Virus record (IMG/VR): IMGVR_UViG_3300000576_000008
Coordinates: 1 to 39,910 of that record
DNA from: a virus
Length of the DNA stretch: 39,910 bases
Reading direction: 5' to 3' (one strand)
Below are positions 1 to 39,910 of this stretch, piece after piece; the stretch's first letter is position 1; every line of letters begins with the position of its first letter. The notes beneath the pieces are model-generated. The model made no database searches and had not been told where the DNA came from. It saw only the letters and a list, made by a program, of their open reading frames with translations. The translations under genes and the position numbers were made by a program.

Positions 1-2
1 CC

Positions 3-236
3 GGCCCGCCGGTCGAGCCCGGATACCGGGCGCGGTTGTCCGGGTGGACGGTCGAGCCGGACCGGGTGGTCGGCGGGTGGACGGTCGAGCAGCGTCCGCA
101 GCCTTACCCGTCGTGGTCGTGGGTGGACGGTGAGGGGTGGGTGCCGCCCGTACCGCAGCCGGAAGACGGCTCGTGGGAGTGGGACGAGGACGGGCAGGAG
201 TGGGTCGAGATTGAGGAGGACGTCGATGGAAACTGA
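3..236 (+). CDS. C-terminal end of a tail-region protein (partial)
   Basis: The frame is open from the left edge and stops at TGA 234-236, so the true start may lie outside the window; an in-frame ATG-like start at 36 is possible but unsupported. The product is Trp/Pro/acidic rich: it contains QPYPSWSW, then PPVPQPEDGSWEWDEDGQEW. Short 'YPSW..PP.P.P.DG..W' modules of this kind are common at the ends of phage tail proteins and small virion proteins. It lies just upstream of the lysis cassette. Function is not assigned beyond a tail-region structural protein. Confidence 0.55.
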   Translation, partial: GPPVEPGYRARLSGWTVEPDRVVGGWTVEQRPQPYPSWSWVDGEGWVPPVPQPEDGSWEWDEDGQEWVEIEEDVDGN

Positions 237-283
237 CGGGTGGACGACCGCCTAACACCGACTGGCGACTCTTTGGAGCGTAC

Positions 284-418
284 GTGACCTACCTCATCGA
301 CCTCGGCTCGCTAGCGACCGCACTAGTAGCGATCGCTGGCGCTATCGCAGGGCTGCACCGCATCGTGGACGCGGGCACCTTTGATGAGCTCTACGTGGAA
401 GTGGGGGGTGGTTCCTGA
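284..418 (+). CDS. 44-residue single-pass membrane peptide, holin/lysis candidate
   Basis: GTG start preceded by GGAG six bases upstream; 44 residues ending in VGGGS. Residues 4-25 form one hydrophobic stretch (LIDLGSLATALVAIAGAIAG), followed by a polar tail. The stop overlaps the next start (TGATG). It sits at the head of a run of small membrane proteins ending in the endolysin, so a role in host lysis is plausible, but a single predicted helix is all that can be seen. Confidence 0.5.
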   Translation: MTYLIDLGSLATALVAIAGAIAGLHRIVDAGTFDELYVEVGGGS

Positions 419-453
419 TGGCGTACAAGCGCAAGAAGAAGAAACGCAAGTGA
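418..453 (+). CDS. 11-residue Lys/Arg micropeptide (MAYKRKKKKRK)
   Basis: A complete tiny ORF: ATG overlapping the previous stop (TGATG), a G-rich Shine-Dalgarno-like tract (GGGGGGTGG) about 5-8 bases upstream, and TGA at 451-453. The next gene starts 16 bases later with its own GGAG. Eight of 11 residues are Lys or Arg. It is translationally coupled by position to a membrane peptide. It may be a real micropeptide or a coupling device; no function can be assigned. Confidence 0.4.
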   Translation: MAYKRKKKKRK

Positions 454-468
454 CCAGATGGAGAAGCA

Positions 469-840
469 GTGAGTGATGAACCCGAAGGGATGCTCGAGCG
501 CATCGAGGGCAAGGTGGACGACGCGACGAACCTCGATGCCCTCAACCGCATAGAGGACCTGCTCTCTGCGGTCGAGAACGACGACACACTGAACCGCATC
601 GAGGAGAAGGTCGATGGGGTCGTGACGCGCGTCGAGGGCATCGAGGGCGTCCTGCACGGCTCCACCACCGGGACGCGCTCCACGATCGGACTCGTTGAGC
701 AGGTCGAACTCCGCGAGCCCTTGCTGCGCAAGCTTGACACGTCCATCAAGGTCGGCGCGTGGCTGCTCACCGCCTTCGCTGCCCAACTCGTTCTCGTTGC
801 AGTCGGCCTCGCCACCGGGGCCATCGGAGGTGGATCGTGA
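469..840 (+). CDS. Coiled-coil protein with C-terminal membrane helix, lysis cassette
   Basis: GTG start with GGAG upstream; 123 residues. Residues 1-80 are charged with repeated 'IEEKVDGV..RVEGIEG' heptad-like segments, suggesting a coiled coil. Residues 90-117 (VGAWLLTAFAAQLVLVAVGL) form a strong membrane helix with a Gly-rich tail. Its stop overlaps the next GTG (GTGA). Similar coiled-coil plus membrane-tail proteins occur beside phage holins and could act as holin, antiholin or virion-membrane linker; this assignment is inferred from position and topology. Confidence 0.6.
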   Translation: MSDEPEGMLERIEGKVDDATNLDALNRIEDLLSAVENDDTLNRIEEKVDGVVTRVEGIEGVLHGSTTGTRSTIGLVEQVELREPLLRKLDTSIKVGAWLLTAFAAQLVLVAVGLATGAIGGGS

Positions 841-1073
841 TTCTCAAGATCGCAGGTCTTTGGTACCGAATCCCATCGTTTATTAGGTCAATGCACCTGC
901 TGTGGTGGGCGGTGTTCGTGTCGACCCTGTTGCTCGACGCATGGCTCCGACCCCATACTGACGTAGCATCACGGCTACTGATCTCGGCCGCCTACGCCGC
1001 ACTGGCCGCCCCGATTGGCAAGTTCCTCATCGACCTCGACACCGAAGGAGAGCACCGTGTTCAGTCTGGATGA
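837..1073 (+). CDS. 78-residue membrane protein, holin candidate
   Basis: GTG at 837 overlaps the preceding TGA (GTGA), which fixes the start; a longer frame from 759 would sit inside the previous gene. The product starts MILKIAGLWYRIPSF, then has two hydrophobic segments (about residues 18-36, LLWWAVFVSTLLLDAWL, and 47-66, LLISAAYAALAAPIGKFLI) and a short charged tail. Size and two-helix topology fit a class II-like holin. It overlaps the next gene by 17 bases. Confidence 0.55.
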   Translation: MILKIAGLWYRIPSFIRSMHLLWWAVFVSTLLLDAWLRPHTDVASRLLISAAYAALAAPIGKFLIDLDTEGEHRVQSG

Positions 1074-1242
1074 GCGCACACGGGCCTACCTCTACCGCCT
1101 GTTGACCCCGATCGGCGCACTGCTCGTCGCCTACGGCGTCATCGGGGCCGAGGAGGCTGACCTGTGGGTTGCGCTCGGCACCGTCGCGCTCGTTGGTGAG
1201 GGGTCGCTCGCCGTTGCCTACACCTCGACCAAGGACAAGTAG
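1057..1242 (+). CDS. 61-residue holin-like membrane protein
   Basis: GTG at 1057 is preceded by GAAGGAGA at good spacing inside the end of the previous gene. The product begins MFSLDERTRAYLYRLLTP, then has two hydrophobic segments (about residues 17-28 and 33-53) separated by an acidic turn (GAEEAD). Small two-helix proteins of this layout immediately before the endolysin are typical actinophage holins. It is the best holin candidate of the cassette because it directly precedes the amidase by two bases. Confidence 0.6.
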   Translation: MFSLDERTRAYLYRLLTPIGALLVAYGVIGAEEADLWVALGTVALVGEGSLAVAYTSTKDK

Positions 1243-1244
1243 CC

Positions 1245-2021
1245 GTGCTACCTGCCGGGACAGTGCCACGAGGGGAGTGGGCCGCGCGCGGACGCAACCA
1301 CGTCCCGCGAAGCATGGCGCTGTCCGACCGCGCCGGCATGGAACTGCACCACTCCGTCGGCGTGTACGGCGCGATCACCGGCATCCAGTTCATGCAGGCC
1401 ATGCAGCGCGATCACCTGTCTCGCCCCGGCTGGGCGGACGTGTGGTACTCGCTCGCCATCTGGCGCGACGGGACCATCTTCGAGGCCCGCGGCGTGGAGT
1501 TCGTGTCCTCGCCGACCTCGCTGCTGACCGTGTGCCTTGCCGGGAACTACGACAACGAGTCGCTGCGCCCCGCTCAGCGCGACTCACTGGCCCTCATCAG
1601 GACGTGGCTGCGCGACAAGGGTGGCGGCACCACCGTCGGCTGGCACGGCGCACGCGCCAACGTCGGCTGCCCCGGACGCAACGGCATTACCTGGGCACGC
1701 AACCCCCCGCCATTGGCAAGCACAAAGGCACCCACCCCCGCACCGCCCCCCGAGGAGGACGACGACTTGGCTGACCACACCGCCGCACTCGACGCCATCG
1801 CACTGAACACGAAGGCCGCCGCCGAGGAGGCCCGACGCGGCACCAACGCGCAGCGCGCCATCCTCGCCGACGCCATCCGACGCCATCGCGCCGATGCGCT
1901 GCGTGTCCCCGACCCGGAGTCCGACGCCGTGTGGGCCACCCGCATCCTTGAGGGCAACGCCGACTTGGCCGAGGCCCGCCGGCGCATCGACGAGGACGCC
2001 CCGGTCGCTGAGCAGACCTAG
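1245..2021 (+). CDS. Endolysin, N-acetylmuramoyl-L-alanine amidase (PGRP/amidase_2 fold)
   Basis: 258 residues from a GTG start with AAGGA upstream. The N-terminal domain (about 5-155) has amidase_2/PGRP features: PRGEWAARG near the start, the zinc-ligand region ELHHSVGVYG around residue 36, a W/Y-rich core, and GWHGARANVGCPGRN near residue 140, where His and Cys complete the usual zinc site. This family cleaves the amide bond between N-acetylmuramate and L-alanine of peptidoglycan. A Pro-rich linker (about 156-172) leads to a charged helical C-terminus with no wall-binding module I recognise. It lacks a signal peptide, so it needs a holin, consistent with its neighbours. Confidence 0.88.
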   Translation: MLPAGTVPRGEWAARGRNHVPRSMALSDRAGMELHHSVGVYGAITGIQFMQAMQRDHLSRPGWADVWYSLAIWRDGTIFEARGVEFVSSPTSLLTVCLAGNYDNESLRPAQRDSLALIRTWLRDKGGGTTVGWHGARANVGCPGRNGITWARNPPPLASTKAPTPAPPPEEDDDLADHTAALDAIALNTKAAAEEARRGTNAQRAILADAIRRHRADALRVPDPESDAVWATRILEGNADLAEARRRIDEDAPVAEQT

Positions 2022-2030
2022 GAGTAGCGC

Positions 2031-2345
2031 ATGGACGTGCAGACCCGCCGCGTCGTCAGCGAATGGCGGCGCTGGTCCGATGGCGAGTCGGTTCCCGCGC
2101 AAGGGTTTGGGAAGCGCGCATCCTCGGCCGAGAATGTGCGGGCACGCCCCCGCCTCGCTTGGCGCGATGGGTGCCTTCCAGCGCCGCGGGGCGGGCGACG
2201 TGCCTGGTTCGTGCCTGAAACGTGCCTGTTGGGGACGTCGCAGGATGATTGCCTAGTAGCGGCACTTCGGCGCTGGACCCCAAATACCAGCCTCAGTCTG
2301 CGCCGGCTGCTACTAGCTGAGCATCGAACGGGCTACTGGTTGTAG
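2031..2345 (+). CDS. Doubtful 104-residue ORF over the attP region
   Basis: An ATG follows an excellent Shine-Dalgarno (TAGGAGTAGCGC) ten bases after the endolysin, and the first ~50 residues (MDVQTRRVVSEWRRW...) look protein-like. The rest is Arg/Trp/Leu-rich low-quality sequence and lies over the GTGCCT repeat array of the presumed attachment site. It may be a real short gene whose 3' end is shaped by attP, or the start signal may be a relic. Confidence 0.25.
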   Translation: MDVQTRRVVSEWRRWSDGESVPAQGFGKRASSAENVRARPRLAWRDGCLPAPRGGRRAWFVPETCLLGTSQDDCLVAALRRWTPNTSLSLRRLLLAEHRTGYWL

Positions 2346-2410
2346 TCCCGATAGTGCCCTAGCTGGTCGATTCAGGGCCATCCGAGGCGGTTCGTGCCTC
2401 AGCGTGCCTA
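2170..2410. other. attP: attP candidate with arm-type direct repeats
   Basis: GTGCCT-type repeats occur at 2171, 2200, 2211 and 2222 on the left (the last three are exact GTGCCTG at an 11-bp period) and at 2354 (GTGCCCT), 2394 and 2404 on the right, the last overlapping the integrase stop. Between them lies about 125 bp containing an inverted pair CTAGTAGC (2252 region) and GCTACTAG (about 2312). Two clusters of arm repeats around a core, next to a tyrosine integrase, is the expected attP layout. The crossover core cannot be identified without the host attB; no tRNA 3' end is recognisable. Confidence 0.55.
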
Positions 2411-3532
2411 ACCGATGCTGCGAAGCCCGCCGCCGAGGTCCACGTCACGGATGCCCGCCAGCTTCGTCGCGGCCTGCTCAAGCTGCGCCGGCCACAGGTG
2501 GGTGTAGACCTTCGCCGTGATGGTCGGGTCAGCGTGGCCGAGCCACTGCGACGCCTCGACGATCGACACCCCGGTCGCGTACAGCCACGACGCGCAGGTG
2601 TGCCGCAGGGCGTGCGGGTTGAACGGCTCCACCTTGGCCGCCTTGCACGCCCGACCGAGCGCGTAGTGCAGGCTCGTGGAGTGCAGCGGCACCGACGGGT
2701 TGCGCGGCGAGGCGAACATGAAGCCCGGCCCGTGGCGGCGCTCCACGATCGCTGTGAGGTCCGGGGCGACCGGGGTGTAGCGCGTGGCCTCACCGATCTC
2801 GTCCTGGCCCTTGAGCGGCGCGTAGCGCTTGCGCGTGGAGTCCCACTGCTTCTCGAGGACGAAGTGGTTGCCCGACGGTGCCACGTCGCGGCCGGTGAGC
2901 CCTAGTGCCTCATGGATGCGGAAGCCGGTCCATGCCAGCAGCCATACGAGGTCGGCGTAGAGCTCGTCCATCGCGGCCGTGACCGCCACCACCTCGTCGT
3001 AGGTGAGGTAGCGCCGCGCCTTGACGTTGCCGCCGCGGGGCAACTCGATCGACCTGTGCTTCGCCGGGTTGCGGTTGAGCCGCTGGTCGTCCACTGCTGC
3101 CGCGAGGATGGCGCGCAGGTGCGTCAGGTAGAGCGCGACCGTGTTCGGTGCGCGGCCCGCCTTGTCCCACTCAGCGATGCGCTGGCGGACGTGGGCGGGC
3201 TCAAGGTCTGCGAGCTCCACCTCGCCGAGCCACCCGAGTTGGCCGATGGTCTGCCGGTAACCGCGCGCGGTCGAGTCAGCGATGCCGATGCGCCCCTCGA
3301 TCCACGCGCTCGCCCACGACGTCACCGTCACCTTGCCCGAGGACGGGTCGATGAAGGCACCGTTGCGAGCCTGCACATGGGCCTCCTCGACGGCTGCTCG
3401 AGCCTCGCGCGCCGTGGGGTAGGACCCGATGGCAACCTGGCGGCCGTCGATGCTGGGGCGAGCCTGGTATTGGCCCGAGGGGAGCCGGCGCACGCCGGGG
3501 GGCAGCTTCCTAGCCACACTGTGTCCGTTCAT
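2408..3532 (-). CDS. int: Tyrosine-family integrase
   Basis: 374 residues from ATG 3532, which carries the start-associated motif TACCACGG directly upstream; GTG 3517 is an alternative, and a longer open frame to 3703 lacks start signals. An N-terminal arm-binding-like region (PSGQYQARPSIDGRQV.IGSY) is followed by a SAM-like core-binding region (about 70-150) and the catalytic domain. Catalytic residues seen: R205 (TGFRIHEAL), H307 and R310 (NPHALRHT), H333 (WLGHADP) and nucleophile Y343 (VYTH). It catalyses site-specific integration and excision. The attP candidate lies at its 3' end, and an excisionase-like HTH gene lies upstream in the same direction. Confidence 0.93.
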   Translation of the reverse strand: MNGHSVARKLPPGVRRLPSGQYQARPSIDGRQVAIGSYPTAREARAAVEEAHVQARNGAFIDPSSGKVTVTSWASAWIEGRIGIADSTARGYRQTIGQLGWLGEVELADLEPAHVRQRIAEWDKAGRAPNTVALYLTHLRAILAAAVDDQRLNRNPAKHRSIELPRGGNVKARRYLTYDEVVAVTAAMDELYADLVWLLAWTGFRIHEALGLTGRDVAPSGNHFVLEKQWDSTRKRYAPLKGQDEIGEATRYTPVAPDLTAIVERRHGPGFMFASPRNPSVPLHSTSLHYALGRACKAAKVEPFNPHALRHTCASWLYATGVSIVEASQWLGHADPTITAKVYTHLWPAQLEQAATKLAGIRDVDLGGGLRSIG

Positions 3533-3540
3533 CCGTGGTA
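3530..3540 (-). repeat. Start-associated motif at int (TACCACGGATG)
   Basis: Exact TACCACGGATG whose ATG is the proposed integrase start; the following bases AACGGACA recur at the motif at 18416. Confidence 0.7.
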
Positions 3541-3572
3541 GCGCTGATGATGCCATAGTGGCAGCGGGGCGT

Positions 3573-3764
3573 CTAGGGCTTACAGGTGAAGTCCTTGAGG
3601 TCCCACGAGTAGTGGCCGTACTGACTGCTCGGTTCGCCGCAGCGCCCGCAGTGGTATCCGGCGCAGACCGACTTGCTGTTGCCCTCGCTGTCAATGATGC
3701 CAACTCGTCGGCAGCGCATGTCGTTGCACTCCTCGCCGACGTTCACTTCTCGGCCGCCCCTCAC
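3573..3764 (-). CDS. 63-residue zinc-binding miniprotein
   Basis: GTG 3764 overlaps the stop of the preceding gene (GTGA); GTG 3746 is an alternative. The product has a CNDMRC pair and a CGRCG pair, and the intervening sequence suggests a small zinc ribbon. It is the last gene of the leftward operon before the integrase. Function unknown; nucleic-acid or protein contact through the ribbon is an inference. Confidence 0.6.
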   Translation of the reverse strand: MRGGREVNVGEECNDMRCRRVGIIDSEGNSKSVCAGYHCGRCGEPSSQYGHYSWDLKDFTCKP

Positions 3765-4309
3765 GCGCTGATCTCCTCAAGCAGGCGGTCAAGTACGGCA
3801 GCCTTGTCAGCCTCCGATACTTCACCATCCCCAAGGCGCTCGCCTAGCGCTTCCATTCGCTTCCAAAGAGCCCGGCTGCGCTCCTGTGAGAGTTGAGCGC
3901 GTTCGTAGCGGGAGCGCAGTTCCTTGTGGGCATCAAGGTCCTTGCGGCAGTCCACGCAGTAGATGTCGTTGTTTCGCGATTCGTCAGAGCAGCACATGCG
4001 ACAGATGCGGTCAGTCATGTTCCACGAGTAGAACCTTCGCGCATCGAACTCCGTGTGGAAGTCGAGCCGCTGGACCTCGGTGGGCGAGACCCTGACATGG
4101 AGCGTCACGGGCGCGTACTGATTGTTCACGGTCGCTTGCACCCACGCAGTCCAGTGGGGCTCGGGTTGCTCCCCCGGCTTGAGCACTGCGATGCCGCCCA
4201 CGCAAGGGCCGCGCGGCGCAGCAATCGGCGGGTAGGACCTAGATCGCTCGTCCGTTGGCTCTAAGGTGAGTTCTGCGTCCAGTTGGTCAAGGTCGTGAGC
4301 TCGGTTCAC
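3761..4309 (-). CDS. Hypothetical protein with central CxxC zinc motif and helical C-terminus
   Basis: 182 residues from GTG overlapping the previous TGA. An N-terminal beta-rich half (HWTAWVQATVNN, VTLHVRVSP) leads to a Cys cluster about residues 102-121 (CRMCC...YCVDC) and then a highly charged helical tail (residues 125-180, ERAQLSQERSRALWKRMEAL) that could form a coiled coil. I do not recognise the family. Its position between the excisionase-like and integrase genes suggests an early function. Confidence 0.6.
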   Translation of the reverse strand: MNRAHDLDQLDAELTLEPTDERSRSYPPIAAPRGPCVGGIAVLKPGEQPEPHWTAWVQATVNNQYAPVTLHVRVSPTEVQRLDFHTEFDARRFYSWNMTDRICRMCCSDESRNNDIYCVDCRKDLDAHKELRSRYERAQLSQERSRALWKRMEALGERLGDGEVSEADKAAVLDRLLEEISA

Positions 4310-4863
4310 AGCAGCCCCCTCAGCCTCTCTTGCTCGTCTACGGACAGGCGGGCGATTCGGGCTACTTCCTCGCGCTTGAGGGCAGTCATGGCCTCCTGAT
4401 GGAATCGAGAGCTACGACGCCACCCCTTCGTCATGGACTCGCACTCCTTGAGCCGGTGCCTGTGATCCTCGGCGGTGAACTCGTAGAGCGAGCGCATCTG
4501 ACCGTCCCGCCCCTGGTACAGCGAGGCGAGCGAGTCCTTCGCCTGCCGGTAGAGGCGATCACGCCGGGCTACCGCCCGCGCCTCGTTGGCCTTCCTCGCC
4601 TTGCGCTGCTCGTCCCACACCTCGCGCACGTCTCGCGGCGGCGGCCCCTTGCGCGGCGGCCCCGGCTTCGGCACTCGATCACTTGCGATGCGAGCGAGTC
4701 CAACCACCGCCAGCGCCATCAACTCCTCTGGCGATAGGAGACTGATGGACTCGCACTCTCGGGCCGCCTGCATCGGGGTAAGCCCTCGGTCGGTGCAGGC
4801 ATTGACGACCTCGTTGATGGCGTCATCGACGGCGAGCACTTGATCCACGGTTGCAGTCGCCAT
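4306..4863 (-). CDS. Hypothetical charged coiled-coil protein
   Basis: ATG 4863 has GGGAGGG at good spacing and overlaps the previous stop (TGATG); GTG 4866 is an alternative. 185 residues. The N-terminus (residues 1-60) is a compact helical region resembling a small regulatory domain, followed by a Pro-rich linker (KPGPPRKGPPPRDV) and a long Arg/Glu-rich helix. It is overlapped by the next gene. No recognisable family. Confidence 0.6.
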   Translation of the reverse strand: MATATVDQVLAVDDAINEVVNACTDRGLTPMQAARECESISLLSPEELMALAVVGLARIASDRVPKPGPPRKGPPPRDVREVWDEQRKARKANEARAVARRDRLYRQAKDSLASLYQGRDGQMRSLYEFTAEDHRHRLKECESMTKGWRRSSRFHQEAMTALKREEVARIARLSVDEQERLRGLL

Positions 4864-5126
4864 CACTTCCCTCCCGGCATCGACTGCAACGGGATGCGCA
4901 AAGTGTCACCGAGGCGCACCGACTTGAGCAGCCCGTCGCGCGTCCAGTTGCGCACCGTCGACTCCGACACCCGCAGGCGCTCGGCGACCTCGGCCACGGT
5001 CAGCATCGTGCCCGCCGCCTCAAGCTCGCAGCACGAGTCGCCGTCGACCGGCCAGGCGTCGAATAGCACGCCGCAGTCGGTGCATCGGTACTCGGTCCTG
5101 ACGGTCACTTCCGGTACCAGCTTCAT
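4863..5126 (-). CDS. Zinc-ribbon/HTH DNA-binding protein, excisionase-like
   Basis: ATG 5126 follows AAGGAGCGAGGG; the frame open to 5225 upstream lacks start signals. 87 residues. The N-terminal part has CTDCG...DSCC, a likely zinc knuckle. Residues 40-80 are a typical MerR/excisionase-type helix-turn-helix (LTVAEVAERLRVSESTVRNW, then a short beta wing DGLLKSVRLGDTLRIP). Proteins of this class act as recombination directionality factors or small regulators. In the same operon as the integrase, a Xis role is the leading guess. Confidence 0.75.
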   Translation of the reverse strand: MKLVPEVTVRTEYRCTDCGVLFDAWPVDGDSCCELEAAGTMLTVAEVAERLRVSESTVRNWTRDGLLKSVRLGDTLRIPLQSMPGGK

Positions 5127-5446
5127 CCCTCGCTCCTTAGCTCGCGTTCGATCTCGCCGCTCATCCAGTGCTCGGGCCGCCACACGACGACTCGCTGACT
5201 CGCCATGTGAAGGTCGCCGATCCACTCCTGCTGCTCGTGGCTCAGTCGACCCTTGGCCGACTTGAGTTCAGCGAAGATGACGCCGCCTCGCCCGACGATC
5301 ACGAGGTCAGGGAACCCAGCGCCGTCAGCCGCGACTGGCGTGATCCAGTTGCCCGCCTTGGTCATCGCCGGGCGGAAGTGGGCGACGCGCAGCTTGAGCC
5401 AGCGACACAGGTCGATGACGTTCTGCTGCAACTCAGCCTCGGTCAC
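5123..5446 (-). CDS. VRR-NUC domain nuclease
   Basis: GTG 5446 overlaps the methyltransferase stop (GTGA) with GGGGAGG upstream; ATG 5467 is less likely. 107 residues. The core GFPDLVIVGRGGVIFAELK followed by GRLSHEQQEW matches the VRR-NUC branch of the PD-(D/E)XK superfamily: Asp of PDL, Glu of AELK and Lys are the catalytic set. Phage VRR-NUC proteins are structure-selective nucleases, often linked to recombination intermediates. Operon partners are a DNA methyltransferase and a RecT-like annealing protein. Confidence 0.85.
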   Translation of the reverse strand: MTEAELQQNVIDLCRWLKLRVAHFRPAMTKAGNWITPVAADGAGFPDLVIVGRGGVIFAELKSAKGRLSHEQQEWIGDLHMASQRVVVWRPEHWMSGEIERELRSEG

Positions 5447-6768
5447 TCGAGCCTCCCCATGATCCACTCGGGGACGTTGACTGTGACGGCGTTGCCGAGC
5501 GCCCGGTAGCGAGCGGAGTCACTGCCGGCGGGCTCGGTCCATCCAGCCGGAAATGCCTGCAATGCCTCGCACTCCTGCGGCGTCAACCTGCGGACGCCGT
5601 ACTGCGTGGCGACCGCCTGTGTGGCCCTCTGAGCGTTGAGGCCGTACGCCGGGCCGCCGGGCTTGCCGATGCCTGTTCCGGGCGTCCCTGCCCCGCTGGG
5701 GTGATTGTGGCGCACCGACTGGCGCATCATGTCGATGGGGACGGCAGCGATGTTGTGGTCGTCCTCTTGCCGGCGACCGGGAGCGTTGGCCTTGCCCGAC
5801 GATCCGCGCGTGAGTGTCGCTGCCAGCATCGGCGCGAGCACCGAGCCGGGGTCGCCGTTGCGTCCCGTCACCGGCTGCGTGTAGCCCTCCGAGGTGATGA
5901 CGTCGGACGCCGACGAGGTGGCGATCACTGACCCGCTGGAAACCTCTTGGAGATTGCTGTAGTTCTTCGGCCCATACGCAGTCGTCAAAGTCCCGACCTC
6001 CGCAGGCACGAACGTCATTCGGTCGAGGTCGTCGCCTCCGTGAGTGACCCCGATCGTGCCCGCAGCGCCGTCAAGAGCGCCGGGGGTAGCGACTTGCCCC
6101 GCTTGTCCGCACGCCTCAGAATCCCCGCGCACGCCTTCGGGCTTAGCCAGTAGGGCTCCGAAGGCTCGACGCTCAGAAGCACCTCCGAGAGCGACACAGG
6201 CGTACACACGGCGGCGTCGTTGGGGCACTCCGAAGTGTCGGCTGTCGAGGACGCGCCAGGACACTGCTCGTCGTCCTCGAGCAGCCATACCCGAGTTCCA
6301 TCGGACTCGTTCATCGAGTCCAGCAGGCTCACTTGCTCCGACCAAGGCGGCGACCACATGGGGGAACGTCCTCTCTCCGTCGTCATTGGTGATGCTGAGC
6401 ACGCCGGGGACGTTCTCCCACAGCGCGTAAGACAGCCCGCGCGCAGCGAGGCCATCCACGATGCGGACGTAGTCGGCGAACAGGCGCGACTCAATGTGCT
6501 CCATGCCCTTGCGGCCCCCGGCGACCGAGAAGCCCTGGCACGGTGAGCCGCCAGTCACAATGTCGACGGCCTCCACCTCGGTCGGGTCCAGTTCGGAGAC
6601 GTCGTCGTAGATGGGCACGCCGGGGAACCGCTCACGTAGGACGCGCTGCGCGGCCGGGTCGATCTCGCACAGCCACGCGACCTCGCCGCCGTTCAGTTGC
6701 CACGCCCGCTCGAACCCACCTACTCCGCTGAACAGGCCACCGAGCTTGCGCCCCTTCGCCCCGCTCAT
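5443..6768 (-). CDS. C5-cytosine DNA methyltransferase
   Basis: 441 residues from ATG 6768. Motifs in order: I (GLFSGVGGFE, residues 11-20, SAM binding), IV with the catalytic Cys77 in GGSPCQGFS, VI (ENVPGV, 118-123), VIII (QRRRRVY, about 190) and X (RALGNAV, near 424). The region between VIII and IX is long and low in recognisable motifs, as expected for the target-recognition domain. It transfers a methyl group from S-adenosylmethionine to cytosine C5. There is no classical restriction partner, so protection of phage DNA is the usual interpretation; its overlap with a VRR-NUC gene is noted. Confidence 0.93.
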   Translation of the reverse strand: MSGAKGRKLGGLFSGVGGFERAWQLNGGEVAWLCEIDPAAQRVLRERFPGVPIYDDVSELDPTEVEAVDIVTGGSPCQGFSVAGGRKGMEHIESRLFADYVRIVDGLAARGLSYALWENVPGVLSITNDDGERTFPHVVAALVGASEPAGLDERVRWNSGMAARGRRAVSWRVLDSRHFGVPQRRRRVYACVALGGASERRAFGALLAKPEGVRGDSEACGQAGQVATPGALDGAAGTIGVTHGGDDLDRMTFVPAEVGTLTTAYGPKNYSNLQEVSSGSVIATSSASDVITSEGYTQPVTGRNGDPGSVLAPMLAATLTRGSSGKANAPGRRQEDDHNIAAVPIDMMRQSVRHNHPSGAGTPGTGIGKPGGPAYGLNAQRATQAVATQYGVRRLTPQECEALQAFPAGWTEPAGSDSARYRALGNAVTVNVPEWIMGRLE

Positions 6769-6839
6769 CGGTCCACCCCACTGAACAGCAGGTAGAGCCA
6801 GTAGAGGTAGACGACTGCGATGATCCCCACCATGACCAT
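6765..6839 (-). CDS. 24-residue single-helix membrane peptide
   Basis: ATG 6839 overlaps the preceding stop (TGATG) and its own TGA overlaps the methyltransferase ATG (ATGA). The peptide begins MVMVGIIAVVYLYWLYLLF and ends SGVDR: one hydrophobic helix with a polar end. The double overlap shows it is an in-line member of the operon rather than a chance ORF. Function unknown. Confidence 0.5.
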   Translation of the reverse strand: MVMVGIIAVVYLYWLYLLFSGVDR

Positions 6840-7174
6840 CACGACGCCACCGCCTCGGTCGTGAGGTCCGACCGGATGCGCCGCAGGCGGAAGAACCCGT
6901 CGAGGTCCGGCTCCTGCTCCATCGCCAGGCGCGCGTAGCGGGGCCAGTGGTGATCGTTGATCTTGTAGTCGTCCTCCGAGGTGGTCGCCATCATGCGGTC
7001 CCACCGGATGCGCTCACCGATGAGCCGCGCCCCGGCCGTGTGGTGCCCGGCGCGCTTGAGCTCCCGCGCGAGGCGCACGAACTGCTCGTAAACGTGAGGG
7101 TTGCGGTCGTGGAAGCGGTCGAACGCCTCGTCGAGTGGGTCGGTGGCGATGCTGACCTGCGCGGGGTGCATCAT
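6839..7174 (-). CDS. Conserved phage hypothetical protein
   Basis: 111 residues starting MMHP; ATG 7174 overlaps the previous stop (ATGA). It has the pattern FDRFHDRNPHVYEQFVRLARE, GERIRWD, DDYKINDHHWPRYARL and EPDLDGFFRLR, which I recognise as a widespread small phage protein of unknown function, common in early or replication regions of phages of many hosts. Mostly helical, with no catalytic motif. Confidence 0.75.
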   Translation of the reverse strand: MMHPAQVSIATDPLDEAFDRFHDRNPHVYEQFVRLARELKRAGHHTAGARLIGERIRWDRMMATTSEDDYKINDHHWPRYARLAMEQEPDLDGFFRLRRIRSDLTTEAVAS

Positions 7175-7317
7175 CGCTGCCTCCGGTGGTCGATGATCGC
7201 GTCGGCGAGCTTGCGGGAAAGGCCGTCGATCAAGCCATCGCGGAACTCATCCCAACCTCGGCAGTCCTCGCACTGCTTGCGCGGCGGGCAGTAGTTGCAT
7301 CGGGTCTTGGTCGTCAT
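7171..7317 (-). CDS. 48-residue zinc-knuckle miniprotein
   Basis: ATG 7317 overlaps the clamp gene stop (ATGA). The product opens MTTKTRCNYCPPRKQCEDC, with four Cys as two CxxC pairs spaced to bind one zinc, then a helix (FRDGLIDGLSRKLADAI). Upstream in-frame sequence to 7479 lies inside the clamp gene and is not coding. Function unknown. Confidence 0.6.
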   Translation of the reverse strand: MTTKTRCNYCPPRKQCEDCRGWDEFRDGLIDGLSRKLADAIIDHRRQR

Positions 7318-8393
7318 CGCTGCCTCGCCTTCGGGTCCATGCAGCCCATCACGATCTGAATGTCGGTCTTGGCGTCGCCCACCGACACCGCGCGGCCGTG
7401 GAACCGGAGCTCCACCCGGTCGTCGCTCAGCAGCCGCAGTGAGCGGGCCAACATCTGCGGGTTGAGATAGGTCGACCACGCCTCGTCGGTGTCAACAGTC
7501 AGCATCTCTGAGTAGGTGTCCCGCTCCTCGCTGACGAGCAGGGCTACTGAGCCTGCGTCGACATCGAACTCGCAGACCACGTTCTTCTCGCGGACCGACC
7601 CCGCGCGACCGAGCGCATCCTCAAGCGTCGCCCGATCGAACTGGATCGTCCCGCGCGCAGCGACCGTGTGAATCTTCGCCAGCGACGGGAACGCGCCGGC
7701 CGCATGGGTCGAGGTGATCCGCCAGCCGTCGTTGCCCTCGAACACGGCCACCTGCCCGTCGATCAGCAGCTTGTACGCGCCGCGCTTCGCTGCGGCCTCC
7801 ACCGCCTCGGCGTTCAGGGACACGCTCATGTCCTCCACGCCGGGCGGGGCGAGCCCGATGTAGGCCCACGCACTGCGGGGATCGTCAAGCCCGTAGGCGT
7901 GCATGTCGCCGTCCTCGACCACGATGCCGACACCCATGTACTGCGGCTTGTCGGCGAGGTGACTGCGCACTTGGCCGATGCGGTTGAGCCGGTCGGCGTT
8001 CTCCTCGGTGATGAGCAGCCGCAGCGTCTCCGCGATGTTGGGCTTCGGCGGCCACGACTCGACGTCGAGCGTCGGCATCGACACGGCGATGGAGCCGGCC
8101 CGCAGTTCGAGCGCGTCCTCGACCGTGACGATCTCCACCTCGGCGTCGTTGGGCAGTCGGCCGACCACCTCGTAGAAGCGCCGCGGGGCCACGACTGATC
8201 CCGGCTCGTGGGCGATGCCCTCCACCCTGACCTCGGCGGTGACCTGGCCGTTGGATGCGGTCAGTCCCATCGCCACCGGGTCGGCGTCGATGCGTACGCC
8301 CGACAGTTCGGGGATATGCGAGGTGCCCGTGGACACCGTGCCCGCCCACTTGAGGGCGGCCTTCAACTCGCTGGCCTTGCATGTGACGTTCAT
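7314..8393 (-). CDS. dnaN: DNA polymerase III beta-type sliding clamp
   Basis: 359 residues, near the usual ~370 of bacterial beta clamps. ATG 8393 is preceded by CACGGAGGTACGG, a strong Shine-Dalgarno. Three repeats are visible by pattern: an N-terminal domain (SELKAALKWAG...LSGVRIDAD), a middle domain, and a C-terminal domain with TIQFDRATLEDALGRAG, then LNPQMLARSLR and a final QIVMGCMDP in the position of the canonical MPMRL-type end. The protein would form a ring that tethers polymerase to DNA. No phage polymerase is in the window, so it probably serves the host polymerase or a repair/recombination enzyme. Confidence 0.88.
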   Translation of the reverse strand: MNVTCKASELKAALKWAGTVSTGTSHIPELSGVRIDADPVAMGLTASNGQVTAEVRVEGIAHEPGSVVAPRRFYEVVGRLPNDAEVEIVTVEDALELRAGSIAVSMPTLDVESWPPKPNIAETLRLLITEENADRLNRIGQVRSHLADKPQYMGVGIVVEDGDMHAYGLDDPRSAWAYIGLAPPGVEDMSVSLNAEAVEAAAKRGAYKLLIDGQVAVFEGNDGWRITSTHAAGAFPSLAKIHTVAARGTIQFDRATLEDALGRAGSVREKNVVCEFDVDAGSVALLVSEERDTYSEMLTVDTDEAWSTYLNPQMLARSLRLLSDDRVELRFHGRAVSVGDAKTDIQIVMGCMDPKARQR

Positions 8394-8407
8394 CCGTACC
8401 TCCGTGA
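8391..8407 (-). repeat. Start-associated motif, divergent copy at dnaN
   Basis: CACGGAGGTACGGATGAACG: a hybrid in which the motif and a strong GGAGG coincide. Confidence 0.4.
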
Positions 8408-8459
8408 GTGCGTGCGTCGTTCTGTGCGGCTCGGGGCTCGGCCCGTCCTCTCACTGTGT

Positions 8460-8642
8460 TCAGTTGTCAGAACCACGTTGTCCGCGCGGGAGCCGACTCA
8501 GAAGCGCCGTGAAGAACTCGTTTGGGCGGTGAGCACCTGCATCCCCGGATGGCCGGCGAGCGGCAGGTCTGGACCCAAGCCGCACAGAGCGATGCACGCG
8601 CTCTAGTCCGTCAAGCATGTTGGCGAACTCGACTGCCCCCAT
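8460..8642 (-). CDS. Hypothetical 60-residue protein
   Basis: ATG 8642 follows GGAGGGGGAGTGAC one base after the previous stop; the open frame to 8714 is inside the upstream gene. The protein begins MGAVEFANMLDGLERVHRSV and is Arg-rich afterwards, with a C-terminal FFTALLSRLPRG segment. No recognisable domain. About 66 bases separate it from the clamp gene, the largest gap in this operon. Confidence 0.5.
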   Translation of the reverse strand: MGAVEFANMLDGLERVHRSVRLGSRPAARRPSGDAGAHRPNEFFTALLSRLPRGQRGSDN

Positions 8643-8643
8643 G

Positions 8644-9420
8644 TCACTCCCCCTCCACGAAGCAGCCACAACCACCCCACTCGAACTCGTCGAACAGGGA
8701 CGGTCGGTCCTCAAGCCGGCCGCGGAAGTCCCGCAGGGTCAGGGGCGTCGCCTCGCCCCCGGAGCGGTCCTTGAGGATGCCCACGTCAGCGTCGAGGTGT
8801 TCGCGGAGCTTTTGCTCCTCACGCTCGGCGTAGGCGTAGGAGTGAGGTCGGGTGCGAAGCAGCGCGTGCCAATACGCCTGGCCGCCGCGCACGCACCCTT
8901 GCTCAAGGCAGTTCGCGTGAGGGAGGCCGTCGGCATAGGCGCTCGGCGGCGTGAGTCCCGCGTCCTTGATAGACGCCATGATCTCGTCAGTCGACAGGTA
9001 GGGGCGCTCGCAGAGCGGTGCCCACACCTCGCGCGGTGCCCACCCCTTCTCAATGGGGCCAATGCGGTGAGCCTCTGAGAAGTCGATGCCGACCACGATG
9101 GTCGCGTCCTCGGGCGCGTTGCTCTCCACCCACTCCCGGCACGGCTTCTGCTTGAGGTACTTCGAGCAGTTCGCCAGCCGTGAGTTGCCGAGGAAGCGGT
9201 CGTCCCTGAACACCTCGAAAGGGGTGCGTCCGTCCGAAACCTCCACCAGTTCGCAGCCGAGGTAGGCAATACCTTCCCGCAGGAAGGTGTAGGTGCTGTC
9301 GTCCTCAACGAGCGTGTCGGCGAACAGGGCGACTACCTCGCTTGCCCCCCACCGCTCAACCGCGCGCCGGGCTGACGCCCACGACCCTCGGCCACCGGAC
9401 ACCATCGCGACCGCCTTCAT
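8644..9420 (-). CDS. PP-loop protein, phosphoadenosine phosphosulfate reductase-like
   Basis: ATG 9420 overlaps the RecT-like gene stop (ATGA); the longer frame to 9534 is not coding. 258 residues. The N-terminus KAVAMVSGGRGSWASARR is a PP-loop of the adenine-nucleotide alpha-hydrolase class (usual form SGGKDS), followed by ALFADTLVEDDSTYTFL, RFLGNSRLANCSKYLKQKP and IVVGIDFSEAHR, the pattern of phage PAPS-reductase-like proteins; Cys pairs occur late (GCVRGG, GCGCF). The family activates substrates by adenylylation or acts in sulfur transfer. The exact substrate is unknown; a role in DNA or nucleotide modification is inference. Confidence 0.8.
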   Translation of the reverse strand: MKAVAMVSGGRGSWASARRAVERWGASEVVALFADTLVEDDSTYTFLREGIAYLGCELVEVSDGRTPFEVFRDDRFLGNSRLANCSKYLKQKPCREWVESNAPEDATIVVGIDFSEAHRIGPIEKGWAPREVWAPLCERPYLSTDEIMASIKDAGLTPPSAYADGLPHANCLEQGCVRGGQAYWHALLRTRPHSYAYAEREEQKLREHLDADVGILKDRSGGEATPLTLRDFRGRLEDRPSLFDEFEWGGCGCFVEGE

Positions 9421-10871
9421 GCCGCCCTCGACTGGATCGCAGTACGGACGATCTCGGCGCACGCCTCGTCCTTCCACACCTTGTCGATCTCGGAGGTCCG
9501 CGACGGCATCCGAGCCTGGTCGTTCTTCGGCCACACCTTGCGCAGTTCCGCGATGATCTCGGCCGCCGACACCCCGGCCGCGCCCGCGAGCGCGCGCCAG
9601 TCGTCGGTGTTGACCCCGCCCGCATCCGGCACGGCTTCCCCGTCCGGCTCGGGTGCGGGCGGGGAGTCGTTGCCCTCCTCCACGATCTCGGCCTCGATCA
9701 CGTCGTCGTCAGGCTCGGGGGCGGGGTCAGGGTCCTCGCGCAGGCCCTTCATGGCGAAGGCGTGCGCGCCGGCGACCGATGACAGCTTGCCGAGCAGTTC
9801 GGACGCCTGCGCTGCGGTCAGGTCGTTCATCGTGTCGACGCCGTAGACCACGAACAGCGCAGCCTTTCGGACGTCGTCCTCGATGCCGTGCTCCTTGAGG
9901 GCGGCGAAGATCGCTCGACGCTGGTTGTCGCCCATCGGCGAGCCGTCGTCGGCGTCTGAGTCGATGCCCCCGGCCTGCGCGTCCTGCTCCGGGGCGGGAG
10001 CAGGGGGAGATACGGGCTCGGCCGGGGGCTGCGCCTCGTCAGGCGCGTCGTCCTCGGCAGGGGAAGCCGGGGACGTTGGGGACTCTGAAGGCGAGGACGG
10101 ACGGGCCTCACCCTCGGAGTCGTCTTGGGCCTCCGCGATGCGCTCACGGACACGCTCGATGGCGCGCAGCGCGTAGGCGGTGCTCTGCTCGGCGTACTGG
10201 CGGGTGGCGGCATAGTCGCCAGGCACCATCAGCCGGTCAGCTTCGGAGATTAGTTCCTCAAGTTCGTTCAGCAGCCGCGTGTGCTCCTGATCGCGGTACG
10301 CCTCCTCGACCGACGCGCCGAGCACCTGGCCGTCCTCGACCACGCGCCCATCCTCGTCCACCGACGCGCCCAACTCCTCGGGCGTGTAACTCGATCCCAT
10401 CAGCACGTCGGCGAACATCGCGCGGCACAACTCCGAGGTGGCACGGGCCAGCAGCATCGCGCCGGGGTAGGACTTCCACGGCCCCTTGTTGGCGACGCCT
10501 GCGCGCTGCGCCTGCTCGATCGTCCACGTCCGGCGCAGCGGATTGTCGGGGTCGTCCTTGCGCACGCCGACGACGGTGACCGAGGTGTCGGTCATCTCCT
10601 CGACGCGGATCGTGTGGCCGTCACGCTGCACGAGTGCGCGCATCAGTTCGGCCGACAGGGTGGGCTTGCCCTCGACGATGTGGATATGCGAGAGCGCCTG
10701 CATCGGGGGCAGCCGAAGCTCGCGGCCCTTGAGCGAGATCGTCAGCACCTTCTCGGGCGTGTCGACCGAGCGCGGAGCCATGCCGGACGAGGCGATGACT
10801 TCGGCCATCTCGGTCATGGCCTTCCACTCGAGCGGGGACGGTGCGGACGTGACGGGGACGAGGTCGCTCAC
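9417..10871 (-). CDS. RecT-like single-strand annealing protein with acidic C-terminal extension
   Basis: 484 residues; ATG 10871 overlaps the previous stop (ATGA). Residues 15-170 have the RecT/Red-beta layout: LPPMQALSHIHIVEGKPTLSAELM, RRTWTIEQAQRAG, and PWKSYPGAMLLARATSELCRAMFADV. These proteins anneal complementary strands during recombination-dependent replication. Residues 235-310 are a long acidic Pro/Ala/Glu/Asp linker. Two small helical modules follow (NQRRAIFAALKEHGI... about 315-370; DWRALAGAAGVSAAEIIAEL near 425). No exonuclease partner is recognisable next door, although a VRR-NUC nuclease lies downstream. Confidence 0.8.
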   Translation of the reverse strand: MSDLVPVTSAPSPLEWKAMTEMAEVIASSGMAPRSVDTPEKVLTISLKGRELRLPPMQALSHIHIVEGKPTLSAELMRALVQRDGHTIRVEEMTDTSVTVVGVRKDDPDNPLRRTWTIEQAQRAGVANKGPWKSYPGAMLLARATSELCRAMFADVLMGSSYTPEELGASVDEDGRVVEDGQVLGASVEEAYRDQEHTRLLNELEELISEADRLMVPGDYAATRQYAEQSTAYALRAIERVRERIAEAQDDSEGEARPSSPSESPTSPASPAEDDAPDEAQPPAEPVSPPAPAPEQDAQAGGIDSDADDGSPMGDNQRRAIFAALKEHGIEDDVRKAALFVVYGVDTMNDLTAAQASELLGKLSSVAGAHAFAMKGLREDPDPAPEPDDDVIEAEIVEEGNDSPPAPEPDGEAVPDAGGVNTDDWRALAGAAGVSAAEIIAELRKVWPKNDQARMPSRTSEIDKVWKDEACAEIVRTAIQSRAA

Positions 10872-11524
10872 GCCCCCACCTCCCGAACCTCAAGCCCGAT
10901 CAACTCGGACACCTCGCGCTTCACCCTGGCCTTAGCCTTGGCGTCGCCCTTGACGGTCAGCGTGGGCTTCGATGCCAGCCGGGCACCCAGCCCCCCGACG
11001 CGCTCGCCCTCGGCTGTGACCACTCCGTCGCCGACCACGATCCAGTCGCCAGCGGCCACCGACTTGTCGATGATGTCCTCGTGGACGTAGAACTCCTCGA
11101 CCACCTTGAGCGAGGTGATGACGTCCTTGATGATGGACTCGAACTCGGGCGAGTCGACCATGACCCCGTCACCGAGGTCGTCGAGCGCCTTGAGGATGCG
11201 ATCCGGTTCGATGATCTTGACCTCGCGCTCCACACTGAGCGGGTGGTCGTTCTCGGCGCACCACTCGATGAAGGCGTCGCGGTCCTCGATGAAGGGCTTG
11301 GGCTGTGGGTCGGTCAGATAGACGTTGTAGCCCTGCCACTTGCCGCTGAACGCGGTGCCGGTGCGCTCCGACTCGGCGTCGATGATCTGGCGCAGGCGCT
11401 CGTCCACCTGCTTGCGGGCGTCCTTGACGATCCCTTCGAGGGCGCGCACCGCGGCCCCGGCGTGGATCACCTCGGCGACGGTGGCCTTCTGGCCAACGTG
11501 CAGTACGAGGTCGGTGTCACTCAT
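10868..11524 (-). CDS. Hypothetical protein, recombination-operon
   Basis: 218 residues; ATG 11524 lies within the end of the XRE gene and just after a CACGG motif. Residues 20-55 are a charged helix (VKDARKQVDERLRQIIDAE), followed by beta-rich segments around GKWQGYNVYLTDP and an acidic helical middle. A basic C-terminus (GDAKAKARVKREVSELIG) could bind nucleic acid. I do not recognise the family; its place directly before a RecT-like gene suggests a DNA-metabolism accessory, possibly replacing the exonuclease or an inhibitor. Confidence 0.65.
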   Translation of the reverse strand: MSDTDLVLHVGQKATVAEVIHAGAAVRALEGIVKDARKQVDERLRQIIDAESERTGTAFSGKWQGYNVYLTDPQPKPFIEDRDAFIEWCAENDHPLSVEREVKIIEPDRILKALDDLGDGVMVDSPEFESIIKDVITSLKVVEEFYVHEDIIDKSVAAGDWIVVGDGVVTAEGERVGGLGARLASKPTLTVKGDAKAKARVKREVSELIGLEVREVGA

Positions 11525-11738
11525 CCGTGATCTCCGTGAAGTAGATGGGGTCGAGCGTCGTGCCGAGCGCGCGGGCGATGGCGATGGCGAGGTCCATCGT
11601 GGGCACGGCAGCGCCAAGCTCCCACTTGCTGACCGAGGTCTGCGTCACGCCCACCGCGTCCGCCAGTTGGCGTTGCGTCATCGACCTGTCCAGCCGATGC
11701 CACTTGATGCGGGAACCCCATGCCTGTGCGTTCGTCAT
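11517..11738 (-). CDS. XRE-family HTH regulator (first gene of leftward operon)
   Basis: 73 residues from ATG 11738, which sits seven bases after a consensus -10 and so is probably translated from a leaderless mRNA; the open frame to 11834 crosses the promoter. HTH: MTQRQLADAVGVTQTSVSKWELG, then TMDLAIAIARALGTTLDPIYF. By position, opposite a second XRE gene, it resembles Cro or another early regulator. It likely binds the operators between 11756 and 11835. Confidence 0.85.
   Translation of the reverse strand: MTNAQAWGSRIKWHRLDRSMTQRQLADAVGVTQTSVSKWELGAAVPTMDLAIAIARALGTTLDPIYFTEITDE
11522..11530 (-). repeat. Start-associated motif, core only
   Basis: ATCACGGATG at the start of the 10868-11524 gene; only CACGGATG is conserved, and it also encodes the end of the XRE protein. 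Confidence 0.35.
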
Positions 11739-11745
11739 GCCAGTC

Positions 11746-11774
11746 ACGCTATGGGTATTCCTTACAGTTGTCAA
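11746..11774 (-). promoter_or_regulatory. Leftward early promoter, TTGACA-N17-TAGCGT
   Basis: -35 TTGACA at 11774-11769, exactly 17 bp, -10 TAGCGT at 11751-11746, then seven bases to ATG 11738. The spacing puts the transcription start at or next to the start codon. The same -35/-10 pair occurs at 15953-15925. Confidence 0.8.
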
Positions 11775-11788
11775 GCCTGTCAGGAATA
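11756..11788. promoter_or_regulatory. Operator candidate OL (12-bp inverted repeat)
   Basis: TATTCCTTACAG (11756-11767) and CTGTCAGGAATA (11777-11788) are inverted repeats with one mismatch around a 9-bp centre. The repeat covers the -35 and spacer of the leftward promoter, so a bound repressor would block it. Confidence 0.65.
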
Positions 11789-11814
11789 TCAATCGAGCCG
11801 AACTAGGCGCGAGC

Positions 11815-11835
11815 TTTGCACCATTCTGATGCAAA
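11815..11835. promoter_or_regulatory. Second operator candidate (TTTGCA-N9-TGCAAA)
   Basis: Six-bp inverted repeat with the same 9-bp spacer length as the neighbouring operator, just upstream of the rightward -35. The arm sequences differ from the first operator, so it may be read by the other regulator. Confidence 0.35.
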
Positions 11836-11839
11836 CTCC

Positions 11840-11868
11840 TTGACGATTAGTCGCGGGGCGCGTACAAG
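11840..11868 (+). promoter_or_regulatory. Rightward promoter candidate for the repressor genes
   Basis: TTGACG (11840-11845), 17 bp, TACAAG (11863-11868). Transcription would start near 11875, giving a ~50-base leader to ATG 11926. Confidence 0.5.
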
Positions 11869-11925
11869 TAGTCACACCACTTCGCCCCCGGTGGGACCAT
11901 GAGAGCGACCGAGATAGGGGTACTT

Positions 11926-12240
11926 ATGGGTGGCAACGGGAACAACGACTGGCACTACTTGGCCGACCGCATCGGCCGTCACATGGCGGCACTGCGGCGC
12001 GAGGCCAACGTGAGCCAAGCGACCGTGGCCGATCGCCTCGGCGTCACGCAGGCCACCGTCTCGAAGTGGGAACTCGGCCGGCTACCGACGCTCCGCGAGA
12101 TGCTGCGCTACGCCGACGCCATCGGGGTCAGCGCCGGCGACCTGCTGGCCCCCATCGTCGGCACCGTCGAACCGCTCGACACTCGGCAGCGCGCGCTCGT
12201 CCGCGAGTTAATCGGCACGCTCGAGGTCGGCGATGCGTAA
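11926..12240 (+). CDS. XRE-family HTH repressor candidate
   Basis: ATG 11926 has AGGGG six bases upstream; ATG 11899 in frame is less well supported. 104 residues. HTH: VSQATVADRLGVTQATVSKWELG followed by TLREMLRYADAIGVSAGDLL, typical of the XRE/CI class; the C-terminus is a short helix (RALVRELIGTLEV). Divergent from the leftward operon across paired operators, it is the best candidate for the maintenance repressor, though it lacks an autoproteolysis domain. Confidence 0.82.
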   Translation: MGGNGNNDWHYLADRIGRHMAALRREANVSQATVADRLGVTQATVSKWELGRLPTLREMLRYADAIGVSAGDLLAPIVGTVEPLDTRQRALVRELIGTLEVGDA

Positions 12241-12445
12241 CACGATCTCAGCCCGCCGCCGCTCCAACACGTTGATGAGCTTGACCAGGCGCTCGTCGTC
12301 GTCAAGTAGCTGCGCTCGTTCGCAAGTCACGCCATCCCTCACCGTCGGCTGCTCCCATGCGACCACCCACCCTATGACGACGGCCCGCCAGCGGCCGCCG
12401 GCTTTAGCGATTTCACGGCATCTTCACAGGAAGGCACGACGATGA
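12233..12445 (+). CDS. Doubtful small basic ORF between two regulators
   Basis: ATG overlaps the end of the XRE gene with GAGGT five bases upstream, and its TGA overlaps the next ATG (ATGA), the arrangement typical of real genes here. Composition is Ser/Arg/Thr-rich (RRSSSSSSCARSQ) without any recognisable fold. A competing frame directly after the XRE stop also reads as plausible protein (…VDELDQALVVVK) for 22 codons. Low confidence. Confidence 0.3.
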   Translation: MRNTISARRRSNTLMSLTRRSSSSSSCARSQVTPSLTVGCSHATTHPMTTARQRPPALAISRHLHRKARR

Positions 12446-12780
12446 GGGAAGCAGGGACCTACCCGCAACTGGCCCGGACCGTGCGCGCCGCACGCGAGGC
12501 GGCCAACCACACGCAGACCTCCCTCGCCACGGCGATCGGCGTCAGCCAGTCCACCATCGCGCAGCTAGAACGCGGTCGAGTGCGGCCAGGTTGGGACGTC
12601 GCCACCTCGCTCGCCGAGGAGCTTGGCATCCCCATCGCCCTACTGGCCCCCGAACACAACGCCGTCGAGTTGGACGAGTCATCGGTGGAGCTTGCGATCC
12701 GCTTCTCGATGCTCGGCGAGCGGGACCGGGGCGTCGTGCAGTCGATGGTCGATGCCATGCTGCGGGCCAAGGCGGGGTGA
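12442..12780 (+). CDS. XRE-family HTH regulator
   Basis: 112 residues from ATG with AGGAAGG eight bases upstream. HTH: HTQTSLATAIGVSQSTIAQLERG, then WDVATSLAEELGIPIALL; the C-terminal helix contains SVELAIRFSMLGERDRG. It follows the first XRE gene in the same direction and probably shares its promoter. It may be the second component of the lysogeny switch. Convergent with the leftward gene at 12812. Confidence 0.85.
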   Translation: MREAGTYPQLARTVRAAREAANHTQTSLATAIGVSQSTIAQLERGRVRPGWDVATSLAEELGIPIALLAPEHNAVELDESSVELAIRFSMLGERDRGVVQSMVDAMLRAKAG

Positions 12781-12811
12781 GCGGAACGGGCCTCTTGCGA
12801 CGTTCTCAGAC

Positions 12812-13045
12812 CTACACGTCGTCGGCGTTGCGGGCACCGTCGGAGACTTCGTACCCAGCCAGGACCTCGCCACGTGGCATCGCGTCGTCGCGGCGCACGC
12901 GACACCCGGCGATCTGCGTGACGTCCGGCACGTCGTCGGGGTGAAGGGTCACGGTCATGCCGATGCCGGGCGTGTAGAACTGCTCGCGCAGGACGTTGAT
13001 GGCGTCGAGGGCCTTGCTCACGATCGCGGACTGTTCGTCGTCCAT
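12812..13045 (-). CDS. Hypothetical 77-residue acidic protein
   Basis: ATG 13045 with AGTAGGTG upstream; GTG 13054 is an alternative. The sequence (MDDEQSAIVSKALDAINVLR, TVTLHPDDVPDVTQIAG) looks like a compact alpha/beta domain with an acidic end. Last gene of the second leftward operon, ending 31 bases from the convergent XRE gene. No recognisable family. Confidence 0.55.
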   Translation of the reverse strand: MDDEQSAIVSKALDAINVLREQFYTPGIGMTVTLHPDDVPDVTQIAGCRVRRDDAMPRGEVLAGYEVSDGARNADDV

Positions 13046-13096
13046 CTTCGGCACCTACTTGTCAGGGTTGCGAGCTACTCGCAAGCGGCTTCGGGC

Positions 13097-13240
13097 CTAC
13101 TGCTCAGGTTCGCTGCCCTCGCGGGCCGCTCGGTTGGCGAGGGTCGCGTGGCGTCGGGTTGCTCGCAGAGTTGCGCCTGCGTACCCGCAAGAGCAGACCC
13201 ACTGCCCTTCTGCGTCTGATGCAACGCGGTGCTCGCCCAT
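13097..13240 (-). CDS. 47-residue CxC miniprotein
   Basis: ATG 13240 follows GGGAAGG at eight bases. The product (MGEHRVASDAEGQWVCSCGY...) has a WVCSCGYAG motif and an Arg-rich helix (ATRRHATLANRAAREG). Similar 'W.C.CG....RAT...A..H' small proteins are frequent in actinophages. The single Cys pair suggests it binds metal only as a dimer, if at all. Confidence 0.6.
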   Translation of the reverse strand: MGEHRVASDAEGQWVCSCGYAGATLRATRRHATLANRAAREGSEPEQ

Positions 13241-13261
13241 GCTCACAACCTTCCCGTCAGG

Positions 13262-13822
13262 TCACTTGCCCTTAGCCTGCGACGAGTGCAGGCCGGGGTC
13301 GCCCATCAGGTTGCGCCACCTGTTCGTCTGGATGGCCCACACGTCGAGCTCGTGCTGGCACCACACGGGACGGCCGCCGATGGTCCACTTCTCAAGCGGC
13401 ATCACCTTGCGGTAGCGCCACGCACGGACGGTCTGCTCAGCGACGCCGTAGCGTTCGGCGATCTCGACCGTGCCGACCGGCTCGCACTGGCAGGCGTGCC
13501 CGAGCGACACGGCCCTGCGACCATTCTCCGGTTGCTCCATCGCCACCGCGGTGCGCGGGCCGCCGTCGGCCGGCGTGATCGGATGGGTCGGATCAGGCTC
13601 GGGCTCAGGTTGAGGCTCAGGCTTGGCGCGGTGGTCATCGGGTGAGGGTGGGAACTCGCGCTCGTCCACGGCGTCGGGCGCGATGGCGTCGGCGGGCAGG
13701 GTGAAGCTCACGACCCGGCCATCCTCGCCTTGCGCCATGATCTGCCGACCGGGGCGCGCGGAGGACTTGGCGACGAACGTCTCGCCGTCGACCTCGAACG
13801 TCTGCCCTGACTTGATCTTCAT
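13262..13822 (-). CDS. Protein with C-terminal MerR/excisionase-type HTH
   Basis: ATG 13822 overlaps the previous stop (ATGA) with GAAGGG upstream; GTG 13831 is less likely. 186 residues. The N-terminal ~55 residues are a small beta domain (KIKSGQTFEVDGETFVAK, VVSFTLPAD), followed by a Pro/Glu linker, and then an HTH domain (residues ~118-170: EPVGTVEIAERYGVAEQTVRAW...KVMPLEKWTIGGRPVW) with an xWxxxxL-type helical end. It likely binds DNA as a regulator or directionality factor. Confidence 0.7.
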   Translation of the reverse strand: MKIKSGQTFEVDGETFVAKSSARPGRQIMAQGEDGRVVSFTLPADAIAPDAVDEREFPPSPDDHRAKPEPQPEPEPDPTHPITPADGGPRTAVAMEQPENGRRAVSLGHACQCEPVGTVEIAERYGVAEQTVRAWRYRKVMPLEKWTIGGRPVWCQHELDVWAIQTNRWRNLMGDPGLHSSQAKGK

Positions 13823-14040
13823 GGCTGGCACCCTTCATGGACCGGCTTGCGGTCGTCGTCGAGAGCGATGGAGTCCCCGGCGCGAATCGGTTCGGCGCAC
13901 TCGCGGCACCTGCCGGCGTAGCGGGCCTCGAATACGCGAGCCTGCCACGGTGCGACTGGCGCGGTGGTGAACGGGTCGCCGATGCCGCGGCACACGCCGC
14001 AGGCGCGAGGGTGGACGTCGTGGGCGCAACGCTCAGCCAT
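13819..14040 (-). CDS. Double zinc-ribbon miniprotein
   Basis: ATG 14040; 73 residues. Two Cys-rich modules: CAHDVHPRACGVC and RCRECAEPIRAGD...HEGC, the latter a 'C.EC...I..G' ribbon common in actinophage small proteins. The upstream frame to 14211 is antisense of other genes. It overlaps both neighbours. Function unknown. Confidence 0.65.
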   Translation of the reverse strand: MAERCAHDVHPRACGVCRGIGDPFTTAPVAPWQARVFEARYAGRCRECAEPIRAGDSIALDDDRKPVHEGCQP

Positions 14041-14248
14041 GATGTGCCTGCCCCGCCATCGCACGGCCAGGACGGGCGACGATACGGAAGCACGGATGGC
14101 ACCGCAGCCCCCCGCCCATCGGTGGCCGACCGCACCCGACGCACCGATCGTTGCGGGCCTCGCGTGCCCGCTCGAGCGCGGCGGGATGGACGTCGCCGTG
14201 GTGGGCCGCACGCGCCGCCTGCTCGGCCTTGCTCATGCCGTAGTTCAT
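14033..14248 (-). CDS. 71-residue zinc-finger miniprotein
   Basis: ATG 14248 overlaps the previous stop (ATGA). N-terminal helix with HHGDVHPAALERAREAR, then CVGCG...LRCHPCF, four Cys as two CxxC pairs, and a basic tail (RIVARPGRAM). Probably a single zinc ribbon. The stop lies within the next gene's start. Function unknown. Confidence 0.6.
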   Translation of the reverse strand: MNYGMSKAEQAARAAHHGDVHPAALERAREARNDRCVGCGRPPMGGGLRCHPCFRIVARPGRAMAGQAHHG

Positions 14249-14355
14249 CGCTCGTCGTCCTCGCAGTCGCACGGATCGTGGCCGCAGTCCTCGCACGGGT
14301 GCCAGTGGGGGCAGTAGCCGCCTGAGCACCGGGACCGGTCGTCGGGGTCGATCAC
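14245..14355 (-). CDS. 36-residue Cys/His-rich miniprotein
   Basis: GTG 14355 overlaps the previous stop (GTGA) and its own TGA overlaps the next ATG. The product includes RCSGGYCPHWHPCEDC and ends CDCEDDER, with six Cys and three His in 36 residues, enough for one or two metal sites. Both overlaps support it as a true gene. Confidence 0.55.
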   Translation of the reverse strand: MIDPDDRSRCSGGYCPHWHPCEDCGHDPCDCEDDER

Positions 14356-14717
14356 GCGGCGGCCTTCACCTCAGCCGCCATGCGCGGAAGGTCGTAGACG
14401 TGGACGGCCCGCCCGTCACGCAACCGCGAGCGGACCCACACGCGGTCGAACTTGTCGAGCTCGATGTACTCGCCGGCCCGCTTGCCACTGGCCCACGTCA
14501 GTACGAGCGCATGGCCCTGCACGAGCATCGAGAAGCGGTCGCGGTGGTCGTCGTCGGGCGCAATCCATACGGTGACGCTCGGTCGCTCGCTTGCGTGCCC
14601 CTCGGATGCCAGCGACGGGCCACGGTCAAGCACGGTGCCGGACGCGATGCGCCCGCCCACGGTGACGACGTCGACCGTCTCGCCGATGATGGATGCTAGG
14701 TAAGTGTCCGTGCTCAT
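14352..14717 (-). CDS. Hypothetical beta-rich protein
   Basis: 121 residues; ATG 14717 preceded by CGGAGCG. The sequence (GETVDVVTVGGRIASGTVLDRG, PSVTVWIAPDD, RVWVRSR) suggests a small all-beta fold, followed by an Ala-rich helix at the end. No recognisable family. It is preceded by a terminator-like hairpin at 14800 and a start-associated motif. Confidence 0.6.
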   Translation of the reverse strand: MSTDTYLASIIGETVDVVTVGGRIASGTVLDRGPSLASEGHASERPSVTVWIAPDDDHRDRFSMLVQGHALVLTWASGKRAGEYIELDKFDRVWVRSRLRDGRAVHVYDLPRMAAEVKAAA

Positions 14718-14790
14718 GGTTGCGCTCCGTGTGGTCGTGGGTCTATGCTGCGGGGGATCGGTGACTGCGGCTTGCTGTCGGTTGACCGTT

Positions 14791-14800
14791 CATCCGTGAG
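14791..14800 (-). repeat. Start-associated motif with 16-residue leader ORF
   Basis: CTCACGGATGAACGG directly follows the 14800-14830 hairpin. Its ATG (14793) opens a 16-residue frame (MNGQPTASRSHRSPAA) ending at 14743, 26 bases before the next gene. Confidence 0.5.
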
Positions 14801-14830
14801 AAGCGCCCCGGCCTCGTGTCGGGGCGCTTC
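14800..14830 (-). terminator. Terminator-like hairpin (11-bp perfect stem)
   Basis: GAAGCGCCCCG (14800-14810) pairs with CGGGGCGCTTC (14820-14830) around a 9-base loop, six bases after the stop of the 14837 gene. There is no U-tract, as is common in actinobacteria. Confidence 0.65.
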
Positions 14831-14836
14831 GCGTTG

Positions 14837-15448
14837 TCACGGGGCCACAGCCACGGACTCGTCGCACTTGTTGCACCACGCCCGCCCCGTCGTCGCGCCA
14901 TGCGGGCCAGGGACCTCGGCCGTGTGACCGCAGGTGAGGCGGTAGGGGGTCAGGGGCGTGATCGTTGCGCTTGAGGTCGGCGGGCCGTAGGGCGTGCTGA
15001 GTTCGCTCGTGACCTCGGGCGGCTCCGCGCAGCACACCGAGCGCCCGAGCCCGTCCTGATCGGGGTACGTGCCGGCGTCCTCGAGCCGACCGCATCCGTC
15101 ACACAAGCGGAGCCCTTCGGGCGCGAGCGCGTCCGGCGGGATCGGGACAAGCTCGAGGAAAGGCGACCCGTCCGGTCCGTCGACCACCACCCGCTCGGCC
15201 GACACCTCGCGGACCTGTGCGGCCTTGGGCCAAGCCGTGTGCGACACGTCACCCCGGCCGTGCATCGTGAGCGTGAACCCGACCGTGGACGCCGTGACCA
15301 CCTCGCGGGCGCGCAACCCGTAGCACGGGTGGTCGGTGGGCACCCCGTCGCGGGTGATGTAGTGGTTCATAACGGCCCATCGCGTGCCGGGCACGAGTGT
15401 CCGCTTGAGCGCGGCTACCGTCGGGCGGTTCGTCGTCGTGGTGTCCAT
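14837..15448 (-). CDS. Hypothetical protein with three Cys-pair zinc motifs
   Basis: ATG 15448 has AGAGGCGAG at good spacing; ATG 15463 in the start-associated motif is an in-frame alternative. 203 residues. The N-terminal half is beta-rich (RWAVMNHYITRDGV, TVGFTLTMHGRGDVSH), followed by LCDGCG, CC, and LTCGHTAEVPG...AWCNKCDE, so the C-terminal half carries zinc ribbons. Function unknown. Flanked by hairpins on both sides, it appears to be its own transcription or processing unit. Confidence 0.65.
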   Translation of the reverse strand: MDTTTTNRPTVAALKRTLVPGTRWAVMNHYITRDGVPTDHPCYGLRAREVVTASTVGFTLTMHGRGDVSHTAWPKAAQVREVSAERVVVDGPDGSPFLELVPIPPDALAPEGLRLCDGCGRLEDAGTYPDQDGLGRSVCCAEPPEVTSELSTPYGPPTSSATITPLTPYRLTCGHTAEVPGPHGATTGRAWCNKCDESVAVAP

Positions 15449-15460
15449 CGTCTCGCCTCT

Positions 15461-15471
15461 CATCCGTGGTA
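15461..15471 (-). repeat. Start-associated motif with adjoining inverted repeat
   Basis: TACCACGGATG, directly after GGTCC-N5-GGACC (15472-15486); AGAGGCGAG and ATG 15448 follow. Confidence 0.65.
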
Positions 15472-15490
15472 GGTCCCGTGTGGACCGCAG

Positions 15491-15515
15491 GGCGTCCCGA
15501 AATGGCCGGGACGCC
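15491..15515 (-). terminator. Terminator-like hairpin (9-bp perfect stem)
   Basis: GGCGTCCCG (15491-15499) pairs with CGGGACGCC (15507-15515), seven-base loop, 19 bases after the stop of the 15535 gene. Confidence 0.6.
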
Positions 15516-15534
15516 GTAGCGCTTCACACGGTGG

Positions 15535-15891
15535 CTACGCCCAATCGTCCGCGTCGAGGTCCCAACCGATGCGCTCGGCGACGGACCAGGCGAACCGCTC
15601 GAGCGTCCCGGCGTCGAGCCGACCAAGGTCAAAGTTCAGCGACGCGCGGAACGCGGCGATCATCGGGGCGATCACGTTCGGGACCCCGTAGCCGTCGTCC
15701 CCGTAGTGCACGGCGTAGGACTGGATCATCCGGGCCAGGCGGATCGGGTGCCGCTCGGTGGTCGTCGGGTGGGCCAGTGCCTCGCGGTGTCGACGCTTCC
15801 AGTCGGTCAGGTCGCCGCTCTTTACGCCGACCTCGTCCGGGTCGAGCATGTGCCCAACGACGTACTCGTAGCCCGCTGCGGTGCTATTCAT
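15535..15891 (-). CDS. Hypothetical helical protein
   Basis: 118 residues; ATG 15891 with AAGG eight bases upstream, overlapped by a tiny in-frame-less leader ORF (MKGANHE) from the start-associated motif at 15905. Sequence features: YVVGHMLDPDEVG, DWKRRHREALAHP, and FAWSVAERIGWDLDADDW at the end. Mostly helical and soluble; family not recognised. Confidence 0.6.
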   Translation of the reverse strand: MNSTAAGYEYVVGHMLDPDEVGVKSGDLTDWKRRHREALAHPTTTERHPIRLARMIQSYAVHYGDDGYGVPNVIAPMIAAFRASLNFDLGRLDAGTLERFAWSVAERIGWDLDADDWA

Positions 15892-15904
15892 GGTTCGCGC
15901 CTTT

Positions 15905-15919
15905 CATCCGTGGTGGTAG
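15905..15919 (-). repeat. Start-associated motif with overlapping leader ORF
   Basis: CTACCACCACGGATG; its ATG (15907) opens MKGANHE whose TAG overlaps the ATG of the next gene. The motif begins about six bases after the -10 at 15925, near the predicted transcription start. Confidence 0.6.
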
Positions 15920-15924
15920 TGGCA

Positions 15925-15953
15925 ACGCTACTAGCGTCGCTTACGCTTGTCAA
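15925..15953 (-). promoter_or_regulatory. Leftward promoter TTGACA-N17-TAGCGT inside a gene end
   Basis: -35 TTGACA at 15953-15948, 17 bp, -10 TAGCGT at 15930-15925. Identical hexamers and spacing to the 11.7-kb promoter. It lies partly inside the 3' end of the 15931-16086 gene. Confidence 0.7.
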
Positions 15954-15966
15954 CACTTACGCTAGT
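15930..15966. promoter_or_regulatory. Operator candidate ACTAGCGT-N21-ACGCTAGT
   Basis: Perfect 8-bp inverted repeat (15930-15937 and 15959-15966) enclosing the -35 and spacer. An 18-bp part of it (15948-15965) recurs with one mismatch at 19057-19074. Confidence 0.5.
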
Positions 15967-16086
15967 AATGGTGACGGTAGCTGCCGCGGCGGTCATCACG
16001 ACGGCGGCCACCGCGAGCCCGGTCGGCAACAGGGCCGGGGCCAAGATTCCGACGAGCACGGTCAGGGCCAAGGCGGCGGCGATCAT
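15931..16086 (-). CDS. 51-residue membrane peptide
   Basis: ATG 16086 overlaps the previous stop and has GGAGGG nine bases upstream. Nearly all Ala/Leu/Val: two hydrophobic helices (residues 2-21, MIAAALALTVLVGILAPALL, and 23-44) and a basic end (VDKRKRR). Holin- or inner-membrane-modulator-like by topology only. Its last codons double as promoter DNA. Confidence 0.55.
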   Translation of the reverse strand: MIAAALALTVLVGILAPALLPTGLAVAAVVMTAAAATVTITSVSVDKRKRR

Positions 16087-16226
16087 CGGTCACCCTCCGC
16101 GGTGGTCGTCGTGGCGGCGATGAGCAGAACGCGCACCCGCTCGCGGACCGACGGCCGGCGATGGTCGATGGTGGCACGCGCGCGCGAGCACACGCGCTCG
16201 AGCGCGGCCAGGGTGGCGGGGGTCAT
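16083..16226 (-). CDS. 47-residue basic helical miniprotein
   Basis: ATG 16226 overlaps the previous stop (ATGA), and the stop overlaps the next ATG. Sequence: LAALERVCSRARATIDHRRP, then RERVRVLLIAATTTTAEGD; Arg-rich helix. Both overlaps and the strong GC-codon pattern support a gene. Function unknown. Confidence 0.5.
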   Translation of the reverse strand: MTPATLAALERVCSRARATIDHRRPSVRERVRVLLIAATTTTAEGDR

Positions 16227-16411
16227 GCCTCACCGCCCGGCACGTAGTTCACGGCCCCGACGCGGTTACCGTTGGCGTCGTGGATGGGCTGGTCGTCGTA
16301 GCGGCATCCGTCAGCCACGCGCCCGGCGATCGTCGCGAGGATGCGCGCGAGCTCGGGAGCGGGGTCGGGATCGAAGGCCGCGTTAGCGGTGTCTATGGTG
16401 ATGGTGAGCAA
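16223..16411 (-). CDS. 62-residue hypothetical protein, probable TTG start
   Basis: No ATG or GTG fits: TTG 16411 has AGGA six bases upstream. The start-associated motif here reads CACGGATA, with ATA (16423) in frame where other copies have ATG. The product (TITIDTANAAFDPDPAPELARIL, GNRVGAVNYVPG) resembles small phage proteins with 'D.....G..VG.....'. Function unknown. Confidence 0.5.
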   Translation of the reverse strand: MLTITIDTANAAFDPDPAPELARILATIAGRVADGCRYDDQPIHDANGNRVGAVNYVPGGEA

Positions 16412-16420
16412 CGGTCGTCC

Positions 16421-16430
16421 TATCCGTGGT
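16421..16430 (-). repeat. Start-associated motif, ATA variant
   Basis: ACCACGGATA; the in-frame codon is ATA rather than ATG, showing that the motif is conserved even where it cannot supply a standard start codon. Confidence 0.5.
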
Positions 16431-16454
16431 CGTGGTTCCGCGTGAGCCGCGGCG

Positions 16455-16490
16455 GGACCGGGCGCGTCGGTGCTCGCACTCGCCCGGTCC
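16455..16490 (-). terminator. Terminator-like hairpin (10-bp perfect stem)
   Basis: GGACCGGGCG (16455-16464) pairs with CGCCCGGTCC (16481-16490), 16-base loop, nine bases after the stop of the 16500 gene. Confidence 0.6.
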
Positions 16491-16499
16491 GGTCGTCGC

Positions 16500-16922
16500 T
16501 CACCCGTCGATGCGAACGACGCCGTCCGTGTCCACGTAGCTATGCGCCTCGCCCATCGCACGGGCGGCATCGCTCAGTCGCTCGCCGAGCGCGCCCAACC
16601 CGCGGTCCCAGAACCCGGCACCGTGCCCGTTGCGCGTAAGCCATAGGTCATGTCCGAACGCATCCGCACCGCGCAGGTCGATGTACTCGCGCACGTCATG
16701 CGCCCACCCGATCGTGTCCAGCATGTTGCCGACCGCCGTCCGGGCCTCGACGGTGGCGTCCGAGTGAAACGGACCCTCGCGCGCATCCGTGTCGCATCCG
16801 CGCTCGCGGTCCTCGTCTGCCTCGCGCTCGTCGTCGCTCACGAGCCAACCCGCACACTCGAGATATCCCGCGATGGCGTCCTCGAGCTCAGCGGTGGTCA
16901 GTACGTCAGTGGTGATGCTCAT
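16500..16922 (-). CDS. Conserved actinophage hypothetical protein
   Basis: 140 residues; ATG 16922 with GGAA upstream. The segment ADAFGHDLWLTRNGHGAGFWDRG (residues ~85-107) followed by LGERLSDAARAMGE is a pattern I recognise from many actinophage early proteins of unknown function. The N-terminus is acidic and helical (LEDAIAGYLECAGWLVS). No catalytic motif is evident. Confidence 0.72.
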   Translation of the reverse strand: MSITTDVLTTAELEDAIAGYLECAGWLVSDDEREADEDRERGCDTDAREGPFHSDATVEARTAVGNMLDTIGWAHDVREYIDLRGADAFGHDLWLTRNGHGAGFWDRGLGALGERLSDAARAMGEAHSYVDTDGVVRIDG

Positions 16923-16934
16923 ACCGTTTCCAAT

Positions 16935-16947
16935 CGTCCGTGGTAGT
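16935..16947 (-). repeat. Start-associated motif, ACG variant
   Basis: ACTACCACGGACG, located 13 bases before ATG 16922 and just upstream of its GGAA; the ATG position is ACG, so the motif is not itself a start here. Confidence 0.55.
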
Positions 16948-16979
16948 GGAGTGGTCTGGCTACTTGCGATGGGCCTAGG

Positions 16980-17228
16980 TCAGTGCGTGGAGCACTCAGG
17001 TACACCGTGGCGGCGCTCGCCGTCGCGCAGGTGGCGGGAGCACCGAGCGCAGTAGGGCGCTTCACGCTCACGCATCCGAGCGACCGCCGGCCACGAGTAT
17101 TTGACATCCGGCCCGTCAGGCAGCATCGCCACAAGCGCGTAGTCCAGGCGAGCCCCGCCCACGCTCGCACGCTGCCCGTCGATGGTGATAGGGCCGCATA
17201 GCGCCCGCTTGTCATCCGTGGTCATCAT
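16980..17228 (-). CDS. 82-residue protein with C-terminal zinc ribbon
   Basis: ATG 17228 with GAGGG upstream. N-terminal half: PITIDGQRASVGGARLDYALVAM, a beta-rich segment; C-terminal half: CARCSRHLRDGERRHGVPEC, a two-pair zinc site. A competing frame from ATG 17215 (16919-17215) has no such features. Function unknown. Confidence 0.65.
   Translation of the reverse strand: MMTTDDKRALCGPITIDGQRASVGGARLDYALVAMLPDGPDVKYSWPAVARMREREAPYCARCSRHLRDGERRHGVPECSTH
17213..17223 (-). repeat. Start-associated motif inside a gene start
   Basis: GACCACGGATG within codons 3-5 of the 16980-17228 gene, out of frame with it. Confidence 0.4.
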
Positions 17229-17243
17229 CCGTCACCCTCGCGT

Positions 17244-17270
17244 CATCCGTGGTAGTGACCGGTCGGTCAC
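17244..17270 (-). repeat. Start-associated motif plus inverted repeat and mini-ORF
   Basis: TACCACGGATG (17254-17244) directly follows GTGACC-N4-GGTCAC (17255-17270). Its ATG opens the four-codon ORF MTRG, ending four bases before ATG 17228; the GAGGG inside it is the ribosome-binding site of that gene. Confidence 0.6.
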
Positions 17271-17331
17271 CGTGCGCGCGTCCGGTCGTGAGCCGTGGCG
17301 ACCCGTAGTGCATCGCAACGCGCGCGGTCGA

Positions 17332-17457
17332 TCAGTCCTCGCCCTCGTGGGGGCACTCGTAGTTGCAATACCCCTGCCCTTCGGTCACGCAATAGAGCCC
17401 GCCCCATAGGCTCATGCGCGTCTCGTGTGGCTCGCATCCGCAGTCGAGCGCGCTCAT
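17332..17457 (-). CDS. 41-residue Cys-rich miniprotein
   Basis: ATG 17457 overlaps the previous stop (ATGA). Five Cys and two His: LDCGCEPHETRM, GLYCVTEGQ and YCNYECPHEGED. A likely zinc-binding module with an acidic tail. Coupled to two preceding genes (17633 and 17454) in an overlapping mini-operon. Function unknown. Confidence 0.55.
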   Translation of the reverse strand: MSALDCGCEPHETRMSLWGGLYCVTEGQGYCNYECPHEGED

Positions 17458-17636
17458 GCCCTGCCCCCATCCGGGCACCGCGCGCCCGCTACGCACCGTT
17501 GCCCATCGACGTGCGTGCGGCGGTGTAGTTCGTCATGGACCGCCCGTTGCCTCGCGTTCGCATCGGCGACCGCCTGTCCGGCGCGACGCTCAGCCGCCCG
17601 TAGTTGCGCGTCGGTCATGGTCTCGAGCGTGGTCAT
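17454..17636 (-). CDS. 60-residue helical protein
   Basis: ATG 17636 overlaps the previous stop (ATGA). Sequence MTTLETMTDAQLRAAERRAGQ..., Ala/Arg-rich helix with a short C-terminal Cys pair (RCVAGARCPDG). No recognisable family. Confidence 0.55.
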   Translation of the reverse strand: MTTLETMTDAQLRAAERRAGQAVADANARQRAVHDELHRRTHVDGQRCVAGARCPDGGRA

Positions 17637-17890
17637 GCTCGCACCGCCGCGCGACGCAGCCGCATCCGCAGCGGGTTGGCGTCGATCGTCTCACCGCGCG
17701 CGTAGCTCCGGTTCCCAGTGGCGGTCACCTTGATCGTCACGCGGTCCCCAGCTCGCATGAGCCCGTACTGCGGTCGCGTGACGATCCCTTCACACTCGAC
17801 ACCCGTCACGCGCACCGCGAGCGGTCCCGCAAACGTGTCCAGTGTCGCTAGGTCCCCTACTCGCACCGCTGGTCGGTCCGTGGTCCCCAT
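17633..17890 (-). CDS. 85-residue beta-rich hypothetical protein
   Basis: ATG 17890 with GAAGGG at seven bases. Sequence RVGDLATLDTFAGPLAVRVTGVE, TRPQYGLMRAGDRVTIKVTA resembles an OB/beta-barrel-like small domain with a basic tail (RMRLRRAAVRA) that could bind nucleic acid. No family assigned. Confidence 0.55.
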   Translation of the reverse strand: MGTTDRPAVRVGDLATLDTFAGPLAVRVTGVECEGIVTRPQYGLMRAGDRVTIKVTATGNRSYARGETIDANPLRMRLRRAAVRA

Positions 17891-17902
17891 CGCTTACCCT
17901 TC

Positions 17903-17931
17903 CATCCGTGGTATCGCTCGCGTTTGCGAGC
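17903..17931 (-). repeat. Start-associated motif plus inverted repeat and mini-ORF
   Basis: ATACCACGGATG (17914-17903) follows GCTCGC-N4-GCGAGC (17916-17931). The ATG opens MEG-stop; GGAAGGG within it serves ATG 17890. Confidence 0.6.
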
Positions 17932-17992
17932 CGTGCGCGCGGTCCGTCCTGAGCGGCGGCCGGGCGGTCCCGACGCCCGCGCGCGTTGGCGG

Positions 17993-18418
17993 TCAACCCA
18001 TCAGGCCCGGACCCGCGTGGCACCCAGGGCACGGCTCGTCACACTCAGGGCACCGAATCTCAGCGAAGCAGTCGCGGTCCCATTCCGAGTAGCAGACGTC
18101 GCACACGCGAGACGTGAGCATTAGCGCGGCATCCGCGATGCGCCGTTGCTCCTCGCGCGCCAATCCGGGCGCGTTGCCGTCGAGCGCGTAGCTCAGTGCC
18201 GAGCGGAGCCCGTCGTTGTCGTAGTGGTCGAGCGCGTGGAGCTCGATCGGGCCCCGGATGCGCCCGTGTGGCTCGATGACGAACACGCGCAACGTGTCGT
18301 AGGTGCCGGTCGTATCGTTGTGCCGAGCGATGACGTTGGCGCGCCCGTGGTACAGGTCCACGCGCTGCGCGTCGGTCCATGTGATCTCGTGAATGGTGGT
18401 CACGTGCTGTCCGTTCAT
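17993..18418 (-). CDS. Hypothetical protein with C-terminal zinc ribbons
   Basis: 141 residues from ATG 18418 in the start-associated motif; GTG 18403 with GGA upstream is an alternative, and the open frame to 18580 lacks signals. N-terminal alpha/beta part (ITWTDAQRVDLYHGRANV, LRVFVIEPHGRIRG), then CDVCYSEWDRDCFAEIRC and CDEPCPGCH, eight Cys forming at least two zinc sites. Function unknown. Confidence 0.65.
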   Translation of the reverse strand: MNGQHVTTIHEITWTDAQRVDLYHGRANVIARHNDTTGTYDTLRVFVIEPHGRIRGPIELHALDHYDNDGLRSALSYALDGNAPGLAREEQRRIADAALMLTSRVCDVCYSEWDRDCFAEIRCPECDEPCPGCHAGPGLMG

Positions 18419-18425
18419 CCGTGGG
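18416..18425 (-). repeat. Start-associated motif
   Basis: CCCACGGATGAACGGACAGC; the downstream bases closely match those at the integrase start. Confidence 0.5.
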
Positions 18426-18432
18426 AATCCGC

Positions 18433-18486
18433 TTAGGTGGCGGGCGCACCGTCCGGCTCGTGTCCGGCCGCTGCGCTTGTCACCTA
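18433..18486 (-). terminator. Nested hairpin between genes
   Basis: TAGGTG/CACCTA at the base (18433-18438 and 18480-18485 region), GCGCA/TGCGC inside, and CCGG/CCGG at the tip. It overlaps the end of the 18484 gene and precedes a start-associated motif. Terminator or processed RNA structure. Confidence 0.45.
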
Positions 18487-18696
18487 GAGCTCGAGCGTCC
18501 GCCGCGCCCACTCGTAGGCCCCGGCCCCGTCGGCGTCGAGCTCGCGTCCGACGTGAGCCACCGTGTCGACGGTCGACCACTCGGCGTCGCCGTCCTCCGC
18601 GCGATTCGCCATCGTTGGAAGTAGCGCCCGGATGCGTTCGGCAAGCTCCGCGGCATCCGTGGCCGCCGCTAAGTAGGTGCGTTCGTCGTCTCGCAT
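18484..18696 (-). CDS. 70-residue helical hypothetical protein
   Basis: ATG 18696 has ACAGGAG five bases upstream; ATG 18711 in the start-associated motif is in frame and an alternative. Sequence MRDDERTYLAAATDAAELAE, IRALLPTMANRAEDGD, GAYEWARRTLEL: acidic helices. No family recognised. Confidence 0.55.
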   Translation of the reverse strand: MRDDERTYLAAATDAAELAERIRALLPTMANRAEDGDAEWSTVDTVAHVGRELDADGAGAYEWARRTLEL

Positions 18697-18708
18697 CGTT
18701 GCTCCTGT

Positions 18709-18745
18709 CATCCGTGGTCGGTAGGTCAGAGTGCGCCGAGCACTC
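18709..18745 (-). repeat. Start-associated motif plus inverted repeat
   Basis: CTACCGACCACGGATG (18724-18709) preceded by GAGTGC-N5-GCACTC (18729-18745), which overlaps the stop of the upstream gene. Confidence 0.55.
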
Positions 18746-18998
18746 GACGGGTCTGCCCTTGCATCCGGCCAGTACGTGCGCCGAGTTCCGGCTCGAGTTC
18801 GTCGAACGTCGGCCATCCGTCGACCATCGCGTCGGCGGCCATCGGTAGCGCCTTGACGAACTCGAGCGCGTCGTCGTAGGTGACGGCTTCGGTCAACGGC
18901 AGTGGGACGACCGAATCGTCGGTAATGGTCGAGTCACCGTGCACGTTGACCGCCCACCCGCCGACAATCGGCATTACGTAAAGCTGAGCGCGTGCCAT
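18726..18998 (-). CDS. 90-residue hypothetical protein, first gene of second leftward operon
   Basis: ATG 18998 (MARAQLYVMPIVGGWAVNV) sits in CACGGATG; the open frame to 19043 crosses the presumed leader. Beta-rich N-terminus, middle helix (TYDDALEFVKALPMAADAM), then a charged end. This 'YVMP..GGWAV...' pattern recalls small phage DUF2188-like proteins, but length and match are weak. No clear Shine-Dalgarno, so translation may be leaderless or motif-dependent. Confidence 0.55.
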   Translation of the reverse strand: MARAQLYVMPIVGGWAVNVHGDSTITDDSVVPLPLTEAVTYDDALEFVKALPMAADAMVDGWPTFDELEPELGARTGRMQGQTRRVLGAL

Positions 18999-19005
18999 CC
19001 GTGCA
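18996..19005 (-). repeat. Start-associated motif, core only
   Basis: TGCACGGATGGC at the first gene of the operon, preceded by a second near-copy (AACGGATG). Confidence 0.45.
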
Positions 19006-19033
19006 TCCGTTCGTCCGTTGGGCTGATAAGTGC

Positions 19034-19062
19034 ATCCTCCCACCCCCTGCCGACCGTGTCAA
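19034..19062 (-). promoter_or_regulatory. Leftward promoter candidate with repeated upstream box
   Basis: TTGACA at 19062-19057, 17 bp, GAGGAT at 19039-19034. The upstream bases CTAGCGCAAGTG plus the -35 (19074-19057) match the 15.9-kb promoter box with one mismatch. Confidence 0.5.
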
Positions 19063-19146
19063 CACTTGCGCTAGCATCTGCGCTACTCGTGCGATGCGCG
19101 CACGGTCCGGGGTCGCGCCGGACACTCGCGAGGGATCGGGCGTGGA

Positions 19147-19201
19147 CTTGTCTGACAACTTCACGCGATTCGCGCCCTAGCCTAGACTTGTCTGACAAGT
19201 T
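19147..19201. repeat. Paired palindromic sites ACTTGTCTGACAAGT
   Basis: Perfect 15-bp palindrome ACTTGTC-T-GACAAGT at 19187-19201; a copy with one altered arm base (ACTTGTCTGACAACT) at 19147-19161, exactly 40 bp away (about four helical turns). Likely a regulator-binding pair. Confidence 0.55.
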
Positions 19202-19485
19202 GGGAAGTCCAACGAGTTGCCACGGGGCCGGGCGTTGCGCGGGCCACCCGATGACACCCTCGAGCGCCCTACCACCGTGCGTCACGACTCTGCGCCCTAG
19301 TCCAGACTCACCCTCAGACGAACGCGCAGCCCTAGCTAGCGGCCCTGCGTGCCTCCACCGTGCCTTAGCCGCAGCCCTCGCGAACATTCCGAGCCACCGT
19401 CCAGAGCTCCCGCAGGCCCTAGCTTCGACCCCCGATGTCAACCTGGCCCCCGCCTCCATCGTGTCATCACCCGTCTCGGAGTCAC

Positions 19486-19517
19486 TGGCAAGTCCTTGGC
19501 CCGGATTGGCAAGTCCT
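19486..19517 (+). repeat. Direct repeat TGGCAAGTCCT, 21-bp spacing
   Basis: Exact 11-bp copies at 19486-19496 and 19507-19517, two helical turns apart, upstream of the terminase; iteron-like or terminase-recognition candidate. Confidence 0.45.
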
Positions 19518-19865
19518 GCTGCGCTGTGAGCCGCTAGCCAGTCTCCCACTCGCCCAAGGCAACTGCTCCACGACTAGGCCAAACACGGATCGGTAGCAGC
19601 CCGCCCTTGACTTTCCCTGATGTGCGCCACCGCCCGATGTTCGTGCAGTAGCCGCACTACTTGACACTGACAGGCGAAGGCTGGCCGTGTCGTCTGCGGC
19701 TGGTGACAGCCCCGAGCGGCACCCCCGAGGGGTGGCGCAACGGCCGAGCGAAGCGAGTCGCCGCGCGTGGTTGCTCACCCGAACTGCCAGGCTCGCACGA
19801 CGCCCGTATCGGCTGGGGAGTTCGCCGCTGACCGACTCAGTGCATAGGACCTGCCGCGAGCCCAC

Positions 19866-19891
19866 CCGTGGTTCAACTCGAAGAACCACGG
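19866..19891. terminator. Perfect 9-bp hairpin
   Basis: CCGTGGTTC (19866-19874) pairs with GAACCACGG (19883-19891), 8-base loop. No flanking gene end, so it may terminate an untranslated transcript or be a protein site. Confidence 0.4.
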
Positions 19892-20276
19892 CGCATCTAC
19901 GCCGCTGTACCGGCGTCCGTTGCAGAGTGAGAGTCATGCACAACGGCCGTTTCCGCCGGGACTAGAGCGATTCACAGACCTCTAGCCACCACCCGTCTGT
20001 AGCGCGGGGGCTTGCTGGTCGAGTGCGTCTGCCTTGTGGACGTCATCACATCACGCGGGCTCGAGCCCTGATCTTCCCTCGGAGGGATCACCACCAGCGA
20101 TCACCGTCTCGTGGCTCTCGGTACGCAGCTATGTCGGGCTGACCCCGGCTCGATCTCGCTTGTCGAGCAGCGCTTCGGTTGTGCCGGCAAGGCAGCGCCG
20201 GTGATGTGTTAGTAGCACAGCCACTAGAGGTCCGCGACCTTTCGATCATCGAAGCATTAGCTCTGCTACTCGCCGA

Positions 20277-20292
20277 TGTTCCACGTGGAACG
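20277..20292. other. parS-like: parS-like site TGTTCCACGTGGAACG
   Basis: Contains the perfect 14-bp palindrome GTTCCACGTGGAAC and matches the bacterial chromosomal parS consensus TGTTNCACGTGNAACA at 13 of the 14 fixed positions (only the last base differs). It lies about 100 bases before the terminase gene. No parA or parB gene is in the window. Confidence 0.6.
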
Positions 20293-20299
20293 GTCACGA

Positions 20300-20328
20300 T
20301 TCGAGCCTCCTATCGACCGTCCTATCGT
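20300..20328 (+). promoter_or_regulatory. Weak promoter candidate before terminase
   Basis: TATCGT (20323-20328) fits the TANNNT -10 pattern; TTCGAG 17 bp upstream is a poor -35. It would start transcription near ATG 20337. Confidence 0.25.
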
Positions 20329-20381
20329 TGTGTGGCATGATGGGGCCGCGAAGCACGCGAATCTCGACGCTCGGAGGGGCT

Positions 20382-22334
20382 GTGGCAAGCGATGTCGCGC
20401 TCGTCCAGCGCTACTGCGAAGCGGGGTGCGGGGAACTACTGCCGCTCGGGGCGTCGGCTCGGCGCAAGTACTGCTCGCAGAACTGCAATCAGCGAATGGC
20501 GTATCAACGCAAGCGCCAACGCGAGGACCCTGACTACGTGCCGCGAGAGCAGCGCCACCCTCTGCGAACGTGGGAGAACCATCAGGAGGGCAGCACCAAC
20601 CGGGTGCGGGCGCGCCGCGGGCAGCAGTACGAGGAGTTCGTGCGCACCGGCTACGCGCAGCAGTTGCTCGAGAACAAGATCACCGCCTCCGAGGTGGCGC
20701 AGCGCATCGACAAGAGCGAGTCGAACATCTCGCGCTGGATGGCGGCCTACGCCGAGGACCGGGCCAAGGGCAAGCTGCTTGAGCACTACGACCGGCCGCC
20801 CGAGGTCGAGGAAGCACTCGCCGACTTCGAGACGTTCTGCCGGCGCTACTGGCCGGACCACGACGTCGCGCCGTTCCACGTCGAGTGGGCCGACCTCATC
20901 TCGGATGCGCTCAACACCGGGGGGCGGCTGCTGCTGCTCGCGGCGCAGCGGCACACGAAGTCGGAGACGCTGATCAAGTACAGCGTGTGGCGCATCTGCC
21001 GCGACCCTGAGATCAAGATCATCTGGATCAGCCAGTCACAGGACCTCGCCAAGAAGGCGGTCGGCTACATCTTGGACATTCTGTCCAACCACGAGGAGTT
21101 GAAGAACGAGGTCATCGGCCCCGGCGGGGAGTTCAAGCCTCCGTCGCGGCAGAACATGGCGTGGACCAGTGAGGAGTTCACCGTCCGCACCCGCACCAAG
21201 CCCTCGAAGTCGCCGACGATGGTCGCGATCGGCAAGGGCGGCTCGCTACTCAGTCGCGACGCGGACCTGATCGTCGGCGACGACCTTCAAGAGCACAAGC
21301 ACATTCGCTCGCCGGGCGTGCGCGAGACGGACCGCGAGTGGTTCTTCACCGACCTGATGTCCCGCAAGCAACCGCACACGGGCCTGGCGATCATCGGTTC
21401 GCGCCAGCACCTTGACGACATCTACAGCCACATCCTCAAGGCCCCGAAGTGGACGGTGAAGGTCTACCCGGTCCACGACCCCACCTGCACGCTGCCCGAG
21501 GAGGAGTCCGACCGCCACGACGCGGCCGGCTGCATGTTGTGGCACGAGCACTACCCGCATGAGTACATGCAGGAACAGCGTGCGCAGCAGGGCGAGGACT
21601 ACTTCCAGCGCAACATGATGAACAACCCGAAGTCGGACCTGACCCAACTCATCACCGCCCGCGACCTCGAGCGGTGCAAGGACGAGGGCCGTCCCGCCGG
21701 GCGCATCCCCGAGAACGCCACCCGACTGATTGCCGGGATCGACCCGGCCGACTCCAAGCCAGTCGCCGCGGTGCTGTGGGCGGTTGAGCCCGATTGGGGC
21801 CAGCGCGGCCGCCGCCACGTCATCGACCTCATGGAAGCCGAGCCTGGCATCCGCGGCGCGCGCGCGATCCTCAAGCTGTGGTTCGAGCAGTACGGGTGCT
21901 CGCTGTTCGTGGTCGAGAAGAACATGGCGCAGTCGTGGTGGCAGGACGCCGAGATCAGAGACTTCACAGCCGCCAACGGCATCAACTTGAAGGAGCACTA
22001 CACCTCCGCGTCGCTCAAGTGGAACGACACGACCGGCGTCACGGCCATGTTCTCACGGATGCGCACCGACCCGCCGTCGATCACGATCCCCTACCAGGGC
22101 AACGAGACGCGGCGCAAGATGGACCGTTTCGTGCGGACCCTGCTGCACTATGACCCGGACTTCCAGTCCAACAAGCACGCCGACGACGACCTCGTCATGG
22201 CCGCGTGGTTCCCGCAGCCGACGATGGACAACTGGTCGAACTCCCACGCTCAGCAGGCCGAGGTGACCTACCGACAGACCTCCTACGGCTTCTCGACCGC
22301 GTACACCGCCTCACCGTTTGCGAGGGCAGGATGA
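20382..22334 (+). CDS. terL: Terminase large subunit with N-terminal zinc and HTH extension
   Basis: 650 residues from GTG 20382 (GGAGGGG upstream); in-frame ATG 20337/20340 would add 15 residues and could be leaderless. Residues 12-35 hold four Cys (C12, C16, C31, C35), a zinc finger. Residues 100-124 are an HTH (TASEVAQRIDKSESNISRWM). The ATPase follows: atypical Walker A AAQRHTKSE (187-195) and Walker B ADLIVGDD (294-301). RNase H-like nuclease: D454 (AGIDPAD), a VVEKN strand near 510, and the Asp cluster of HADDDLVMA (601-603). It packages DNA into the capsid. No separate small subunit is visible. Confidence 0.9.
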   Translation: MASDVALVQRYCEAGCGELLPLGASARRKYCSQNCNQRMAYQRKRQREDPDYVPREQRHPLRTWENHQEGSTNRVRARRGQQYEEFVRTGYAQQLLENKITASEVAQRIDKSESNISRWMAAYAEDRAKGKLLEHYDRPPEVEEALADFETFCRRYWPDHDVAPFHVEWADLISDALNTGGRLLLLAAQRHTKSETLIKYSVWRICRDPEIKIIWISQSQDLAKKAVGYILDILSNHEELKNEVIGPGGEFKPPSRQNMAWTSEEFTVRTRTKPSKSPTMVAIGKGGSLLSRDADLIVGDDLQEHKHIRSPGVRETDREWFFTDLMSRKQPHTGLAIIGSRQHLDDIYSHILKAPKWTVKVYPVHDPTCTLPEEESDRHDAAGCMLWHEHYPHEYMQEQRAQQGEDYFQRNMMNNPKSDLTQLITARDLERCKDEGRPAGRIPENATRLIAGIDPADSKPVAAVLWAVEPDWGQRGRRHVIDLMEAEPGIRGARAILKLWFEQYGCSLFVVEKNMAQSWWQDAEIRDFTAANGINLKEHYTSASLKWNDTTGVTAMFSRMRTDPPSITIPYQGNETRRKMDRFVRTLLHYDPDFQSNKHADDDLVMAAWFPQPTMDNWSNSHAQQAEVTYRQTSYGFSTAYTASPFARAG

Positions 22335-24154
22335 TGGCCTACCACGACTCGAAGCACTCCCCGAAGTCCATCGAGCAGGTGATCCAGCGCATCGAGTACC
22401 TGCGCGAGCTCAATCGGCCGTCGATCGGGGACCGCTCTCGCATCCGGGCGTTGATGAACGGCGGTCGCGGCGCGATCGAGGTGCTGCTCAACGGCTACCA
22501 GGGCGACGACCACTCACTGCCGGCGGCCAACCACATCGCATCGGGCATCGAACGGTTCTCGGAGATGATCGCGCCCATGCCGGCGCTGCGCATCGACGGC
22601 CCCGAGCACAACGACAACGACGCGCAGCGCAAGTCCGCCGAGAAGCGCACCCGGATCGTGTCGAACTACGACCGGCTGTGCGACCTGCAATGGCAGATGG
22701 ATCAGGTGTCGATGTGGCTGCCGGGCTACGGCTTCGCGGCGTGGCGCATCAAGGAGGGACGGGACCGCAACGGCCACCGCTACCCGAAGGCCGAACTGCG
22801 CGACCCGTACTCGACTTGGCCCTCCGAGTGGGGGGCCGACCACGCCCCGCACGACGCCGCCTTCCAGCGCACCGTGCCCCACGACACCGTCGAGAAGGCG
22901 TACCCCAAGGCGCAACGCAAGGTCGGCAAGTCCCGCGGTCCGGGGCAGGCCATCGACACCTCGGGACACATCACCAACGAGGTCTACCAGGGGTGGGACG
23001 GCTCGCGCGGCGGCTGCGAGGTCATCGAGTACATCGACTCGTGGGGCATCTACGTCTACAGCCCGCACTACGAGGGCCTGCTCGACCGCTACGAGCACCC
23101 GCTCAACCGTCCCCCGTTCGTGTTCGCGCGGCGCATCAACTTCGATCAGCTACAGGGCCAGTTCACCAACGCCATCGGGCTTGCCTCGGTCATGGCGAAG
23201 CACACGCTGCTGACGCAGATCGCGATGGAGGACGCTGTGTTCGCCCCGGTCATCGTGCAGGGGCGAATGGATCAGCCGTTCCGCAAGGGCCGCGACGCCG
23301 TCAACATCATCGAGGGCGGCGGGGCGCAGTACCTGCAACAGAACCTCCCGTATCAGATGTTTCAAGAGATCGACCGGATCGACCGCCACACCCGCACCGC
23401 GACCGGCTACAGCCAGCAGGTCGACGGCGAGTCGCCCATGTCGTTCGTGACCGGGGCCGGGCTGGAAGAACTTGGCTCGTCGGTCACCCGCCAGGTCGAT
23501 CGCTACCAGCGGATCGAGGAGAAGGCCACCGTCGAGCTCGACGCGATGCGCCTCGAATGGGACGAGGTCGCGTACGGCTACGACCGCAAGGCGCTCGACG
23601 ACGCCGTGAAGGGCGGGCGCGGGGTCGAGCACTACGTCCCGGCCAACGACATCAAGGGCAACTACCGCACCCGCCGCGTCTACGGGCTCATGGCCTCATG
23701 GGACGAGCCTCGCAAGCTCGTCGGCGGGCTGCAACTGCTCTCGGCCGGCGTGATTGATCAGACCACGCTTCGCGAGAACCTGTCGGGGCTCGACAACATT
23801 CCCCGCATCGAGGAGCGCCAGCGCAAGGACCAGGCGCAGACGATCCTCTTTCAGCAGATTGCCGCGATGGCCGAGGCGCAGGACCCCCGCGCGCTCGCGG
23901 CCATGCTCGAGGTCCACAAGACCGGCGACATCGACTCGGCGATCGAGCAGTTCTTCATGCAGGAGGACGAGCCCGAGGACCCGATGGCGGGCATGATGCC
24001 CGACGCACCGCCGGGCGTGGCTGAGATGATGGGGATGCTCGGCGGCGGTGGTGGCCCCGGCGGGGAGGGTGACGGCCAGGTGCTCTCGCGGCTGACTGGC
24101 GCTGGCCGCGTTGAAGGCGGGGCTCAGACGGTGAACGAGATGGGGGCGCGCTGA
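22331..24154 (+). CDS. Portal protein
   Basis: ATG 22331 with GAGGGCAGG upstream, overlapping the terminase stop. 607 residues. Large alpha/beta protein directly after terL; features include NRPSIGDRSRIRALMNGG at the N-terminus, the middle segment SWGIYVYSPHYEGLLDRYEH, the long-helix region TRQVDRYQRIEEKATVELD, and a Gly/Met-rich C-terminus. Size and position fit the dodecameric portal through which DNA enters and leaves the head. Confidence 0.8.
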   Translation: MMAYHDSKHSPKSIEQVIQRIEYLRELNRPSIGDRSRIRALMNGGRGAIEVLLNGYQGDDHSLPAANHIASGIERFSEMIAPMPALRIDGPEHNDNDAQRKSAEKRTRIVSNYDRLCDLQWQMDQVSMWLPGYGFAAWRIKEGRDRNGHRYPKAELRDPYSTWPSEWGADHAPHDAAFQRTVPHDTVEKAYPKAQRKVGKSRGPGQAIDTSGHITNEVYQGWDGSRGGCEVIEYIDSWGIYVYSPHYEGLLDRYEHPLNRPPFVFARRINFDQLQGQFTNAIGLASVMAKHTLLTQIAMEDAVFAPVIVQGRMDQPFRKGRDAVNIIEGGGAQYLQQNLPYQMFQEIDRIDRHTRTATGYSQQVDGESPMSFVTGAGLEELGSSVTRQVDRYQRIEEKATVELDAMRLEWDEVAYGYDRKALDDAVKGGRGVEHYVPANDIKGNYRTRRVYGLMASWDEPRKLVGGLQLLSAGVIDQTTLRENLSGLDNIPRIEERQRKDQAQTILFQQIAAMAEAQDPRALAAMLEVHKTGDIDSAIEQFFMQEDEPEDPMAGMMPDAPPGVAEMMGMLGGGGGPGGEGDGQVLSRLTGAGRVEGGAQTVNEMGAR

Positions 24155-24561
24155 TGGCTCGACGCCGAGGACGGGGCGGCTACCAGCGCCCATCCAACCC
24201 AGCAGCCGTGTCCGGTCCGGGCGCACTGTCGCAACGCACCGACGGAGGCCCGAGCATGGAGTACAGCGGACTGCCCTACGGCGAGAACCAAGCCGTCAAC
24301 GATCAGATGGCGGCCTTGCCGACTGGCGGTCCCCCGCAGGAAGGCGGCGGCGCGATGATGCCGTCGATCCCCGGTGGGGGCATCTTCGGCGAGACGTCCC
24401 GGCCCGACGAGCCGATGACCGCAGGCATGGGCAACGTCGGGCTGTCTCCCGACCCGGACATGATGATCCGCGCACTCGCGGAGGCGTCGCGGGCGATCAC
24501 CTCGAACGGTGACGTCCACCCCGACCTGATGCGCCTCATGGATCGAGTGCAGCGCCAATGA
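24154..24561 (+). CDS. Small virion-region protein
   Basis: 135 residues; ATG overlaps the portal stop (TGATG). Basic start (MARRRGRGGYQRP), Gly/Pro/Met-rich low-complexity middle, and a helical end (PDMMIRALAEASRAITSNGD, LMRLMDRVQ). Position between portal and the giant internal protein suggests a structural or assembly role; unordered linker sequence dominates. Confidence 0.6.
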   Translation: MARRRGRGGYQRPSNPAAVSGPGALSQRTDGGPSMEYSGLPYGENQAVNDQMAALPTGGPPQEGGGAMMPSIPGGGIFGETSRPDEPMTAGMGNVGLSPDPDMMIRALAEASRAITSNGDVHPDLMRLMDRVQRQ

Positions 24562-27500
24562 GCCACAACTTCGGGCTGTCCGTAGACGAGGAGCGCCAGC
24601 TTCTCTCCGAGGCACGCGAGCGTCGAGCTCGTCAGTCCTCGATGGTGGCGCAGTTCTCTGGCGACCCCGCCGGGATTCAGCGCGTCGCCGACTACGCCCA
24701 CCGCGCCCCCAATGCTTCCCCCGGCCTGATTGCCACGGCCGGGCTCTCGGGGATGCCGCTTGAGCAGTTCGATGACCTCGCAGCGCAGGACATGGGCCAT
24801 GATCGCTCGCCGTGGTCGGGGATCGCTCGAGATGCGATCGGCGCAGTGGCCGAGCCCGTGACCAGCGCTGTTCGCGATGTCGGGACCGGCCTGTGGGATC
24901 AGGCGTTCAAGCCGTTCCTGCGCGGCGCGATGGCGCTGAGCCAGGCGGGGGCCGAAGGCTTGCAGCGACCGTTCGTCGCCGGCATGGAGTCCGCACAGGA
25001 CTCGAATCTGTCGTTCACCGACGCCTTCGATCAGTACGGGCAGTCGCCGTTACAGCAGGGCATTCGCGACATGGTCGACGGCGACGATTCGACCCGATTT
25101 GACCTCGGAACCGGCATCTTGCCCGGCGGCGAGTCGACTGAGCGCGCGATGGCGTCGCGTACCCTTGAGGTCGACGGCCAGCAAGCCAACTTCGGCCGGT
25201 CGCTCGTCTCCATGATGGCTGGCGACCTCGTGGACCCCGGCGACCGCGCCTACGACTGGACCGCCGGGATCGTGCAGTTCGCCGCCGACGTCGCGCTTGA
25301 CCCCGTCGCATGGGGGACGGGCGGTGCGGCCGCCGCCGGCCGCGTCGCGCGCGGCTTCTCTGGCACCGGGTTTGGTGAGGCGATCTTTGAGCAGGGCGTC
25401 ACTCGCGGCGCGCAGCGCACCTACGCGATGCAGCGCAACGTCGACACCCAACAGCGAGTCGGTGACGTGCTGCGCCAAGGCGATGAGGTCTACCGACGGA
25501 CCATGTCCGACGCGCCCGAGCGCATCAGCCAGGTGCGAAGCCAGTTGGAGGCTCAGCGCGCCGCCGGCCCTGTCAGCCGGAACCCACTTGAGCGACTACA
25601 GCAGGAGCGCGCCCTGCCCGACGAAGCGCGGCGTCAGGCACTCTCCGAGCTCGGCCTTGTTGCCACCAACCAGCGCCGGACCGTTCTGGCTGAGCAGGTC
25701 GAGCAGATGTTCCGCAACGACCAACTGCTCGACCGGCTGGTCCAGGCTGACGCCTACGACCTGATGCGCTCATTCCGGCGCTCGGGCTCCAATCGCATCG
25801 GCGGCGACGTCATCGCGCGCCTCGGCCGCTCCACCGACAAGGGCGAGGTCGCCGAGATTCTGCTCGAGCAGATCAGCCACGGCCGCATCCGTGACCGTCG
25901 ACTGTTCGGCGGGGCGATGGGCGAGGCGTCCGTGTTTGGCGGTGGGCTCTCCGTCAAGCGCGGCATCGCCAACCGAGTCCGGTTCCGCGACTCGAAGTAC
26001 GCAGGCGTCAGCCCGAACGGCGCGATGGACGCCGAGGACATCTTCGGCTCGGCCAACAAGCTCGACTCGCTGCTGCGCCAGGCAAACGTCGGCGAGGACG
26101 CACTCACCCGTACTCGCAATGGCGTCGAGGAGGTCATCCCCGGACGGCGCGAAATCTTCAACCAGTTGGCCGAGGTGCAGGACGGCGACGTCGCTGGCAT
26201 GTACCGCGTCACCAAGGACGCCATGCGCCGCATTGGGGCCGAGCTCGACGCGCGTGGCGTCACCGGCCAGCGCCGGCCCGGCACTGAGCTACGCACCGCA
26301 TCGGGCCGCACCTTCGAGGAATCCCTCGACGAGGCGACCGGGCTCGCGTTCAACGAGATGCGCGGCTACGCCAACTACGCCGACGACCGCATGGGCGACG
26401 CCATCTCGCCCGAGTTCGCCAAGCGCGTCGTGACCGTAGACGGCGTCGACATCGCGCAGCAGGCCCCGCTCACCACCGCGCACCTCATCCAAGGCTCGTT
26501 CGACCTGCCATCGGCTGATGCGATCCGCCGCGCGGCACACACGTCTGGCATCCAGCGTGCCGTCTACAACAACCTCGGGTGGGAGTACGCATCCGGCGCG
26601 GCCCGCAAGATGACCCGCATCCTGTTCAAGCCGCTGGTCCTGCTCCGTCCTGCCTACATCGTGCGCATCGGTTCCGAGGAGCAGGCGCGTCTCGCGGCCG
26701 CCGGCCACGACAACATCTTGCGCAACCCCCGAGCGTTCATCATGGCTACCCGCGGCAAGAACCGCGAGGAGATCACGGACATCATGGGCGGCAACATTGC
26801 CGCGCAAGCCCGACAGATGGACATCATCAACAAGGACAACCTTGGGATGCTCCGCGACCGGCGCGTCGGGGCCGCGCAGTTGTACGACTCCGTGCGGGTC
26901 GACGGCTCCACCGCCTCGGTCAACGCCTGGCGCGACGAGTTGATCCAGATGGGCGGCGCTCGAGAGATGCAGCGCCTTGCCGAGTTCCGCGGCAACATCG
27001 ACGATTGGGCGCATTGGGCACGAAACTCCTCCGAGGGCCGGTCGATGGTCAACCGGATGGCCCGTAACGTCGAGGGCTACGACGTGATCCGCACCGACGA
27101 TCGGGCCCTTCGTCAGTGGGGCGAGGCTCAGTGGAAGTACCTGCAAGCCAAGACCGTCGGCGACGATGAACTCATCGACCTCATCGCCACCGGCCTGCGC
27201 AACGTCGGTGACGGCCCGGTCGCGCGAGCCAATTTGTCGCGCAAGCTGCGCGCCAAGTTCGACCGCGGCGTCGACCCCGGCATGGTCAAGCGCCGCCGCT
27301 CGGTCGGTGGCGACAGCAACGACGCTTCGATGAGCGAGATGTTCGTCGCTGGGCTCTACGACAAGATCACCTCGAAGCCGTCGTCCTACCTCGCGCGCTT
27401 CCCGGCCTACCGCCAGAAGATCGTGCAGAACTACGCCGACATGATGCCGCAGATGCCCAACAACCGGATGCGCCAGGACGTCATCGACCGTGCGACGACC

Positions 27501-29375
27501 AACATGCGTCTCGCTAAGCACGAGGTCGAGATGCTGAACGAGGCCGCATGGGCGTCTCGCAACACCGACGGGATCATGGGCTCCGGGCTGATCGGCGGGC
27601 GCTACGACCTCGATGACGCAAAGGGCTACGAACGGCTTCTCCGCGAGTTCAACGACATGGCGATCGAGCACGCCGCGTCCGACGCCAAGGACCTGATGTT
27701 CGACCTCGTCAACCGCTCGGCCGCTCAGGATGCGTTCGACATGATCGTCCCGTTCTGGGATGCGTGGAAGGAGATCGCAACCTCGTGGGGTCGTCTGCTC
27801 AAGGAGAACCCGGCCTTCTTCACCCGCGCGCAGCAGGGGTTCCGCTCAGCCCACGACCAGGGCGCGATCTACCGAGACGAGAACGGCGACATGATGTTCG
27901 CCTACCCCGGCTCTGAGACACTGACGAGCTTCATCACCTCGTACGCGCAAGCGCGCGGCGAGGGGTCGGGGATGCCCGGTGCCATCGGTTCCGGCGCGCT
28001 CGACGCCGCGCAGACCGCAGTTGGCATGGGCGGCGACGAGCAGGGCCGGGGTACGGACGCCCGCATCCGCATGGAGGGGCGGGTTGAGGGCGTCAACGTG
28101 GTCATCCAAGGCATTGGCCCCGGCTTCGGTCCGGTGGTGCAGTGGGGTGCCGGCGCGTTCATCCCCGACACGCCCGACTTCCGCAACTTGCGCGAGTTCA
28201 TCAACCCGTTCGGCACGCAAGGCGTCGATGGTGCGGCCGACCTCGCTAACCCGTTCGGCCTCGCGCAGTCGCTCATGCCGGCTTGGTACTCGAAGGTCTA
28301 CAACGCATGGACCTCCGGGGGGCTTGACGAGCACCAGTTCAACTCGATGGTCGGTCAGGCCATGTCGGCGCTCGCCGAGTCCGGCAACTACAACCCGCAG
28401 GACCCCGACTCGCAGGCTCGGCTCATCGAGGATTCCGAGCGCGCCGGTCGCTGGTTGATGTTCCTGCGCGGCACCTACCAGGCCATCGGGCCGACCGGGC
28501 CTCGGGCGACATGGGAGCTCGACCTCGAAGCGCGCGACGCTCCCGACGCGCTGCCCGACGACTGGAATCCCGAGATCGACCCGGAGGGTCGCTTCTTCTC
28601 CATCGCCACGCTCGCGAACGAGCATCGCCGGCTGACCTACGACGTCTACGACGGCGACATGGAGCTCGCCAACCAGCGCTTCATCGAGATGTACGGCGTC
28701 GAGCCGTTCTACGTCTCGCAGGCGCGCACTCGCGGGCTTGACTCGTTCGACCCGACCGTGGAGTCCGACACCTGGGCCCGGCGCAACCAAGCATTCTCCG
28801 AGCGGTTCCCGCAGGTCGCTGGCTACTTCGCGCCGGTCACGGGCGAGGAGGACTTGGACTTCTCCATCTGGCGCGAGCAGATCGCATCCGGGCAGCGCCA
28901 GTCGCTCAACCCCGAGCAGCAGACCAAGCTCGCGACGCAGACGCGCCTTCGCGCGATGCTCGGTGCTGCCGAGCGCCAGTTGCAGGTCGCCGGGGTGGAC
29001 GACACACAGCGCCGTCGCGCCATGTCGCAGATGCGCTCCGCAGTCACTGAGCAGTACCCCGGCTGGAATGATCCGGTCGTCGGGGTGCAGCAGCGCGCCA
29101 CCAACGAGCAGCGGATCAGGATGCTGGGCGAGGCGCTTGAGTCCGACCTGCTGCCTGCTGACGAGGCTGTGGTTCAGCCGTTGCGTCAGTACATGGCACT
29201 GAGGTCGATGGCACTACAGCAGGCCGAACGCGACGGGTTCACCACGCTCGGCGGCGGGCAGGTGGGATACTTGCGTGACGGGCTCATGCGCTACGGGTCG
29301 CAACTTGAGCAACAGAATCCTGAGTTCACCGGCATCTGGCGACAGATGCTCCGCAGGGAGGTAGAGGATGCCTGA
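24558..29375 (+). CDS. Giant internal/ejection-type virion protein (1605 residues)
   Basis: The largest gene in the window; ATG overlaps the previous stop (ATGA). Mostly helical and charged, with an amphipathic segment near the start (FKPFLRGAMALSQAGAEG), a hydrophobic stretch LFKPLVLLRPAYIVRIGSEEQ near residue 690, and QDAFDMIVPFWDAWKEIATSW near 1060. I see no catalytic motif. The 'RPAY.VRI..EEQ' pattern occurs in large phage proteins encoded after the portal. It is not a typical tape measure (few membrane segments, no phage-tail chaperones nearby). Likely ejected with DNA or packed in the head; inferred from size, composition and neighbours. Confidence 0.6.
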   Translation: MSHNFGLSVDEERQLLSEARERRARQSSMVAQFSGDPAGIQRVADYAHRAPNASPGLIATAGLSGMPLEQFDDLAAQDMGHDRSPWSGIARDAIGAVAEPVTSAVRDVGTGLWDQAFKPFLRGAMALSQAGAEGLQRPFVAGMESAQDSNLSFTDAFDQYGQSPLQQGIRDMVDGDDSTRFDLGTGILPGGESTERAMASRTLEVDGQQANFGRSLVSMMAGDLVDPGDRAYDWTAGIVQFAADVALDPVAWGTGGAAAAGRVARGFSGTGFGEAIFEQGVTRGAQRTYAMQRNVDTQQRVGDVLRQGDEVYRRTMSDAPERISQVRSQLEAQRAAGPVSRNPLERLQQERALPDEARRQALSELGLVATNQRRTVLAEQVEQMFRNDQLLDRLVQADAYDLMRSFRRSGSNRIGGDVIARLGRSTDKGEVAEILLEQISHGRIRDRRLFGGAMGEASVFGGGLSVKRGIANRVRFRDSKYAGVSPNGAMDAEDIFGSANKLDSLLRQANVGEDALTRTRNGVEEVIPGRREIFNQLAEVQDGDVAGMYRVTKDAMRRIGAELDARGVTGQRRPGTELRTASGRTFEESLDEATGLAFNEMRGYANYADDRMGDAISPEFAKRVVTVDGVDIAQQAPLTTAHLIQGSFDLPSADAIRRAAHTSGIQRAVYNNLGWEYASGAARKMTRILFKPLVLLRPAYIVRIGSEEQARLAAAGHDNILRNPRAFIMATRGKNREEITDIMGGNIAAQARQMDIINKDNLGMLRDRRVGAAQLYDSVRVDGSTASVNAWRDELIQMGGAREMQRLAEFRGNIDDWAHWARNSSEGRSMVNRMARNVEGYDVIRTDDRALRQWGEAQWKYLQAKTVGDDELIDLIATGLRNVGDGPVARANLSRKLRAKFDRGVDPGMVKRRRSVGGDSNDASMSEMFVAGLYDKITSKPSSYLARFPAYRQKIVQNYADMMPQMPNNRMRQDVIDRATTNMRLAKHEVEMLNEAAWASRNTDGIMGSGLIGGRYDLDDAKGYERLLREFNDMAIEHAASDAKDLMFDLVNRSAAQDAFDMIVPFWDAWKEIATSWGRLLKENPAFFTRAQQGFRSAHDQGAIYRDENGDMMFAYPGSETLTSFITSYAQARGEGSGMPGAIGSGALDAAQTAVGMGGDEQGRGTDARIRMEGRVEGVNVVIQGIGPGFGPVVQWGAGAFIPDTPDFRNLREFINPFGTQGVDGAADLANPFGLAQSLMPAWYSKVYNAWTSGGLDEHQFNSMVGQAMSALAESGNYNPQDPDSQARLIEDSERAGRWLMFLRGTYQAIGPTGPRATWELDLEARDAPDALPDDWNPEIDPEGRFFSIATLANEHRRLTYDVYDGDMELANQRFIEMYGVEPFYVSQARTRGLDSFDPTVESDTWARRNQAFSERFPQVAGYFAPVTGEEDLDFSIWREQIASGQRQSLNPEQQTKLATQTRLRAMLGAAERQLQVAGVDDTQRRRAMSQMRSAVTEQYPGWNDPVVGVQQRATNEQRIRMLGEALESDLLPADEAVVQPLRQYMALRSMALQQAERDGFTTLGGGQVGYLRDGLMRYGSQLEQQNPEFTGIWRQMLRREVEDA

Positions 29376-30489
29376 CCCACGAGGCGCACCGATCGTCAAC
29401 CGCATCGGCGGCGCACTGAGCCGCGGCTTCTGGAACACCGTCGACCGCGTTGACAGCCTCGGCGCGCCAGGTGGCCGCGGTGTGCTCCACAGCCCGCTGC
29501 GCGACCTTGGGCTCGTTGAGGACGATCGCACCTTGCGGAGTGGGGAAGTTCCAAACCGCGCCATGAGCGTTGAGCAACCCGACCCAATCGCGCCCCCCGG
29601 CGAGGATGCGACCCCCGAGGAGGTTGTGGCGTATCTGCGCGCACAGGGGTTTGAGGTCGAGGAGCCGGACCAAGAGCTCGGGTCCGGCTTCAACGACCAG
29701 GCCCGCGGTATATGGATGGGCGACCACCGCATGGGCGGCAACTACATGCGCCCCAACCGCGACGAGCCCTACGTTGAGGGCGATCAGCGCATCATTCTTC
29801 AGGAGCTCCCCGAGGAGGGCTTGGCGCTCCTACAGGACCGACTCGTCGGAATCGGCCTGATCGACCCGACCGCGCCCGGATTCGTTCGTGGCGGCGTCGG
29901 GACGGCGACGGTCGATGCGTTCGGGTTCGTGCTCGGCGAGTCCAACGGGCTCGGCATGGACTGGCGTCAGTCGCTCGACCTGATGACCATGAACTACTCC
30001 CGAGGTGGCGCAGCGTCAGCGACCGGCGGTGGCCCTGGCGGCGACGGCGCAGAGCCGATGGGCGAGCAGGGGTTCGTGGCCCCCATCCGCACCCTTGAGC
30101 CCGACCGCGACCGGCTGCGGCAGGACGTGATGGGTTACGCCCGCGACCGGCTCGGCCGCGACCTGTCCGACGAGGAGGCCGACGCACTCTCGGGCGTGCT
30201 CGCCGACATCGAGAACGACAGCTTCAACCGCCAGGTCGCCGCATCCCGCAGCGAGTTTGACGCTCGCCAAGCTGCGGCCGGACAGCCCGGAGGGGTTCGC
30301 GGGGCCGACGGCTCCCCTTCCGGTGAGGAGTTCGGCGACAACTTCATCGCTTCCAAGTTCGAGCGCAACTTCGATGATCGGTTCGCCGGGGAACTCAACC
30401 TTGTCGGCCGCATGGACGCGGCTCGCCAACTCACCGACGGGCTCACGCAAGGGTTCAACATGGCCAGCCGAATGACCGGAGGCGTCTGA
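29368..30489 (+). CDS. Virion-region protein, unknown
   Basis: 373 residues; ATG overlaps the giant protein's stop, with GGGAGG upstream. Segments: TPEEVVAYLRAQGFEVEEPD, then a module QELPEEGLALLQDRLVGIGL...FGFVLGESNGLGMDWRQSLDLM (about residues 150-220) similar in style to repeat-bearing tail or internal proteins, then a helical end. Followed by the cell-wall hydrolase gene with overlapping stop/start. Structural role inferred. Confidence 0.6.
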   Translation: MPDPRGAPIVNRIGGALSRGFWNTVDRVDSLGAPGGRGVLHSPLRDLGLVEDDRTLRSGEVPNRAMSVEQPDPIAPPGEDATPEEVVAYLRAQGFEVEEPDQELGSGFNDQARGIWMGDHRMGGNYMRPNRDEPYVEGDQRIILQELPEEGLALLQDRLVGIGLIDPTAPGFVRGGVGTATVDAFGFVLGESNGLGMDWRQSLDLMTMNYSRGGAASATGGGPGGDGAEPMGEQGFVAPIRTLEPDRDRLRQDVMGYARDRLGRDLSDEEADALSGVLADIENDSFNRQVAASRSEFDARQAAAGQPGGVRGADGSPSGEEFGDNFIASKFERNFDDRFAGELNLVGRMDAARQLTDGLTQGFNMASRMTGGV

Positions 30490-31727
30490 TGCCAAGAGAT
30501 CGCGTGGATCAGTTCATGGACACGATCGCCGGCATTGAGTCCGGCGGGCAGCGCGACCCCGTCAACGTCCAGAACAACCGCACGCAGGCCCACGGCCTGT
30601 TTCAGATCATGCCGAACAACTGGTCCCCTTGGGCCAAGGAGGCGGGGCTCAGCGGCAGCGCACCGCGCACTGCGGAGAACCAGCACCGCGTCGCCCGCCA
30701 CAAGATGATGCAGTACTACGACCAGTTCGGATCGTGGGACGCCGTCGCCGTCGCGTGGTTCGCAGGCCCCGGCCGCGCCCGGCGTTTCACGCAAGGTGAC
30801 CGCAGCGTGCTGAACCTTGATGACGGCGGGCCGAACCGCCAAGGCACCACCGTCGGTGAGTACATCGACAAGCTCCGCACCGGCATGGGCAGCACCCCAG
30901 CGATGCGCGCGGGCACTGAGCCCACGCCTGGCGTTGACGCTATGGACCCCGAGGCGTACGACCCCAACGCCATGCTGGCTGAGGTGTTCGGCACGCTGTC
31001 TGACCGGGTCGCCGGGCGCGACCCTTCGCAGCGGGGTCAGTACGGCGGCCGCGGGGGGCTGACCGAATCCATCTTCGACCTTGGTGGGGCGGGGGGTATC
31101 ACCGCTAGGTCGCAGCAGCCCCAGCAGATGCAGGACGATGCTCCCCCGCCATTGACCGAGGATCAGGCGCAGCAGGGCTCGTTGCTCAGCGAGGAGTTCG
31201 TGGATGAGAGTGGCCCGCGCGAGGACGGCCCTGAGCCGTCGCTCGTCACCGCAGGCATCGACTCGACCAACCGTGCACTCGCGGAGCTCTCCCCTGAGCA
31301 GACCGCCGAGTTGTTTGAGGCAGCCGAGACGGCATCAGCAGGCGAAGCGCAGCCGTCAGATGGCTCCGCCCATCAGGCGCTAGAGATCGGCAACCAGTAC
31401 CTCGGCACGCAGTACGTGTGGGGCGGCTCCACGCCACAGCAGGGGTTCGACTGCTCCGGGCTCGTGCAGTACGTGTTCAAGCAGATGGGCGTCGACCTCC
31501 CCCGCGTGTCCGCCGATCAGTCCCGCGCAGGCCAGGCCGTCGGTTCGATCAACGAGGCGCAGCCCGGCGACCTCGTGTTCTGGCGGGGCAGCAACGGCCG
31601 CCCCAACCACATCGGCATCTACGCTGGTGACGGCAAGTTCCTCGAGTCCCCCAACTCCCGCTCCGTCGTCCGATACTCCGAGTTGTCCAGCCGGGCCGCT
31701 CCCGACGCGATCCGAAGGGTGGCCTGA
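30489..31727 (+). CDS. Virion-associated peptidoglycan hydrolase: lytic transglycosylase plus NlpC/P60
   Basis: 412 residues. N-terminal SLT-like domain: catalytic-type Glu17 in AGIESGG, then AHGLFQIMPNNW (35-46) and an AWFAGPGRA loop near 95. A Pro/Gln/Glu-rich linker occupies about 135-295. The C-terminal NlpC/P60 domain (299-412) has the YVWGGSTPQQGFDCSG motif with nucleophile Cys322 and His374 in NHIGIY. The first domain would cleave glycan strands, the second peptide stems, opening the wall locally during DNA entry. Position among internal proteins rather than with the holin supports an infection-stage role. Confidence 0.85.
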   Translation: MPRDRVDQFMDTIAGIESGGQRDPVNVQNNRTQAHGLFQIMPNNWSPWAKEAGLSGSAPRTAENQHRVARHKMMQYYDQFGSWDAVAVAWFAGPGRARRFTQGDRSVLNLDDGGPNRQGTTVGEYIDKLRTGMGSTPAMRAGTEPTPGVDAMDPEAYDPNAMLAEVFGTLSDRVAGRDPSQRGQYGGRGGLTESIFDLGGAGGITARSQQPQQMQDDAPPPLTEDQAQQGSLLSEEFVDESGPREDGPEPSLVTAGIDSTNRALAELSPEQTAELFEAAETASAGEAQPSDGSAHQALEIGNQYLGTQYVWGGSTPQQGFDCSGLVQYVFKQMGVDLPRVSADQSRAGQAVGSINEAQPGDLVFWRGSNGRPNHIGIYAGDGKFLESPNSRSVVRYSELSSRAAPDAIRRVA

Positions 31728-31728
31728 C

Positions 31729-33105
31729 ATGCCGCTGAACCAAGGTGCCCCCGGCGGCCAGCTATGGCGGGTCGGTCAGACCTATTGGCTGGTCTACACC
31801 GTCCCCGGCTCGGAGCCCGAGGTTCCCCTCGGCTTCAAGATCGGGTCGCGCTCGCAGTTGAACGAGCTCAGCGACGGCACGCCGACCGTCGACCGGACCG
31901 TGCAGAACACGGCGGCCGCGTCGGAGCTCGGATTCCTCGACGTCGGGCTCGTGGACGAGGTCGGACAGTTCGATGAGGACCCGTGGGACGTGTGGGTCCG
32001 CAGCTACGACCGCCAGGCCCAAGCCCTGCCGATGTTGCAGGACCCCGAAGTCATGGCCCTGTACGCCTCGGCGATGCTGCGCGGCGCGAATGCGCCGACG
32101 CCCGAGGAGTTGTCGCAGACGAACTGGTGGCAGTCCCGCTCAGAGCGCGAGCGGGAATGGGCCACGCTGAACTTGCAGGACCCCGAGACGGCTCGCCGCC
32201 AGTTGGCCGACCGTCGCCGCGCGGTCGATGAACTGATGCGCTCGTCCGGGGTGGACGCTTCCGACGAACTGCTCGACTACATGGCGAACCGCTGGTCGTC
32301 GGGCAAGTGGACTGAGTCGATGACCCGGTCGCAGGTGCAGGCGCTCTCCGACCCGTACTCGGGTCAGCAGCTTGAGTCCACCGTGGAGCGCCTAGCTCGC
32401 GGCTACGACCCGTCTGGCGGCGACCGAAGTGCCTTCGAGGCGGGCCGTGACTCGGTGGAGCGGCGCGTGCGCGCGATCTTCGACAACCGCGGCGTGGGGT
32501 ACGGGCAGCACGACGACCGCAGCGTCACCGAGGACGGCGAGGAGCGCATCGCTCGCCTCACGGACGCGGTCATGTCGGGCGAGCGCACCTTGCAGGACGT
32601 GCGCGAGTCGGTCAATCAGATCGCCGGCCTCAACCCGACCACCGAGGTCGCGATCGCGCGGGAGGGCGAGGAGGAGGTCCGTGGCCTACTACTCGACTGG
32701 CTCGGACCGCAGATCGCAGGGCAGTATGAGGGGCGCTGGATGCGCGAGTGGGCCGGACGCCTGCGCAACGACCCCAACGCCCGCGAGGACTTGATGCAGG
32801 AGCTTCGCAGTCTGCGCATGGGCGTCTACCCCGAGTGGGCCAACGAGAACCTTCGCTACGCCGACGTAGCCCCGACCGCCAAGGCCCTGTTCCAGCAGGT
32901 GTGGCAGCAGGAGCCCGACGAGACGGACCCGTTCTTCAACGACATTCTGCGCATGACCGCCCCCGGCGCTGAGGGCTCCTACGCCGCCGCGGAACGGCTG
33001 CGCCGTGAGGGCCTTGAGCGCGGCGTCGAGGCTGTCAACGATCAGATGTCGTCGGGGATGCTGCAAGCCCTCGGCGGCGACGTCCGCCCTTCGATGACGA
33101 GGTAG
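31729..33105 (+). CDS. Virion-region helical protein
   Basis: 458 residues; ATG 31729 one base after the previous stop; the frame to 31627 is inside the hydrolase. A beta-rich start (WRVGQTYWLVYTVPGSEPEVP) leads to long charged helices (NWWQSRSEREREWATLNLQDP, RRQLADRRRAVDELM, PTAKALFQQVWQQEPDETD). No enzyme motif. Likely an internal or tail-core protein working with its neighbours. Confidence 0.6.
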   Translation: MPLNQGAPGGQLWRVGQTYWLVYTVPGSEPEVPLGFKIGSRSQLNELSDGTPTVDRTVQNTAAASELGFLDVGLVDEVGQFDEDPWDVWVRSYDRQAQALPMLQDPEVMALYASAMLRGANAPTPEELSQTNWWQSRSEREREWATLNLQDPETARRQLADRRRAVDELMRSSGVDASDELLDYMANRWSSGKWTESMTRSQVQALSDPYSGQQLESTVERLARGYDPSGGDRSAFEAGRDSVERRVRAIFDNRGVGYGQHDDRSVTEDGEERIARLTDAVMSGERTLQDVRESVNQIAGLNPTTEVAIAREGEEEVRGLLLDWLGPQIAGQYEGRWMREWAGRLRNDPNAREDLMQELRSLRMGVYPEWANENLRYADVAPTAKALFQQVWQQEPDETDPFFNDILRMTAPGAEGSYAAAERLRREGLERGVEAVNDQMSSGMLQALGGDVRPSMTR

Positions 33106-33112
33106 GTGCGCC

Positions 33113-34492
33113 ATGCCCACTGCTGCATACCGCGAGTCCCTTGGCCTGCCCGCCGATCCCGCGTCTGATGCCATCTGGCAGCAGCGCATCGCTGCGGGTA
33201 CGGCGACCGAGGCTCAGGCTCGAGCAGCTATCAGCGCCAAGGAGGGCAACTGGTCGTCCGGTGAGGCATACGACGCCGGGTCGGGCGGGATGCAGTTTGC
33301 TCCCTCGACGTGGGAGTCGCAGTCCGCGATTCAGGAGCGCGAGCAGGAGCGCCAGCGCCAAGTCGACTTCCGCAACGCCGCACCGCAGTGGCTCTCCGGG
33401 CCACTACTCGACGACTACGTGTCGACGTGGTCGCGCACTGGCGACCCGAACCTCGCGCTCGCGGCCGTGCGCCGCTCGTCGTCCTACGACGCCATGTTCC
33501 CCGGCAACCGTCGCGACGACGGGACGCTGCGCCACGGCGAGAACGAGTACTTCGCCACCCGCGACGCCTTCCGCAACACGATGGTCGAGTTCGGCGTCGG
33601 CAACGTCAATGACTCCGACATCGTGGAACTGTTCGAGGGTGACGTCTCGGCCAACGAGTTCTTCCGCGCGGTTGAGACGGGCTTCTCGACGTTCACCGAA
33701 CCGGGCTCCACGCAACCACCGGCAGGGCTCCTCGGCCAGTTCGTGTCCTCGTTCATCGGTGGCTCCTCGCTACCCGAGGCGCTGTCGGCCGCCCGCCAGT
33801 CCTCCGAGTACGACTCGATTTTCCAGGGCAACCGTCGCGAGGACGGCAGCCTGCGCATGGCCGAGCAGGACTATTACGCCTACACCCGCGATTGGGACCG
33901 AGTCATGGCGTCCTACGGCCTCAACCCCGAGATGATGAACTCCCACTCTGAGCGGGTTCGCACCATCGAGGCCGAGATGTCGATCAACGAGCTCGAATCC
34001 CGAATCCGGGGCGTGGCTGACGGCATCGAGTCCAATATCGGGCAAGTCCAGCAGGCGTACGCGCAGTTCTACGGCCTCGAGATGTCGCGCGAGGCGATTC
34101 TCGCATCCGCCATCGACCCGGAGATCGCGTCCGACATCTTCGAGCGCCGAATCTCGGCCGCGCAGGTCGGCGGTGAGGCTGCGCTACAGGGCTTCGCTCG
34201 CAACGTGCAGCGCGCCGAGAACCTGTCGGCCGCCGGGCTCACGCAGCAGGCCGCCCGCCAGTTGTACTCCGACGCCGCCCGCCAACTGCCGGGCCTCGAC
34301 GCCGCCGCCGAGCGTTTCCGTGACCCGCGCGGAGGGTTCGGGGTAGAGTCCTTCGAGGACGCGGGCGTGTTCGGGGACAGCCGAGTTCAGCAGCGCATGA
34401 ACCGACGGATGGATCAGGAGATGGCTGGCTTCTCCCCTCGTGGGACCGTGGCGATGGACGACCGCGGACTCGCCGGGCTGCGCCAGCGATGA
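33113..34492 (+). CDS. Virion-region protein with internal ~67-residue duplication
   Basis: 459 residues. Residues about 97-164 and 205-271 are related copies: SSSYDAMFPGNRRDDGTLR versus SSEYDSIFQGNRREDGSLR, each followed by E..YxxxRD.....M...G.N. An EGNWSSGEAYDAG... FAPSTW segment (44-67) recalls the end of an SLT-like fold but lacks a clear catalytic Glu context. A long helical C-terminus (ESRIRGVADGIESNIGQVQQ) follows. 'YD..F.GNRR.DG..R' modules are found in other phage virion proteins of unknown role. Confidence 0.65.
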   Translation: MPTAAYRESLGLPADPASDAIWQQRIAAGTATEAQARAAISAKEGNWSSGEAYDAGSGGMQFAPSTWESQSAIQEREQERQRQVDFRNAAPQWLSGPLLDDYVSTWSRTGDPNLALAAVRRSSSYDAMFPGNRRDDGTLRHGENEYFATRDAFRNTMVEFGVGNVNDSDIVELFEGDVSANEFFRAVETGFSTFTEPGSTQPPAGLLGQFVSSFIGGSSLPEALSAARQSSEYDSIFQGNRREDGSLRMAEQDYYAYTRDWDRVMASYGLNPEMMNSHSERVRTIEAEMSINELESRIRGVADGIESNIGQVQQAYAQFYGLEMSREAILASAIDPEIASDIFERRISAAQVGGEAALQGFARNVQRAENLSAAGLTQQAARQLYSDAARQLPGLDAAAERFRDPRGGFGVESFEDAGVFGDSRVQQRMNRRMDQEMAGFSPRGTVAMDDRGLAGLRQR

Positions 34493-34662
34493 CCCACTTC
34501 GTCGGCTGGGCCGTGGTCACCTTCGGGTGGGTCGTCATGGTCATCTTCGCGCTCGGCACGGTGGGCCTGCTCGCCACGGGCGACGTGGTGGGCTCGCTCA
34601 TCTGCGCCGGGATCACCTATGCGGCCTACCGCGCGGTCACATGGGGCATGGCGCAGGGCTGA
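34489..34662 (+). CDS. 57-residue two-helix membrane protein
   Basis: ATG overlaps the previous stop (ATGA). Sequence MTHFVGWAVVTFGWVVMVIF, then LGTVGLLATGDVVGSLICAGITYAAY: two membrane helices with a short end. It sits between internal proteins and the scaffold-capsid operon. It could be a second holin-like or an injection-channel component; unassigned. Confidence 0.6.
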   Translation: MTHFVGWAVVTFGWVVMVIFALGTVGLLATGDVVGSLICAGITYAAYRAVTWGMAQG

Positions 34663-34683
34663 GAATGTCGCATCCGTTGACCC

Positions 34684-34712
34684 TTGACGAGTAGCATGGC
34701 TGCTAGCATGAT
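34684..34712 (+). promoter_or_regulatory. Promoter candidate for scaffold-capsid operon
   Basis: TTGACG (34684-34689), 17 bp, CATGAT (34707-34712); a second TTGACC lies just upstream and TAGCAT occurs twice in the spacer region. A weak stem (GAGAGCC/GGCTCT, 34717-34751) follows. Confidence 0.4.
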
Positions 34713-34810
34713 GGTCGAGAGAGCCCTGCTGGTCCGCTCGCGGCTCTTTCCTAGGCAGGTTGAGCGTGACGCTGTAGTACCCGCGCCGGTCAGGCCCCAC
34801 TCGTCCTGGC

Positions 34811-34925
34811 GGCTGTACGGGAAGCACGAGTGCGCCAGGCAAGCAACTGCGAGTCTGCGAGGCGTATCGCCCGCTTGCCTTCCTCACGCCTCGCACGGCG
34901 CTGTTGGTTCCCGCGACTGGCAGCC
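34811..34925 (+). promoter_or_regulatory. Structured leader RNA with predicted pseudoknot
   Basis: Nested and interlocking perfect complements: GGCTG/CAGCC (34811-34815 with 34921-34925), CGGGAA/TTCCCG (34818-34823 with 34908-34913), GCGCC/GGCGC (34832-34836 with 34897-34901). Inside, AGGCAAGC (34837-34844) pairs with GCTTGCCT (34873-34880) and TGCGAGGCGT (34856-34865) pairs with ACGCCTCGCA (34886-34895). The last two stems cross, giving an H-type pseudoknot. It ends 28 bases before the scaffold ATG, so it is probably a 5' leader controlling the capsid operon, or a separate small RNA. Confidence 0.6.
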
Positions 34926-34953
34926 GTACCCGTAGACGCGGCGAGGTGAGTAG

Positions 34954-35412
34954 ATGGCTGACGACGACCAGCAGCAGGACGGCGACAACACAGGCGGCGG
35001 GCTTCGCGCTCAGCTTGAGAAGGCGCTCGAGGAGAACCGGACCCTCAAGGGCACGATCCGCGAGTCAGCGTTCAAGCAGGCCGGGTTTGACCCCAACGAA
35101 GGTCCGGGCGCACTGATCGCCAAGACCTACGACGGGGAAGCCACCGTTGAGGGCATCACTGAGTTCGCCAAGCAGTACGGACTCGCGCCCAACGCCGGCA
35201 AGCAGCAGTCCAGTCAGCCCGAAGGCGAAGATCAACCCACACCCGAGCAGCTTCGTGCGCAGGGTGAGGGCGCGTTGGATCAGGTCGCCCAAGGAACCAT
35301 CTCCTCCCTCGACCCGTCGATCGACGACAAGATCGCGAAGGCCGAAGTCGAGGGCGATTGGGACACGTTCAACCGTCTCAGCGCTCAGAAGCTGGAAGCC
35401 TCGCGTCGCTGA
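34954..35412 (+). CDS. Scaffold-like protein
   Basis: 152 residues; ATG with GAGGTGAG upstream. Acidic Gln/Asp-rich start, a helix with KALEENRTLKGTIRESAFKQ, EGITEFAKQYGL, a Gln/Pro/Glu linker and a helical end. Small acidic helical proteins of this style directly before the major capsid gene are typically scaffolds that guide procapsid assembly. No protease domain is visible. Confidence 0.7.
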   Translation: MADDDQQQDGDNTGGGLRAQLEKALEENRTLKGTIRESAFKQAGFDPNEGPGALIAKTYDGEATVEGITEFAKQYGLAPNAGKQQSSQPEGEDQPTPEQLRAQGEGALDQVAQGTISSLDPSIDDKIAKAEVEGDWDTFNRLSAQKLEASRR

Positions 35413-35429
35413 CGTAGAGGAGGCGCACC

Positions 35430-36410
35430 GTGACCACGGTCGCAGAGCTCGGAACGAGCTTCAACCTGCCCAACTACCGAGGCCGCGTCATCCAGTTGAC
35501 GCCCTCGGACACCCCCCTGACCTCGATCCTCATGGGCACCGCCCCTGGTGGCGGTCAGGTGTCGACCTCGCGCACGTTCGAGTGGCAGACCTACTCGCTG
35601 CGTAACGCGGGTCAGAACGTCAAGCCGGACGGTGACCGCACCGGGACGCCGCAGCACCGGGCGCGCGCCAACGTGTTCAACGTCTTGGAGACGCACCGCG
35701 AGGACGTGGACCTGGCCTACGAGAAGCTGGCGCAGATCGGCCAGTTCGACGGCCAGAACATCTCCGGTCCGAACCCGGTGGTGAACGAGGAAGCCTGGCA
35801 GATCGACCAGATGTGGAAGCAGATCAAGCGGGACATCGAGTTCTCCGCAATCAACGGCTCCTACACCCTGCCGGCCAACAACGGCCAGAACGCCGCCACC
35901 CGCGGGCTGCGCGAGGCCATCACCACCAACGTCATCGACAACGCTGCGGTCGAGCGCCCGGTGTCGCTCAATATCCTCAACGACGCCATGCAGTCCGCGT
36001 GGGACAACGGCGGCTTGCAGGAATCTGAGATGGGCACCGTCGTCGTCAACTCGGTCCAGAAGCGCTGGATCACTGACGCCCTCAAGTCGCAGCAGGGCGG
36101 CGGCACCGAGCCCCGTGAGCGCATGGTGGCCGGCGTGAGTGTTGAGACGATCCAGACGGACTTCGGCGTCCTGAACGTGATGCTCAACCGATACATGCCG
36201 CAGGACGAGATCATGATCGTCTCGCTGGACCAGTGCCAGCCGTGGTTCCGCTTCATCCCCGGCAAGGGGGTCATGTTCGCGGAGCCGACGGCCAAGGTCG
36301 GTGCCAGCAACGCCACGCAGCTGTACTGCTCCTTCGGGTTGGAGTACGGCAACGAGGCGGCTCACGCCCTCATCACTGACCTGCCCGACACCGCACCCGT
36401 TGACGCCTAG
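35430..36410 (+). CDS. Major capsid protein, SU10-like (DUF5309) family
   Basis: 326 residues; GTG preceded by GAGGAGG. The pattern NLPNYRGRVIQLTPSDTPLTSILMG near the N-terminus, RTFEWQTYSLR (about 48-58), and RPVSLNILNDAMQSAWDNGG with later VVVNSVQKRW and GVSVETIQTDFG are typical of the SU10-like branch of HK97-fold major capsid proteins. It builds the icosahedral head. Flanked by scaffold upstream and a hairpin then connector downstream. Confidence 0.88.
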   Translation: MTTVAELGTSFNLPNYRGRVIQLTPSDTPLTSILMGTAPGGGQVSTSRTFEWQTYSLRNAGQNVKPDGDRTGTPQHRARANVFNVLETHREDVDLAYEKLAQIGQFDGQNISGPNPVVNEEAWQIDQMWKQIKRDIEFSAINGSYTLPANNGQNAATRGLREAITTNVIDNAAVERPVSLNILNDAMQSAWDNGGLQESEMGTVVVNSVQKRWITDALKSQQGGGTEPRERMVAGVSVETIQTDFGVLNVMLNRYMPQDEIMIVSLDQCQPWFRFIPGKGVMFAEPTAKVGASNATQLYCSFGLEYGNEAAHALITDLPDTAPVDA

Positions 36411-36425
36411 TCGCTGACCTCAACC

Positions 36426-36463
36426 GCCGGGGAAGTCTGGACCTCCTGACAGGCTTCCCCGGC
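36426..36463 (+). terminator. Hairpin after major capsid gene (10-bp perfect stem)
   Basis: GCCGGGGAAG (36426-36435) pairs with CTTCCCCGGC (36454-36463), 18-base loop, 15 bases after the capsid stop and before the connector ribosome site. Likely a partial terminator or mRNA-stability element setting capsid-to-connector ratio. Confidence 0.6.
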
Positions 36464-36489
36464 CCTCCCACACGAGAGGGGGTCGCGAC

Positions 36490-37386
36490 ATGGCAACGGT
36501 CCTTGAGGTCGCAGAGCGCGCCGCTCGCGACTACCTGCACCCCGGCGACGATCAGCCCGTGGTCGTTCGCTTCGCTCAACCTGCGGACGAGCAGGCGCAG
36601 ACGTGGGCGCTGTCCTCAACGACGCTCGCCCCTGACGAACTCAACGCCTTCGCTCCCGGCGTGGTGCTCGAGACGACCGACGGCGAACGTGCGCTGATCG
36701 AGGACGTCAACTTCGAGCCGCTGGTCGTCACGGTCGTCCGCGGCTACGGCTCCACCGAGGCCAAGGCGCAGGCCGCCGGCGATGTGGTGACCGCCTCGCC
36801 GATGTTCTCCCGCCGAGGGCTCATCGACGCCGTCAAGGACGAGGTCGTCGCGCTCTACCCGTCGCTGTGGTTCAACGCCACCGCGCAGATCACGACCGGC
36901 TACGACCCGATCGAGGTGCCGCGCGAGGTGGTCACCCCCACTCGCCTGCTGGTGCAGTACGGGACGTCGTTCGTCGATGCGCAGTTCGACTACATGGACA
37001 ACTTCCCGCCCTCCGAGACGGGCAAGGCCATCATCCTGCGCCGCCCGCTCGACGGCTACCAAGCGTTCTTCACCTACCGCTCGAAGTTCCGCCGCCCCGC
37101 CTCCGACGATGCGCCGCTCAAGGACTCAGGCGTCGAGCCTGAGTGGGAGCGGATCGTGGCCGTCGGTGCTGCCGCGCAGGTGGTGGCGGGACGCGACTCC
37201 GAGCAACTGTCGACCGAGTACGTCACACAGGCCCTTGAGCGCGAGTTCACCCCGCCCGAGGCCCCCCGCGGCGTACGCGACGGGCTGCTCATCATGCGCT
37301 CGGTCTGGATCGAGGAGGCCGCACGGGTCCTGCGGGCCGAGGAGCCTCACCCGACGATCTACAACCGGCTGGCGCGACAGTGGTAG
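36490..37386 (+). CDS. Head-tail connector/adaptor protein candidate
   Basis: 298 residues; ATG with GAGGGGG upstream. Begins with a helix (LEVAERAARDYLHPGDDQP), then a barrel-like segment (ELNAFAPGVVLETTDGERALIEDV, EPLVVTVVRGYGST) and a helical domain (LIDAVKDEVVALYPSLWFNAT). Proteins after the capsid gene with a 'T..V.RG..G' segment usually sit at the head-tail junction. It overlaps the next gene by seven bases. Confidence 0.6.
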   Translation: MATVLEVAERAARDYLHPGDDQPVVVRFAQPADEQAQTWALSSTTLAPDELNAFAPGVVLETTDGERALIEDVNFEPLVVTVVRGYGSTEAKAQAAGDVVTASPMFSRRGLIDAVKDEVVALYPSLWFNATAQITTGYDPIEVPREVVTPTRLLVQYGTSFVDAQFDYMDNFPPSETGKAIILRRPLDGYQAFFTYRSKFRRPASDDAPLKDSGVEPEWERIVAVGAAAQVVAGRDSEQLSTEYVTQALEREFTPPEAPRGVRDGLLIMRSVWIEEAARVLRAEEPHPTIYNRLARQW

Positions 37387-39284
37387 CCCCGGCCCCCACG
37401 ACCAACAACGTCACACGCCCTCGGGCGTTCGGGTTCGGCTGCGCCCTCAACGGCCGCCTGTTCCGCCTCGCCAACGGCTTCGGTGCAGACCTCACCATCG
37501 AGACGGCCCCGACCGAAGCGCCCCGCGTCGACACCTCCTCATCGCCCGAGGAGATCGTGGACGAGTCCGGCCGCGTGTTCGCCCGCTCAGCATTCTCCGG
37601 GGGCGAGGGACTATTCCAAGCGCATCAGCCCGAAGCGGAGCGCGACCGCTACTGGGACTCGCGCGGCATCAACGCCGTGCCCGAGCGCCCCGGCGAGTTC
37701 CCACGCATCCAGTTGACCCGCGAAATGGAGCTCGTGTCCCCGTCGGCCGAATCGGGACTGCGCGCCATCACCGACGGCGACTCGGTGTGGCTCGCAGAGG
37801 GCGACGAGTTGCTGCGCACCGACAACCCGGATGCTGATACGCCCGTGTTCGTCTCCGAGGACGTCCACGTTGGCGGGACTGCGGTCACGGTCGGCGGGAT
37901 CGCCCTGCTCGGCGAGAGCATCTACGCCGCAGTCGGCGTCAACGGCATCACCCGCAAGGTGGGCGGGACGTGGGAGTCGTGGTCGGAACTCGAAGCCGTC
38001 CGCGTGTGGTCAGTCAAGGGGCGCATCGTCGCGTCCGACGGCGACTCGCTCTACGAGGTACTGGCCGGCGGCGTTGTCCCAGCACCGATTTTGACGCTAC
38101 CTGCCGGGCGTGAGTGGACGGGCGTCACCGACGGCGGCGACTTCGTGCTGGCCTCAGCGACCGACGGCTACGTCTACGCCTTCACCTCCGAGGAAGGAGA
38201 GTTGGTCCTTGTCGCGCAGACGTTGTTCGAGGGCGAGCAACCGACCGCTGTCGGGCAGGCGCAGGGCGTGGTCGGCATCGGCACCCGACAGGGTCGCATC
38301 GGCCGGCTGTGGGTCGGGACGCTCACCGAGCGCGGCGTCATTGCGAACCTGCAACTCAAGCGCGAGTGGCTGGATGACGGCTCAGGGGTCAACCGCCAGC
38401 CGTTCGCGATCACCGGGGATCGCACTGCGCTCTACACCGCCGTCGCCCTCGCCGGCACGGTCGATGTGTGGCGGCTCGAACTGACGACCCTCGGCCTGTC
38501 GCGCTACCTGACCGTGGACGCGGAGGGGTGTTCGCACGGCCTGTTCGTGAGGCAGGGCAGGGTGTGGCTTACGGTCTGCGGCTCGGGCCTCTGGCGCGAA
38601 TCTGATGCGTTCGTAGAGTCCGGCTACCTGATCGGCCCGCTGGGTGACTTCTTCAACGCCTCCGAGAAGTCGTGGGTCGGTGCACGCATCGAGCACTCCA
38701 CCCTCGATGGTCAGCGCATTGAGCTCTACTACACGACCGACCCGGACGCGCTTGCCGACCCCAACTCGTCCGCGTGGGTCCTGGTGCTGTCGCGCACGAC
38801 CGGCACGACCACCGGGGAGATTGCCCTACAGGGCGTGACGGGACGCGCGCTCGCGGGGCAGGTGCGTTTGTTCCCAAGCGACGAGCGGGACAGCACCCCG
38901 TCCGTGCGCTCGCTTTCGTTCCGCGCCTACGGCTCAGCCGGTGACGACGACGTCATCATCACCCTGCCGGTCAACATCTCGGACCAGCTTGAGCGCCGAG
39001 GCCGCCACCGCGTCCGCGCCAAGGGCGCGGGCGAGCAGGCGTACCGCGACCTCAAGGGGCTCGAAGGCCGCCCGGTCCTGCTGCGCATCTACGAGCCCTC
39101 CGAGGTCGTGCGCGGCCTCGTTGAGTCCGTGGGCGCTCCGGTACAGGCGTCGCTTCGGCGTCGATCGAACACGACCATCGCGCTCGTGCGCGTCCGCGGC
39201 CGCCGCTCCCCGACGGGGGCACTAGCGGTTGACGGGACGTTCGGCGCATCACTGTGGGGCGAGCGCCCCTGGGGAGGCTTCTAA
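37380..39284 (+). CDS. Beta-propeller-like tail/nozzle protein
   Basis: 634 residues; GTG start overlapping the connector end. Repeating beta-blade-like segments through the middle: GLRAITDGDSVWLAEGDELLRT, ALLGESIYAAVGVNGITRK, EWTGVTDGGDFVLASATDGY, and VGIGTRQGRIGRLWVG, with spacing about 40-50 residues, then RALAGQVRLFPSDERDSTPSVRSLSFR and a C-terminal basic end. This architecture and its place between connector and fibre suit a tail tubular/nozzle protein of a short-tailed phage. Inferred, no direct motif. Confidence 0.6.
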   Translation: MVAPAPTTNNVTRPRAFGFGCALNGRLFRLANGFGADLTIETAPTEAPRVDTSSSPEEIVDESGRVFARSAFSGGEGLFQAHQPEAERDRYWDSRGINAVPERPGEFPRIQLTREMELVSPSAESGLRAITDGDSVWLAEGDELLRTDNPDADTPVFVSEDVHVGGTAVTVGGIALLGESIYAAVGVNGITRKVGGTWESWSELEAVRVWSVKGRIVASDGDSLYEVLAGGVVPAPILTLPAGREWTGVTDGGDFVLASATDGYVYAFTSEEGELVLVAQTLFEGEQPTAVGQAQGVVGIGTRQGRIGRLWVGTLTERGVIANLQLKREWLDDGSGVNRQPFAITGDRTALYTAVALAGTVDVWRLELTTLGLSRYLTVDAEGCSHGLFVRQGRVWLTVCGSGLWRESDAFVESGYLIGPLGDFFNASEKSWVGARIEHSTLDGQRIELYYTTDPDALADPNSSAWVLVLSRTTGTTTGEIALQGVTGRALAGQVRLFPSDERDSTPSVRSLSFRAYGSAGDDDVIITLPVNISDQLERRGRHRVRAKGAGEQAYRDLKGLEGRPVLLRIYEPSEVVRGLVESVGAPVQASLRRRSNTTIALVRVRGRRSPTGALAVDGTFGASLWGERPWGGF

Positions 39285-39910
39285 TGCCCTTCGAGCGCAC
39301 CAACCGCGCCAACTTCGCCCAGACCGTCCTGACCCTCTCAATGGGCAGCACCGACACGGTCGCGCAGGTCGAGTCCACCGACGGCTTTCCGTCGTTGCCG
39401 TGCCGACTGGTCATCGAACCCGAGTCCCCGTCGCGCCGCGAGATCATCCTGTTCGACGGGTCCTTGACCGCGACCACCTTCCAGACGCTCACGGTCGACA
39501 ACCGCTACATCGAGGGCTCGGCCGCCGCGGCGGGACTGACGCACCCCACCGGCTCCACGGTGATCTCCGCACCCTTGAGCCAAGACATCGACGAGGTGTT
39601 CGACGCGCTTGAGCAGACGCTCACCGACGTTGACACCGCCGTTGCGGGAGCGGTCAGCGACGCCGAGCAGTCGGCGACCGCAGCGGCGGGCTCGGCCACC
39701 GCGGCTGCGCAGTCGGTCACCGACGCCGAGCAGGTCGTCACCGACGCTGAGACGACCATCACGAACAACGTCGAGGCGCAGCTACAGGCGTTCGTGGACA
39801 ACGCCGAGATCGAGTTGCAGGCGTTCGTGAACGACGCCGAGGAGGCGCGTGACGACGCTCAGACGGCGGCTGCTGCGGCTGAGGACGCTGCCATCGTGTT
39901 CGCTATCGCA
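39284..39910 (+). CDS. Tail fibre/spike N-terminus (partial, runs off window)
   Basis: ATG 39284 overlaps the previous stop (TAATG). The visible 209 residues include an N-terminal domain with GFPSLPCRLVIEPESP...IILFDGSL and LTHPTGSTVISA, a fold common at the start of phage fibre or baseplate-type proteins, then from about residue 108 an Ala/Asp/Glu/Thr-rich helical repeat (SDAEQSATAAAGSATAAAQS, VTDAEQVVTDAE) that suggests a trimeric coiled-coil shaft. The receptor-binding end is beyond the window. Confidence 0.75.
   Translation, partial: MPFERTNRANFAQTVLTLSMGSTDTVAQVESTDGFPSLPCRLVIEPESPSRREIILFDGSLTATTFQTLTVDNRYIEGSAAAAGLTHPTGSTVISAPLSQDIDEVFDALEQTLTDVDTAVAGAVSDAEQSATAAAGSATAAAQSVTDAEQVVTDAETTITNNVEAQLQAFVDNAEIELQAFVNDAEEARDDAQTAAAAAEDAAIVFAIA

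Follow-up and report, generated by a model that had tools for sequence, protein, structure and literature searches.

The 5' leader of the capsid mRNA of phage T7 (gene 10) is thought to aid stability and translation of that message. The packaging RNA of phi29 is a structured phage RNA linked to head functions. Several H-type pseudoknots in series are found in tmRNA and in the 3' domains of tobamoviruses. We know of no bacterial or phage mRNA leader that carries a run of three to four pseudoknots. The operator of T4 gene 32 is a pseudoknot in the mRNA leader, located 5' of the Shine-Dalgarno sequence (SD) (PMC535899), and RNase J1, a bacterial 5'-3' nuclease, is halted in vitro by one flavivirus xrRNA (PMC5760640). 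Pseudoknots in leaders have been described before, and so have tandem ones.

The locus described here belongs to a GC-rich, uncultured phage, IMG/VR record IMGVR_UViG_3300000576_000008, of which all 39,910 bases were analyzed (the window). An upstream gene and a small open reading frame are followed by a gap at 34663-34953, the scaffold gene and the capsid gene. No gene is evident in the gap. It holds an element of four consecutive H-type pseudoknots, PK0, PK-A, PK-B and PK-C, which occupies roughly 34719-34941, with a promoter-like site on its 5' side and the scaffold SD on its 3' side.

Four pseudoknots in tandem before the scaffold gene

The genes and signals around the element are as follows.

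33113-34492, plus strand: upstream gene, phrog_8424, function unknown, used as a query for finding relatives
34489-34662: small open reading frame
34684-34712, plus strand: promoter-like site TTGACG-17-CATGAT, scoring 9/12, with a predicted transcript start at about 34719
34943-34949, plus strand: SD of the scaffold gene, GAGGTGA, one nt 3' of PK-C, read from the sequence
34954-35412, plus strand: scaffold gene, 152 aa, downstream of the leader and named from its position between leader and capsid gene; it has a weak match to phrog_7813 (function unknown)
35430-36410, plus strand: major capsid protein, Pfam SU10_MCP (E 2.2e-67), phrog_1328 major head protein

The promoter-like site is the only one within 30000-39910. 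Promoter boxes stand at the equivalent place in relatives L003 (TTGACA/TATAAA) and L010 (TTGACT/CATACT), and many AT-rich relatives have a perfect TATAAT box immediately 5' of PK0. No intrinsic terminator-like site was found within 30000-39910, and PK-C and the SD have no terminator between them. The upstream gene has no Pfam match; it carries an internal repeat in which the motif F.GNRR.DG occurs twice, and the repeat is kept in relatives. Elsewhere in the window, a phage integrase and a C-5 cytosine DNA methylase are encoded on the minus strand (2408-3703 and 5443-6768), which suggests a temperate phage with DNA methylation. The capsid alignment found zero relatives among 84,980 bacterial and archaeal genomes, and no prophage relative was seen.

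The paired segments of the four pseudoknots, all on the plus strand, are listed below.

PK0, 34719-34766: stem 1 GAGAGCC/GGCTCTT, 34719-34725 with 34742-34748
PK0, stem 2: CGCTCG/TGAGCG, 34735-34740 with 34761-34766
PK0, alternative stem 2: CCTGC/GCAGG, 34725-34729 with 34755-34759
PK-A, 34784-34832: stem 1 CGCCGG/CTGGCG, 34784-34789 with 34806-34811; alternative GTCAGG/CCTGGC
PK-A, stem 2: CACTCGT/ACGAGTG, 34798-34804 with 34826-34832; loop 3 of 14 nt
PK-B, 34837-34895: stem 1 AGGCAAGC/GCTTGCCT, 8 bp, 34837-34844 with 34873-34880; loops of 11, 7 and 5 nt
PK-B, stem 2: TGCGAGGCGT/ACGCCTCGCA, 10 bp, 34856-34865 with 34886-34895
PK-C, 34900-34941: stem 1 GCTGTTGGT/ACTGGCAGC, 34900-34908 with 34916-34924
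PK-C, stem 2: CCGCG, 34911-34915, with CGCGG, 34937-34941; loop 3 CGTACCCGTAGA

Confidence in the window's four knots is lowest for PK0, because it has a rival second stem. The loop proportions of PK-A match those found in three clades of relatives, B, C and D, with a short loop 1, a loop 2 of 0-1 nt and a loop 3 of about 12-15 nt.

An earlier note on this DNA had placed a single enclosed pseudoknot at 34811-34925. Its two crossing stems of 8 and 10 bp are exact and form PK-B, and it was right that the region has no evident gene and ends just before the scaffold SD. The pseudoknot does precede the scaffold-capsid operon; it is one of four in tandem, and the proposed extent was too short. Three enclosing stems that the note had drawn (GCGCC/GGCGC, GGGAA/TTCCC and GGCTG/CAGCC) exist as complementary words and are not conserved in relatives. 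By eye they are not retained in L001, L010, L021, L076 and L079, and they need bases of PK-A (34784-34832) and PK-C (34900-34941), both of which recur in relatives. As complementary words they are not distinguished, because the sequence is GC-rich and its nested folding is no stabler than that of shuffles.

A simple program that seeks the best chain of H-type knots, the chain finder, returned the same four knots in the window. The chain score of the 238-nt leader was beaten by none of 500 dinucleotide shuffles (z -3.4), and it ranked fourth among 994 scored segments from both strands of the record. Nested minimum free energy was unremarkable (z +0.86 against shuffles, 34780-34940), and ordinary folding scores miss the array. 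A reading from the reverse strand was set aside: the minus strand scores almost equally on the chain score, as expected for complementary stems, and the strand was assigned from G-U pairs, the promoter and gene orientation. The single sequence gives a modest signal, so for the window the argument is one of homology, namely shared place, order and loop proportions and a PK-C loop 3 nearly identical to that of L010.

Conservation of the array in related phages

Relatives were drawn from IMG/VR. The capsid protein as query gave L001, L002 and L003 and, as an alignment, L010; the upstream gene gave 30 related loci, of which 24 were checked for synteny. Two wide capsid scans yielded a set of more than 200 loci, partly redundant. 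The order of upstream gene, gap of 150-350 nt, scaffold gene of 150-195 aa and SU10-type capsid gene largely holds at the checked loci. Leader length is near constant, at about 150-350 nt and mostly around 200, while the gap is usually shorter than 130 nt in siphophage relatives of the capsid protein. The cultured relatives LUZ24, HTVC106P and EL753P1 and the assembled genome ctXG6705 were checked, and all are without the leader gap.

Two features of the relatives lie beside the array. In L003, the interval from the upstream gene to the leader promoter has tRNA genes on the opposite strand (1840-2110); Rfam confirms one of them, and others are likely by eye. The capsid proteins of L001 (3001-4212), L003 (3001-4212) and L010 (3495-4709) have an insertion of about 75-80 residues after about residue 173, with the motif pattern HGLSVGDDFY...TRYYV...SATKGGA...DFGSD, which is missing from the window capsid (35430-36410). 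L019 and L020 have a similar insertion, which may be an inserted surface domain.

Relatives L001, L003 and L010 (64-69% identity) share this crossing topology ahead of the scaffold gene, written in other letters. Equivalents of PK-B and PK-C include the following.

L001, PK-B: CGTGGGC/GCCCACG and GCGAGGCAG/CTGCCTCGC
L010, PK-B: GTGGGC/GCCCAC and GCGGGGCGG/CCGCCCCGC
L021, PK-B: GGAACAGATG/CATTTGTTCT and GGCTGCGG/CCGCAGCC
L010, PK-C: GACCTGT/ACAGGTC and CCCACGC/GCGTGGG; loop 3 CGTACCTGTAGA

Loop 3 of PK-C is near-identical between the window (CGTACCCGTAGA) and L010 (CGTACCTGTAGA), and the stem letters differ with pairing retained. The earlier note had proposed that homologues breaking both PK-B stems without compensation would speak against the structure; that comparison was made, and compensatory changes preserve both stems.

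MAFFT alignments of divergent sets, among them the window with L001 and L010, misalign the stems, and no pair counts were taken from these. Covariation was counted clade by clade: a single member supplied the structure, which was then counted across the alignment without refitting, so that the counts refer to sequences that are kin and to a structure derived from one of them. Clade D (11 sequences, four knots) has PK0, PK-A, PK-B and PK-C in succession from the -10 box to the SD. Here 98.3% of cells are paired, against 27-39% in slid controls, and 17 of 47 pairs are changed on both sides (0-2 pairs in slid controls). Clade C comprises 21 sequences with PK0, PK-A and PK-C; 94.5% of its cells are paired, and both sides are changed in 15 pairs and 103 cells, compared with 2-4 pairs and 5-19 cells in slid controls. 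The 12 sequences of clade B, again with four knots, are 93.6% paired and contain 15 doubly changed pairs (1-3 in slid controls). PK0 is the weakest knot in clade B, at 75-83% paired, and its compensatory changes are weak there and present in clades C and D. Stem 2 of PK-C illustrates the pattern. CACAG/CTGTG is replaced by CTATG/CATAG within clade D, and CCAAG/CTTGG by CACAG/CTGTG and CCCAG/CTGGG within clade B. Thus the crossing order S1, S2, S1', S2' of an H-type pseudoknot is kept by compensatory change. Conserved stems also contain G-U pairs, which argues for an RNA of this strand.

In many relatives the best-scoring single pseudoknot of a leader was too weak by itself, and the analysis relied on the chain test and on alignments. 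The chain finder gave four knots each in L010, L001, L021 and L077, with 0, 3, 1 and 0 of 500 shuffles, respectively, scoring as well; for L003, which like L010 and L001 is among the closest relatives of the window, the number was 28 of 500. Across 64 non-redundant leaders the mean z was -2.88, and 59 of them have a knot that ends between -24 and -11 from the start codon, as do 25% of shuffles. As controls we used 43 regions upstream of the scaffold gene in leaderless capsid relatives. Their mean z was -0.35, and 14 of 43 had such a knot, near the shuffled rate. The comparative evidence is decisive because the leader ranks only fourth among 994 segments and its nested energy is ordinary. By computation, the four-knot architecture is conserved by compensatory change, precedes the scaffold gene and lies at a nearly fixed distance from the SD.

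Chance pairing in a GC-rich sequence draws support from other segments of the record that score as high and from the ordinary nested folding, yet it is contradicted by compensatory changes in three AT-rich clades and by recurrence at the same start-codon distance; it is already refuted for the leader family as a whole, and we give it almost no weight.

Candidate roles of the leader

We assign a probability of about 0.5 to the reading that the element is a structured 5' leader of the scaffold-capsid mRNA that would control, in cis, the translation of this mRNA, its stability or both. The TATAAT boxes upstream of PK0 in many AT-rich leaders, together with gene orientation and the G-U pairs, point to an RNA of this strand that begins at PK0, and hence to a 5' leader. 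The near-constant distance from PK-C to the SD points to cis action on the scaffold mRNA. We infer the transcript start, the cis action, and stability and translation as the controlled processes.

The mechanism that we favour is read from the position and anatomy of the leader. The promoter immediately upstream would start transcription, and the RNA would open with PK0. The four knots would then fold successively into a leader of about 220 nt, with few exposed bases before the scaffold SD and start codon. The knot array would shield the 5' end from 5'-end-dependent decay, and PK-C, abutting the SD, would impose a defined state on the ribosome site, thereby setting scaffold and capsid output. 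Protection of the 5' end and presentation of the ribosome site are favoured by analogy with the RNAs that stop RNase J1 and with the T7 gene 10 leader. The leader probably controls the amount of capsid protein made.

The main rival, again by analogy, is an autogenous operator of the T4 gene 32 kind. Scaffold or capsid protein in free form would bind the knot array and stop translation of its own mRNA, and scaffold supply would track assembly, in the manner of the gene 32 protein and its leader pseudoknot. The P22 scaffolding protein regulates its own synthesis post-transcriptionally, which counts for this proposal. So does the arrangement of the locus, since the array always precedes the scaffold gene and the last knot lies directly 5' of an exposed SD, as the T4 leader pseudoknot lies 5' of its SD (PMC535899). 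The near-constant SD spacing would fit a protein-bound operator equally well. However, inspection by eye revealed no conserved single-stranded recognition motif across clades, and four knots exceed the need of such an operator. Nor does the leader have the long UUAAA region without structure that marks the T4 type: in 59 of 64 leaders 11-24 nt separate the last knot from the start codon, where an unstructured UUAAA-rich stretch of more than 40 nt would be expected. We regard the operator as unlikely, though well ahead of a negligible case, and nothing in the present evidence separates it from the protective leader.

An RNA antiterminator appears improbable. Such a leader would act on polymerase near the promoter and cause read-through of late-operon terminators; put RNA of HK022 is the model. 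The predicted 5' end, the adjoining promoter and the place at the head of a long operon fit a put-type element, for which antitermination is a candidate role only. Nevertheless, antitermination does not need the near-constant distance from last knot to start codon (59/64), and no intrinsic terminator-like site was found within 30000-39910.

Still less probable is a trans-acting RNA, whether a packaging RNA like that of phi29 or a small RNA processed out of the leader. It draws support from the phi29 precedent and from the high degree of structure next to head genes. As there is no terminator from PK-C to the SD and gene spacing is near constant in all clades, processing would be required. The near-constant spacing of the last knot to the SD and start codon (59/64 leaders) suggests a cis-acting mRNA leader, and for this reason both an independent transcript and the packaging RNA offered as an option in the earlier note are disfavoured.

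A ligand riboswitch or an SD-sequestering switch is just as improbable. SD-adjacent pseudoknots are typical of some riboswitches, and in L001 and L077 the SD seems to lie inside stem 2 of PK-C, which would suit sequestration. In L001 (2490-2545) and L031 (4880-4930), upstream CGCTCCTC or CTCTCCTC, respectively, is complementary to the scaffold SD GAGGAGTG or GAGGAGAG, and a few relatives such as these may sequester the SD. On the other hand, no invariant ligand-pocket sequence recurs across clades, Rfam has no match, and most leaders (59/64) keep the SD outside the knot. Simple sequestration is unlikely, since the SD usually comes immediately downstream of the last knot. The earlier suggestion of a translational switch or a stability element survives as the leading kind of explanation, and only its SD-sequestering form is disfavoured.

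Comparison with described RNAs

As the earlier note had supposed, the element matches no known RNA family. Rfam 15 has no match in the window at the gathering score, and 34660-34960 searched with E up to 5 gave one spurious match only. Among 33 relatives the sole Rfam match was a tRNA in L003. We found no prior description of tandem pseudoknots or of such phage capsid leaders in the open literature, a scope outside which most subscription papers lie. Because it is absent from Rfam 15 and was not found in the open literature searched, the serial late-mRNA leader of three or four knots is filed as an RNA family of its own. A broader claim, which we hold tentatively and at somewhat less than even odds, joins three statements: that there is a new and widespread RNA class in which three to four H-type pseudoknots are arrayed in series at the extreme 5' end of the scaffold-capsid mRNAs of phages; that the array works as a mechanical unit, both nuclease barrier and ribosome-loading platform; and that its topology and spacing are conserved while nearly all stem letters have changed.

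The array recurs in a large group of uncultured phages of widely varying base composition. It offers a simple system for asking what stacked pseudoknots do in a bacterium, whether in 5' decay, ribosome positioning or the sensing of assembly proteins. The balance of scaffold and capsid output, an old question in phage biology, becomes testable at one defined RNA.

Other known structures differ from the leader to varying degrees. A topology like that of the HDV ribozyme was rejected by eye, since there is no P3 hairpin and some relatives have nothing between S2 and S1'. tmRNA acts in trans with a tRNA domain and a tag frame, and ARAGORN finds neither a tRNA-like domain nor a tag frame of this kind here; no tRNA or tmRNA was found in the window. 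The pseudoknot domain of tobamoviruses is located in the 3' UTR. The phi29 packaging RNA is a separate transcript and is not joined to a scaffold ribosome site. The T7 gene 10 leader has a hairpin from RNase III cutting, without a pseudoknot array. Flavivirus xrRNAs resemble the array in being pseudoknotted and often tandem. However, they occur in the 3' UTRs of RNA viruses and are three-way junctions whose ring encircles the 5' end; the paired pattern of the leader has no such junction and consists of simple H-type knots within a 5' leader. The operator of T4 gene 32 shares with the array a leader pseudoknot 5' of the SD in a DNA-encoded phage mRNA. The T4 leader has one knot, followed by a long unstructured UUAAA region, and guards the SSB gene with a known binding protein, whereas here three or four knots follow one another.
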